Shown piece after piece: positions 1 through 64,000 of a DNA stretch of 64,000 bases (within the stretch, counting starts at the first letter, position 1; every line of letters starts with the position of its first letter). The notes beneath the pieces are model-generated. The model ran no database searches. It saw nothing but the letters and a program-made list of their open reading frames with translations, and was not told the DNA's origin. Location of the stretch: positions 71,986,707-72,050,706 of the forward strand of contig NC_081552.1 in assembly GCF_963082655.1 (NCBI RefSeq), written 5' to 3'. The DNA is from Stomoxys calcitrans (lineage: Eukaryota; Arthropoda; Insecta; Diptera; Muscidae). The translations under genes and the position numbers were made by a program.

Positions 1-1680
1 TGGCAATTAAAGCAACTATACATCTGCCGGAACGTACTTGAACCAGAGCTGCTACGGTTTGCTGAGGGGGTTTAACTACCTCGGGTGCTATGGGGGCCGA
101 ATTGTCTGCAAGAACAGCATTCACACGGTACCTGGTTACCGCTTTTGCTACCATCTCCTCGTGAATAGACCATGACGATCCAACCTCATGACTTATTTTG
201 GATGACTGCTGCCAAAACTGGCCGGTATATAATTATGTCTTCGTAAGAGAAGGATCGCTCTGCTGTCGAGTCCACACTGGCGCTGACCCGTCAGTAGTCT
301 TATATGTAATCAACGCGGTTTCTCTTTCAGCACTCCAAGTGCGGCCGGAAAGTGACATGAAGACCTTGTTTCTTCTTCTAACTTTCTACAAATTCCATGG
401 GCACGGGATTGCTATAAGCACCACACTGAGTGGAACTTTGAGCTCTGGTTTGTGTGGTGTATATCTCAATCATGAGATGCTCAGCTGCGAGCTACCGGTC
501 GCGTCCACAGGTAGCGGATGTCGAGTGGTGAGTCTCAGTCAGAAGTTGGGCGGTAGCGGCACTTGCTTAAATACATAGTGCCTATGATGGTCGATATGAC
601 AAAGCGAGTTATTGGAGCCTTAAAATACCCAATGCCGATGACTTATCTATAGGAGCTTGATGAAGATCGCTACCTCCACATGCAAGTGTGGCTGCAACAA
701 CAACAAATTTCAGTATCAAGTGCGGTGGATCTGATGTAGACTGTCAAATGTGACACCAAGTATTTTGGGATAGGAATGGGTACGTTATGCAAATTTGCCG
801 ATGAACATTTCATTAGAAAGTTTAAAATTGAATCGGACAGCATTCATTGATTTGTGAGAAGTTTACCCCAGATTCAGTTCGTCATCCACTTTCATAATCA
901 TCTTCCGGCATGTTTCCCATTTCCACGTAGGGAACAATGTGGGATAAGGTTTGTTGGCAGAAATCTCAAAATTTCTTCCTGAGAAAACAAATCGGACGTC
1001 ATCAACGTGGGTGCCTGAAGCCATTATCATAGAATATGATACGGTTTCCATGCCGTCTGGAGGGTGTGGAATAGAAAATAGTTCTTTTCCCCATAATGGG
1101 GAACTTCCTACTTCACTCTACAGGACTTGGGGACTGGCTAAGACCTCGGTTGATATGAACAGTGATGGCGTGCGAAACAGTCATTGTGCTGTGTAATTAT
1201 TGGAGAATTTCAATGCTGATTCAAATTCAGCACTTTGAAATTTTCCTGATGCTCGGCACATGGAAATCACCCAAAAACGGCTCGAGAGGAGTCGTGCTTC
1301 AAGCCTCTTAGCGGCAAGAGATTAGAACTCGGTGTAACGAGTTGTCCTTGCACATTTTCTAGGCATTGAGAGCTATAAGAGTGTCTAGAGACAGGTTGAG
1401 GACTTAGGTCTAGTACTTACTCCCGGTATACTAGGTTCTTCAGCAACAGTGTTAACATTCCATCAGAACTCAGAGCTTTCGATGACTTGGCGCTGCGGAT
1501 GAAATTTGCAACTTCATAAAATAATTGTTCATCGGCTCGGTGGGGAAAAAAGCGACAAATGGCCTGTCAAAAGTTGTGGAGGTCCTATTATTCCCTATAC
1601 TGGGGTTCGAGGTGAATGGTGATCTTATCGTGTCTCCTGTCTTCCGTCTTGTCACTGAACTATTGAAAACTGCGCAAGAT
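1..1680 (-). mobile_element. Jockey-like LINE reverse transcriptase relic
   Basis: Degenerate minus-strand copy of the same non-LTR retroelement found at 10140-11460. Bases 1-190 match the segment around 10400-10560, and 860-1060 match the segment around 10840-11030, which lies just after the RT YADD box in the other copy. Translated minus-strand pieces give only short stretches, such as a 62-residue piece at 863-1051 and a 61-residue piece at 1470-1655, broken by stops and frameshifts. It is non-functional. The 5' and 3' limits are uncertain because the window starts inside the element. Classification rests on its relation to the better copy. Confidence 0.6.
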
Positions 1681-2099
1681 CTTTAAGAGTTATCACTTGC
1701 GAAGAGCTTATGTATCCATAGATTATGAGGTGATCAGTAAAAACTTGATCGCCTCATCATCATTCCACAGATTTAAAGTAATCACTACAATATTCCCCCG
1801 AGTGCCGTCACAGGGACAATTGCGCAATACCCGGCCATGACTCTGTGCAACACCCTAAGCGCAATATTGCCGAGCCAGTGCCGGGAAATGTACCTTTCTT
1901 GAAATTGAATTGCAATGGTCTCGAGATAGTAGATTTTATTGGTCTTATGTCCTTCTTGGTTTATGCGATCAAAAGCTGACCAACAACTGCAGTTGTCAAG
2001 GACAATGATGCCAACAATTTACCTGCAATAAAGCGTAAACAAATTTTAAAAAGGGTAAAAAACTACTAACCTCTATTTTTGGAAAATTTTACAAATGTA

Positions 2100-2335
2100 T
2101 TGGGTTGCCCAAAAAGTAATTGCGGATTTTTCATATAGTCGGCGTTGACAAATTTTTTCACAGCTTGTGACTCTGTAATTGCTTTCTTTCTTCTGTCAGT
2201 TATCAGCTGTAACTTTTAGCTTGCTTTAGAAAAAAAGTGTAAAAAAGTATATTTGATTAAAGTTCATTCTAAGTTTTATTAAAAATGCATTTACTTTCTT
2301 TTAAAAAATCCGCAATTACTTTTTGGGCAACCCAA
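2100..2335 (+). mobile_element. Mariner-derived MITE, copy 1 (236 bp)
   Basis: The ends form a perfect 32-bp terminal inverted repeat starting TTGGGTTGCCCAAAAAG, flanked by TA duplications at 2098-2099 and 2336-2337. The interior keeps a mariner 5' leader fused directly to its 3' end (GTATATTTGATTAAAG onward), so the whole transposase gene is missing. The termini and the 3' 80 bp match the mariner at 51729-52678. A second copy with the same length and the same internal junction lies at 19109-19344, so this is a propagated deletion derivative rather than an isolated decay product. Confidence 0.93.
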
Positions 2336-2356
2336 TAATACGCATATATAATTTTA

Positions 2357-2880
2357 CTAGCTGAGCCTGGCCCGCTCTGCTGCACCCGATAATGCTTTGT
2401 TGGAAAGAACTCTTAATTTGGAAATTTCTGCCTAATTTCAGTTGAAAATGTATTACACTTTTCCTGTGGATTTTTCTACTCTCATATACCACTTATTTGA
2501 ACCCCAATAAGTAAAAGTCCTGTTTAAGGGTGTGGTGGATTCCCAGAGACTTGGTCTCAAAAGTGGAAGTCAATTTCGTGGAAGTGGGAGTCAAGATCTT
2601 TCATTATAGATCCATACTGCTATGGTCGGTAAATATGTCCGATTGAGGGTTTTTTTAAGGGTGGGGTGACCTACTTAGTCCCACAATTGGATATCAGATT
2701 CGTTTTCTACTCTCAAACACCTTTAATTTGATATCCATATTGTAGAGATTGATCAATAAATCCGTTTGATGGGTTTTGGGGGTGGGCGGCAAACACAATT
2801 TCGATTAAATCGCCCTACCCATTTCCGAGATCTGGTGTTTTTGAAAATTATGGTAAGGAGGAGGGTGGGAAAGTTAAAAA
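2357..2880 (-). mobile_element. Helitron-like repeat fragment (3' part)
   Basis: Reverse-strand fragment of the minisatellite-bearing repeat seen at 38758-41060. Its 3' terminus reads CTAG when reverse-complemented, preceded by the GC-rich end with GGGCCAGG-type sequence. Several degenerate units of roughly 100-135 bp follow, with the recurring theme 'gggactcaaatgaaaggtattt'-like text interrupted by C-rich blocks. The opposite side stops near the 'ccgagatctgg' block, so the 5' end is missing. It starts 20 bp after the mariner MITE. The Helitron assignment is an inference from the TC...CTAG ends of the fuller copy. Confidence 0.5.
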
Positions 2881-3359
2881 CTAATGCCGCAAACAACCGC
2901 AACGAAATTCTTATGTTATATTTTTCTTTTTTCCAAGGACCGATAGGTTTTCATAACAAAGATAATTGCTGAACGATCAGTTTTGACCACTCTGTCCTCT
3001 TTCTGTTCATGTTGGCTTATCTAAATTAGGGCCATCCAAAAATTCGATCGAAAACAGCAGTAGATGGCGCTTATTTAAATATTAGTGCTACTTGCTTGGC
3101 GTGGCTTAACATTGATACTCATGTGGTAATTGCCAGGCCAGAAAATCTTGGTAGTCCGGCATATAGTTTTTCACATTGACCTCGCCTCGAAACTGATCAT
3201 CCCTTCTACAAGATTAAATAGTTCGACAAATAGCACACAAGCGAGATTGGTATCCGGATCGCTTGCGGAAGACACCTGTCCTTATATTCGGCCGTTTACC
3301 TATTTTGTGGAGTTTCTCCATATCCAGGAACTCAAATCGGGGTAATTTGCAAGCAACGT
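2881..3359. other. Unassigned sequence, no gene seen
   Basis: Contains no convincing coding region, RNA gene or recognised repeat. Two short open frames (about 70 codons) have no recognisable motif. It is probably old transposon debris, since it lies between two transposon relics. Confidence 0.4.
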
Positions 3360-3745
3360 TAAGAGCGCTACGATGAGGCTCATTTCTGGTTGAATGGCTT
3401 CGTCAATAAGCAAAATATGCGTTATTGGGCAGACAGCAATTCACTTGTACTCCACGAGTCATCAAGCTTCCCGAAAAAATTACCGTTTGGAGCGGTTTAT
3501 GGGCCGGCAGCATCATTGGGCCGAACTTCTTCCGAGATGATCAATACTGGCACGTTACTGTAAATATATTTGGCCCCAATTGGATAATATGATCTTGGAG
3601 GACATATGGTTCCAACAGGACGGCGCCACAAGCTGCACATCGAATGTCACACTCTCACGAAATTGGTCCGGTTCGATTTCAACCGTGGCCTTGGTTTCTC
3701 GCCACTGTGGTATCAAAATGGACTTAAAAATTTCCAAATGAGTCT
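3360..3745 (+). pseudogene. Tc1/mariner-superfamily transposase relic
   Basis: From about 3372 the plus strand translates to a DEAHFWLNG-like block, then VNKQN, and after frameshifts VWSGLWAGSIIGPNFF and FQQDGATS. These are hallmarks of a common insect transposase of the Tc1/mariner (IS630-like) superfamily; the DEAHFW and QQDGA aspartates are the first two catalytic positions. Several frameshifts and the missing C-terminal catalytic region make it a pseudogene. A second relic of the same family is at 41349-41850 and retains the C-terminal part. Confidence 0.65.
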
Positions 3746-4089
3746 GTAAAGGACTGCCACTCTTACCTAACCTAATCTATGGCACACACCTCCGCTTGTA
3801 AGACCCTTTACTCATCTTACAGTGTCCACAGCAAGGTCTTCGGAGTAGGTTACGTTGAAAAGAGGGTGCGGATATTAATCCACCGCATGCCACTATGGAC
3901 ATACCCTTAATCCAGTAATCGACTTGTTGTGCGCTCTAAATACTACAAAAGTAACCTCGTAAAAGAAAATCCAAGTTAGGAATTCGGTGCTACTAACAAA
4001 ATCCTTAATTGTTTTCCATTCCACACCTTTAATTTGTGTCCCCACTTAAGTACCGGTGTCCTTTAGCCGCGAAAGCCGGGCAATGACTT

Positions 4090-4760
4090 AGGAAATGCTC
4101 CAACGCCTCATCATCTAGCCCACATGTCGCACCGTTGAGCTCGTTGTCCTATGTGTCCCGTTATGATACTAAAAGCTATACTGACATCCTTCTTACTTCC
4201 TTTCAGTAATAGCCTCGTCCTCTCACGATCCGGATCACCCAATAGGATTTCCGCCGTCCAACCGATTGTTTCGCTATTCCACGGTGTTGGATGCGCGTTC
4301 GTCACCCACGCCATTAACACAGACTGCGTCGACCCGAAAGGCTTCGGGTTAACTAAGTTTATTGACGGCAGTTCTCTGGCCTGCACTGCCAAATCGTTTG
4401 CCCTTTCATTCCCCCTTACTCCGTTATGGCCCGACACCCAAACCATGCGGATTGTGCCATCCTCAGAGAAGGCGTTAATCTCCTTCTTACATTCCAAGAT
4501 TTTTCGTGACATTGCCGTCCTGGTTGTTATTGCTATAATGGGCATTTTACTGTCCGTAGAGATGTTCACACTCGACGTCCTCCCGTTAGCACCACACCAC
4601 ATTCCGTGATCGCCCGCATCTCCGCCTGCAGGACCGTATTATGGTCAGGCAGTCTAAAACAGATCGCAGTCCCTGGGTTCTCAATGTAGACCCTCAGGAC
4701 CACTCTATCCTCTAGCTCTGATCCATCCGTGTAACATGATCTTCCAGATGGCAATACTAG
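4090..4760 (-). pseudogene. LINE RNase H domain (degenerate)
   Basis: RNase H of the ORF2 polyprotein, which in active elements degrades the RNA strand after reverse transcription. Visible catalytic blocks on the minus strand are CYTDGSE (first Asp near 4726), LQAEMRAI (Glu), STDSK (Asp) and GNERANDLA. The last block normally has Asp where this copy has Asn, so the fourth acidic residue is lost. A frame change occurs near 4600. Downstream, toward 4090, is a HIGQRAQRC block followed by an LEHFLSHCPAF-like Cys/His tail, as in related insect elements. Confidence 0.75.
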
Positions 4761-5099
4761 GGTTCCCTCAATCCAAGACTGCGCCTCTGGCAGCAGTGCC
4801 ACGCACTCGACCTCAAGTGTCGTTTCAGGTATTCGATCGGAAAACTCTTCCATTCCTTCCAGGTTTCCTAGCGTCGTCTCGATTATTCCGCGATAGTATG
4901 CTTCCATACTCAATCCATTCTCCCATCGCTTTAATCTCATATCCGCAATGGCTGCCTTACACTTTATCTGTATGTCTATGGTTCGGATACCTAGAATGGT
5001 TTCCGTTGCCCCAGTGGACGTGGTACTCATCGCTCCGCCTATGTCAGTACAACATGTTCTCTGAACCTGTTGTATAATCCTAACTTTGCACTTTTTCTC

Positions 5100-6530
5100 A
5101 AATCGAAGTCCACCAAACTACTGTAGGGCCAGTGGACTATCCTCGTATTCAGGCCCTATTTCGAGCCTACGGCCCGTCTACATAGTGCCCATCATCTGTG
5201 AGCCTTCTCGGTACGCTTCTGAATGTGACATTGTCAGATATCGAAATCGTTCTATTGCGGAAACGTGGTGTGTTAAATTAGCACACCTTTGTCTTCCTCG
5301 TGAACAAGCTGGTTTCGGTATTTCTGGGTTAACATTTAGACCTCTGGGTCTAGCACAGTCGTATGCCATCTGCAGCACCCTTTCGGCCCTTCTGCGCCCT
5401 TTCTGGTTGGGATCCTTACCCCTGAAGGTGCCATCACACTACATGTTCTTGTCTTATGACATGTCCAATTTTGCCATTGTTAAAGTTGCACACGTAGATA
5501 CGAATAAAAATAACACTAAAAAATCACTTTTGAAAACAGCACTGTTATTTTTTCGATTAGAGTGGTGCTCTATTCCTTCTGATAAAAGCACAAAGAAATC
5601 AGCTGTTTTTGTTGTAAGCTGAATGAAAGCAACCCCAAATTAAATTGTTTTCACAACTTTAACAACTAGTAACAATCAGCTTTTGCTCATATATTTAAGT
5701 TGTGTTATACAAAAATAGCATACTATTGTAGTATAATAGCAAAAATGATGAATCGTATGTAAGTTGGCAAATTTGACACGCCCTAAAAAGTCTTATTACA
5801 TTGTCTGCATAGCACACGGGTTCAAGTCCCTCCTCAGTCAGCATCCGTAATAGGTTATTTATGATGCCGCCCTGTGGCGTGCGTTTCTTAGCATATGGTT
5901 TATCTAGTCTCTAAGGACCCGGTCCTCCCGGTACTGGTCTAAGGATTGGATCAATGTGTTGGTCCGCACATTGTTAAACGCCCCCTCGGTGCCAATGCAA
6001 ACCGCCAATGTGTACGTCTTGGCATCGAAGGATTCTTCTATTTTACCTTCCCTTGACATAGGCATGCTGTCTGTATTTGAGCAGTTCGCTGGATTTCCTA
6101 CTCTTTATAATGGTGTCCACAATACGTTCCATGGTTTTGAGTAGAAAGGACGTAAGGCTTATAGGTCTGTAGGCCTTTGGTGTCGCATAACTTGCCTGGA
6201 CGGGCTTGGGTACAAATACCACCCTTGCCTCCTGCCAGGCTTGCGGAGTACATGTGTGCAAGTCCTAGGCACGTTGTTAAAATAGCTGTAAGATGAGGAG
6301 GCCTCCTTTTGTAGTAACGCCAGAAGAATTCTATCAGGTCCGGGTGACTTAAATGGTTTGAAGTGCCTCAAGGAGTCCTTCACCATAAATTCCGTTATGA
6401 TAAGCATTCGACAAACCTCATTATTCCACGATTCCGGTGTCTCCGTGAGTGGTGGCGTATCATGTGGGAAATGCGTTTTTATCAAAAGCTTTAACTTGAC
6501 CTCCGTTGTCTCTGCTCTCACGCCCATGTC
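5100..6530 (-). pseudogene. LINE reverse transcriptase domain (degenerate)
   Basis: RT of the same element. Minus-strand landmarks in order are SPGPDRILLALLQKE (fingers, about 6340), PKAYRPISLTS (about 6150), GAFNNVRT (about 5960), the active-site box YADN (about 5810; normal is YADD) and CARPRGLNVNPE (about 5340). The second active-site Asp is replaced by Asn, and multiple frameshifts separate the blocks. An unrelated stretch of about 350 bp sits directly after the YADN box, splitting the palm from the RGKDPN segment. No active enzyme can be made from it. Confidence 0.78.
5440..5795. mobile_element. Small insertion splitting the LINE RT (possible MITE)
   Basis: RT coding is continuous on both sides (YADNVIRLF before, RGKDPNQ after), but about 350 bp of AT-rich noncoding DNA separates them. 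The two sides carry imperfect inverted similarity: GACATGTCCAATTTTGCC at about 5458 versus the reverse complement of the stretch at about 5765-5780, GGCGTGTCAAATTTGCC. This suggests a short non-autonomous DNA transposon. A clean target duplication could not be fixed by eye, so the exact ends and superfamily are open. Confidence 0.5.
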
Positions 6531-7109
6531 GTCTACTAACGTTTCAGATTGGACATGGGTTTTTGAGAGAAACTTTTTTATCTTGGCGGCTTCATTAACG
6601 CTATCGACCTGTTCGCAGAAGTGCTTCCAGGAGGCACGTTTTATCGATCTGATAATCTTCTATCTTCTATTCCTAAAGCCGTATGTATAACACATCCCAA
6701 TAAACTTTCGCTTCCTTTCGACGTACTCGGTAATAAAGTTTGCGGACTTCTTCCCCAATATTGCGAATCTTCCCGGTCATCCAGGGTTTTTCTTGGTCTG
6801 ATTTCCTTCCCCGAAGAGGAAAACTATCTTCGAAAGGCTCCACCAGTGCAATCGTAATCCTCGTGACATTGTCGTCAATGTCTTCTATGCTTGGACAAGC
6901 TAAATTATATTGTCCAAGTCTTCTTCTGAGTATTTTTGGCCAGTTGCTTTTCAACTTATTACGGAAGCTTATCGGATTCGGCGCTGGCGTGCTATTCTAA
7001 ATCTAATGTGATGATGGTCAGAGAAGGAATGATACAAGCACAGCTTGGCAGTATGGACCGGACGACTAGAAGATTTTGTTGATATTCGCACTAAAACGTA
7101 CAAAATGGT

Positions 7110-7385
7110 ACTTTATTTAGAGATTGAGCTATTACACGGAGCAGCAGCAAGAGCCATTGCCGTTGTCTAGCGTTCGAAGTCATTAATATAACTTCCAATA
7201 GATATTTGCAGTGTTGGCAATCAGTGTTAAATTCAGCTCTGTCTGTCAGTTCCTGCACCCAATAGCTACAACAATTTTGAAAAAAAGAAAAAAAATTGAG
7301 GTATCTTCACCAAATTCACAGTAACAAGAATTTTGGCAATTTCCGATTTTTGAAAAAATGTGGGGGGGTCCCCCCCGAAAAAATA
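7110..7385 (-). repeat. Dispersed repeat shared with 51110-51420
   Basis: The reverse complement matches 51110-51420. Shared blocks include CTTCGAACGCTAGACAACGG, the 'tgctgctccgtgt' segment and 'ggttgcaggaactgac'-like text. No coding potential is seen. It abuts the I-superclade LINE on one side and a DINE-like array on the other. The family is not recognised. Confidence 0.55.
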
Positions 7386-7650
7386 AAATCCTGGCTACGT
7401 CCCTGGCTGCTATATACACCGATCTGCCGATAAAGGGTCTAATGCCCATAAATGCTTTTTTTTATCCGATTTCGCTGAAACTTAAAACATTGAGTAGTTT
7501 AAGGCTTCCCGACATCTGACCCATATATGGTTCAGATCGGACTATATTTATATATAGCTGCGATATATACCGATCTGCCGATAAAGGGTCTGAAGCCCAT
7601 AGAAGATTGCGCTGAAATTTGAAACAGCGGGTTATTTTAAGCCTACTGAT

Positions 7651-7958
7651 AAATTGCAAATTTTGCCCATGAACATTCCACTAAGGAACAAGGGCAAACT
7701 TCTCACATAGCAATGAGTGCAGTCCGATTCAAGTTTAAGCTCAATGATAAGGGGCCTCCTTTTTATAGCCGAGTCGGAATGGCGTGCTACAGTGCGACAC
7801 CTTTTTGGAGAGAAGTTTTACATGGCATAGTACCTTACAAATGTTGCCAGCATTAGAAGGGGAAAACTACCGCTGAAAATTTTGTTCTGATGGTCTCGCC
7901 AGGATTTGAACCCAGGCGTTCAGTGTTATAGGCGGACATGCTAACTTCTCCGCTACGG
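7651..7958 (-). mobile_element. tRNA-derived SINE, copy a
   Basis: On the minus strand this starts with a tRNA-like head (AGCGGAGAAGTTAGC A-box region, GGTTCAAATCC B box), then GCGAGACCATCAG, a conserved body containing 'ggagagaagttttaca' in reverse, and the tail 'ttgcccctgttccttagtgg' reading toward a GCAAAATTTGCAATTT end. The body matches copies at 47548, 53001, 54726 and 62756. RNA polymerase III transcription and LINE-driven mobility are expected for such elements; the LINE partner is not known. Confidence 0.85.
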
Positions 7959-7975
7959 ATTTACTTCTGCGCTAC

Positions 7976-8050
7976 TTGAATCGGATGGCACTCATTGATA
8001 GGTGAGAAGTTTGCCCCTGTTCCTTAGTGGAATGTTCATAGGCAAAATTT
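7976..8050 (+). mobile_element. SINE tail fragment, inverted next to copy a
   Basis: About 75 bp matching the 3' tail of the SINE (GCACTCATTGATA, TGTTCCTTAGTGG, GGCAAAATTTG) but in plus orientation, 18 bp from the head of copy a. The two tails could pair as an inverted repeat. The head and body are missing. Confidence 0.75.
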
Positions 8051-8556
8051 GATATTTGCCATATAGACCGATCTCCCGATAACGGGTTTAATGCCCATAA
8101 ATGGTTTATTTTTCATACGATTTCGCTGAATTTGGAACAGAGCGTAATTTTAAGCCTACCAATATCCGACCCAAATATGGTACAGATCGGACTATATTAA
8201 TTTATAGCTGTCATATAGACCGATCTGCCAATAAAGGGACTGAAGCCCATAAAAGCTTTATTTATTACCTGATATCGCTGAAATTTGAAACAGTAAGTTC
8301 TTCTGAGCCTACCGATATCCAACCTTAATATGGTTCAGATTTGTTTATATTTGGATATAGCTGCCAAAACGACCGATATTTTGTTCAACAAAATTGAATA
8401 GAGACTTATATATTTTAGATGTATGTGCCAAATTTGGGTGCTTAAGTTATCCAATTTTCACCGGGTTGTGACGAAAAGGGGTTTACATATATACCCGAGG
8501 TGGTGGGTATCCAAAGATCGGCCCAGCCTAACTTAATGCCTTTTTACTTGTTATAT

Positions 8557-8639
8557 TTTAACCCTACATGCAAAATGACCAAAGTATCCTTTAACGAAAT
8601 AATATATATTCATTCCGTCCCATACATTTCGAAACGCAC
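8557..8639. other. Short spacer without features
   Basis: Follows the DINE-like terminus directly; nothing recognisable. Confidence 0.3.
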
Positions 8640-8860
8640 ATCTTCCGTTTTTTTACGTACATTTTGTAGTTACGTTATATTACGTAACCGAACGTTGCGT
8701 TACATCATATTGCATTTCGTTACGCCATCTTAAGTAATGTTACGTTACGTTATAATACGTTACTTTGTGTTGCGTAACTTAACAGTTTAACTATAGTTTA
8801 CGCTATTTAACGTTATCTCACTTGACTTTGCGTCACTGTACGTTACGTTACTCCATCATA
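8640..8860. repeat. Degenerate TACGT-rich simple repeat
   Basis: More than a dozen occurrences of ACGTTA/TACGT-type words within 220 bp, for example GTTACGTTACGTTA. The motif is spaced irregularly, so this is an eroded pentamer/hexamer array. No open frame uses it. Confidence 0.7.
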
Positions 8861-10139
8861 CGTCACAATTTTATAAAAAATACAATTCCATACAAAAATG
8901 TATTTAAAGTTAAAATGAAATTTGTGGAAAATTTCCTCTAGAATCAGATTTCGCAAATGTTTAACAAATAAAAGTTTTCGGAAAATTTTCTATATTAATG
9001 AAATTTCTGAAAATGTTTTACAAAATTCGATTCGGAATTCGATTTAAAAAAAAATTCAATTTTTATAGAAAAAAATATTTTGAAAAAAATTCCAATAGAA
9101 ATGCAGAAAAATGTTTCCGGGGACATTAAATTTCTAATTTTTTTTTTTGAAATCAAATAAAATGTTGATAAAATTTCTTTTATAAATGAAAATTTGGTCA
9201 CTGTTGTATGCCCAGACAGTGTTGAAGTAATGCATTTCCATTTCCCAGCAGTTTGGCATCAGCTGTTTGCCAAAAAATATTTTTAATGTGAATGTAAACT
9301 TTGTTACTTTTTTTTACTACTATTATTATTATCTTTTATAATTTATGATAATAGGTCTGATAAGGCCTACTTATCGCATCATTTCTACGCCTCCCGGCAT
9401 TGCAATTTTTACATTGTTGCTGATCTTTATCAGTTTAACCCATATACAAAAGTGTTCCAATCTCTTTTGAGGGGGAACATTTTGCAAATCATGACCATGA
9501 GCATTAATTATTGGTGAGTTAAAGTCTGAAAAGGTCTGAAAGGTAGACGCCATCAAAGCCCTACAGATTGCAGTGGAAGGCGGCTGACACATTTTTGAAT
9601 AAAAAAAGCCAACCATTTCAAAGAAACCTTTGCGTTGGGAGAGAACAGCAATAACTGCGTTATAATTTGCTTTTTTTTATTATTTTACTCATCGAAATGA
9701 GTTGTTTAGGTGATAAGGTGGTGATCCAATATCTCGACACTGATAAGAGCGGCAAAACATATGACATATGACATAAACAGGGAAGGCAAGAGAGAAAGAG
9801 GTGAGCAAGACGAGAATATAAAACTTAAATGAATTTTTTCGATAAACTTATTTGAGAGGTGAGTAGAGCTGCATATCTGACAATGGGTATGAGCTATAGT
9901 TAAGCCAACAAGGGAGTGTTTCTCTGACATAATGTTGGACAGAAAATGTTGTAAAATCGCTTTATCGGGTACGAATAACGGGGGAAGTGTAGAATCGTTT
10001 GTCCTTTCCTAGTTGGGAAAGTCCAATTCCGATGGTGGAACTTAGGCTTCAAGGAATCGGCTTCTTTACAGCGATCCTGAGGGTGGTGTGGGGACGTCGT
10101 TAGTATATTACGGCAACAACCTTTCAAATGGCAAAGACC
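8861..10139. other. Noncoding AT-rich stretch, no gene seen
   Basis: 8900-9190 is rich in GAAAATTT / AAATTTC words reminiscent of the 29-bp minisatellite at 60681-62659, but without a regular period. 9190-10139 has no recognised repeat. Short open frames (74-81 codons) carry no motif. Confidence 0.4.
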
Positions 10140-11460
10140 AGATGTGTGGGTATAATTTACATTTTATTTATGGGATGGAGTGGGGATTCGCGACGATGTG
10201 ATTAGGTAGCAAGCCAGTGGAAAAACAGACCAAGGGGCCCATCGACGGACATCGGGCACGGATAAAATTGAAGTTTAAAGTTGCGTCCGCAGGGATCTGG
10301 GTCTGAGTCGAGTGGGTCTGGCCGGGCAGTTAAACAGGTGACGTGTATCGTGCGTATCGTATCATACATCTTGCAAGTCAGCATCAATCCTAGCTCTCTA
10401 AGAATTGAGGCGGCTGCATCTACCGGAACGTAATTGAGCCAGAACGGCTCTGGTTTGCCGGGGGAGGTCGATTTCTTCAGGTGCAATGTGAGGCGGTCGT
10501 TCTCCAAGGACTACATTCACTCGGTAGGCAATTACCGCATCTGCTACCGTGTCTGCATGAATGTTGTTTAGACCTGCTTGATATGCCGCTTGATCTAGAG
10601 GTTCTCTCTTGTAGCGCTGAACCTCACGCTCTAGATCATGTAATAGATCTACCTTAAGGCTTCTGGGCGATGGATATCTATCCACAAGATGGTAATTGGG
10701 ATAGTCTCTGCGATAACAGGCCAAATGGTATTGCTTAGACAGCATGTAGTTATGTCTTCGCACGCAGATTGCTGTGGCATGTGGGGAAAATGTGTAAGAG
10801 CTGTCAAATATGACGCCAAGTATTTTGGGACACTTGATGGTCGGAATCATTTCTCCAATGTGTGTAGTGAACAATGTGGCTGAAGATTTGGTGGCGGATA
10901 TCTTCAGATTTCTTGTAGTGAAATATGAGCCAAGTTCGTTGAGGTAGACGTTCAACCTATCGCAGATGTCGTCAATGGGTGGTGGCCTGATGCCATGATC
11001 GTACAATCGTCCGCATATGATACGATCTCGGTGAATGGAAATTCTCCTACGAGGCTCGGAAGGATTAATGCCTCAAGCGCTTTTGCTACAGGTGAGAGAA
11101 GGGAGATCGGGCTGTACTACTCCCCCAAACTCGGGTCCTTACCAGGCTACTGCACATTTTTCAGACATCGGAAACTATAAGTGTGTTCAAAGACAGGTGG
11201 AGGACAGTGGTAAGGTACTCAACTCCAGGTGAATCCAGATTCTTCAACAACAATGTAGAGATTCCGTCGGGGCCCAACGCCTTAGATGATTTGGCGCCAC
11301 GGATGACATTCGTAACTTCGCCCGCGGTAAATTGTGATGGTTGTTCATCGGCTCGGAGACCACGAATACGGTGAATGGCTCTCTGCCTTGCCCTGTCTCT
11401 CTCGGGATGCACAATAAATTGACGGTTGAACAACCTGTCGCATCTCTTCGGATCAGTCAT
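10140..11460 (-). mobile_element. Jockey-like LINE relic with internal RT deletion
   Basis: Minus-strand translation from 11460 gives the RT N-terminal block ALGPDGISTLLLKNL (about 11270) and a block resembling 'SPVAKALEALILPSL' (about 11080). It then jumps directly to FTEIVSYADDCTIMASG, with the YADD active site at about 11015, followed by LKISATKSSATLF and KILGVIFDSSYTF (thumb, about 10830). The missing middle of the palm indicates an internal deletion. The C-terminal Cys/His-like tail near 10340 is degenerate. Frames change at least three times, so the element is dead. It is the best copy of the family also present at 1-1680. Confidence 0.78.
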
Positions 11461-12736
11461 GGTTATTTCACAAAAATACTATAAACAGGAAGGATACCTT
11501 GCAGAAATTTATATTTAGTAAAAGACGATGAGGGAATGCTCGGGTTTTTTATAACGAAGTAGTAGTCCTTCATTTGATTAAAATTTAAAATGTCCTGTTT
11601 CTGTAGTTTTAAGGTTTAAGGCCTAGTTATGCTCTCGCAAATGTACAACAAATGTAGCGTAAATGTAAAGATGCAATTTTGCTTATTACCAAACGCAGAA
11701 TTTGACATTTCAAAGAAAAAAAATTTTTTGAGACTCCGTTGCCGGCTTTACACCATTGTTGAATGCTTTCTATTCAAAGAATAGTATAGCAAAAAAATAT
11801 AAAATTCGGCAAAATGTGAGTTGTTGCTAGAAGCATTTGACTGGTTTCCCGTATCCCAATTTTATTTTTGACCACGAAAAATCATCGGCAGGAGATGTCA
11901 AAAGGATCATGGTGCTTTACATCCATTCCAACAAGAGTAAGTCGCAAAGCCCACATCTGAATTTGAACAGGGCTCTTTAAGACGATTTGATTCATAAGCG
12001 CAATAGTGGTGCTTGAAGTTGAGACGTCTCTTCAACTGAGGGAGTACGCAGTGGCGGCCTTCTCGAATATTGAGAGGGCATCCGCACGAGGAGGCAGAAT
12101 ACGGCCAAGTTTCCCTTATGGACACTATGGATGCGGTGGGCAGACTAAGGAGGGTTTCAGGTGATAGGGACTGGATTGGGACTATACTGCGACACACACA
12201 ACATTTCAGGGAGAGCAATGTACCATAATGGTAGACGTAAAAGAAATTCTGGAAAGGGATTTACAGTTTTCGAAATCAGTTGTTGTTGATAATGTCGTAG
12301 CCACATTTGTATGTGGGGGTAGCGATTCTTTCAAGCTCGTTCCGGTCAGCGATCGCCGCGGGAATGTTATGGCCATTGGTTATTAAAAGACATCAATAGA
12401 TCGCCTTGTCACATCGAGCATCACAGGCACTCAGTATTTCAGCAACAGCCGTTGCCGCCCGGCCTCTCGCGGAGACTCTTCCTTCGATACCGCTGATTGT
12501 CCGCGACTTTAATTGCAGCAACTCCGTATACAAAGCCTAATTGCAACCTATGGACTCGCCCAGTAGCTCTCAGCTGAGCTTCTCGTAATAACGATGAACA
12601 CCAAACAAATTGGAGCTCAGAGTTTCAACTGATGTGGTGCTTATAATCATCGCGTGCAGGGTCGAAATTAGTATGTGTATATGGTGTATATTAGTATGTG
12701 TATCAGTGCTAACATGGATTAGCAGATACGACAGCG
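11461..12736. other. Transposon flank with unclassified relics
   Basis: 11600-11760 is similar, in inverted orientation, to about 18350-18540 (shared AAGGCCTAGTTATGCTC-type and GTAAATGTA words). 11890-12640 has moderate GC content and reads like old coding debris: the minus frame at 11907-12218 is open for 103 codons but shows no domain I recognise. The last five bases, CAGCG (12732-12736), are the target duplication of the Transib element. Confidence 0.45.
12732..12736. other. Transib target-site duplication, left (CAGCG)
   Basis: Five bases CAGCG directly before CACAGTG, repeated exactly after the other end at 18086-18090. Length and GC-rich composition fit the Transib family. Confidence 0.93.
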
Positions 12737-14167
12737 CACAGTGGGCCAAATGGCAAAAAAATTGGAAATAAGTCTACAACTTTTTATCTGTTGATTTTAG
12801 CCATACAAAATGTTCTAGACATTTGTAGAGGAGGACATAGGCTTTCAGAAAAGTGCTGTTGTTGGTCCATATCTTTAATACAGGGTGAGCTACAGGGTGT
12901 CAAAGTTGACCACTTTTGACTTCTCCAAGCTTCTGGGGGCCATAACTTTTGATCTACTCAACCGATTTACATGATTTAGGACTCTAGAGAAAGAGCTTGA
13001 CAAGATCTAAAAAACTTATGCATAAAGTACCATGCCATCGTGTACTGTTAAGGAGTTATGAATTGTTTAATTTTAAAATATGAAAATTTGGCCTTGGTTT
13101 TTTTCAGTGTTTTTTTAATAACTCCGTCAATTTTAAAGCTATAAACTTCATACTTCACACAAATTATGCCAGCATATGTGTGCATAAAATACAAAAGGAA
13201 TCACGTGAATATCTTTGGCGGTTTAAAAATGGCATCGTTTTCAATATGAAAAATATTTTTTTTGTCAAAAAATTGCAAAATTTTTCAAAAAAGATACTCC
13301 CATTTCCTTTAAGTTTTCGCAAACTTTGGCCGTCAAAGCATTATCATTTCTTTCCATTTTCACAAAGTCGAGGTATTAAGAAAAGTTTTAAGTGCTAATT
13401 TGGCTAATTTCGATATCAAACAACACCGTTATCTTAAGACCAAAATGGCCAATTTTTTTACTAAACTTCAAAAGTTTCTCACTGGAAAAAAAGTTCCACG
13501 GGGATTTTTTCGCTTTTTTTGAACTTAAATGAAAGCTTAAAATGTTCCCAACATTTTAAGGTATGTCTCGCCATATCCTAGCCATAAATGAGATCGTAGC
13601 GATCAAAATACTGAAAAAAGTCAATTTTCAAGTAGTGCTATATTCATTGCTAAAAAACAAGTATTACGTCACATTTTATTGCAAAGATGTTAAATAAACT
13701 TTTATTTGGTAACACTTCTTCTACAAAACACAAAAAGAATCATGGAAATATCTCTATTCTATTCCATTTTATGGAACCGGCAATAAAAAAGTCAATTTTT
13801 CAAAAAAGTCGAATTTCCCAAATTTTGTTTTTGTTGTCCTAATTGCACATGACACACTATAGCCATATTTACGCAACATACCTTATCGTAAAGGAAATTT
13901 TCATACCTTTCCAACGATGTATAAAACATTTCTCAACTCGGATTCTATCTACTCTAAAATTCATTTACACTTCATTAAACTCTATATAAAAATGTCTATT
14001 TGTGAAATGGAACCTTATATGGGGCCTACACTAAAACATTGATAGATTTGCCCAGGGTTTACAATACAAATGTGTTAGAATAAAAAAAGGTCTCCTGCCA
14101 AAGTTTAAAAAAATTGGAATAAAAATATGTGTTTTAGAGCGAAAACACTTCGCATCGGCGTGCGTTT
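12737..14167 (+). repeat. Transib left terminal inverted repeat (1431 bp)
   Basis: Pairs with the reverse complement of 16655-18085. Position n on the left corresponds to 30822 minus n on the right throughout, for example 13180-13398 with 17424-17642, so no net indel has accumulated. The homology ends at CGTGCGTTT near 14167. After the CACAGTG heptamer and a 12-bp spacer lies an A-rich tract (AAAAAATTG), only a weak match to an RSS nonamer. The arm also holds several open frames without motifs; the 72-codon one occurs twice simply because of the inversion. Confidence 0.94.
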
Positions 14168-14215
14168 ATATGTATATTAGCTACTCCCAAAATAAAAAAG
14201 CATTTTAGTTTTGTA

Positions 14216-16258
14216 TTATTTGATTTTATTCTCTACCAAATAATCTAAGGTATCAAAATTTAAAAGCTCTTTAATTTGAATGGCATCGGGATCGTCCTTA
14301 TCTATATCGTCACATATTTTTGGTAGCCATTTAGTTCTGATGCTGTATAGTACCGGATCAGACGATAACAATAAATATTGAAGTAAATCATAATTTTGGT
14401 TAAATTTGGTGCTCTTTCGGGTATTGAAAAGCCGGAACTGTTTAACATCTCTATTACGGGATTCCTGAGCTTCTTCTGTAAGTTCTCCTAACGGAAGTAT
14501 GTTGTATTCCACAATTTCCTTGCCATGATGTAAGACTTTATGTACTGTCGGTGTTAAAGCTTTCCACGAATATAAATCAGATAAAATGTTTTTTGTGTCA
14601 TTACTATAAGCTTCAAATTTGGTTGAATTTATCATCTTTTTGCTATTGATTACAGCCAAAATCACTTTGAATCGTCTTAGCAAGTGTTCATCAAGACCGG
14701 TTATTTTAGATGTCGATACGGGGTCCTCAAAAAACCGCCTTGCCGAGTTGCCATCATTTGTGCTTCCGTATCCGTAAAGAGGTTTATCTATTATAAGTCC
14801 CTTTTGTTTAAACTCCAACTGGATTCGATTCTTCTCTTCCTGCCTCATTTTGTGAAGATCTTGGTTGTTTCTAGCAGAGACATCGCGGTTTCCAGGGCTA
14901 GTCCGATATTTAAGGTCATACGATAAATGCAAACAATACTCCATGAATCGAATTCTACAGTGCAGGGGCGAAATACCGAAATTGAGCGCATTTTCGTTTA
15001 CTAAATTTTCATCAGACTTGTCCTCGAATTGCCCATTCTTCTTGCCACAAATATTGCATCTCCAATTGGACATAACGCCAGTTAATGCGTTTGCCACCTT
15101 TCCATCGATCATAGTGAGTTGTAGTTGAAACGAAACTTTTATATTTCTTCCCAATTGGTTTATAACAATCATGGGTAATGCAGCAATTTCTTCCTTTATT
15201 TCGTTCACCAAAGATCGTGTTGTGTTCCGGTCTTCCTTTGTATACTCAAACCGAATTGGGCGACATAAATATTTTGACCCAGGTGTTCTATTTATCCATA
15301 TATCTTGAAATGCATTTTCTTTCGATGATGAAGATTGGTCCTTGTACAATCTCATTCTCAATGGTACTAATGATGCCATGAAAATTGATGCGAAGTTGGT
15401 ATCTATTTCTGTTTGTTGCTTATATTCGGAAAATCCAGATGATCCATCACAACCCCATTTGCTGATCAAAACCACTTCGGAATTATTACATGTGTTCAAC
15501 TGTTCTTCAGTAAAATTAGAAATAATTCTAACAGCTGTATTTTCAACAAGATCAGCAAGTTTCACTCTTGCTTTTAATTCGTCCACGTATATATTTGATG
15601 GCACCATTTTCGTCCTGGTGTTGTACAATTTATGTTTTGAGGGTAAACAACCCCATCCTTTTTCACGAAGAGCCTTCCTCATTGTTGAGTATTTGTTTCT
15701 TGAGAGGCCTAGGTTCAAAATCAGGGCCAGTGCATCTTCCTCCGTGAATTCTGTAGTCGATTTTGGAGTTGGAATACTTTCTACCATTCTCTTTACCCTT
15801 TTCGGAGATGCTAATGGTAAAACATCGACAATTCGTCCAACATTTTTTGGTTGTGTTTTTAACAATGCTGTTTTGAACGTATCTTTTATTAAATTTGGCG
15901 GATGTGCCGCCAATAGTTCCTCTTGTTTTTTCTTTTTGGTTTTCTCCGTAACTTCGTCGTATGCTTTGCTAGGCCGGCCGGGAATCAGCGGTTTAATTTC
16001 AATAAGTAGATCCGATTTCAGCCACTTCTCATACATTTTGAAAAACTTGATTTTTGCGAATGAACATTCTGGCAACCTTCTCTCAAATGATTTGTAGAAT
16101 TTTTCAAGTTTGTCTAAAGCGTCTTTATTTAGCCTTATTCCATATATGTGGTCCAAAGTGTAAACAAGTTCCTTAAATGACTCCGTGTATGATTTGGAAT
16201 CATTTTTGATGTCCCATACAATTTTCGAAAGAGTGGAATACTTCAGTATGACTTCCAT
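14216..16258 (-). CDS. Transib transposase, RAG1-like (680 aa)
   Basis: Cut-and-paste recombinase of the Transib/RAG1 family. Start chosen at the ATG at 16258; frame intact to TAA. Blocks matching RAG1-core landmarks: KWGCDGSSGFSEYKQ (residues 267-281; D271 corresponds to RAG1 D600), LTMIDGKVANALTG (381-394; D385 to D708), CNIC zinc knuckle (C401, C404), HKVLHHG (H573, H578, the paired zinc histidines) and EEAQESRNRDVKQFR (595-609; E599 to E962). The complete DDE triad and zinc ligands are therefore present. GYGSTNDGNSARRFF (496-510) is another conserved block. The N-terminal ~260 residues are Lys-rich and of unknown fold. No RAG2-like partner is encoded. An AATAAA lies over the last codons (14225-14230), and a TTTTGTAG acceptor-like site about 24 bp upstream of the ATG hints at a spliced 5' leader. 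The family call is confident; activity is untested. Confidence 0.93.
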   Translation of the reverse strand: MEVILKYSTLSKIVWDIKNDSKSYTESFKELVYTLDHIYGIRLNKDALDKLEKFYKSFERRLPECSFAKIKFFKMYEKWLKSDLLIEIKPLIPGRPSKAYDEVTEKTKKKKQEELLAAHPPNLIKDTFKTALLKTQPKNVGRIVDVLPLASPKRVKRMVESIPTPKSTTEFTEEDALALILNLGLSRNKYSTMRKALREKGWGCLPSKHKLYNTRTKMVPSNIYVDELKARVKLADLVENTAVRIISNFTEEQLNTCNNSEVVLISKWGCDGSSGFSEYKQQTEIDTNFASIFMASLVPLRMRLYKDQSSSSKENAFQDIWINRTPGSKYLCRPIRFEYTKEDRNTTRSLVNEIKEEIAALPMIVINQLGRNIKVSFQLQLTMIDGKVANALTGVMSNWRCNICGKKNGQFEDKSDENLVNENALNFGISPLHCRIRFMEYCLHLSYDLKYRTSPGNRDVSARNNQDLHKMRQEEKNRIQLEFKQKGLIIDKPLYGYGSTNDGNSARRFFEDPVSTSKITGLDEHLLRRFKVILAVINSKKMINSTKFEAYSNDTKNILSDLYSWKALTPTVHKVLHHGKEIVEYNILPLGELTEEAQESRNRDVKQFRLFNTRKSTKFNQNYDLLQYLLLSSDPVLYSIRTKWLPKICDDIDKDDPDAIQIKELLNFDTLDYLVENKIK

Positions 16259-16654
16259 AACTTATAAATGTCCTTTACGCCTCTACAAAATATAATGAAG
16301 AAAATTTGGATTTTGTTCAAATATTTATGCAATATATTCACAATTAATGACCCATTTCAGGTATCAGACGCAATCGTAAAAAGGGGTCCAAAGTGCCTCT
16401 TTTTACTTACTCTTCTATAATTATTTACCTGGACTCGAATTTGGTTAAAAAAAATGACAATGAATTTTTTATGGGTAGGTTTTTTCACATTCATTGATAC
16501 GGTGGATTTCCTGGGAATTCGACATAGCGAAACAGGTAACATTTGTCTGCATCAAATCTTAACACAAATATATATATATATGCAGGTATATTTCTAGGTT
16601 ACTTTTTATTCAAAAATCATCAGCTTACATTAAAAATAGATGTAGGTACTATAC
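16259..16654 (-). promoter_or_regulatory. Transib core leader region upstream of transposase
   Basis: The 396 bp between the start codon and the right inverted repeat. On the minus strand it contains a donor-like CCAG|GTAAATAA near 16428 and an acceptor-like TTTTGTAG|AGG near 16283, compatible with a 5' UTR intron. Splicing here would not extend the coding frame because a TAA lies between the acceptor and the ATG. No clear TATA box was singled out; the promoter may lie in the inverted repeat. Inference only. Confidence 0.35.
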
Positions 16655-18085
16655 AAACGCACGCCGATGCGAAGTGTTTTCGCTCTAAAACACATATTTT
16701 TATTCCAATTTTTTTAAACTTTGGCAGGAGACCTTTTTTTATTCTAACACATTTGTATTGTAAACCCTGGGCAAATCTATCAATGTTTTAGTGTAGGCCC
16801 CATATAAGGTTCCATTTCACAAATAGACATTTTTATATAGAGTTTAATGAAGTGTAAATGAATTTTAGAGTAGATAGAATCCGAGTTGAGAAATGTTTTA
16901 TACATCGTTGGAAAGGTATGAAAATTTCCTTTACGATAAGGTATGTTGCGTAAATATGGCTATAGTGTGTCATGTGCAATTAGGACAACAAAAACAAAAT
17001 TTGGGAAATTCGACTTTTTTGAAAAATTGACTTTTTTATTGCCGGTTCCATAAAATGGAATAGAATAGAGATATTTCCATGATTCTTTTTGTGTTTTGTA
17101 GAAGAAGTGTTACCAAATAAAAGTTTATTTAACATCTTTGCAATAAAATGTGACGTAATACTTGTTTTTTAGCAATGAATATAGCACTACTTGAAAATTG
17201 ACTTTTTTCAGTATTTTGATCGCTACGATCTCATTTATGGCTAGGATATGGCGAGACATACCTTAAAATGTTGGGAACATTTTAAGCTTTCATTTAAGTT
17301 CAAAAAAAGCGAAAAAATCCCCGTGGAACTTTTTTTCCAGTGAGAAACTTTTGAAGTTTAGTAAAAAAATTGGCCATTTTGGTCTTAAGATAACGGTGTT
17401 GTTTGATATCGAAATTAGCCAAATTAGCACTTAAAACTTTTCTTAATACCTCGACTTTGTGAAAATGGAAAGAAATGATAATGCTTTGACGGCCAAAGTT
17501 TGCGAAAACTTAAAGGAAATGGGAGTATCTTTTTTGAAAAATTTTGCAATTTTTTGACAAAAAAAATATTTTTCATATTGAAAACGATGCCATTTTTAAA
17601 CCGCCAAAGATATTCACGTGATTCCTTTTGTATTTTATGCACACATATGCTGGCATAATTTGTGTGAAGTATGAAGTTTATAGCTTTAAAATTGACGGAG
17701 TTATTAAAAAAACACTGAAAAAAACCAAGGCCAAATTTTCATATTTTAAAATTAAACAATTCATAACTCCTTAACAGTACACGATGGCATGGTACTTTAT
17801 GCATAAGTTTTTTAGATCTTGTCAAGCTCTTTCTCTAGAGTCCTAAATCATGTAAATCGGTTGAGTAGATCAAAAGTTATGGCCCCCAGAAGCTTGGAGA
17901 AGTCAAAAGTGGTCAACTTTGACACCCTGTAGCTCACCCTGTATTAAAGATATGGACCAACAACAGCACTTTTCTGAAAGCCTATGTCCTCCTCTACAAA
18001 TGTCTAGAACATTTTGTATGGCTAAAATCAACAGATAAAAAGTTGTAGACTTATTTCCAATTTTTTTGCCATTTGGCCCACTGTG
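16655..18085 (-). repeat. Transib right terminal inverted repeat (1431 bp)
   Basis: Mirror image of 12737-14167, ending in CCCACTGTG at 18085. The two arms are essentially identical wherever I compared them, including runs of A or T that normally drift quickly. A transcript crossing both arms would fold into a hairpin of about 1.4 kb. Confidence 0.94.
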
Positions 18086-18090
18086 CAGCG
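18086..18090. other. Transib target-site duplication, right (CAGCG)
   Basis: Exact copy of 12732-12736 next to the right heptamer. Confidence 0.93.
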
Positions 18091-18548
18091 CCGTATTGGC
18101 GCTCACCCCTACTCTCTTCTTGTAATTTCTTATTATCATATATGTCTCACTTTTATTCAAAACATTTACCTTTCACAACAGGTCAGCCTGGCCACCTTTT
18201 CATGGTGAGCTACCCAATTGACCTTTATTGTTAACAATAAATTGTAATAATTGCCACAGAGAAATAAAATACTTACTTAAAATACTTTTATCATCTGACA
18301 TGAAAACGGAACGTAAAATTTTATTTTTACTCGGTAATCGATTGCTTGCGTTTTCATAAAGTAAAACAAAAAACAGCCTACATTTACGGTATGTTTACGG
18401 GAGCATAACCAGGCCTTTAGGGCTGGTACTCTATTCGGCTTTTCACAAGAACCACTGTCAAACTCCACATAAAAAACGTTTAAGCCAAAAATTTGCGAAA
18501 TAAATAAAAGCCTCTTTTGCGGTAATGGCTTAAGAAGAGCATTTAAAA
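18091..18548. other. Unassigned flank with repeat relics
   Basis: 18095-18240 resembles 46985-47115: shared CTCTCTTC, 'ggtcagcctggccacc'-type and 'acccaattgacctttattg'-type words. 18350-18540 resembles 11600-11760 in inverted orientation. No coding region is supported. Confidence 0.4.
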
Positions 18549-19430
18549 ACAAGTAAAAAGGCATTAACTTTGGATACCCACCACCTCGGGTAAATATACA
18601 AACTCCCTTTCATCATAATCTGGTGAAAATTGGATAACTTATGCACCCAAATTCGACACGGATATTGTGTGGTCTAATTAATATAAGTCACTGTTGAATT
18701 CTCTATTTCAAATTTCAACAAAATCGGGTAATAATTAAAGCTTTTATGAGCTTCAGATCTTTATCGGCGCATCGGTCTATATGACAGCTATACCTTAATA
18801 TAGTCCCATCTTTACCATATTTGGGTCGGATGGCGCCGGTGGCCTAAAACTACTCACTGTTTTAAATTTCAGCGAAATCGGATGAAAACTACAGCATTTA
18901 TGGGCAGTAGCTATATCCAAATATGGTCCGATTTGGCCCCTTCAATAACTTAACCAGCGTGCATCAAAAAGACGTATCTGTGCCAAATTTCAGCTCAATA
19001 TCTCAATTTTTGAAGGCTGTAGAGTGATTACAACAGATGAACGGACAGACGGACAGTCGCACGGACATCGTTAAATCGTCTTAGAATTTAACGACGACCC
19101 GAAATATATTGGGTTGCCCAAAAAGTAATTGCGGATTTTTCATATAGTCGGCGTTGACAAATTTTTTCACAGCTTGTGACTCTGTAATTGCTTTCTTTCT
19201 TCTGTCAGTTATCAGCTGTTACTTTTAGTTTGCTTTAGAAAAAAAGTGTAAAAAAGTATATTTGATTAAAGTTCATTCTAAGTTTTATTAAAAATGCTTT
19301 TACTTTCTTTTAAAAAATCCGCAACTACTTTTTTGGCAACCCAATATATACTTTGTAGGGTCGGAAATCGATGTGCTGCAAACGGAATGACTAAATGAAT
19401 ATACCCCCTATCCTACGGTGGTGGGTGAAA
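18549..19430 (-). mobile_element. DINE-like element, B type, minus strand, MITE inside
   Basis: Begins with the reverse of the 3' end (AACAAGTAAAAAGGC, then GGATACCCACCACCTCGGG). It passes through two or three 153-bp-type units and an ACGGACAGACGGACAG core, and ends with CTACGGTGGTGGGTG near 19430. The mariner MITE at 19109-19344 splits the AAATATATACTTTGTAGGG block of the 5' region. Removing it and one TA restores the sequence seen in other copies. Confidence 0.7.
19109..19344 (+). mobile_element. Mariner-derived MITE, copy 2 (236 bp)
   Basis: Same length, orientation and internal junction as 2100-2335, with TA duplications at 19107-19108 and 19345-19346. Only scattered substitutions separate the two copies, including two in the 3' inverted repeat (ACTACTTTTTTGG). 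Nested in a DINE-like element, so it is younger than that element. Confidence 0.93.
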
Positions 19431-20150
19431 TAATTAATCGTAATGTAATATGAATGTAAGATTGAGTTAGTACAAATAATTTCAAGGAATTATGTTAACA
19501 AAACTATGATACGAACCCCTACCGCCGAATTTTGGGATTTTTAGTTTTCAATAGGAATCGATAACTGACGACTTGTGTCCTTAAACCTTAAACAAATTAC
19601 ACAAAAACTGCAAAAAATGCAAGTTATCATAATGAAACGTTTTATATTTGGAACTAGAGCACGAAACGGTTGTTTAAAAGTAGGGCTAACTAAGTTCTGA
19701 GGGGCGTCCCACCCTCGAGCAAACCGCCAATGGGAAATATTGGCCGACCGAGACAATATTGGATTAAAATTTAAAGTCTTTGGACCACTGTACGGTCACC
19801 AATAAACCCATATTGGTCATCCGGGACAATATGGGCGTTTGGAAGTAAGGTACGAAGGTCATACCAAATTTGGGGACATCCAAAGAAACTCCCCAAGACG
19901 GAATTATGGGTTGATTGGAAAATATAGCATTTAAATTGAACGACTTTGGGAGAATATTACGGATTTGACGATTTACAGCACGAAGGGAGCGGAGCCTCCA
20001 AATCCCCGATTATAAGTAAGTAGAAACACGTTATGATCGACCAAGCTTAAGTTCGATAAAAAAAAACAATATTTAGAACGAAAGAATTTTATTCGAGAAA
20101 TCTTTATATATTTGTACATCTATATCATATCACGTTCCGATCTAGACTAT
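19431..20150. other. Unassigned; possible Helitron-like relic
   Basis: No gene. 19720-19930 carries phrases such as 'gaccgagacaatattgg' and 'ccgggacaatatggg' recalling the minisatellite units of the Helitron-like repeat, but too decayed to assign. Confidence 0.3.
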
Positions 20151-20640
20151 ACCGGGCAAGGGTTTTGAGGCGCCAAAAACAACTCACATTTTCAAATTTC
20201 ATTGATATCGGTTATTAAGTACAATTTGGGTGCATTCTTTCTACTTTTAATCGCAGATCGGTCTATACGACAGCCGTATAAAAAAGTCCTATCAGGACCA
20301 TACTTAGAAAGCATGTTCAGGATCCTTACGGACCCAAGATCATAAGATCAGTCTATAGGGCAGCTATATCGAAATATAGTCTGATCTGGTCGGGTAATAA
20401 ATGCGGCTTTTATGAGCTTCAGACCCTAAATCGGGAGATCGGTCTATACGACAGCTATATCCTAATATGATCGGATATGGACGAAAGTTGCCATAAATGT
20501 GTAGGTGTGTAATATGACTCTCTGTTCCAAATTGCATTTGAATCTGATTTAAATTGAGACTTCCATTGTCACTTTCAAACAATGGTATAAAATGCACTTA
20601 CCTCTCAATTACGAGGTCGTTTATGCGACAGCGAAAAAGA
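20151..20640 (-). mobile_element. Decayed DINE-like B-type array
   Basis: Three or so eroded units with 'gatcggtctatacgacagc', 'taaatgcggcttttatgagc' and 'caaattgcatttgaat' phrases in minus orientation. No terminal palindrome is visible. Confidence 0.55.
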
Positions 20641-20727
20641 TGTAAGTGCTAAAAATACCGTTATTCCAATTTAAACGCACAACATTTTTTTTACCACTAT
20701 ATGCATCAGCCAAAAAAGTGATACATA

Positions 20728-20959
20728 CAGGGTGGCTGATGAAAGCCGCTACCAAAAAAAAATGTAATAACTTTTTTTCTATTTAATAATAATAATTTAA
20801 TAATTAATTTAATTAATTAATTAATTAATTTAATTAATAATAATTTAATAATTAATTTAATAATTTAATTTAACATGAATAAAAGAAAAATGTATTCCAT
20901 ACACCGAAAAAAAAATGTAGCAATATTCATCATTGTAGCAATATTCATCAGCCACCCTG
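20728..20959. mobile_element. 232-bp MITE with TA duplication
   Basis: Ends are perfect inverted repeats of at least 16 bp (CAGGGTGGCTGATGAA and its complement), flanked by TA at 20726-20727 and 20960-20961. The core is almost pure TAAT/TTAA text (20780-20880). TA duplication suggests mobilisation by a Tc1/mariner-superfamily transposase; none with these ends is in the window. Just inside the 3' end, ATTCATCA-containing text is duplicated (20927 and 20943). Confidence 0.8.
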
Positions 20960-20961
20960 TA

Positions 20962-21399
20962 TATAAAAATCATATTTCAATCTAAGATAGGCTATGATTT
21001 ATTAAACAAACACCTTCTCCTGTAAAGTTTTTTTTTTGGGGGCACTAACAATTCCGAAAGCTGAACCGAATACTCCGCTTTAGTGATGATTCTTGGCATA
21101 TCTCCCAGAAAAACACAAAACCTCTTTTGAGTTCGTAGTGTGCCAACAGAATTCTTTATTAAGGATATCAGGCGGGACTTTTAAAAGACTTTCAGCGCTT
21201 CTATATTCATAAATTCTTTTATGTATTGTGAAGCCTTGGGGACAGCTTCAACAAAGCTATTGGGTGCCTTGCTAATGCCGTGGCCAACGACAGCTTGAGG
21301 CGTAGCAGTTCTTAACCTACTTATCAAGCATGGGCGGATCTATAAGGTGCCTAACAAGGTTAACTGCACGTAAATTTGTGTTTTTATGGTAAACCCACA
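20962..21399. other. Unassigned sequence
   Basis: Slightly higher GC than its surroundings, without a long open frame or recognised repeat. Could be old transposon coding debris or intron of the downstream host gene. Confidence 0.3.
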
Positions 21400-22520
21400 A
21401 TATCAATCAGATTGAAGAAGTCAGACGTTCGGAATATTCTGAAGCTCTTGTACAACTCACTGTTTCAAATTTTAGCGAAATCGGACAATAAATGCGGCTT
21501 TAATGGAGTTAAGACCTATTAAAGCCGCAGAACGGTCTATATGGCAGCTATATCTAAACAAAGTCCGATTTAGACCATATTCTTTTCGGATTTCAGGGGC
21601 CTTGGTACAAGTTCTAAATTTCAGTAAAATCGGGCAAGAAATGCGACGATATTCGGTCTGAATATTGGGAGCACTGATAAAAATCACTGTCCAAAATCAG
21701 GCTATAAATGCGGCTTTTATGGACTTAATACCCAGTAAAGGTAGATTGGTATAGATGAGAGCTGTATCTAAATAATGTCCTATATAGCCCATATTAGGTT
21801 CGGATATCGGGAGCCCCGGTACAACTCACTGTTCCAAATTCACCGAAAACGGACTGTAAATGCAGCTTTTATGAACTTAATGCCTAGAAACAGTAGATCG
21901 GCCTATATGGCGGCTATATGTAGATATGGCCCGATGAGGAAAAAATTAGGTTTAGACATCGGATGCTCTTGTACAACTCGCTGTTCCAAACTGCAATAAA
22001 ATCAGATAATAAATGCGGTTTTCATTGGCCTAAGACCCTGAATCGGCAGATTGGTCTAAATGGCACCAACAAAGTTCGGTGCGGACCATATTCTGTCCGA
22101 ATATTGGGAGCACCGAAAAAAATCACTGTACGAAATTTCAGCGACTATAAATGCGGCTGTTACGGACTTAATACCCAGGAACGGTAGATTGGCCTATATG
22201 TCAGCCATATCTAAATAAAGTCCTATATGGACCATATTCGGTTCCATATAGGACTGTTCGAAAGGCTGGGTTCAACTCTAATTTCAGAGATCTCGTTTAA
22301 CATATGTGGTTTTTATGAGTTTAAAACCCTAAATCGGCAGATCGGTTCGCATGGCAGCTACATATAGTCCGATCTTGTCCATTTAAGAACGGTGAAAAAG
22401 TGCGTGTCCGTGCCCAAGTACAGCTTTATAGCTCAATTTTAAGAATGTAGCGTGATTACAACTGACGGTCACACGGACAGATTCTTCTATGCGGAAGGTG
22501 GTACTAAAATATTAACCCAT
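21400..22520 (-). mobile_element. Decayed DINE-like B-type array with core
   Basis: About six to seven eroded units (phrases 'aaatgcggcttttatgg', 'ggcagctatatctaaa', 'caactcactgttccaaat') ending in a 'gtgattacaactgacgg..cacacggacag' core block near 22450-22475. Minus orientation, with both termini missing or unrecognisable. Unit indels are common, unlike the intact arrays. Confidence 0.6.
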
Positions 22521-23247
22521 GTTTACTTACAATGACTAGCAAGGAATATACTTTCTTGTAAAAAAATGCTTAAAGTATCATATCCCAATACACTGTTTAG
22601 GGAATGATGAGAAGTATATGAAGCTCAGCTTCTACCAAACGTTTGTTTATCTTTGCTCGATTTGCTCCTCTACTTACCGTTCTGCCTATATCCACTTCTA
22701 GGGTACTTGTGGGAGTTTCCATTGCCCATCCCTAGCATATATGTTATGAATCTAGCGAAAAGTAAACAGACCAAAAAAAAAAAAAAAACCAAAAGTATAA
22801 TGGGAAATAAAAAAAAATTAGTGACAAACAAATAAAAAAAAAAAAACAACATCAACTGATATCAGTTGCAACCCATATACAGGTGCTCGTGGTTTACTTA
22901 TCATCAATGCTAGAACACCGGGCACCAGCCAACAGCAAGCAAAGTTAGCATTAGCCAGAAGTTAGTAAAGAAATTGAGACCTTTAGTATACATTTCAAAT
23001 TGAAAAGGTTAAGGTTACCTTATATGAGGTGTTCTAGGGCGAGAAGGAAAAGTCAAAGTGTTAAGGAAATATACGCACCCCAACACTCTCGCAAAACACG
23101 ATCATTACAAGCTAATTTCCGTTGGAAGGGTAAATAAACAATCCACAGACATTATCTGACTAGTACTGAGAACATGTTGAGCAAAAAAAAAAAAAAAAAC
23201 ACCTTCAATTAAACGCTTCTTGCATTTTTGTTTTCTTTTTTCTTTAG
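22521..23247 (+). other. Probable intron upstream of the large host exon
   Basis: AT-rich with several A-tracts (22770-22850, 23180-23200) and a pyrimidine-rich tract TTTTGTTTTCTTTTTTCTTTAG ending at the acceptor 23246-23247. No upstream exon could be identified with confidence. Confidence 0.45.
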
Positions 23248-26183
23248 ACCAATTGTCATAGTTGATGACTTGAGTCAGCAGAAATCATCTTCCAGCTTAG
23301 CTGAGGTAGTGAAAACGGAACAAAAAGCAACGGAAGACGAAACGAAAACACCGGCTAATAATACCTCCTTGGTGAAATTAAAGAAGCCCGCTTTTATAGG
23401 AGTGCCTGTATTGCCACCCACTGTGCCCACTGAGCAGTTGGAGAATCTAAAAAAAAATTTGAAGGAAGCCAAGGCGATTGACAAAAAAATGAGCGAATCG
23501 AAGGAGGATGTAAAGATTATGACCATTAGTGGGGAAGGGGAGACGAATGAAAAGAGCGAAAATAGTGAGGAGAAACTAAAAGCAGGTGATAAGATAAAGC
23601 CTGATGAAGTAACCAAGGCCATTGAAGAAATTGATGGCTTGAAGTTACAGAAATCTGAAGCTGACACTGGAACTCCTCTACTGCAGTCCAAGGAAGCTAA
23701 GCCCACAGCTGAAATTCACTCAGCTTTTGAAAGCACAAAGGAAGAGCAAAAACAAGAACACAGCGAAGTTGTGAAGACTTCTTCCACCGCCATAAGCCAG
23801 GACAGTTCCCATGCCTGCCATTCCTCCCAGGAAATGACAACGGAAACTCAACATAGCACCATGAAAACCGAAACCAAAACTACCACGACTATGAAAAAGG
23901 TTATCAAATCATCATCGACCACCACGTCACAAGTGGTGGAAACAAATGTCAGCGATTTAAGTTTGGAGGCTATGCCTGAAGAACTTACACAGCTTATAAA
24001 CTCCTCCTCCAAGGCCACGGAGTCATCCATACCCGAGGAGTTTAAGAAAATGTTGACTGCCTCAAAATCTCCTTTGGAGAACAAAACGATTTCGTTTACC
24101 TTGCAACCCTATGCGGAACGAAAAGGCAACACCAAGATAACTGTGCTCGAAGAACGCCAATTTGAATCGGATCAAAAGGCCTATTCCGAGATAAGGACCA
24201 AGGACTCAAAAACCGGCGAGGAAAAGGTACAAAAATCCTCCGAAACTCATAAGGAGAGGGCCAAACTTAAGAAAGTCCAATCCCATGATAGTCTCGATGA
24301 TCAGGAGGCCTCAGCGAAACCGTTAACGGTTACCGCCCAAGCGGAAACACGATTATCGGAAGAGGCCCATAATCCACAAGATAAGCAAAGTATTGTCCGA
24401 GGTATTTTGAATTTATCGGAGTGTGGTAAACAAATGCAGCCGAACAACATGGGTGGGGTGGATATGGTGGAATGTGAACATCAGGTGTTGGAGACTTTTG
24501 AAGACTCCGAGCATACACTCTCCGCCGATAAAAAGGAGAACAAGCTAAACACTGAGGAGCAACCCAGCTTGATAAGAGAGATTTGTGAGACTTTGACTGT
24601 TTCCAAAGATGGTGATACCCAAGTGACCAAACATAGTGAGATCACCAAGGAGGTGCCCAATGAGGAGATCTTCAGGGCGGCCAAAGAAGAGCAGCTCTTT
24701 AAATCTGAAAGCCAAGAGAAGCTAAGCGACATAGACCATCAAAAGCAAAAGGCCAAAAGTTTGTTGGAAGATCAAACCCAGCAGCTGATTGAAGATGTGC
24801 TCAAGGATGCTGAGAAACAGGTTCTAAAGCAGACCGAAAAACAAAGACCAGTTTCAAAGAAGGGTCCCAAATTGGTTAAGAAAACCGAGGAGGAAAAGAA
24901 ATTGGAAATGGAGGCTCAAAAACTTATCGATAGCTATCAGAAGGTGCGCAAAGAAGCTGAGAAGCTATTCCAATATGATAGCTTCAAAGATGAGGACGAT
25001 GGTTTTGATTTGAGTGGTTTGGAAGAAAAGGATGAAAAGCCAATAAAGACAGAATCAATTCAACCCGAACAGATAATAGAGATTAAAGAAAACATAGAAA
25101 TTGAAAGTAAACCTGAAGATGCCGAAAAATCAGATAGTGACATTTTGTCATCCCCTGTAGTCATATCTCCCAGTTCCTCGGAAGATTTCCTTAAAGAAGA
25201 ACCCAGTTACGTGTTGCACAAAAATATACTTGAAGAAAACAAAGTAGAGGAAAATCTGGATCGCAAGGAAACACAAGAAGAATCCCAAATTGCAGAAATT
25301 GTAAACCACATAGATAAAGAGGTAACTTCCCCTAAGGAAACTGTCCCCCTTAGTCCTGGCGGAACCAAGGAAATCATAGAAATTGAGGAAATAACCACTG
25401 AGGAAATAGTTCTGAAATCTGTCAAGATTTCTCCCAAAGCCCATACGAAACTCTCTCCCAAAACTTCTCCTAAACTTTCACCCAAATTAAAGAAAAGCGA
25501 AAAGAAATCCAAACATGAGACGGATACCACACAAGAGGAATCCACTTCATCTAAACTCAAACCCAAACCAGCTCCCAAGCCCAAACCTCCAGTTCCACAA
25601 CGCAGAGGTAGTGCTGATATCGTTAAACCCATACCCAAGAGAAGAGGTTCTCTGGAGACATCTACCACTGTTATATCACCTAAAGAGTTAAAAGAGGAAA
25701 TCAAAACCACAACTCCGATTATTGAAATGCCCACACCCATGGAGCGTATAATAGTGGGTGTAGAACATCACATTGTTATACCCACGGCAGTGTTGAAAAG
25801 TGATCCCACACCTACAACGTCACCAGTTGCAACCGTACCTTCCCAAATGGTCATAACATTGGCCAGTGAAAATTTACCTTCGGTGGTTGAAAACCAATCG
25901 CCCATACAATCAAATTTCCCCTTGCTAACACAAACTGCTTCGGGAGATCTATTGGAGACCATACATTTGCCAAATGTCTCTTCAGCCTCGGATGTGACAC
26001 AAGCGGCTAGGGATATTTTAACCTCTTCTTCGATGGATTCTATACAAAGTGTAACGGAAACAATTGAAGACCATGAAGTGACCACCATGCCCACAACTGA
26101 TGAGGAGGAATCTTTGAAATCATTGGAGCAGGATACCCTGGAGATGAAAGTTGCCGAGGAGCGAGATAAGAATAAAATTGAAG
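23248..26183 (+). CDS. Large exon of host gene, disordered Lys/Glu/Ser-rich protein
   Basis: Open for about 979 codons and bounded by a good acceptor (TTTCTTTAG|ACC, 23247/23248) and donor (GAAG|GTGAGT, 26183/26184), with entry phase 2 and exit phase 1. The frame has no plausible early ATG, so earlier exons must exist. The product is low complexity: Thr/Ser runs (TETKTTTTMKK near 23870), charged helices (LEMEAQKLIDSYQK near 24900-24950), an acidic patch DEDDGFDLSGLEEKDE (about 24990), SPK repeats (KLSPKTSPKLSPKLKK, about 25450) and a proline-rich SH3-ligand-like segment KPAPKPKPPVPQRRGS (about 25565). Codon use is clean and gene-like, unlike its surroundings. The composition suits a large cytoskeletal or scaffolding protein, but I do not recognise the gene. 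Confidence 0.88.
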
Positions 26184-26250
26184 GTGAGTAGAAAGATTGT
26201 TTTAAATATCATTTAAGGATTTACATTGAACTTTTATTGAAATTCTTTAG
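26184..26250 (+). other. Predicted 67-bp intron
   Basis: GTGAGTAGAAAG at the 5' side and a pyrimidine-rich TTTATTGAAATTCTTTAG acceptor. Length is in the classic range for short fly introns. An alternative acceptor (TTTTTTCAG at 26272) would lead to an immediate stop. Confidence 0.6.
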
Positions 26251-26303
26251 AAGACTCGACAACTTTTTTCAGGCAATTAATTTCCAGGAACAAAATAGTT
26301 TGA
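26251..26303 (+). CDS. Predicted terminal exon of the host gene
   Basis: Joining the G at 26183 to AA at 26251 keeps the frame and adds 17 residues (EEDSTTFFRQLISRNKIV, counting the junction codon) before TGA at 26301-26303. The acidic start continues the charged style of the large exon. An AATAAA 20 bp after the stop supports this as the real gene end. If it is not, the next exon would lie beyond several transposon copies. Confidence 0.55.
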
Positions 26304-26322
26304 CCGATATCTGCTCAAATTA

Positions 26323-26328
26323 AATAAA
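26323..26328 (+). terminator. Poly(A) signal AATAAA of the host gene
   Basis: AATAAA twenty bases after the predicted stop codon, immediately before an A-tract and the start of a DINE-like insertion at about 26332. The insertion may supply downstream cleavage sequence. Confidence 0.5.
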
Positions 26329-26331
26329 AAA

Positions 26332-27997
26332 AACAAGTAAAAACGTGCTAAGTTCGGCCGGGCCGAATCTTATATACCCTCCACCATGGATCGCATTTGT
26401 CGAGTTCTTTCCTGGCATCTCTTCTTAGGCAAAAAAGGATATAAGAAAAGAGTTGCTCTGCTATTAAAACGATATCAAGATATGGTCCGGTTCGGACCAC
26501 AATTAAATTATATGTTGGAGACCTGTGTAAAATTTCAGCCAATTCGTATAAGAATTGCGTCCATTGGGGCTCACGAAGTAAAATAGAGAGAACGATTTAT
26601 ATGGGATCTGTATCGGGCTATAGAACGATTCAGACCATTATAAACACGTTTGTTGATGGTCATGAGAGGATCCGTCGTACAAAATTTCTGGCATATCGGA
26701 TAATAATTGCGACCTCTAGGGGTCAAGAAGTCAAGATCCCAGATCGGTTTATATGCCAGCTATATCAGGTTATGAACCGATTTGAACCTTATTTGACACA
26801 GTTGTTGAAAGTAAAAATAAAATATGTCATGCAAAATTTCAGCCAAATCGGATAGGAATTGCGCCATCTAAAAGCTCAAGAAGTCAAATCCCCAGATCAG
26901 TTTATATGACAGCTATATCAGGTTATGGACCGATTTCAACCATACTTGGCACAGTTGTTGGATATTATAACGAAATACTTCGTGCAAAAATTCATTCAAA
27001 TCGGATAAGAATTGTGCCCTCTAGAGGCTCAAGAAGTCAAGACCCAAGATCGGTTTATATGGCAGCTATATCAGGTTATGGACCGATTTGAACCATACTT
27101 GGCACAGTTGTTGGGTATCATAACAAAACACGTCGTGCAAAATTCCATTCCATTCGGATAAGAATTGGGCCCCCTAGAGGCTCAAGAAGTCAAGACCCAA
27201 GATCGGTGTATATGGCAGCTATATCAGGTTATGGGCCGATTTGAATCATACTTGGCACAGTTGTTGGATATCATAACAAAACACGTCGTGCACAATTTCA
27301 TTCTGATCGGATAAGAATTGTGCACGCTAGAGGCTCAAGAAGTCAAGACCCAAGATCGGTTTATATGACAGCTATATCAGGTTATGAACCGATTTCCACC
27401 ATACTTGGCACAGTTGTTGGATATCATAACAAAACACGTCGTGCGAAATTCCATTCCTATCGGATAAGAATTGCGCACTCTAGAGGCTCAAGAAGTCAAG
27501 ACCCAAGATCGGTTTATATGGCAGCTATATCAGGTTATGGACCGATTTGAACTATACTTGGCGCAGTTGTTGGATATCATAACAAAACACGTCGTGCAAA
27601 AATTCATTCCAATCGGATAAGAATTGCGCACTCTAGAGGCTCAAGAAGTCAAGACCCAAGATCGGTTTATATGGCAGCTATATCAAAACATGGACCGATA
27701 TGGCCCATTTACAATACCAACCGACCTACACTAATAAGAAGTATTTGTGCAAAATTTCAAGCGGCTAGCTTTACTCCTTCGGAAGTTAGCGTACTTTCGA
27801 CAGACAGACGGACGGACGGACGGACGGACGGACGGACGGACGGACGGACAGACGGACGGACATGGCTAGATCGACATAAAATTTCACGACGATCAAGAAT
27901 ATATATACTTTATGGGGTCTCAGACGAATATTTCGAGTAGTTACAAACAGAATGACGAAATTAGTATACCCCCCATCTTATGGTGGAGGGTATAAAA
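26332..27997 (-). mobile_element. DINE-1/Helentron-like element, A type, copy A1
   Basis: Minus orientation. The 3' terminus (read here first) is ACAAGTAAAAACGTGC plus the palindrome TTCGGCCGGGCCGAA (26354-26368). Then come eight unit starts 153 bp apart (about 26593 to 27663), a long (GGAC)n core at 27804-27860, and a 5' block with ATATATACTTTATGGGG and CCATCTTATGGTGGAGGG. Terminal hairpin, tandem core and microsatellite match the known layout of DINE-1/HINE elements in flies. No protein is encoded: the open frames here are the 51-codon unit repeated. It is almost identical to 34760-36559. Confidence 0.8.
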
Positions 27998-29003
27998 ACA
28001 AGTAAAAGCGTGCTAAGTTCGGCCGGGCCGAATCTTATATACCCTCCACCATGGATCGCATTTGTCTAGTTCTTTTTCCGGTATCTCTTCTTAGGCAAAA
28101 AAAGGATATAAGAAAAGATTTGTTCTGCCATTAGAGCGATACCAAGATATGGTCCGGTTTGGACCACAATTAAATTATATGTTGGAGACCTGTGTAAAAT
28201 GTCAGCCAATTCGAATAAGAATTGCGCCTTTTAGGGGCTCAAGAAGTAAAATAGAGAGATCGATTTATATGGGAGCTGTATCGGGCTATGGACCCATTCA
28301 GACCATAATAAACGTTGATGGTCATGAGAGAATCCTTCGTACAAAATTTCAAACAAATCGGATAATAATTGCGACCTCTAGAGGCTCAAGAAGTCAAGAT
28401 CCCAGATCGGTTTATATGACAGCTATATGAGGTTATGAACCGATTTGAATCTTATTTGACACAATTGTTGAAAGTAAGAATAAAATACGTCTTGCAAAAT
28501 TTCAGGCAAATCGCATAGAAATTGCGCCCTCTAGAAGCTCAAGAAGTCAAGTCCCCAGAACTGTTTATACGACAGCTATATCAGGTTATGAACCGATTTG
28601 TACCATACCTGGCACAATTGTTGGATATCATAACAACATACTACGAGCAAAATTTCATTCCAATCGGATAAGAATTGCGCACTCTAGAGGCTCAAGAAGT
28701 CAAGACACAAGATCGGTTTATATGGCAGCTATATCAAAACATGGACCGATATGGCCCACTTACAATACCAACCGATCTACACTAATAAGAAGTATTTGTG
28801 CAAAATTTCATGCGGCTAGCTTTACTCCTCCGGAAGTTAGCGTGCTTTCGACAGACAGACGGACGGACGGACGGACGGACATGGCTAGTTCGACATAAAA
28901 TGTCGCGACGATCAAGAATATATATACCTTATGAGGTCTCAGACGAAAATTTCGAGTAGTTACAAACAGAATGACCCCCCATCCTATGGTGGAGGGCATA
29001 AAA
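27998..29003 (-). mobile_element. DINE-like A-type element, copy A2 (tandem with A1)
   Basis: Starts exactly where A1 ends (TATAAAAACAAGTAAAAGCG) with its own palindrome TTCGGCCGGGCCGAA. It holds about four 153-bp units, a short (GGAC)n core near 28858 and the GGTGGAGGGCATA end. More divergent than A1. Confidence 0.78.
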
Positions 29004-29876
29004 AAAACATCTAAAAGCGTGCTAAGTTCGGCCGAGACGAATCCTATGTACCCTCCACCACGAATCGCATTTGTCAAGATTTTTGTTCCGTATCTCTTTA
29101 TAGGCAAACAACGGATAAGAGAAAAAATTGTCATGCTATTGGAGCTATTTCAGATTACGAGGCAATTCGGGTCACACCTTTTTTGGATAATGGTTTAGAT
29201 GGACCATACTAGAAGTCATTGTGCAAAAGTTCATCTACATCGAATAAGAATCGTGCCTTATAAGGGCTCAAGAAGACAAATGGGGCGACCGGCTTTTTAT
29301 GGGAGCTATATCAGATTATGAACCTATTTTGACCATACTTTGCACGGCTGTTGGAAGCCATGGTAAAACTTTACTTGCAAATGTTTACCTAAATCGGGAG
29401 GTCATTGCGCCTTCTAGAGGCTCAAGAAATCAAATCTGAAGATCGGTTTATATAGCAGCTATATGAGGTTATGAACCGATTAAGACCATACTTAGCACAA
29501 TTATTGGAAATTAAAACAAAATACCTTGGGCGAAAGAAGTCAAGATCTGCGGATGGTTTATATGGCAGCTGTCTCAGTTTATAAACCCATCTAGACCATT
29601 CTAGGGACAGTTATTGGAATTATTGTACAAAGAAAACGCCTCATGCAAATTTTCAGACAGTTGGGATAAGTGTTGCGCCCTCTACAGACTGAAGAAGTCA
29701 AATTTCGAGATCGGTTGTTATGGCAGCTAATCAGGTTATGAACCGATTAAAACTATGCTTGGATGTCAAAACAAAATACCTCATGCGAAATTTCAACCAA
29801 ATCGGATAAGAACTGTGCCCTCTAGAGGCTGAGCAAGTCAAATATTTACAATACCAACCAACCAACACTAATAGGA

Positions 29877-29910
29877 AGGTCTTTGACATTTCGCATAATG
29901 TCAAAGACCT
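29877..29910. repeat. Perfect 14-bp hairpin, 6-base loop
   Basis: AGGTCTTTGACATT, loop TCGCAT, then AATGTCAAAGACCT. It marks the exact point where homology to the DINE-like element is lost, so it may be a rearrangement scar. Confidence 0.85.
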
Positions 29911-30170
29911 ACATAGAAAATAAAAACTCTAAGAAAAATCCAACTACCCAATTTGTATTTGAAACTTCAAATTCTCTACGAATTTTAGCATTGAATTGAA
30001 GACTTGTTGAATTAGTTTCGTAGAGACTTGAGAGAAAAAATAATTGAAAGTTTGTGAATTTTCAGCAAATTCTTTTCTTAAGTTAGTTTTTAAAACACGC
30101 CAGCTACCTACCATGCAGCACACAGACTCCCATGCCCATGTTTTTTTCTTTAAACTTAGTTTAGAAATTT
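29911..30170. other. AT-rich unassigned segment
   Basis: No gene or known repeat. Contains a weak inverted pair CTCTACGAA ... TTCGTAGAG around 29977-30025. Confidence 0.35.
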
Positions 30171-30174
30171 CGGC

Positions 30175-31066
30175 TAAAGACCCATTGATAAGTATACCGA
30201 TCTGCTTAGAATTACTTCCTGATTCGATTTAGCTATGTCCGTCGTTACAGGTCGCATTTATTTTCCGATTGTCATGAAATTTTGCACAAGTCTCTTTTTT
30301 GGCCCATAGACAAACGCTATTGATTTTGAACAAAATCGGTTCAGATTTAGATATAGCTCCCATCTTTCATCCGATATGGCCTTTTAAGGCTGTAGAAGCC
30401 ACAATTCTGGTCCGATATCTATAACATTTGGCAAGAGGTGATTTATTTGTGTGCAAAATTTCATGAAAGTCGGTTCAGTTTTAGCTATAGCTCCCATATA
30501 TAACATTCATCCGGTATGGCCTGGCATCGGGTGCTTATTTGACGTCTTCATATGTGTGCCAAATTCCAGTCCGATCTTAATAAGATCCAGTACGAGGTGT
30601 TTTATTTGACGTCTTAATACGTGTCCAAAATTTCATAAAATTCGGTTTAGATTCAGACTTTCGCCTGTATAAACCACGAGACGTTTTATTTGACGTTCCA
30701 ATACGTGCGCAACATTTTATTAAAATCGGCCCAGATTTAGATATAGTTCCGATGTATATAATTTTGGTCTCATCTCTACAATCTACGACGTGAGATGTTC
30801 TATTTGACGTCCCAGTGTGTGTCATCAAAATTGCCACAGGTTTCGATATAACTCCCATGTAATCTTTTATCCGATATGGTCTTTTAGGGAGGTGGATATC
30901 TAAATTTGTTGTCCTATCGTAGGAAAATCTTACAAGGTTCTATTTGATATTTCAATAGGTATCCAAATTAAAGTCTGACTAAATTTCGAGATAAGTTCTA
31001 CATATCAAAGGTACTACGTACACCAGGTGGTGTAGGGTGTTATATAGTCGGCTCCGCCCGACTTTT
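30175..31066 (+). mobile_element. Divergent DINE-like element with GTCGGC terminal stem
   Basis: Repeating phrases 'cggttcagatttagatatagctccc' (in parts) and 'catccgatatggcc' recur every 110-150 bp in plus orientation. The end near 31020-31066 reads CCAGGTGGTGTAGGGTG followed by AGTCGGCTCCGCCCGACTTTT, a hairpin of different sequence from the A/B types. A similar terminal variant (AAGTCGGGCGAAGCCGACCTT) is at 50900. No coding. Confidence 0.55.
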
Positions 31067-31390
31067 GAGACATTTATTACTGTGCAGCAAAGCACATGTG
31101 GTGGCTGCAGCCGTCAAAAATTCGGTCCGCAATCGTCTACGATTTCGGTCTCAATTCGGTACGACATGAAATTTCCCATCAGAATTTCCCTGGAATTTTG
31201 CTCTGACATTTTTCTGATATCGGTTCGATATGGCGTTAAATATATCAGATTTCCCTCAGCCGTGTCGTCTCGACAATATGACAAGCACTTCCCTCGTATT
31301 TAGTTGCGATGTCGGTTAGACATCGTATCCGATATCGAATGATTCATCCGATTGTTGGACCGAAATCGGAAAATTTTGTTAGCTGGGCTG
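31067..31390. repeat. Dispersed repeat family D, copy 1
   Basis: Shares 'ttcggtacgacatg', 'tatcagatttccctc' and a GGGCTG/GGGTTTG end with 36820-37150. Rich in CGACA/GTCGG words. Family unknown. Confidence 0.45.
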
Positions 31391-31688
31391 TTATTATATG
31401 TTGGCTTGCAAAGACCTTGCCTTTCGACGACAAACTAGTACTTTCGGTCGCTGAGATTCAAAATAAATTGTTGAAGGAAAATTAACAAATTTTGTCGTAG
31501 TTGTTTCGACAAAAGTTGTTTTTCCAAATTATTTTTATCTGTGTAGGTTTTATCATACGAAAGTAAGCGTGCTTTCGATGGACAGACAGACGAACAGACA
31601 TGGCTAAATCGATCGATCAATATTTCGATTTGTTACAAACAGAATGACGAAATTGGTATGTTTTTTACCGATGGTGGAGGGTATAAAA

Positions 31689-32289
31689 ATTGACTCAGTT
31701 AGTCCGCTTACATTTTTGGGTTATAAGGGTTTGGGCTTCGGAATTCTGGACCTCCCGATGTGAAAACCGGAGCCTCCTTCCTATAGACACATCTAGGCAG
31801 TATCACGAAATCAGAAAAGACTGATCTTGATAGTGACTTAATCGGGCCAAACCGGTACGTACAACCGGCGGCCATAGTGCTTCCCATAGGCCAAATTGGG
31901 CCGTATCGGGGTTGTAGAGTTCTCGTCATCTATTTGTTTGCTAAATTTCTGTTAAATACGTAGATCTTAAACGTTTTGCTTGACATCCACTGGAGGTGAT
32001 TTGAATGACTGCTGCAAGTCTGTCGACGGTCTGAACAGTACCAACAATGCAGTGGCTACTGCTTTGGCAACATATTCTTGTATCTTCTAACGGGAAGAAT
32101 CTTTGTCACCCAATAGAGGTGGAGAAAATCAAAAGTAACCGGTGAGCAGAGCGGACGTGTTTCATTTCGCCCGTCAAAAAACATATCTATGTCTCGGAAT
32201 ATTTGTATTGTAAAGTCTTTCAGGAGTAGGCTCAAAATGGGCTCAAAAGTTTCTACAGCTGCGGTGGTGCTATAGGTGTGGGTATCTTG
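31689..32289 (+). other. Unassigned; possible 5' leader of the LINE
   Basis: Moderate GC, no open frame of note. Being directly upstream of the LINE ORF1 remnant, it may include its 5' UTR. Confidence 0.35.
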
Positions 32290-34752
32290 ACAATTGTAGT
32301 CGAGCGTAATGCTTCAAGTACTCAACTAGTCGTCAGACAAACAAATGAGGAAGAGACGGAAACGCTGATTGTTGCGGAGTTCGTCCCCAGTCTTTAAGTA
32401 TAGGTGATGTTTCCGATTCCGACAGCGACATTGTCAATGAAACAGTCATCGCAACTGAATCAAAAGATGAGGACAGCGGGATGATGATAGTAGTGAGCGA
32501 AGGCTTTGGAAAGCTCACAAGAAGACCTAGAAAGCAATCCGGGGCATGACCAAAGGGACTGAGGAGTATGCAGCGGCAGCGCTTTTGGGTGAAAGTGCGG
32601 GTTGCTTGAAGGGATGGAACTGAAATTTCAAGCACTTCAACGGAAGCTATAAAGAGAATCAGATCTCCCGAAGAGCATAATATTACTAAAATGCTGAAGA
32701 TGAAAAAGAGCTCCCCACTTTCAAGTACTCTGGGAGAACCAAGCCAGCCCCTCCGCAATGGAGACACCAGACAGTGTCCTGTAGAGGGAGACAAAGTCGG
32801 AACGGGAACGTAGGAAGCGCGCACGGCCCCTGAGTCTTCATGGAGGACTGTGATTTCCAAAAGCAAGCCACAGCCATCATGTAAGGAGAAGCTGGTCGTT
32901 GAAAAAGGTAAGGTGCCGCCCTCTTACGCCAGAGTGGCTGACGTATGCAGTCGTCGATATCAGCTGTGCATCCCGTAGGACTCCACCAGATCATCGGTCC
33001 CAATTAGAGGTTGACAAACGGATTTTCGTACATGTGTTAAACTCTGAAGAGGTCCACCCATACAAATTATGAGCTGCGAGTATAGAGGGGACATCTTAAC
33101 GCTAAACTTTGGGCTAGCAAAAAATACTGATACGGTCAAAAAGTTCGTTAGAAGTATCTACACTCCCTGGGGCGAGAAGGATGGACATCCCTCAGCTCAC
33201 AAAGGCGCAGTCTTCATCAAGGGATCGGGCAGTAAATTTGCTACGGAATGCATGTTGGGATTTTTGGGCAAGTAAAACCAAGGTTTGGCCGCGTAGAAAT
33301 GGGAGGTCTTCCACAGGAAGGAGATGGAGGAAGGAACTCTCCTTGTGGCGGGCATTGATCAAGCCACCGTTTCAAGTTTGGCTAAGACCAAAGGCATGGC
33401 GTATTACGGGGGCCAGAAAATCTTTTTAAGATTGAGTAGACTTCGATAGGCAAATATCCTCATATTGACACATCAGGCCGCGGGGGACTCAATACCGCGA
33501 AACGAACAGGGGCCCGACGACGAGACCAACACCGACATCTCTCAATATTAGGAAGACTAGGACAGGCAAAGATCCTAATATTGAAGCATCAGGCAGTGCA
33601 GTGACAGGAAACTCAATGCAGTCTAAGGAATAGCGAGCAGAAGATGATACCATCACCAAATTCCAAGAAGCCCATTTACTGGAGGACCAATGATTGAGGT
33701 CATCCAGATAGACCTCCAACGGAGCGAGATAGATACTCATGCTCTGATGGAGATAATCAGTAAGGGCTAGATTCATGTTGCTTTAATTCAGGAGCTATTG
33801 ACGACCCGGAACAAAGTTTCTGGACTGAATCATATTAACTACCAATTATTCTGTACTTACACTGGTTCTCGGCCTAGGACCTGCGTTATTTGTCATAAAA
33901 ATTTAAATTATGTAGTCTCCACAGAGTTGTCAACATCGGGCGCAACAGTGGCGAGACAGGGAGGCAGTGGAGCATACTTGGTATCACAATATCTGCCTTC
34001 TGACTCTTCGAAACTGCCACCCACGTCGATGCTGCAACAACTCATAAGGAAGGCAAAACAGTCAGGAAATGAGGTACTAATAGGGTGCGATACGAACTCT
34101 CATCAAATTAAATGATAATAAGCGGAGCCCAGATTTCTTGAATACTAACGGCCTAATAACACTTAATATTAGTAACACCGCTACCTTTGTTATTAGGATT
34201 AGGGAGGAGTTTTTAGATGTCACAATATGTTCGGAAATCTGTGGATGGCTCCTTCTGTGACCATCGCTACATTAGGTTTCGAATAGTATGGTCAGCTCCG
34301 AGTTCGATAAGCTTCGGGAATAAGTTAAAAACCAACTGGACAAAATTCGGAAGACTAATCAGAGAAGGCTTGGGCAAGATAATTTAGATTGTCCAAGCAT
34401 AGAAGACATTGACGACAATGTCAACAGGATTACGACTGCAATTCGAGAAAGGAAATCAGCCCAAGAAAAACCCTGGATGACCGGGAAGATTCGGAACATT
34501 GGGAAAGGGGTCCGTAGACTTTACAACAGAGCACGGCGTAAAAAAGTGGAATGTATTGCACAATGCCCAAGGAATACAATAAGATTATCAGAGCTGCAAA
34601 ACGTGCCTCCTGGAAGTTTTTCTGCCAACAGGTTGATAGCATTAATGGCGTCTCTAAGATGAACAAGTTTCTCCCAAAAACTCATGTCCAAACTGAAACG
34701 ACAGTAGAAGACATGGGAGAAGAGCAACGAAGGACATGTTCAGGATTTTGAT
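32290..34752 (+). mobile_element. I-superclade LINE, plus strand, ORF1 and ORF2 start
   Basis: Relative of the minus-strand LINE at 3985-7035; both contain the PSIEDIDDNV and EKPWMTGKIRNIGK blocks. Plus-strand order: a charged ORF1 remnant (about 32330-33430, with SEGFGKLTRRPRKQS and SCEYRGDILTLNFGLAK blocks); an APE endonuclease remnant (33690-34290, with IQIDLQRSEIDTH, GSGAYLVSQYLP, VLIGCDTNSH, and CDHRYIRFR replacing SDHRYIRF); and the linker before RT (34340-34750). Frameshifts and stops are numerous. It is cut off at 34752 by a DINE-like element, and no RT continues on the far side. Confidence 0.72.
33690..34290 (+). pseudogene. APE-type endonuclease remnant of the LINE
   Basis: Target-site nicking domain of non-LTR retroelements. 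Visible motifs include QIDLQRS near the N-terminus, the core GCDTNSH at about 34086 (the D and N positions of the family's DxNxH motif) and a degraded SDH box (CDHRYI, about 34258). Several stop codons follow NSHQIK. Non-functional. Confidence 0.65.
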
Positions 34753-34759
34753 AAAAAAA

Positions 34760-36559
34760 AACAAGTAAAAACGTGCTAAGTTCGGCCGGGCCGAATCTTA
34801 TATACCCTCCACCATGGATCGCATTTGTCGAGTTCTTTCCTGGCATCTCTTCTTAGGCAAAAAAGGATATAAGAAAAGAGTTGCTCTGCTATTAAAACGA
34901 TATCAAGATATGGTCCGGTTCGGACCACAATTAAATTATATGTTGGAGACCTGTGTAAAATTTCAGCCAATTCGTATAAGAATTGCGTCCATTGGGGCTC
35001 ACGAAGTAAAATAGAGAGAACGATTTATATGGGATCTGTATCGGGCTATAGAACGATTCAGACCATTATAAACACGTTTGTTGATGGTCATGAGAGGATC
35101 CGTCGTACAAAATTTCTGGCATATCGGATAATAATTGCGACCTCTAGGGGTCAAGAAGTCAAGATCCCAGATCGGTTTATATGGCAGCTATATCAGGTTA
35201 TGAACCGATTTGAACCTTATTTGACACAGTTGTTGAAAGTAAAAATAAAATACGTCATGCAAAATTTCAGCCAAATCGGATAGGAATTGCGCCATCTAAA
35301 AGCTCAAGAAGTCAAATCCCCAGATCAGTTTATATGACAGCTATATCAGGTTATGGACCGATTTCAACCATACTTGGCACAGTTGTTGGATATTATAACG
35401 AAATACTTCGTGCAAAAATTCATTCAAATCGGATAAGAATTGTGCCCTCTAGAGGCTCAAGAAGTCAAGACCCAAGATCGGTTTATATGGCAGCTATATC
35501 ATGTTATGGACCGATTTAAACCATACTTGGCACAGTTGTTGGGTATCATAACAAAACACGTCGTGCAAAATTCCATTCCATTCGGATAAGAATTGGGCCC
35601 CCTAGAGGCTTAAGAAGTCAAGACCCAAGATCGGTGTATATGGCAGCTATATCAGGTTATGGGCCGATTTGAATCATACTTGGCACAGTTGTTGGATATC
35701 ATAACAAAACACGTCGTGCACAATTTCATTCTGATCGGATAAGAATTGTGCACGCTAGAGGCTCAAGAAGTCAAGACCCAAGATCGGTTTATATGACAGC
35801 TATATCAGGTTATGAACCGATTTCAACCATACTTGGCACAGTTGTTGGATATCATAACAAAACACGTCGTGCGAAATTCCATTCCTATCGGATAAGAATT
35901 GCGCACTCTAGAGGCTCAAGAAGTCAAGACCCAAGATCGGTTTATATGGCAGCTATATCAGGTTATGGACCGATTTGAACCATACTTGGCACAGTTGTTG
36001 GATATAATAACAAAACACGACGTGCAAAATTTCATTCTGATCGGGTAAGAATTGCGCACGCTAGAGGCTCAAGAAGTCAAGACCCAAGATCGGTTTATAT
36101 GGCAGCTATATCAGGTTATGGACCGATTTGAACTATACTTGGCGCAGTTGTTGGATATCATAACAAAACACGTCGTGCAAAAATTCATTCCAATCGGATA
36201 AGAATTGCGCACTCTAGAGGCTCAAGAAGTCAAGACCCAAGATCGGTTTATATGGCAGCTATATCAAAACATGGACCGATATGGCCCATTTACAATACCA
36301 ACCGACCTACACTAATAAGAAGTATTTGTGCAAAATTTCAAGCGGCTAGCTTTACTCCTTCGGAAGTTAGCGTGCTTTCGACAGACAGACGGACGGACGG
36401 ACGGACGGACAGACGGACGGACATGGCTAGATCGACATAAAATTTCACGACGATCAAGAATATATATACTTTATGGGGTCTCAGACGAATATTTCGAGTA
36501 GTTACAAACAGAATGACGAAATTAGTATACCCCCCATCTTATGGTGGAGGGTATAAAAA
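34760..36559 (-). mobile_element. DINE-like A-type element, copy A4, near twin of A1
   Basis: Same order and nearly the same sequence as 26332-27997, but with nine instead of eight 153-bp unit starts (35021 to about 36244) and a shorter (GGAC)n core near 36390. Flanks differ from A1, so it is a separate insertion or has been homogenised by gene conversion. It terminates the plus-strand LINE. Confidence 0.8.
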
Positions 36560-36561
36560 CA

Positions 36562-36800
36562 GTTTCCACAGGATACGACGTCTATGCCACTGAACGCTTG
36601 GGTTGGAATACTGACATGAACATTCGAAAACATTTTCAACGTTGGTTACCCTCTCTGCGCGACGTTCTGATCCGTCTATAAAAAGGAGGTCCCTCATAAT
36701 TGAGCATAAACTTAAATCGGGCAGCCCTCATTGATATATGAGATGTTTGCCCCTGTTCCAAAATGAAATGTTCATGGGCAAATTTGCAATTTCGGCCATC
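36562..36800 (+). mobile_element. tRNA-derived SINE, degenerate copy b
   Basis: Tail and body are clear (TATAAAAAGGAGGTCCC, CTCATTGATATATGAGA, TTGCCCCTGTTCC, GTTCATGGGCAAATTTGCAATTT). The head is heavily mutated, with only CTATGCCACTGAACGCTTGG recognisable. Confidence 0.72.
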
Positions 36801-36819
36801 GGAAATTTCATTTTAATTG

Positions 36820-37150
36820 TAAACGATTTCCTTCAGAATTCAGTTAGCATTCGATACGACAAGTCGGAAGGTACGTTCCCATCCAACAGACAAGTCGAAA
36901 AACATGTCCGTTATCATTCAGACTAAACTCTTATTTCCCTTCCAAATTTCCCATAATTTTGGTTCAGAATTCTGTCTGAATTCTGTACGACATGTCGGCA
37001 AAGTATCACATTTCCCTCCGACAGTTCGGTCAGAGAGCACTTCATATATTTTTCGTTTTGAACTCGGCCAGACTTCTGATGCGAATTGCGACGAATTTAC
37101 CGACCTTGGTAGTGTCGTCTGACCCCTGAACGTTTCGTTCACTGGGTTTG
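36820..37150. repeat. Dispersed repeat family D, copy 2
   Basis: Related to 31067-31390 by 'gtacgacatgtcgg', 'tatcacatttccctccg' and a CACTGGGTTTG end. Function unknown. Confidence 0.45.
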
Positions 37151-38655
37151 TCAGTCTGCTAATGACATAGTACTGGTAACCAGTAGCCCATTATCTGGCA
37201 TAAAATCCTTTATTCTGGAGGTATTCATAATAATGGTCAATTTGTTCCATTAAATCCAATCGATTCCCTGTATTTCTCTATGATTTAAATTATAAAACTT
37301 CCATAACAAGTTGTCTTAGCACAGAACCTTTGGTTTTGTCCCAAATTAAGAAAAACCATTGTCCACGACCATAAAAACTCCCCCACAGTGAATATATCGT
37401 TTGTTTTATTTAGTTTTCACCTTTCAATAAAGCCTTAAGCCAACATTAAAGCCTTAAAAAAATTGTAAATTTATTGCAATTGCTTGTTGGTTTTTCATTA
37501 AGGGAAACCACCTAACCACTTAACAGCTTTTCGATTTAATTGATTTCAACGGAATATTTGAATTTCTAATTAAAATCACAACAAAAACGACAGTGAAATA
37601 TCCGCATACTGACCAGATAGCACACTTTTTGGGTACTCAGGCGTAAAAACACATACACATGCACTCTCACGAAACTTTTGCATCTTTTGCCAGCCTTGCT
37701 GATTGCGGTCGGTGATGTTAGGGCACCTACCTCTATGTGTGTGGGGTGTGATGGCTGTTTTCATTGGGCGTGGGGCGTTGGTGAAAATCCAAACGAAAAC
37801 CCTGGATTGACCAAAACTGCAAATAGACAGACAATAGGTGTAAACAAACAAATTGAAACATTGTTTGCTTAGATTTTTATATGGTTCTGGGCATTTTCCA
37901 TGTTGTTTGGTTTTGTTGGTGTTGGGAGGTAACTAAGTGCATTTGTGGCTGCTTGCTGCTGCCGATAACAAACAGAAATTAATGTAAGCCACCCAAAAAA
38001 CCAAGCCAGAAGGGAGTCGAGCAGCAAAACTGAAAAAAACGTTGTTAACAATCTACGCCCATTTTCCCGAGGATAACAAAAACATAATTCCCATACACAG
38101 ACTAGTAGTAGTGGGCTGCAGTGCTTAGAATATTTGATCGGTCCACCACACTGAGGGAAAAAGGCTAACCTGTGTAGCCATGCAAGTCTAGCATAGGTAT
38201 CACTCTAATTTTGTTCTTCTAGTTAAAAAAGCCCGTACTGCCTTTGGCCTGTGGCTAGCGAATCATTCGAAATAAATATGATTTTTATGTCTGTGCCAAT
38301 TGACAAGGTTTGCCTAATTGCCCCTTTTGTGTTCGTTTGTGCTTTTATTAAGCCCAGCTGCTTAAAATGGCTAAAATGCCAGAACACCCAATCCCAAATG
38401 ATGTCGAAAACAGACACTCGTTTGCCAGGAATTTAGATTAATGGCAATAGGATTTGTATAGGCAATTTTTGGGTTTGGAAAAGGGCTTCAATCGGGATAA
38501 TTGTTTAGGTGGAAAACATACATTGACTGGCAGAGTTAAGGAAAAATGTATAGAGCAACTTGGCTAAGTGTGAGATAACATTCGTAACTGGGTATTGCGA
38601 TTCATAGCACAAAAAAAAGTTTTAGCTAAGTTACGCTTCTCATTTACGATATGAT
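37151..38655. other. Quiet single-copy-looking sequence, no gene seen
   Basis: No internal similarity to other parts of the window and no convincing frame. Open frames of 60-91 codons lack motifs and have no splice context. Composition resembles fly intron or intergenic DNA. Confidence 0.45.
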
Positions 38656-38757
38656 TATGTCAGACCATACTCGGCACGGATATTGGAGGTCGCAGAAGAA
38701 GTGATAACGCAAAATTTCCCTACTGCCCTCTAGAGCTTTGAGAAGTCAAATCGGTAT
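38656..38757 (-). mobile_element. DINE-like A-type fragment
   Basis: About 100 bp matching the A unit (GACCATACTCGGCACGG, CCCTCTAGAGCTTTGAGAAG) in minus orientation. Ends where the Helitron-like repeat begins. Confidence 0.5.
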
Positions 38758-41060
38758 ATCTTATCTATAAAATTTGTGTTTGTTTAATTGTTTGTTTGTC
38801 GGTTTGTTTGTTTGTTCCGTATAGACTTAAAAACGGCTGAACCGATTACCTTGAAATTTTCACAGATTGTGTGGATTGGTCTGGAAGGAAACATAGGATA
38901 TATAATTTTTTGATATCGGACTCTAATGAATGGTATTCGGGAGGAGTTTGCAAATATGTGGGTTGGTCTAGAAGGAAACATCTTCTTATATATAAAAATC
39001 AATTTGTGTTTGTTTGTAGGTTTGTTTGTTTGTGTGTTCCTTATAGACTCAGAAACGGCTGAACCGATTTTCTTGAAATTTTCACAGATGGTGCATAATG
39101 ACCCCGTGGTGAAAATAGGGTACTACATTTTTAGATATCTAAGGGGGGGGGGGGGGGGGGGGGGGGGCGGACCCTCCTCCTTACCATAATTTTCAAAAAT
39201 GCCAGATCTCGGAGCTGGGTGGTGCGATTTAAGCTAAATTTTGTGTGGTCTCATATAGTACCCTACAAATAAACATTTGGTATCCAAATTTCGGATGGGG
39301 TACCCCAAACATATATTTAGACCAATCACGACAATATGGGACTCAATTGAAAGGTATTTAAGATAAATAATTGTCGGACCAAGCGCTAGGGGGACCACCC
39401 CAAGCCCCAAAACACCCCTAAATCGGACATATTTACCGACCATGGCAATATGGGACTCAAATGAAAGATATTAGCGAGTAGAATACGAATCTGGTATACA
39501 AATGTGGGACCACGTTTCTGGGGGTCCACCTCTTTCTCAAAACACCCCCCAAACAGGACTTATTTACTGACCATGGGAATATGGGGCTTGAATAAAAGGT
39601 ATTTGAATGTAGAATACGAATCTGATATTCAAATATGGGACCAAGTTTTTGGGGGGACCGCTTCTCACCAAAAACATCCCCCAAAGGGGACAAATTTACG
39701 ACCATAGCAATATAGGGATCAAATGAAAGGTCTCTGGGAGTAAAGCACGAATTTGATATCAATATTCGGGAAAAGTGTGTATTTTCTGACTATTGCAATA
39801 TGAGGCTCAAATGAGAGGGTTTTTGAAGTGGAACACGAATCCGATATATATTTTCAAGGCCAACTCACTGAGTGGCCGCCCATCTCCCAAAACACCCCCA
39901 TGCCAGTCATGTTTGCCGACTATGGAAATATGGGGCTCAAAATAAAGGTATGTGGAAGTAGACTACGTATCTGATATCAACATTAGGGGCCAATTGTCTA
40001 GTGGACGTCCCACCACCATAACAACCCCCAAATAGGGCTTATTTGCTCACCAAGACAATTTGGGTTTTAAAGAGAGTGGAACTAAATATTCATAGTTTTT
40101 AGGGCCCCAAACCGGACATATTTAAAATAAGGAGTTTAAATAAGATTAGAACGAATTTGATATCCAATTTTGAGGGCAATGTCAATATGGGGTTCAAATA
40201 AATGATATATAGATATATGAGAATAGAGCACGTTGCTGATATATTTTCCGGCTTAGTGTTTGTCGGACCAAGTGGTAGGGGGACCACCCCAAGCCCCAAT
40301 CCACCCCTAAATCGGTCATATTTACCGACCATGACAATGTGGGGCTTAAATGAAAGGTATTGGGGGGTAGAGCAAGAATTGATACCCATTTTCGGGACCA
40401 ATTTTCAGGGGGTCTACCCCTTTCCCAAAATACCCCACAAACAGCAATTTTTTACTGACCATCGCAATATGGGGCTCAAATAAAGGTATTTGGGAGTAGA
40501 ATACGAATTTGATATCCAAATGTAGGACCATGTATTTAGGGCATCACACCTTTCCCAAAACACCCCCAAAGGGAAAAAATTTTTTGACCATGCCAAAATG
40601 TGGCTCAAATAAAAGGTATTTGAGATTAGAAAACAAATTTGATAACCTATTTTGGGCCATGTGTTTGGGGACGCTTCATCGTGTAAACTCCCCTAAACCA
40701 ATGGCAATTTGGGGTTTAAATAAATGGTATTTGAGAGAAGATCACGATGCTGATATTTTTTCAGGGCCAAGTATCTGGGGGACCACCTCTCCCCCGAAAA
40801 CACCACTAAATCAGACATAATGAGAATATAGGGCCGAAATGAAGTTTTTGAAGAATGGAGTACACCTTACATCCAAACTTAAATTCGTAGACCAATAAAG
40901 ATCATATGGGATTCAGATAAAGGCACTTATATTGTTAAACTGTTAGTCAAGTTAGTATTTTCACTAAAAGATCTTTATTGTAGAAAATAAATATTCCAAG
41001 GAAACTTTTGTTCCATATAAAGTAAAAGAAGGCGCAGCGGAACGGGCCCGGGTCAGCTAG
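38758..41060 (+). mobile_element. Helitron-like element with internal minisatellite
   Basis: Starts TCTTATCTATAAAATTTG, followed by a TTTGTTTG-rich lead and AAACGGCTGAACCGATT. It ends GGGCCCGGGTCAGCTAG at 41060, followed by T. 5' TC, 3' CTAG and a GC-rich end are the marks of Helitron termini. A second 5' end lies at 38984, so two copies are nested or partly duplicated. The interior is a run of about a dozen degenerate units (roughly 100-135 bp) built on 'tatgggactcaaatgaaagg' and C-rich blocks. No Rep/helicase gene, so non-autonomous. Strand is set by the termini. Confidence 0.6.
39143..39167 (+). repeat. G homopolymer, 25 bases
   Basis: Uninterrupted run of 25 G inside the Helitron-like element, in a place where related copies have a C/G-rich but not homopolymeric segment. 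It has G-quadruplex potential; its length may be affected by sequencing error. Confidence 0.9.
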
Positions 41061-41345
41061 TAGGCTATATAATTTTTCGGTATCGGAAGGGGGACGAACC
41101 CTCCCCCATATGCCAAAAACACAACTCAAAATCAAAATAGGACCGATCTCGGGACAATATAGTTATCAAAAAAAATGTATTGGAGAGTAGAATACGAATA
41201 TGGCATTAAAATTCGGGCCGCCCAAACCCGAAAACTCCCCCAAACAGTCATATTGGACGATCATTTCAATATGGGGCTCAAATGAAAGGTATTCGGGAGT
41301 GGATTTCGAAACTGGCATACAAATCAGATCAGATTTTTTGGCTCA
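41061..41345 (+). mobile_element. Second partial Helitron-like fragment
   Basis: Immediately after the CTAG end, unit text resumes (GGGGGACGAACCCTCCCCC, ATGGGGCTCAAATGAAAGG). A truncated copy is therefore joined tail to body with the previous one. Confidence 0.5.
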
Positions 41346-41348
41346 AAG

Positions 41349-41850
41349 GCTACGTAAATAAGCAGAAACGTCGATTTTAGAGTGAAGATCAGTCAGAAGC
41401 TACCAATGCATCCAGAAAAAGTCACAGTTTGGTGCGGTTTATGGGCCGGTGGCATCATTGAACCGTACTTCTTCAAAGATAATGCGAATCGTAACAGTGA
41501 ATGGTGAGCCCTGACGTGAGATGATATCCAACTTTTTTGCCCAAAATGCAAGAGCTTGACTTGCGTGACATAACTATGGACTTATTGAGAGGCGAGTTCG
41601 GTGGACATTTTTTTCACGTTTCAGACCCGTCAATTGGCCGCCTAGATCGTACGATTAAACGCCTTTAAAGTATTTTTTGTTGGGCTGTGTCAAAGCTCAT
41701 GTCAATAAAGACAAGCTACTTCAATTGACGCATTGGAAGACAACATTGAAGTATTTTTTCGTAATATATCGGCCGAAGTGTTGGAAAGAGTATGCCATGG
41801 ATGGCATATGGACTAAGCGGATGGACCATTTGAGGCGGACGATATTTAGA
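41349..41850 (+). pseudogene. Tc1/mariner-superfamily transposase relic, copy 2
   Basis: Same family as 3360-3745. In shifting frames: YVNKQKRRF, VWCGLWAGGIIEPYFFKD (about 41430), then NWPPRSYDLTPLKYF (about 41632-41675, containing the third catalytic Asp) and AHVNKDKPTSIDALEDNIE, VLERVCHGW. The middle, with the second catalytic Asp, is deleted. Non-functional. Confidence 0.72.
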
Positions 41851-42222
41851 TAAAGCTGCCAAATCGGGTTCTGCCCATCACGTAAAAGACGCCTTTATTA
41901 TACGATTTCGATGGAATTGGACACAGTGACTTGTATAAAGCCTCCTGTCATCCGACCACAATTGACTATAGTTAGATATAGCTGTCATATAGAACGATCA
42001 TCCAATTTAGGGTCTTATTTCTATAAAAAAAAAGGATTTATCGCCTGATTTCGCTGAAACTGTCACTTGTATAACAATACTTGGGACCTGAATTAAATAT
42101 AATCCATACCAGCCCCTATTTAGATAAAACTATGGATATATCCATGTATCATATATCCATATATCCATGGTGTTGGGTATCCAAAGTTCGGCACGGCGGA
42201 ACTTAACACGTTTTTACTTGTT
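41851..42222 (+). mobile_element. DINE-like B-type element, 3' end only
   Basis: Two eroded B units and the characteristic end GGTGTTGGGTATCC, TTCGGCACGGCGGAACTTAA (decayed palindrome), CGTTTTTACTTGTT. Confidence 0.62.
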
Positions 42223-42239
42223 GTCACTCAAATACCTTC

Positions 42240-42420
42240 CATTTGTTTTGTCTCAAATACCATCCATTTGAGTCCCATATTGGGCTGATCGGTGTCAATT
42301 TTACAGTGTCTGTGAAATTTTCTACAAAATCAGTTCAGCCGTTTTTGAGTCTATACGGACCACGTAAACAAACAAAATAAATAAACCAACAACTACAAAC
42401 AAATGTTAGATACTTATACC
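42240..42420 (-). mobile_element. Helitron-like 5' fragment, minus strand
   Basis: Reverse complement of the 5' region of the Helitron-like repeat: CAGTTCAGCCGTTTTTGAGTC, then an A/C-rich tail from reversed TTTGTTTG text near 42370-42405. Confidence 0.5.
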
Positions 42421-42434
42421 TCCTCGTATAGTAG

Positions 42435-42625
42435 AGGGTATACTCATAAAAAAAAGTTTGCTGAAAATAGCAAACACTGTCTGCTGAATATTAGTAGTTA
42501 ATTTAGCTGTTATTATAGCAGTAGTTCTGCTACTACAGCAGTAGTTCAGTAGTTCACTTACAGAGAAGCAGGCTGACTGCATAAAAGTATGTTGTTTGGG
42601 AGATGGGAGATTAAGGGGTTGTTAG
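42435..42625. repeat. Repeat family C, copy 1 (upstream of a DINE-like copy)
   Basis: AAGTTTGCTGAAAATAGCAAA, CTGCTGAATATTAGTAGTTAA, and CAGTAGTTCTGCTACTAC. The same sequence lies at 49322-49512, again directly before an A-type DINE-like element with the same junction (TGTTAGAA then ACAAGTAAAAGCG). Confidence 0.7.
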
Positions 42626-42630
42626 AAAAA

Positions 42631-44236
42631 AACAAGTAAAAGCGTGCTAAGTTCGGCCGGGCCGAATCTTATATACCCTCCACCATGGATCGCATTTGTC
42701 AAGTTCTATAAGAAAAGAGTTACTCTGCTATTAAAACGATATCAATATATGGTCCGGTTCGGACCACAATTAAGTTATATGTTGGAGGTCTGTGTAAAAT
42801 TTCAGCCAATTCGTTTAAGAATGAAGTAAAATAGAGAGAACGATTTATATGGGATCTGTATCGGGCTATAGACCGATTCAGACCATAATAAACACGTTTG
42901 TTGATGGTCATGAGAGGATCCATCGTACAAAATTTCAGGCATATCGGATAATAATTACGACCTCTAGGGGTTAAGAAGTCAAGATCCCAGATCGGTTTAT
43001 ATGGCAGCTATATCAGGTTATGAACCGATTTGAACCTTATTTGACCCAGTTGTTGAAAGTAAAAATAAAATACGTCATGCAAAATTTCAGCCAAATCGGA
43101 TAGGAATTGCGCCCTCTAGAAGCTCAAGAAGTCAAATCCCCAGATCTGTTTATATGACAGCTATATCAGTTTATGAACCGATTTGAACCATACTTGGCAC
43201 AGTTGTTGGATATCATAACGAAATACTTCGTGCAAAAATTCATTCAAATCGGATAAGAATTGTGCCCTCTAGAGGGTCAAGAAGTCAAGACCCAAGATCG
43301 GTTTATATGGCAGCTATATCAGGTTATGGACCGATTTGAACCATACTTGGCACAGTTGTTGGGTATCATAACAAAACACGTCGTGCAAAATTCCATTCCA
43401 ATTGGATAAGAATTGCGCACTCTAGAGGCTCAAGAAGTCAAGACCCAAGATCGGTTTATATGGTAGCTATATCAGGTTATGGACCGATTTGAACCATACT
43501 TGGCACTGTTGTTGGATATAATAAGAAAACACGTCGTGCAAAATTTCATTCCAATCGGATAAGAATTGCGCACTCTAGGGGCTCAAGAAGTCAAGACCCA
43601 AGATCGGTTTATATGGCAGCTATATTAGGTTATGAACCGATTTGAACCATACTTGGCACAGTTGTTGGATATCATAACAAAACACGTTGTGCAAAATTTC
43701 ATTCTGATCGGATAAGAATTGCGCACGCTAGAGGCTCAAGAAGTCAAGACCCAAGATCGGTTTATATGGCAGCTATATCAGGTTATGGACCGATTTGAAC
43801 CATACTTGACACAGTTGTTGGATATCATAGCAAAAAACGTCGTGCAAAATTTCGTTCCAATCGGATAAGAATTTCGCACTCTACAGGCTCAAGATGTCAA
43901 GACCCAAGATCGGTTTATATGGCAGCTATATCAAAACATGGACCGATATGGCCCATTTACAATACCAACCGACCTACACTAATAAGAAGTATTTGTGCAA
44001 AATTTCAAGCGGCTAGCTTTACTCCTTCGGAAGTTAGCGTGCTTTCGACAGACAGACGGACGGACGGACGGACGGACGGACGGACGGACGGACAGACGGA
44101 CGGACATGGCTAGATCGACATAAAATGTCACGACGATCAAGAATATATATACTTTATGGGGTCTCAGACGAATATTTCGAGTAGTTACAAACAGAATGAC
44201 GAAATTAGTATACCCCCCATCTTATGGTGGAGGGTA
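42631..44236 (-). mobile_element. DINE-like A-type element, copy A5
   Basis: Complete-looking: terminal palindrome TTCGGCCGGGCCGAA, eight 153-bp unit starts (42841 to 43911, spaced 152-153), (GGAC)n core at 44055-44103, and the TATGGTGGAGGG 5' block. Near the 3' end it lacks about 40 bp present in A1. Confidence 0.8.
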
Positions 44237-44880
44237 TAAAAACAAGTAAGAGCTTGCTGTTCGGCCGGGCCAAATTTTTTGTACTCTCTACTGCGGATTG
44301 CATTTGTTGAGTTCTAAGCGCGGTATCTCTTTTTAGGCAAACAAAGAATATTGAATAAGAACTGTTATGCTATTGAAGCTATATCAAGTTATAGTCCCAT
44401 TCGGGCCATAAATGCATGCTGATTATTTTGGAAGTCATTGTGTAATATTTTGGTTCATTCGGATAAGAATTGCGCTTTGTGGGGGCTCAAGAAGCAAAAT
44501 CGGGAGATAGGTTTATAGGGGAGCTGTATCAAGCTATTGATCGATTCAGGCCATATTAGACTCGTATGTTGAAGGTCATGAGAGAAACCGTTGTACAAAA
44601 TCGGATGAGACTTGCGCCCTCTAGAGGCTCAAAAAGTCAAGATCCCAGATCGGTTTATATGGCAGCTATATCAGGTTATGTATCGATTTGCGCCATACTA
44701 AGCACATTTATTGGAAGTCATAACAAAATACATCATGCAAAATTTCAGTCAAATCGGATGAGAATTGCGCGCTCTATTGGCTCAAGAAGTCAAGATCCGA
44801 GATTGGTTTATATGACAGCTATACCAGATTATAAACTATTATAAAATTAGTATACCCCTATCCTATGGTGGAGGGTATAA
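44237..44880 (-). mobile_element. DINE-like A-type element, copy A6 (tandem with A5)
   Basis: Begins at the end of A5 (TATAAAAACAAGTAAGAGC) with a palindrome variant TTCGGCCGGGCCAAA. It has about three units and ends TATCCTATGGTGGAGGGTATA. The (GGAC)n core has been lost by internal deletion. Confidence 0.68.
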
Positions 44881-45597
44881 AAATAAAATACAAATCCAAA
44901 TGTGTGTCTCAGTAGATGTTTATAATCACCACTGAATATATACTTTCCATAATATTTTTCTTTAAATTTAGAAACAAAGGACCTTGGGTTTTGACTTCTT
45001 ATGCTTCTAGAGGGCACAATTTTTATCCGATTTGGCTGAAATTGTGCACGTGGTGTGTTGGTATGAGTCCCAACAACTGTGTCTAGTATGGTCAAAGTCA
45101 GTCTATAACCTGATTTAGGCGCCATATAAACCGATCTCTCGATTATATTCTTGAGCTTTTAGAGGGCGCAATTTCGATCCGATTTGGCTGAAGGTTTACA
45201 TGACGTGTTTCTTTATGACAACTGTGCTATGCATGGTTAAAATCGGTCCATAACTTAATATAACTGCCATATAAGCCGATCGTGGGTCCTGACTTCTTCC
45301 GCTAGAGTTCGCAATTCTTATCCGACTTGGGCTTACTTTAGCACGAAGTGTTTTTTTTTTTGACTTGCAACAACTGTGTCCAGAATGGTCTAAATCAGTT
45401 TATATCCTGATATAACCGCCATATAAACCGACCTCCCGATTAGATTTCTTGGGTTTCTAGAGGGTGCAATTCTTATCCAATATAGTTGATGTTTTTCTAT
45501 TTGAAAAAGTCATTTAAAGAACTTGACAAATGCGATCCATGATGGAGGGTATATAGGATTCGACCCGGCCGAACTTAGCACGCTTGTACTTGTTTTT
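44881..45597 (+). mobile_element. DINE-like A-type element, copy A7, plus strand
   Basis: Four or so units with 'gagggcgcaattcttatccg' phrases, ending GATCCATGATGGAGGG, TTCGACCCGGCCGAACTTAG and ACTTGTTTTT at 45597. Tail-to-tail orientation against A6; its own 5' part is missing. Confidence 0.65.
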
Positions 45598-46330
45598 AAA
45601 TTGTGCAATTTTTTTTATAAAACCACAACAAATTCTATGCATTTTCCTTTGTATACAATTTGTATTTCTTTTAATGATTGTCACATCCTTTCTCACACCC
45701 TTTTGTTGTCAACTTAACTGCTATATCTTCCACTTAGTAGTTATGGTGTTGACAATAACGATGTGTTGCTTGATGGCTCTGCAACACACAACATAACAAC
45801 AACGACTATGACAACAAAACAGCATGAAGTTGTGTCGTTATCCACTATCTATGCAGTAGCTCAAGAAAATTTAATGCAAGCTTGGAAAGGTCGTCATTGC
45901 CTAGTCAGTTGTCATAATTCTTCCACAATGTGTATGACATTTGTTATGACAGTGCTTTACATACGGCATAGAACTACAAATATAAAAGTTAATTTAAGAA
46001 TAAGGGGTGATGCAAATAGTATGCCAATTTTTTCCGAAGAAAAAATTCAAAGCATCCGCATAGTGGTTTGGGGCGTATTACTATCCGCTCTCTCTTTCCA
46101 ACCTATCCAAACAAATATTAGACAACGCGCTGTTACTAACGGAATGTTGGAGAAGACTTTACATTCAAGCCACATTTGTCTGTCATCCGGTAAATATCCA
46201 TGTATCGATAATTCAATCCCATCTTGGAGCTATATTAGACTGCATCTCAATGTAGCACGATTTCTCAACATAAGATTTCAACAGCTTACAGATCTTTCAT
46301 AGATTAAAATGATGTTAGGAGAGAGGAGTT
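45598..46330 (+). pseudogene. Possible copia-type retrotransposon relic
   Basis: One frame (45763-46302, 179 codons) is open and contains TTKQHEVVSLSTIYAVAQE, reminiscent of the K-Q-x-V-x-LSSTEAEY block of Ty1/copia RNase H, and later VLYIRHRTTNIKVNLRIR, reminiscent of the HRTKHIDIKYHF block. The key acidic residues are not kept. The resemblance is from memory and weak. It could instead be a chance open frame. No LTRs identified. Confidence 0.35.
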
Positions 46331-46984
46331 CAAAAAAACGTTTAAAGTTTTTCGATCTGAATTTTTAACCAAATGTTGTTTCTATATTAACTTTAATTTC
46401 ATAAGTATTAAAACCTCTATGACTTTTGATTAACTCATCTTCTTATATTGCAATAAGGATCTAAAAGCCAATTGCTACTGATTATCATGCTCATTTTCTT
46501 TTTGTTTATAAACAGAATAAAACCTCTTTTGTAACCACCCTGTAGCAATCCCTTTTGCAATGTCATGTCCCTGATTATGCATTCTATGCTTGAGGCTGTT
46601 TAACATCGTATTGCCAAGTTTTACATATAAACATGAAAAACAACATGTCTTGCGAATCGTCATCAAGAACATAAACAGAAGTTATAACATTTGTTTACTT
46701 TCCTCAGCAATATGAAGATCACATCAAAGTCCCAGCTGCAATGCAATGCCTGGAAACAGATGCCAGCTGCGATTATTGTGATGATCTTTTGTGCAATGCT
46801 GTAGACATTTTCTAGAAGTTGCTGGTGAGACTTCAAGGAAACAGTTCTGAGAACAAACTGAAGACAATTAAATTCAGTATTATCTGGAAGTTTTGCAGAT
46901 ACAATGAGACTTTTAGGAATTTTGTTAAAAAAGGGGGAAGAATTTTAAATAGTTTTTAGTAAAGGGACAAATGGTGGCGATCGG
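46331..46984. other. Unassigned sequence
   Basis: No supported gene. May contain the 3' part of the preceding relic; AT-rich with short frames only. Confidence 0.35.
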
Positions 46985-47545
46985 TCAAAACGCCCAAATT
47001 TTTTTTTGGGCTCTCTTCCTATCTTTTATTGCCTATATATTACACCTTTTCTCACTGGGGTACACAATGGGTCAGACTGGCCACCGAGTGAACTCACCTT
47101 TTATTGTGGGATACCCAATCAACCTTAATCTAAACCTAGCCCTGTCCGTCCGTGTGTCCATCAGGATAGCGTTTTGAACGAATGAAGCTATCCGCTTGAA
47201 ATTTTGCACAGATATTTATTTGCTATTGATGTAGGTCTTTGGGGATGGCAAATGCGCCATATCAGTTCAAGTTTGGATACAGCTCCCACATAAAGGGGTC
47301 CTTCGATTTGACTTCATGTGAAGTACGTTAACGCGCTTTAATATTCAAATTAAACTCAGTCTGAATATGTCCGTAAATAGATATAGGTCTCATAGGGACC
47401 GATCTCGATTGGTACCCCAAAATAATCGGGAGGTATCCACAGCTGCTCAAGAGGACGGCAGTGTTTACCTTTGACCCCTGGAGGTTTGTCAACTTTAAAA
47501 AGAATCTGTTTCCCTTTTTGAGTATTGCTAACAGAATGTTTTTCA
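46985..47545 (+). mobile_element. Divergent DINE-like fragment with CTGTCCGTCCGTG core
   Basis: The first 130 bp resemble 18095-18240. Then comes a short (GTCC)n core at 47145-47160 and phrases 'gcttgaaattttgcacag' and 'gtttggatacagctccc', as in DINE-like elements. The 3' end is not recognisable. Confidence 0.5.
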
Positions 47546-47547
47546 CC

Positions 47548-47815
47548 GTGGCGCAGAGGCGAGCATGTCCGCCTATGACGCCGAACGCCTGTATTCTAAT
47601 CCCGTCGTGAACATCAACAACATTTTTAGCGGTGGTTATCCCCTTACAAATGCTGTCGCTACCAAGTGATGTCGCTATGCGGCACTCCGTTTGGACTCTG
47701 CATAAAAATGGGTTTAATTGAGCTTAAACTTTAATCGGGCTGCACCCTTTGATATGAGAGAAGTGTTCATTGTTCCTTAATGGAATGTTCATGGGAAATT
47801 TAGTATGTTTGCTAT
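47548..47815 (+). mobile_element. tRNA-derived SINE, copy c
   Basis: Head CCGTGGCGCAGAGGCGAGCATG with A box, CTATGACGCCGAACGCCTG, weak B box (ATTCTAATCC), body and tail (GTTCCTTAATGGAATGTTCATGGG). Moderately diverged. Confidence 0.8.
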
Positions 47816-47849
47816 TTTAAAAGGAAGAGGTACTATGCGGATATACACG

Positions 47850-48110
47850 CAAAAATAATTCCGATTCCAAAAGACAAGTACGAATATAGCTATACTTCCA
47901 CTTCTTTCAAAGTTATTTGAAAAGCTTTTGAGTAAACATATAAAGGAGTATTTATCCGAAAACCGGTTATTAACAGAGTTTCAGTCCGGATTCACGACCA
48001 AGCACAGCTGCCTGACGGCTTTGCAAAAAGTTTCTGAGGACTTAAGGGCGAGTATAGACAAGAGGGATATTTCAATCTCCAACGAACGGTGGTTTAAATC
48101 TGAACTAATT
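47850..48110 (+). pseudogene. LINE reverse transcriptase fragment
   Basis: Frames give KIIPIPK, then LLSKLFEKLLSKHIKEYL and LTEFQSGFTTKHSCLTALQKV, which match the RT region with the Q-x-GFR motif in many non-LTR elements, up to RASIDKRD just before the first catalytic Asp. The rest of RT is missing. One frameshift near 47920. Clade not certain; unrelated to the other LINEs here. Confidence 0.65.
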
Positions 48111-48420
48111 AATAATTTTCAAACATAAAGTAACAAATTTATGTAACTTCTATTCAAATTAATATTGTCTCTATATTTATTTTGCTTGTTATTTTAATAA
48201 ATATTATATATATTTGTACAAATTTAAATTTATTTAAATTTTTGTGGTTCGAATTTTTAACCTGTTTTATACAAAAATTTTAAATATTATCTATTGTAGA
48301 ATTTATTTCATTGTAATATTATTTAAATCGCTATATTTTTTCTTTTGCGGAGAGCAAATAAAAGTTAAATACAAAGTTAAATACGTTAATAACATCACGC
48401 AACATTCAATTCCGTTTTTA
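48111..48420. other. AT-rich spacer, nothing recognised
   Basis: Very AT-rich text with no repeat or gene identified. Confidence 0.4.
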
Positions 48421-48955
48421 TATATACTTGATCGCCGTCTTTATCGGGCTATATCTTTATGAAACCCCCCTTAGAAACCGATATCCCGAATTGACTTCTT
48501 GGGATTCTAGAGGGCGCAATTCTTATCCGATTTAGCTGAAATTTTGCAAACTGGTTTCTTTTCTAACCTGCAAACTTCTTGTCAACTATAGTCTCAATCG
48601 GTCCATAACCGAATATAGCTCCCATACAAACCGATCTTCCGATTATACTTTTTGATCCCCTAGAGGACATAATCCATATCCGCTACGAGTGAAATTTTGC
48701 ATATTATCTCGTACCTCCAACATCCTTGTTAAGTATAGTCTGAATCGTTCTAGAATCTGATAAAACTCCAACCTGCTGATTTTTCTTCCTGAGCCCTATG
48801 GGGCGCGATTCTTATTCAATTTGGCTGTATGGTCTGAATCCGTCTCTAACCTGATATTGCTCCCATATAAAAACGGATCACCCGATTTTACTTCTTAAGC
48901 ATATTCCGTAAGCAATTCCTAGCCTGATGCTTTTTAGTGTTGCCAAAATAACAAG
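48421..48955 (+). mobile_element. DINE-like A-type relic, plus strand
   Basis: Three units (CTAGAGGGCGCAATTCTTATC and two eroded versions) in plus orientation. No terminal palindrome remains. Confidence 0.58.
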
Positions 48956-48963
48956 TTCGTAAA

Positions 48964-49320
48964 CCAAAACAAGTAAAAACGTATTCAGTTTGGACGTGCG
49001 TACTTTGGATGCCCCCCACCATGGATAAATTTATTATCCCATTTTAATATAACTCCACTATGTCCATAGCTAAACGGACCGATTAGAGTCATATTCATAT
49101 CTCCCAAACTTCTCTCACTGTTCCAGAAAATCGATTAATAAAGGCGCTTTTTATGAGTTAAGACCCTAAATCGGTAGATTGGTGTATATGACACCTATGT
49201 CTAACTAAAGTCGTATGTGGATCATACTCGATCCATATATCGAGAGGCCTAGTAAAACTCACTTTTTCTAAATTCAACGAATTCGGGTGATGGACGCGTT
49301 TGTTATTGCCTTAAGACCCT
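48964..49320 (-). mobile_element. DINE-like B-type relic, minus strand
   Basis: Starts ACAAGTAAAAACGTATTC with a decayed stem and CCCCCCACCATGG, then two B-type units ('gaccctaaatcggtag', 'aaactcac'). Truncated by family C at 49322. Confidence 0.55.
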
Positions 49321-49321
49321 A

Positions 49322-49512
49322 CGCTCATAGAAAAAAGTTTGCTGAAAATAGCAAATAATGTCTGCTGAATATTAGTAGTTAATTTTTCCGCTATTGTAAC
49401 AGTAGTTCTGCTATTACAGCAGTAGTAACGCAATTGCAGAGTAGCAGGCTTTCTGCCGAAAAGTTTGTTGTTTGCTGAAAATGACTGCTGCTTAATTATC
49501 AAGGGGATGTTA
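49322..49512. repeat. Repeat family C, copy 2
   Basis: Same as 42435-42625: TTTGCTGAAAATAGCAAA, CTGCTGAATATTAGTAGTTAA, AGTTCTGCTATTACAGCAG (a near palindrome). It abuts DINE-like copy A8. Confidence 0.7.
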
Positions 49513-49516
49513 GAAG

Positions 49517-50876
49517 AAACAAGTAAAAGCGTGCTAAGTTCGGCCGGGCCGAATCTTATATACCCTCCACCATGGATCGCATTTGTCGAGTTCTTTTCCC
49601 GGCATCTCTCCTTAGGCAAAAAAAGGATATAAGAAAAGATTTGCTCTGCTATTAGAGCGATATCAAGATATGGTCCGGTTTGGACCACAATTAAATTATA
49701 TGTTGGAGACGTGTGTAAAATGTCAGCCAATTCGAATAAGAATTGCGCCCTTTGTGGGCTCAAGAAGTAAAATAGAGAGATCGATTTATATGGGAGCTGT
49801 ATCGGGCTATATACCGATTCAGACCATAATAAACACGTATGTTAGTGGTCATGAGAGAATCCGTCGTACAAAATTTCAGGCAAATCGGATAATAATTGCG
49901 ACCTCTAGAGTCTCAAGAAGTCAAGATCCCAGATCGGTTTACATGGGAGCTATATCAGGTTATGAACCGATTTGAACCATATTTGGCACAGTTGTTGGAT
50001 ATCATAACAAAATACTACGTGCCAAAATTCATTCAAATTGGATAAGAATTGCACCCTCTAGAGGCTCAAGAAGTCAAGACCCAAGATCGGTTTATATGAC
50101 AGCTATATAAGGTTATGGACCGATTTGAACCATACTTAGCACAGTTGTTGAATATCGTAACAAAACACGTGGTGCAAAATTTCATTTCAATCGGATAAGA
50201 ATTGCGCGCTCTAGAGGCTCAAGAAGTCAAAACCCCAGATCGGTGTGTATGGCAACTATATCAGGATATGGACCGATTTGAACCATACTTGGCACAGTTG
50301 TTGGATATCGTAACAAAACATGTCGTGCAAAATTTCATCCCAATCGGTTAAGAATTGCGCACTCTAGAGGCTCAAGAAGTCAAGACCCAAGATCGGTTTA
50401 TATGGCAGCTATATCAGGTTATAGACCGATTTGAACCATACTTGGCACAGTTGTTGGATGTCATAACAAAACACGTCGTGCAAAATTTCATCCCAATCGG
50501 ATAAGAGTTGCGCACTCTAGAGGCTCTAGAAGTCAAGACCCAAGATCGGTTTATATGGCAGCTATATCAAAACATGGACCGATATGGCCCATTTACAATA
50601 CCAACCGACCTACACTAATAAAAAGTATTTGTGCAAAATTTCAAGCGGCTAGCTTTACTCCTTCGGAAGTTAGCGTGCTTTCGACAGACAGACGGACGGA
50701 CGGACGGACGGACGGACGGACGGACGGACGGACAGACGGACGGACATGGCTAGATCGGCATAAAATTTCACGACGATCAAGAATATATATACTTTATGGG
50801 GTCTCAGACGAATATTTCGAGTAGTTACAATCAGAATGACGAAATTAGTATACCCCCCATCTTATGGTGGAGGGTA
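49517..50876 (-). mobile_element. DINE-like A-type element, copy A8
   Basis: Palindrome TTCGGCCGGGCCGAA, six 153-bp unit starts (about 49783 to 50548), (GGAC)n core at 50697-50747 and the TATGGTGGAGGG block at 50861. Fewer units than A1/A4/A5, but the same ends. Confidence 0.8.
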
Positions 50877-51100
50877 TAAAAACAAGTAAGGACGGGCTAA
50901 AGTCGGGCGAAGCCGACCTTTTGAAACCCAGGCTAAGTCATCGAATTTAAAATTTTCTTAAATTTGATACGTAAATCGTTGGGCAAATTTTTGAGAAGAT
51001 CGATTGAGTAATGGGTTAGCAAAGACCTTAGAAGATAAAATCGGGAGATGCATATATATGGGAGCTATATCTAAAACTGAACAAACCCACCCCAGATTTT
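50877..51100 (-). mobile_element. DINE-like variant fragment, tandem with A8
   Basis: Directly follows A8 (TATAAAAACAAGTAAGGACGG) with a different terminal stem, AAGTCGGGCGAAGCCGACCTT, and about 150 bp of divergent unit text. Truncated. Confidence 0.55.
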
Positions 51101-51109
51101 CAAAATCGT

Positions 51110-51420
51110 CCACATTTTCAAAATTTACAAAATTTTTCTGTTGCTATTAAATTGCTAAAGATATCTCATTTTTTTTTTGAAAATTGTGTTCGCTATTGGT
51201 TGCAGGAACTGACCCATCGGCGGTGACATTTGGTCATAAAGTCAGAGCAGAATTTTGCTCTGATTGCCAACACACTTTCTATAGGCCGTATGTAATCTTT
51301 CACAGCCTTCAAAGTGTGGTTTGTCATATCTTGTGGTTGCAGATATCTTTAGCAAGTAGTATTAATGGCTTCGAACGCTAGACAACGGCAACGGTTGCTG
51401 CTCCGTGTGCCCAGGTTTGA
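51110..51420 (+). repeat. Dispersed repeat shared with 7110-7385
   Basis: Plus-strand relative of the repeat at 7110-7385, ending with GCTAGACAACGGCAACGG. Bases 51408-51425 (CCCAGGTTTGAATCCCAG) contain a B-box-like word, so a tRNA-related head is possible but not demonstrated. Confidence 0.55.
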
Positions 51421-51726
51421 ATCCCAGCCATTAGAATCTCGGATTATTGTCACCGTAAGAGAAACAAAACGAAATTAAATGATCTTCACCCGAACAGGCA
51501 AAAATGAAAACCTGAAAGAATGGAAGCTAAGTAGTCGTAAGACAAAATGTCTATCACTACAAAGAAAATACATGCGGTGGAAAAGAACAGCTAGTGTGAA
51601 AGGTGTTAGACTTGTTTAAGTGTCGAAAACGTGTCGTAGACACGTCGTAGAGCTCGTTTCGAAAGAGAAACAAAACCAAAAATTTCGAATTATTCTTTGG
51701 AAAAGTTTTTCAGAATAACAAGCAAA
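51421..51726. other. Unassigned sequence
   Basis: No gene. Contains GTGTCGTAGACACGTCGTAGAG, a short direct/inverted mix near 51635-51650. Confidence 0.4.
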
Positions 51727-51728
51727 TA

Positions 51729-52678
51729 TTGGGTTGCCCAAAAAGTAATTGCTGATTTTTAATATAGTCGGCGTTGACAAATTTTAAGCAAATTTTAAGC
51801 ATTAATCGAATTGGATCGTCATGTAACTGAGCGTGAGATAGGAGAGAAGTTAAATATACCAAAATCAACCGTTCATTATCACATAAAAAGTCTTGGACTG
51901 GTGAAAAAGCTTGATATTTGGGTACCACATGTATTAAAAGAAATTCATTTAACAAACCAAATCCACGGTTGTGATATGCACCTTAAACGCAATGAATTCG
52001 ATCCGTTTTTAAAACGAATCATAACTGGAGATGAAAAATGGATTGTTTTCAACAACGTTAGTCGAAAACGATCAAGGGCCAAGCATGGTGAACCAGCTCA
52101 AACCACTTCAAAGGCTGATATTCACCAAAAGAAGGTTATGCTGTCTGTTTGGTGGGATTGGAAGGATGTGGTATATTTTGAGCTGCTTCCAAGGAACCAA
52201 ACGATTAATTCGGATGTTTACTGCCAACAATTGGACAAATTGAATACAGCCATCAAGGAGAAGCGACCAGAATTGGTCAATCGTAAAGGTGTCATATTCC
52301 ACCAGGACAACGCTAGACCGCACACATCTTTGGTCACTCGCCAAAAACTGAGTGAGCTTGGCTGGGAACTTTTGATGCATCCACCATATAGCCCTGACCT
52401 TGCACCACCAGACTACCGTTTATTTCGATCTTTGCAGATCTCCTTAAATGGTAAAACTTTCGGCAATGATGAGGCTATAAAATCGCACTTGGTTCAGTTT
52501 TTTGCAGATAAAGGCCAGAAGTTCTATGAGCGTAGAATACTAAATTTGCCAGGAAGATGGCAAAAGGTTATCGAACAAAATGGCAATTATATATTTGATT
52601 AAAGTTCATTCTAAGTTTTATTAAAAATGCATTTACTTTCTTTTAAAAAAATCCGCAATTACTTTTTAGGCAACCCAA
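51729..52678 (+). mobile_element. Mariner element, 950 bp, N-terminally deleted
   Basis: TIRs starting TTGGGTTGCCCAAAAAG and flanked by TA at 51727-51728 and 52679-52680. About 350 bp shorter than a standard 1.3-kb mariner. The 5' leader breaks off after GCGTTGACAAATTTT and rejoins in the second DNA-binding domain, at a duplicated AAATTTTAAGC stretch. It belongs to the same family as the two 236-bp MITEs; this copy can no longer make a full transposase. Confidence 0.92.
51811..52602 (+). pseudogene. Mariner transposase, N-truncated, catalytic triad kept
   Basis: Open for 263 codons against about 345 for a full mariner transposase; the first HTH (roughly 80 residues) is deleted, and the first Met is not the native start. 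Retained: second HTH (REIGEKLNIPKSTVHYHIKS, residues 8-27), WVPH linker (37-40), ITGDEKW with D74, VIFHQDNARPH with D166, and HPPYSPDLAPPDY with D201. The spacing D166-D201 gives 34 intervening residues, the D,D34D signature of mariner proper. No internal stop or frameshift. Without the first HTH it should not bind its TIR normally, although it might oligomerise with full-length protein. Confidence 0.9.
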
Positions 52679-52789
52679 TAATTCATTTAAACACATTTTC
52701 TAAATAATATTTTTTTCTACAAATAATATTTGATCTAAAATAATAGAATAATAATTGTAATAGAACTCATTGTTCCTAATTGCAATGAA

Positions 52790-53495
52790 ATCGTTTAATA
52801 AGAAAGGCTTTTATAGGCTTGAGACCCAAAATTGCCATATCAGTCTATTTGGCAACTATATCGAAGTTTAGTCCGATCTGGACCCTGTTCGTTTTGGATT
52901 TCGGGAGGCCTAATAAAACTTTCTGTTCCAAATTTTAGCGAAATTGGGTTATAATTTCCCATGTTATGATCTTACCGGCCCCATACCGGCTGATCGTCCT
53001 ATGCAAATTGCAAATGCAAATTTTGCCCATGAACATTCCATTAAGGAACAAGGGCAAACTTCTCGCATATCAATGAGTGCAGTCCGATACAAGTTTAAGC
53101 TCAATGATATGGGGCCTCCTTTTTATAGCCGAGTCCGAACGGCGTTCCGCAGTGCGAAACCTCTTTGGAGAGAAGTTTTACATGGCATATTACCTCACAA
53201 ATCTTGCCAGCATTAGGAGAGGAAAACCACCGCTGAAAAAAATTTTTTTCTGATGGTCTCGCCAGGATTCGAACCGAGGCGTTCAGTGTCATAGGCGGAC
53301 ATGCTAACCTCTGCGCTACGGTGACTTCGATAGATGGCAGATCGGCCTATACTGCACCTATACTTAAATATAGTCCGATCAGGACAATATTTGGCATGTA
53401 TGTCGATGGGCATAGATAAACCCACCGAAGGAGCTGCGTATGGAAAAAATACGAATCTGTGCCAAATTTCAGCTCAAATCTCAAATTTTTATTGC
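52790..53495 (-). mobile_element. DINE-like B-type relic split by a SINE
   Basis: B-type unit text at 52790-52990 and 53325-53495 ('ggcaactatatcgaagtttagtccg' in parts, 'gcacctatacttaaatatag'), interrupted by SINE copy d. No terminal palindrome. Confidence 0.5.
53001..53321 (-). mobile_element. tRNA-derived SINE, copy d
   Basis: Nearly full length in minus orientation. The head, read on the minus strand, has CGTAGCGCAGAGGTTAGCAT and GGTTCGAATCC (perfect B box); body as in copies a and e; the tail reads toward 53001. Confidence 0.86.
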
Positions 53496-53499
53496 AACA

Positions 53500-55336
53500 C
53501 ACTCTCACTTACCCTAATTTTTAAAAATGCCAGATCTCGGAAACGTGTGGTGCGATTTAAGCCAAATTTTGTATGCTTTCTTATAGTAACCTAAAAACAA
53601 AAATTTGGTATACAAATTTCGGATGGAGTACCTAGGGGGGCCGCCCCACCCCCGAAACTTATCAAATATATATAGACCAATCACGATCATATGGGACTCA
53701 AATGAAATCTATTTAAGATTAGAAAACATATCTAATATCCAATTGTAGGACTAAGTGTTTGGGGGACCACCCCAACCCCCAAAACACGCCTAAATCGGAC
53801 ATGTTCACCGACCATCGCAATATGGGACTCATATGAAAGGTTTTTTCGAGTAGAATACGAATCTGATATCTAAATGTGGCACCAAGTGTTGCGGGGGGCC
53901 GCCCCTCCCTAAAAACACCCCCAAACAGGACTTATTTACAATATCACTGAATCGAAAGTCACTGAATGGCCACCCAATCCTCCAAAACACCCCACAAACC
54001 GGACATGTTTGCCGACTATGCAAATATGGGGCGCAAATGAAAGGTATTTTGGAGTAGACCACGAATCTGATGTCAACATTCGGGACCAACTGTCTAGAGG
54101 ACGTTCCACCTCCATAACAACCCCCCAAATAGGACGTATTTGCTCACCATGGCAATTTGTCCACAAAGTGGACATATTTGCTGACTTTTGCAATAAGGGA
54201 TTTAAATCGGACATATTTACCGACCAGGTCAATGAGGGGCTCCAATGAAGAGTATTGGGGAGTGGAGCACGATATTGATACCCATTTTCGGGACAAATTT
54301 TCTGGGGGTCTACCCCTTCCCAAAAACACGCCACAAACAGCAATTATTTATTGACCATCGTAATGTGAGGCTCAAGTAAAGGTATTTGGAAGTAGAATAC
54401 GAATCTGATATCCAAATGTGGGACAATGTATTTGGGGCGCCGCTCCCATTTGGGGCCAAGTGATTAGGGTACGCATCATCCCATAGACTTCCCTCTAACC
54501 AATTGCAACATGGGGTTAAAATAAATGATATTTGAGAGAAGAGCACGATGTGGATATTTTTTCAGGGCCAAGTGTCTGGGGACCAACTCACCCCGAAAAC
54601 ATCCATTAATCGGACATACATATTTACGGGTCAATGCAAAACGGGACTCAAATGAAAGGTATTTGGGAGTAGATCACGAAATTTATATCCACATGCGGGA
54701 CCACGTTTCTGGGTGTCCACAAATGCAAATTGCAAATTTTGCCCATGAACATTCCACTAAGGAACAGGGGGAAACTTCATATCAATGAGTGCAGTCCGAT
54801 TCAAGTTTAAGCTCAATGATAACGGGCTTCCTTTTTATAGCCGAATCCGAACGGCGTACCGCAGTGCGACACCTCTTTGGAGAGAAGTTTTACATTGGAT
54901 GGTACCTCACAAATGTTGGCAGCATTAGGAAAACCACAGGTGAAAAAATTTGTTTCTGATGGTCTCGCCATGATTCCAATCTAGGCGTTCAGCGTCATAG
55001 GCGGACATGCTAACCTCTGCGCTACGGGGGTCCACACCACCCCCTAAACCCACCAACCGCCACCCTGGGAGCCTTCTTACTCACATAATCCCCATGAGAA
55101 TATCGGTCTCAACTAAAGTCTCTTAAGAGCGTTGAGCGAATTTATAAATCAGTAAAGGGATTCAGATAAAGGCATTTCAATTGTTTAACTGTATGCCAAG
55201 CGATATACGAATACTATTTTCGTACCATGGTATTTCACTCAAAGCTCCTTAATTGTCGAAAACAAATATTTAAAGGATAATTTTGTTCCATATAAAGTAA
55301 AAGATGGCGCAGCGGAGCGGGACCGGTTCAGCTTGT
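53500..55336 (+). mobile_element. Helitron-like element, plus strand, SINE inside
   Basis: Starts inside the 5' third (CCAGATCTCGGAAACG block), runs through many degenerate units ('atatgggactcaaatgaaa', 'ccgaccatcgcaatatggg'), and ends GCAGCGGAGCGGGACCGGTTCAGCTTG at 55330 (CTTG instead of CTAG). SINE copy e lies at 54726-55029. The reverse-strand copy at 62660-64000 carries the same SINE at the same site. Confidence 0.6.
54726..55029 (-). mobile_element. tRNA-derived SINE, copy e
   Basis: Full-length minus-strand copy; the B box is mutated (ATTCCAATCT region). Flanked by GTGTCCAC and GGGTCCAC, a probable target duplication. Confidence 0.85.
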
Positions 55337-56196
55337 ATAACATAAAATAAGATACAAATGTTCCAAAGCAATGATGAAGTCAGCATACCCAAAAATGTTA
55401 AACAATAAAATTCCCTACTTATTCCCACATTCCATCATTCCATCTTTGTCAGGGCAAAATATTTACCCACAAACAAAACAAAACATCAACACATTATCAT
55501 TTAAAACGCTGGCTACCGTATCCGCATACGTGGGAGCTGCTAACAACTGGCTATCATGAGGAAAACATCTGTAAGTTTAAACTTTCATGATATCCAAACC
55601 CAAATCCTCAAACCGAAAGACGGCATAGCTTTGTTTTTGTTTTCTCGGTAAGGTATTTGCCAGATAATTGCGTCCAAATGTTGGAAACACAACAACTCAC
55701 ATTTGCAGAATGTCTCCAATCTAAGAGTTCTTAGAATTTATGGGGAATTGAAAGAAAAATTTGACACTCTATTCGGAGGCATCTGCGCTTGTGGCGGCAT
55801 TAGGTTCAAAATAATCGGGAATTTGGTGCATGGAAGAGGATGATGATGACGGTGATGGCGATGATGTTTGAAGTTTGGGTTAGTCGGTTAAGATCATTTC
55901 CTAAGAAATCTTCGCAAGCAGCAAAATAAAAATGGCAAAACAGCAAAGTTGTTGTGAATTTACTTTTATTTGCTTGTTAGCTGTTTAATAAGAAGTGACA
56001 AAACAAATATCGTGTTTGCTGCTTATGGGGTGTTAGCTCGTTTTTTTCAGATCAGGTGACAAAAGTTCGTTCGAAAAAAAAAAATTTTGTTTTTCTTTAG
56101 GTTTTCTGGTTTTTTGTTGTTGTTTATGTTAATTTTTTATGTTAATTTTGTCACTGGCTTGGGCATGTCCTATGGTTGTGGGGGTCGCAGCAGATT
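55337..56196. other. Single-copy-looking sequence, no gene seen
   Basis: A (GATGAT)-like patch lies at 55838-55870. The open frame at 55371-55559 (62 codons) has no motif. Poly-T and poly-A tracts near 56040-56100 precede the DINE-like element. Confidence 0.4.
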
Positions 56197-58196
56197 TTTT
56201 TTTTATACCCACCACCGAAGGATGGGGGTATATTCATTTTGTCATTCCGTTTGCAACACATCGAAATATCCATTTCCGACCCTATAAAGTATATATATTC
56301 TTGATCAGCGTAAAAATCTAAGACGATCTAGACATGTCCGTCCGTCTGTCCGTCTGTCCGTCTGTCTGTTGAAATCACGCTACAGCCTTTAGAAATAGAC
56401 ATATTGAGCTGAAACTTTGCACAGATTCTTTTTTTTGTCCATAAGCAGGTTAAGTTCGAAGATGGGCTATATCGGACTATATCTTGATATAGCCCCCATA
56501 TAGACCGATCGGCCGATTTAGGGTCTTAGGCCCATAAAAGCCACATTTATTATCCGATTTTGCTGAAATTTTTGACAGTGAGTTATGTTAGGCCCTTCGA
56601 CATCCTCCGTGAATTTGGCTCAGATCGGTCCAGATTTGGATATAGCTGCCATATAGACCGATCATCCGATTTAGGGTCTAAGTCCCATAAAAGCCACATT
56701 TATTATCCGATTTCGCTGAAATTTGGGACAGTGAGTTGTGTTAGGCCCTTCGACATCCTCCGTGAATTTGGCTCAGATCGGTCCAGATTTGGATATAGCT
56801 GCCATATAGACCGATCATCCGATTTAGGGTCTTAGTCCCATAAAAGCCACATTTATTATCCGATTTCGCTAAAAATTAGGACAGTGAGTTGCGTTAGGCC
56901 CTTCGACATCCTCCGTGAATTTGGCTCAGATCGGTTCAGATTTGGATATAGCTGCCATATAGACCGATCATCCGATTTAGGGTCTAAGTCCCATAAAAGC
57001 CACATTTATTATCCGATTTCGCTGAAAATTGGGACAGTGAGTTGCGTTAGCCCCTTCGACATCCTCCGTTAATTTGGCTCAGATCGGTCCAGATTTGGAT
57101 ATAGCTGCCATATAGACCGATCATACGATTTAGGGTTTTAGGCCAATAAAAGCCACATTTATCATCCGATTTTGCTGAAATTTCGGAAAGTAAGTTGTCT
57201 TAGGCCCTTCGACATCCTTCGTCAATTTGGCTCAGATCGGTTGAGATTTGGATATAGCTGCCATATAGACCGATCCTCTGATTTAGGGTCTTAGGCCCAT
57301 AAAAGCCACATTTATTACCCGATCTTGCTGAAATTTGAGACAATGAATTATGTAAGGCCCATCGACATTCTTCGTCAATTTGGCTCAGATCGGTCCAGAT
57401 TTGGATATAGCTGCCATATAGATCGATCCTCCGATTTATGGTGTAAGGCCCATAAAAGCCACATTCATTATCCGATTTTGTTGAAATTTGGGACAATGAG
57501 TTGTGTTAGGCCCTTTGACATATTTCTTCAATTTGGCCCAGATAGGTTCAGATTAAGATATAGCTGCCATATAGACCGATTTCTTGATTTATGGTTTTGG
57601 GCCCATAAAATGCTTATTTATTATCCGATGTCGCCAAAATTTGGGACAGTGAGTTAAGTTAAACCCCTTGACATACTTCTGCAATATCGCACAGATCGGT
57701 TCAGATTTGGATATAGCTGCCATATTGGCCGATATCTACGTTTTAGGTTTTGGGGCCATAAAAGACGCTTTTATTGTCCGATGTCGCTGAAATTTGAGAC
57801 AGTGAGTTTGGTTAGGCTCTTCGAAGTCCTTCTTCAATTTTGCACAGATCGGTCGAGATTTGAATATAGCTGCCATATAGACCGATATCGCGATTTAAGG
57901 TCTTGGCCCCATAAAAGGCGCATTTATAATCCGATTTCACTGAAATTTGACACAGTGACTTATGTTAGGCTTTTCGACATCCGTGTCGTATATGGTTCAG
58001 ATCGGTTTATTTTTAGATATAGCTAGTGTACTTTTAGTATTTGGTCCAAATCGGAACATATTTTGATATAACTGATATGGGACATAAGGTATGAAATTTC
58101 CACCGGATTTTGATGAAAGGTGGTTTACATATATTCCCGAGGTGGTGGGTATCCAAAGTTCGGCCCGGCCGAACTTAACGCCTTTTTACTTGTTTT
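56197..58196 (+). mobile_element. DINE-1/Helentron-like element, B type, complete
   Basis: The reference copy of the B type. 5' part: TTTATACCCACCACCGAAGG, TATAAAGTATATATATTC and a GTCCGTCTGTCC core at 56335-56370, the arrangement known from Drosophila DINE-1/INE-1 elements. Ten 'tatagctgccatatagacc' unit starts follow at exactly 153-bp steps from 56641 to 58018. 3' end: CCCGAGGTGGTGGGTATCC, palindrome TTCGGCCCGGCCGAA (about 58160), TTTTTACTTGTTTTT. Non-coding, although the 153-bp unit leaves a 51-codon frame open. Confidence 0.82.
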
Positions 58197-58914
58197 TATA
58201 TTAAACGACTTTAACAAAAAATTTAGCTCATAGAATTTTTTTGCATAAATTAGATTTTTCAAAAAAATCATTAACAAATCATTGAGCCATACTTTTCTAC
58301 CATTGCCATCAGAGGAGCATTGAATGGGGCGTTCCACCTTGATACTTGGCTAAAAGGGTGCAAACTAAACTTCGTTGAAATAGGTGTACCCATTTCGAAG
58401 ATATCTGTTTTGGAAAATTGTGCTGGGGGAAAAATCATCTCCCATTTAATTTCATTTAAGGCCAGTATGCACCTCTCGCGAACTTTTCTTTACCATAAGA
58501 AATGGATTGACACGAACTTTTCTTTACCATAAGAAATCGATTGACATGTCCTAAGCGAAATTTTCCTTACCGATACTTTTATCGAAAATTTCGGTTGCAG
58601 GTACGCAGCTCATATGAAATTTCCTTTGCGTTGCAGGGTTACAAAATAAGCATTGCAACATTTTTTCTTGCAACTACGATGAAAATTTTGAACGGTTCAT
58701 GCAACATGAAATAAAATTATTTGCAAATAAAAACGTTTCATTTCAGTACATGTGCACTTTATTACCCAAAAGTGATTAAACATCGGGCAAAATTATTAAT
58801 CGATGTTTGTCGCCATATTGAAGTCTACACAACTATTTTTTAGTAGCAATATAAATGTCTTGGCTGCAACCGAAAATTTAGGCAGAGGTACATTCTCAGC
58901 TTAAAAATAAAGAT
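58197..58914. other. Unassigned spacer with a 34-bp direct duplication
   Basis: CGAACTTTTCTTTACCATAA occurs at 58479 and 58513, followed each time by GAAAT(g/c)GATTGACA. Otherwise no recognised feature. Confidence 0.45.
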
Positions 58915-59686
58915 GAAATTTTTTATACCCTCCACCATAGGATGGGGGTATACTAACTTTGTCATTCCCTTTGTAACCCCTCGAAATATACGTCTGAGAC
59001 CCCATAAAGGATATATATTCTTGATCGTCATGCAATTTTAAGTCGATCTAGTCATGTCCGTGTCGAAAGAACGCTAACTGTCGCAGGAGTAAAGCTAGAC
59101 GCTTGAAATTTTGCACAAATACTTCTTATAGGTGTAGGTCGGTTGGGCCAAATCGGTCCACGTTTTGATATAGCTGCCATATAAACCGATCCTTGGTCTG
59201 GACTTCTTGAACTTCTTGATTGCTGAAATTTTGCAAATAACGTTGAGGAACGACTTCCAACAACTGTGCCAAGTATGGTCTAGATTAGTCCATAACCTGA
59301 TATAGCTGCCTTTTAAACCGATCTCCAGATAAGACTTCTTGAGCTTCTAGAGGGCGCAGTTGTTATTCAATTTGGTTGAAATTTTGCATACTTCGTTTTA
59401 GTACGACTTCCAACAACTGTGCCAAGTATGGTCTAAGTCGGTTGATAACCTGATAAACCGATCTCCCAATTTGACACTCTAAACCACTGGAGGGCGCAAA
59501 TTTTACTCGATTTGCCTGAAATTTTGAAGGTGGTATTTTTCTATAACTTCTAACAGCCGTGACAACTAATGTCCATATCGGTCAATAACTTGATGTAGCT
59601 CATATATATAAATTCAAAAAACTTGGCAAATGCGATCCATGGTGGTGGGTATATAAGATTCGGCGCGTCCGCTTTACTTGTTTTAT
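58915..59686 (+). mobile_element. DINE-like A-type element, copy A9, plus strand
   Basis: Both ends present: TTTTTTATACCCTCCACCATAGG at the 5' side with AAGGATATATATTCTTGATCG, and CGATCCATGGTGGTGGG, TTCGGCGCGTCC (decayed stem), TTTACTTGTTTT at the 3' side. The core is reduced to CATGTCCGTGTCG and only three or four units remain. Confidence 0.7.
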
Positions 59687-60680
59687 TTATTTTCTAGAAT
59701 TTTGTTTTGTTTTATAAATTAAAGTTTCTCAAAAATTTAGATATATTCTCCTTTGACCTACGCCCCTGCATTCGTTTTATGTAGCAATGCTTTTTTTTGG
59801 AAAGTTAAATACATTTAATGTTCTTTTACATGTTAAAGTTTCATTTGAACTGTAATGTTATTTTGGCAGGCTTAATTGTCATTTGAAAATGTCAGTTCCT
59901 TTAGCGAACTTTCTAAACATGACACCTTTCACTGCCAAGTGTTTAAGCGGATGTGTTTTTGCTGGATTCAATAGCAAAACGAAGTTGTTAGGCCATATTT
60001 CAGACAGTGTGGATGACACAAATTTAGGTTAAACATGTTAAAAAAAAATTATCTTCTGGCAATTGTAAAGCCTGGTGGAAAACCAACTCCTTTCAAGCCA
60101 TTTCCCATCATTAGTGTTCTTTTGTGGCACATCCCAAATGATTTCGTTGATGGAAATTATCTTTTAGTTGAGAGTTAATTGAATGCTTGTTTCTGTAAAT
60201 TCAGTTTTGGGGCTTTCGATTTTTAATTAAATTTTGTTCAAAATCATATCGATATCATTTCTCGCTAAGACTTGCACATTCAGTAAAGGCTCACGTGTGC
60301 CAACCCTTCTTTTATGGCAGTCAATTCAATGCTACTTTGCATTGATTGCCAGGGCGCATATGCATCGTGCCTGGTGTGGTTGGTACTCCCCCAAAAATAG
60401 TAATTAGAGTTTTTCCTTGGTTGTGCTGTTTTATCTATTTATGACTAAACATTTATCTATTTCTGGCAACAAACATATTGAAATGAAACTTTATTTCATT
60501 TGTAGTTGTCATTTCCATAAAAATTAACAGTTATTGAATGCTTTGCTTTTATGTGAAGCAAAATGGATTGAAATGCCTGAATTTTAATGAGCCTTTCCGA
60601 TGGATACTGCTTAGGGTAGGTAGGGGGAAAACCATTTGATGGGTATAAAAGAATTTGTAAAATTTTTAAATGTTTTCCTC
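59687..60680. other. Intron-like AT-rich sequence, no gene seen
   Basis: No similarity to the other repeats of the window and no supported frame. Leads into the minisatellite. Confidence 0.4.
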
Positions 60681-62659
60681 TTGGAAAATTTCACAGAAAC
60701 TTTGTATTTAGAGAAAATTTTACTGAAATTTTGCTTTAGAGAAAATTTCACAGAAATTTTGTCTTTAGGGAAAATATAATACAAAAATTGTCTTTAGGGA
60801 AAGTTTCATAAAAATTTTGTCTTTGGGGAAAATTTCATAGAAATTTTGTCTTTAGAGAAAATTTCATAGAAATTTTGTCTTTAGAGAAAATTTCATAGAA
60901 ATTTTGTCTTTAGAGAAAATTTTATAGAAATTTTGTCTTTAGAGAAAATTTCATAGAAATTTTGTCTTTAGAGAAAATTTCATAGAAATTTTGTCTTTAG
61001 AGAAAATTTCATAGAAATTTTGTCTTTAGAGAAAATTTCATAGAAATTTTGTCTTTAGAGAAAATTTCATAGAAATTTTGTCTTTAGAGAAAATTTCATA
61101 GAAATTTTGTTTTTAGAGAAAATTTCATAAAAAGTTTGTCTTTAGAGAAAATTTCATAGAAATTTTGTCTTTAGAGAAAATTTCATAGAAATTTTGTCTT
61201 TAGAGAAAATTTCATAGAAATTTTGTCTTTAGAGAAAATTTCATAGAAATTTTGTCTTTAGAGAAAATTTCATAGAAATTTTGTCTTTAGAGAAAATTTC
61301 ATAGAAATTTTGTCTTTAGAGAAAATTTCATAGAAATTTTGTCTTTAGAGAAAATTTCATAGAAATTTTGTCTTTAGAGAAAATTTCATAGAAATTTTGT
61401 CTTTAGAGAAAATTTCATAGAAATTTTGTCTTTAGAGAAAATTTCATAGAAATTTTGTCTTTAGAGAAAATTTCATAGAAATTTTGTCTTTAGAGAAAAT
61501 TTCATAGAAATTTTGTCTTTAGAGAAAATTTCATAGAAATTTTGTCTTTAGAGAAAATTTCATAGAAATTTTGTCTTTAGAGAAAATTTCATAGAAATTT
61601 TGTCTTTAGAGAAAATTTCATAGAAATTTTGTCTTTAGAGAAAATTTCATAGAAATTTTGTCTTTAGAGAAAATTTCATAGAAATTTTGTCTTTAGAGAA
61701 AATTTCATAGAAATTTTGTCTTTAGAGAAAATTTCATAGAAATTTTGTCTTTAGAGAAAATTTCATAGAAATTTTGTCTTTAGAGAAAATTTCATAGAAA
61801 TTTTGTCTTTAGAGAAAATTTCATAGAAATTTTGTCTTTAGAGAAAATTTCATAGAAATTTTGTCTTTAGAGGAAATTTCATAGAAATTTTGTCTTTAGA
61901 GAAAATTTCATAGAAATTTTGTCTTTAGAGAAAATTTCATAGAAATTTTGTCTTTAGAGAAAATTTCATAGAAATTTTGTCTTTAGAGAAAATTTCATAG
62001 AAATTTTGTCTTTAGAGAAAATTTCATAGAAATTTTGTCTTTAGAGAAAATTTCATAGAAATTTTGTCTTTAGAGAAAATTTCATAGAAATTTTGTCTTT
62101 AGAGAAAATTTCATAGAAATTTTGTCTTTAGAGAAAATTTCATAGAAATTTTGTCTTTAGAGAAAATTTCATAGAAATTTTGTCTTTGGAGAAAATTTCA
62201 TAGAAATTTTGTCTTTAGAGAAAATTTCATAGAAATTTTGTCTTTAGAGAAAATTTCATAGAAATTTTGTCTTTAGAGAAAATTTCATAGAAATTTTGTC
62301 TTTAGAGAACATTTCATAGAAATTTTGTCTTTAGAGAACATTTCATAGAAATTTTGTCTTTAGAGAAAATTTCATAGAAATTTTGTCTTTAGAGAACATT
62401 TCATAGAAATTTTGTCTTTAGAGAACATTTCATAGAAATTTTGTCTTTAGAGAACATTTCATAGAAATTTTGTCTTTAGAGAAAATTTCATAGAAATTTT
62501 GTCTTTAGAGAAAATTTCATAGAAATTTTGTCTTTAGAGAACATTTCATAGAAATTTTGTCTTTAGAGAACATTTCATAGAAATTTTGTCTTTAGAGAAC
62601 ATTTCATAGAAATTTTGTCTTTAGAGAAAATTTCATAGAAATTTTGTCTTTGGGGAAAA
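60681..62659. repeat. 29-bp minisatellite, about 68 units
   Basis: Head-to-tail array of a 29-bp unit built from GTCTTTAGAGAAAATTTCAT plus AGAAATTTT. Outer units, especially the first six (60681-60850), are diverged, while most of 60850-62300 is near identical. A variant unit with GAACATTTC replaces GAAAATTTC in runs between 62305 and 62605, alternating with the standard form. Pattern consistent with unequal exchange and local spread of variants. Confidence 0.97.
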
Positions 62660-64000
62660 ATGAGCCCGACATTCCCATGGGGATTATGGGAGTAAAAAGG
62701 CTCCCAGGGTGGCGGTTAGTCGGTTTAGGGGGTGGTGTGTATCCCCAGAAAGTCCCCGTAGCGCAGCGGTTAGCATGTCCGTCTATGACGCTGAACGCCT
62801 AGGTTCGAATCCAGGCGAGAACATCTGAAAAATTTTTAAGCGGTGGTTTTCCCTTCCACCGCTAAGGTACTACGCCATGTAAAACTTCTCTCCAAAGAGG
62901 TGTCGCACTGCGGTACGGTCTATAAAAAGGAGGCACGTTATCATTGAGCTTAAACTTGAATCGGACTGCACTCATTGATATGTGAGAAGTTTCCCCCTGT
63001 TCCTTAGTGGAATGTTCATGGGCAAAATTTGCAATTTGCATTTGTGGACCCCTAGAAACGTGGTCCCGCATGTGGATATAAATTTCGTGATCTACTCCCA
63101 AATACCTTTCATTTGAGTCCCGTTTTGCATTGACCCGTAAATATGTATGTCCGATTAATGGGTGTTTTCGGGGGTGAGTTGGTCCCCAGACACTTGGCCC
63201 TGAAAAAAATATCCGCATCGTGCTCTTTTCTGAAATACCATTTATTTTAACCCCATATTGCCATTGGTTAGAGGGAAGTTTATGGGATGAGGCGTACCCT
63301 ATTCACTTGGCCCCAAAATTGGAGCGGCGCCCCAAATACATTGTCCCACATTTGGATATCAAATTCGTATTCTACTCCCAAATGCCTTTACTTGAGCCCC
63401 TTATTGCGATGGTCAATAAATAATTGCTGTTTGTGGGGTGTTTTTTGGGAAGGGGTAGACCCCTAGAAAATTTGTCCCGAAAATGGGTATCAATATCGTG
63501 CTCTACTCCTCAATACTTTTCATTGGAGCCCCACATTGACCTGGTCGGTGAACATGTCCGATTTATAGGTTTTTGGGGGTTGGGGTGGTCCCCCAAACAC
63601 TTAGTCCGACAATTGAATACGTTTTCTAATCTTAAATACCTTTAATTGAGTCCCATATTGTCGTGATTGGTCTATATATATATATTTGATAAGTTTTGGG
63701 GGTGGGGCGGCCCCCCTAGGTACTCCATCCGAAATTCGGATACCAATTTTTTGTTTTTAGGTTACTACAAGAGAGCACACAAAATTTGGCTTAAATCGCA
63801 CCACCAATTTCCGAGATCTGGCGTTTCTAAAAATTAGGGTATGGGATAGGGTCCTCCCTCCGTAAAATATCACAAAATGTAGTACCCTATTTTCACCACG
63901 GGATCACCTTTAACGGTGGTCTATTTGTCACCATCTGTGAAAATTTCAACAAAATCGGTTCAGCCGTTATTGAGTCTATAAGGAAAACACAAACAAACAA
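62660..64000 (-). mobile_element. Helitron-like element, minus strand, SINE inside, runs off window
   Basis: Reverse-complement relative of 53500-55336. At the window end the reversed 5' region is reached (CGGTTCAGCCGTTATTGAGTC, then A/C-rich reversed TTTGTTTG text), so only a few 5' bases are missing. The 3' side (62660-62750) stops at the minisatellite before the CTAG end. Confidence 0.6.
62756..63042 (+). mobile_element. tRNA-derived SINE, copy f (best pol III boxes)
   Basis: Best-preserved promoter in the window: A box TAGCGCAGCGGTTAGC at 62759-62774 and a perfect B box GGTTCGAATCC at 62802-62812. The body has lost about 25 bp relative to copy d (near 62855 and 62920). The tail ends GCAATTTGCATTT. 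Inserted in the Helitron-like element at the same site as copy e. Confidence 0.87.

Follow-up and report, generated by a model that had tools for sequence, protein, structure and literature searches.

A recently expanded Transib family in Stomoxys calcitrans with long terminal arms that evolve in concert

Results

An intact Transib element with long inverted arms

The window analysed here, a 64-kb stretch of the Stomoxys calcitrans genome, contains a transposon of 5,349 bp at positions 12737-18085 (Table 1). The element is a newly found member of Transib, a known transposon superfamily related to RAG1, the enzyme that shuffles antibody genes. A preliminary description of this DNA had reported the heptamers at the two ends, the 5-bp duplication and the unbroken 680-residue frame, and direct reading of the sequence returned each of them at the same place. 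It had missed the terminal arms, a pair of perfect inverted repeats that account for 53.5% of the element, so that the transposase gene, a single open ATG frame, is located in the core between them. Tandem repeats within the arms are weak and short only, with a best score of 53. We found no further copies of the element in the 64-kb window, where the best similarities to it were short chance matches. The TTTATT and TATA words near the transposase gene were likewise regarded as chance occurrences and were not used.

Table 1. Parts of the Transib element and its target-site duplication, in window coordinates
Feature	Positions	Strand	Basis
Target-site duplication CAGCG, left copy	12732..12736	.	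Read directly and copy comparison
Left terminal inverted repeat, 1,431 bp, perfect against the right one; heptamer CACAGTG at 12737-12743	12737..14167	+	
Single-copy core, 2,487 bp, between the inverted repeats	14168..16654	.	First arm mismatch at offset 1431
Transposase gene, 680 aa, single exon; D271/D385/E599 and C401/C404/H573/H578	14216..16258	-	
Transposase codons 94-96, Gly-Arg-Pro, where the nonamer-binding domain of RAG1 has its GRP motif	15971..15979	-	
Right terminal inverted repeat, 1,431 bp; terminal CACTGTG at 18079-18085	16655..18085	-	
Target-site duplication CAGCG, right copy	18086..18090	.	Read directly and copy comparison

Several other features were observed in the window. 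On the plus strand a 267-codon open stretch (51799-52602) matches a mariner-type transposase (PF01359, E 3.4e-29), its N-terminal part missing in frame, and on the minus strand an RNase H-like fragment (4111-4638; PF00075, E 2.3e-9) probably derives from a non-LTR retrotransposon. The remaining stretches are all on the plus strand. A Lys/Glu-rich open stretch of 992 codons (23213-26191) matches no Pfam family at E <= 0.001 and probably belongs, as an exon, to the gene for a large host protein. Open stretches of 136 codons at 26445-26855 and 34873-35283, separated by ~8.4 kb, are nearly identical, which suggests either that this region was locally duplicated or that they are part of a dispersed repeat. 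Three related open stretches (27551-27940, 28449-28898 and 50435-50824) carry TDGR (GACGG-type) tandem repeats.

The transposase and the ends

The best sequence match of the transposase in the PDB is HzTransib (E 6.8e-84, residues 165-643), and its DDE triad aligns with D126, D225 and E436 of that enzyme. This bears out the Transib identity given in the preliminary description, which had also suggested a profile search as a check. Against it, the Pfam RAG1 model scored just under its cut-off. Among 7,997 scored candidates we identified 178 homologues at E <= 1e-3. An alignment of 26 sequences placed the triad and the four zinc ligands (Table 1), assigned to the same residues beforehand, in columns that are invariant or at least 90% conserved. 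The protein has a RAG1-like fold, with the C2/H2 arrangement of zinc ligands expected of this group. PF26100, which is annotated on relatives, was absent from the Pfam scan of the transposase, and one scan for relatives in viral contigs found none. Gly94 and Pro96 are also conserved in at least 90% of the 26 sequences, and a GRP motif is described as common to Transibs and the nonamer-binding domain (NBD) of RAG1 (PMC9435367).

We also noted two Transib-like proteins of Stomoxys calcitrans, P0042 and P0054, which are 48% and 37% identical to the 680-aa transposase. Their presence would suggest that the species carries more than one Transib lineage.

The ends had been described as recombination signal sequence (RSS)-like, and for the CAC-type heptamer that opens both inverted repeats this is correct; the likeness does not extend to the rest of an RSS. 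Using ACAAAAACC, which we take to be the RSS nonamer, the best match was 6/9, at spacers of 9 and 11, falling to 5/9 at spacer 12 and 4/9 at spacer 23. As both ends are identical over the whole of the arms, the 12/23 asymmetry of V(D)J-type signals is absent from this pair of ends. Symmetric Transibs are already known (PMC8355894, PMC9435367).

A family of near-identical copies

The 19-nt end CACAGTGGGCCAAATGGCA has 787 + 771 = 1,558 exact matches in the Stomoxys calcitrans genome (1.07 Gb, 297 contigs), and the same pattern read backwards, used as a control, has 0 + 0. Assuming two ends for each copy, the family comprises roughly 780 copies, or ~4.2 Mb and 0.4% of the genome. Exact genome-wide matches to 24 nt at the start codon number 365 + 363 = 728. 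The 100 end matches listed first comprise 48 pairs, which account for 96 of them, and 4 lone ends. Two of the end pairs observed, C1:23890603-23905186 (~14.6 kb) and C1:65466957-65473980 (~7.0 kb), are longer than the usual 5.35 kb and are probably copies holding another insertion.

We read 41 copies in full, 40 from those 48 pairs together with the copy in the window. The 40 sampled copies all lie in the initial 58 Mb of a single contig, and an exact match to the 19-nt end at each side was the criterion for choosing them; truncated or diverged copies are therefore under-counted. A perfect 5-bp duplication flanks 41/41 copies, which together with the empty control puts the element far beyond chance. 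No other duplication length, which the preliminary description had named as evidence against its reading, was found among these copies. The 680-aa frame is kept in 32/41 copies, a fraction that applies to end-complete copies, and all seven key residues are present in 32/32; in 17/41 copies, the window copy included, the protein is identical to that in the window. Pairwise divergence across the 41 copies averages 0.144%, with a maximum of 0.544%. The copy length is exactly 5,349 bp in 23/41 and at least 5,250 bp in 36/41, and large core deletions are present in five (L017, L025, L035, L046 and L048), one of them extending ~10 bp into the right arm. Such internal deletions would fit interrupted gap repair. 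Next to a deletion of 924 bp, L025 has a cluster of twelve differences that resembles a misalignment; this copy was omitted from the private-variant count only, being kept in the divergence, diversity, arm-site and frame analyses.

The perfect duplications and the low divergence agree with the earlier proposal of a recent insertion. Across the 40 copies other than L025, private core substitutions number 29 in 93,713 bases. At the Drosophila rate of 2.8e-9 per site and generation, this would correspond to ~110,000 generations, a rough upper figure since assembly errors are counted as substitutions. Coding changes among the copies, counted with the L025 cluster, comprise 31 nonsynonymous, 5 synonymous and 3 stop changes against expectations of 73%, 21% and 6%, and are uninformative on selection. 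Judging from the sequences, the family may still be active today.

Target sites

The duplications share the consensus CGNCG, with C as the first base in 33/41 and G as the last in 36/41. The full motif occurs in 15/41, and CG on one side or the other in 41/41. We also observed a weaker bias in the flanks of the 41 copies: the base preceding the duplication tends to be A, and the one following it T or G; combined with CGNCG, this makes the target roughly palindromic. The duplication CNNNG described for Transib-type MITEs of Helicoverpa armigera (PMC7764229) fits the motif observed here.

Concerted evolution of the arms

The two arms of a copy resemble each other more than they resemble the arms of other copies, with 0.067% divergence between left and right within a copy and 0.173% between copies. 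We counted 39 within-copy arm differences, against a mean of 99.7 when the right arms were shuffled among copies, and the count never fell below 80 in 10,000 shuffles. Seven arm variants occur in at least two copies; summed over these, 40 occurrences involve both arms of a copy and 14 a single arm. Allele 596A, present in 188 + 194 arms genome-wide, gave the same result: its first 100 matches listed comprise 42 same-copy pairs and 16 unpaired places, so that among these 72% of copies are paired, against 14% if the arms were independent. Copies cut at one end may be among those without a partner, as may the final entry of the list. These observations show that the arms evolve in concert.

Twenty-eight further arm variants are private to one copy, three of them in both arms (918T, 1259A and 287A) and 25 in one arm. 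Genome-wide counts, which cover the first two of the three, found 918T exactly twice, in both arms of copy L029, and 1259A exactly twice, in both arms of L022. We read this as arm-to-arm gene conversion, which would have occurred during or after the burst. The arms differ at one or more of ten tabulated sites in 12/41 copies, and this, together with the excess of private variants in a single arm, would suggest that conversion has been frequent and incomplete. Among five arm sites, 8/10 pairs contain all four allele combinations, suggesting that alleles were also exchanged between arms or copies. Diversity in the core is lower, 0.096% compared with 0.17% in the arms, and only one core variant allele is found in more than one of the 41 copies.

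Discussion

Origin of the family and of its matched arms

We consider it very likely that the element is an autonomous Transib whose family has just burst in its host, and whose arms are held alike by gene conversion. In such a scheme the 680-aa transposase would bind the identical CACAGTG ends and, if it behaves like the rest of its family, the flanking DNA would be nicked and hairpinned as by HzTransib and RAG. Insertion would follow at CGNCG-like targets with a 5-bp stagger; here the motif and the duplication are observed, and the chemistry is presumed. Copy number would rise as the sister chromatid or the homologue serves as the template for refilling the donor gap, and the arms may be equalised where they lie or through template switches made in the course of this gap repair. 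It is possible, but rather doubtful, that conversion is coupled to transposition, the repair that follows excision copying one arm onto the other. Were this so, both ends would be renewed together and the family would have escaped decay into end-mismatched, non-autonomous copies, which would explain the intact RAG1-like transposase in most end-complete copies.

Matched arms could also have been inherited. Had several founder copies with already homogenised arms begun the burst, with no conversion since, a few haplotypes in mostly equal-armed copies would be expected, and four arm haplotypes do account for 59/81 gap-free arms at the ten sites. We find this improbable nevertheless, as 2/2 of the tested genome-private variants sit in both arms of their copy, mixed copies occur at sites where others are uniform for either allele, and the site pairs with all four combinations require exchange after the alleles arose. 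Still less probable is that arm identity is an assembly artefact, in which the reads of one arm corrected the other. Assembly of long, perfect inverted repeats is difficult, but in a family of several hundred near-identical copies mis-mapping should drag each arm towards the family majority rather than towards its partner, the pairing of 596A extends over >200 Mb of contig C1, and a substantial minority of copies retain arm differences.

It is equally hard to believe that the invasion is older and silenced, its copies seeming young through conversion between them. Recombination of arm variants among copies, seen in the failures of the four-gamete test, would be expected under such a history. 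However, the core is also near-invariant, and all 41 duplications are perfect even though they lie in unique flanks, which conversion between copies leaves alone and where they would decay with age. A recent burst with arm-to-arm conversion remains our preferred reading.

The main interest of the family is this young, mostly intact burst together with the conversion of its arms. To our knowledge, well-characterised active members of Transib are scarce; HzTransib is the Transib with structures among the PDB matches. The hundreds of near-identical, mostly intact copies constitute a natural resource of transposase with matching ends, useful for testing target choice by a RAG1-like enzyme and its handling of symmetric, non-12/23 ends. 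Thanks to the long arms, a link between transposition and inverted-repeat conversion can be tested directly. In the stable fly, a livestock pest, the family would also be causing mutations today, should it be polymorphic there.

Comparison with known systems

Our literature searches, which were of limited coverage, returned nothing on this family or on Transib in Stomoxys calcitrans, and no match for long terminal inverted repeats in Transib. Hztransib of Helicoverpa zea is nevertheless described with "long TIRs" (PMC1852546), so long terminal inverted repeats as such are not new for Transib. It shares with the present element a RAG1-like transposase without RAG2, the same DDE residues and a 5-bp duplication (GCTCG there). 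The reported length of Hztransib is 3,518 bp and that of its product 489 aa (PMC1852546), compared with 5,349 bp and 680 aa here; the present transposase has a longer N-terminal part and is ~35-36% identical over the core, and the present family is set apart by its perfect 1,431-bp arms and its copy number. Subgroup II of Transib is described as holding most of the earlier-known members; its TIRs can be of the symmetric or the asymmetric kind, and its counterpart of the NBD bears a GRP motif (PMC9435367). The symmetric ends and the GRP at residues 94-96 agree with this, and the element may be placed there by resemblance to HzTransib only.

ProtoRAG and RAGL elements likewise combine a RAG1-like core with CAC ends and 5-bp duplications (PMC7204232), but the sequence similarity of our transposase to RAG1L is weak (E 5.1e-5). 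We found no convergent RAG2-like gene of the RAGL/ProtoRAG type among unspliced ATG frames of at least 100 aa, the sole other such frame overlapping the element being antisense to the transposase. Very long terminal inverted repeats are shared with Galileo and other Foldback-like elements. Galileo, in contrast, belongs to the P superfamily and has internally repetitive arms, whereas the present element carries neither a P-superfamily transposase nor such arms; terms for gene conversion were absent from the Galileo literature that we looked through.

As a recent burst, the family can be compared with the autonomous Mariner-2_DF of the fire ant, for which 857 copies and a pi of 0.0051 are reported (PMC6307670). 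Mariner-2_DF is a 1.3-kb element of another superfamily, and the present element is about fourfold longer, its copies diverging, at 0.14%, three to four times less.
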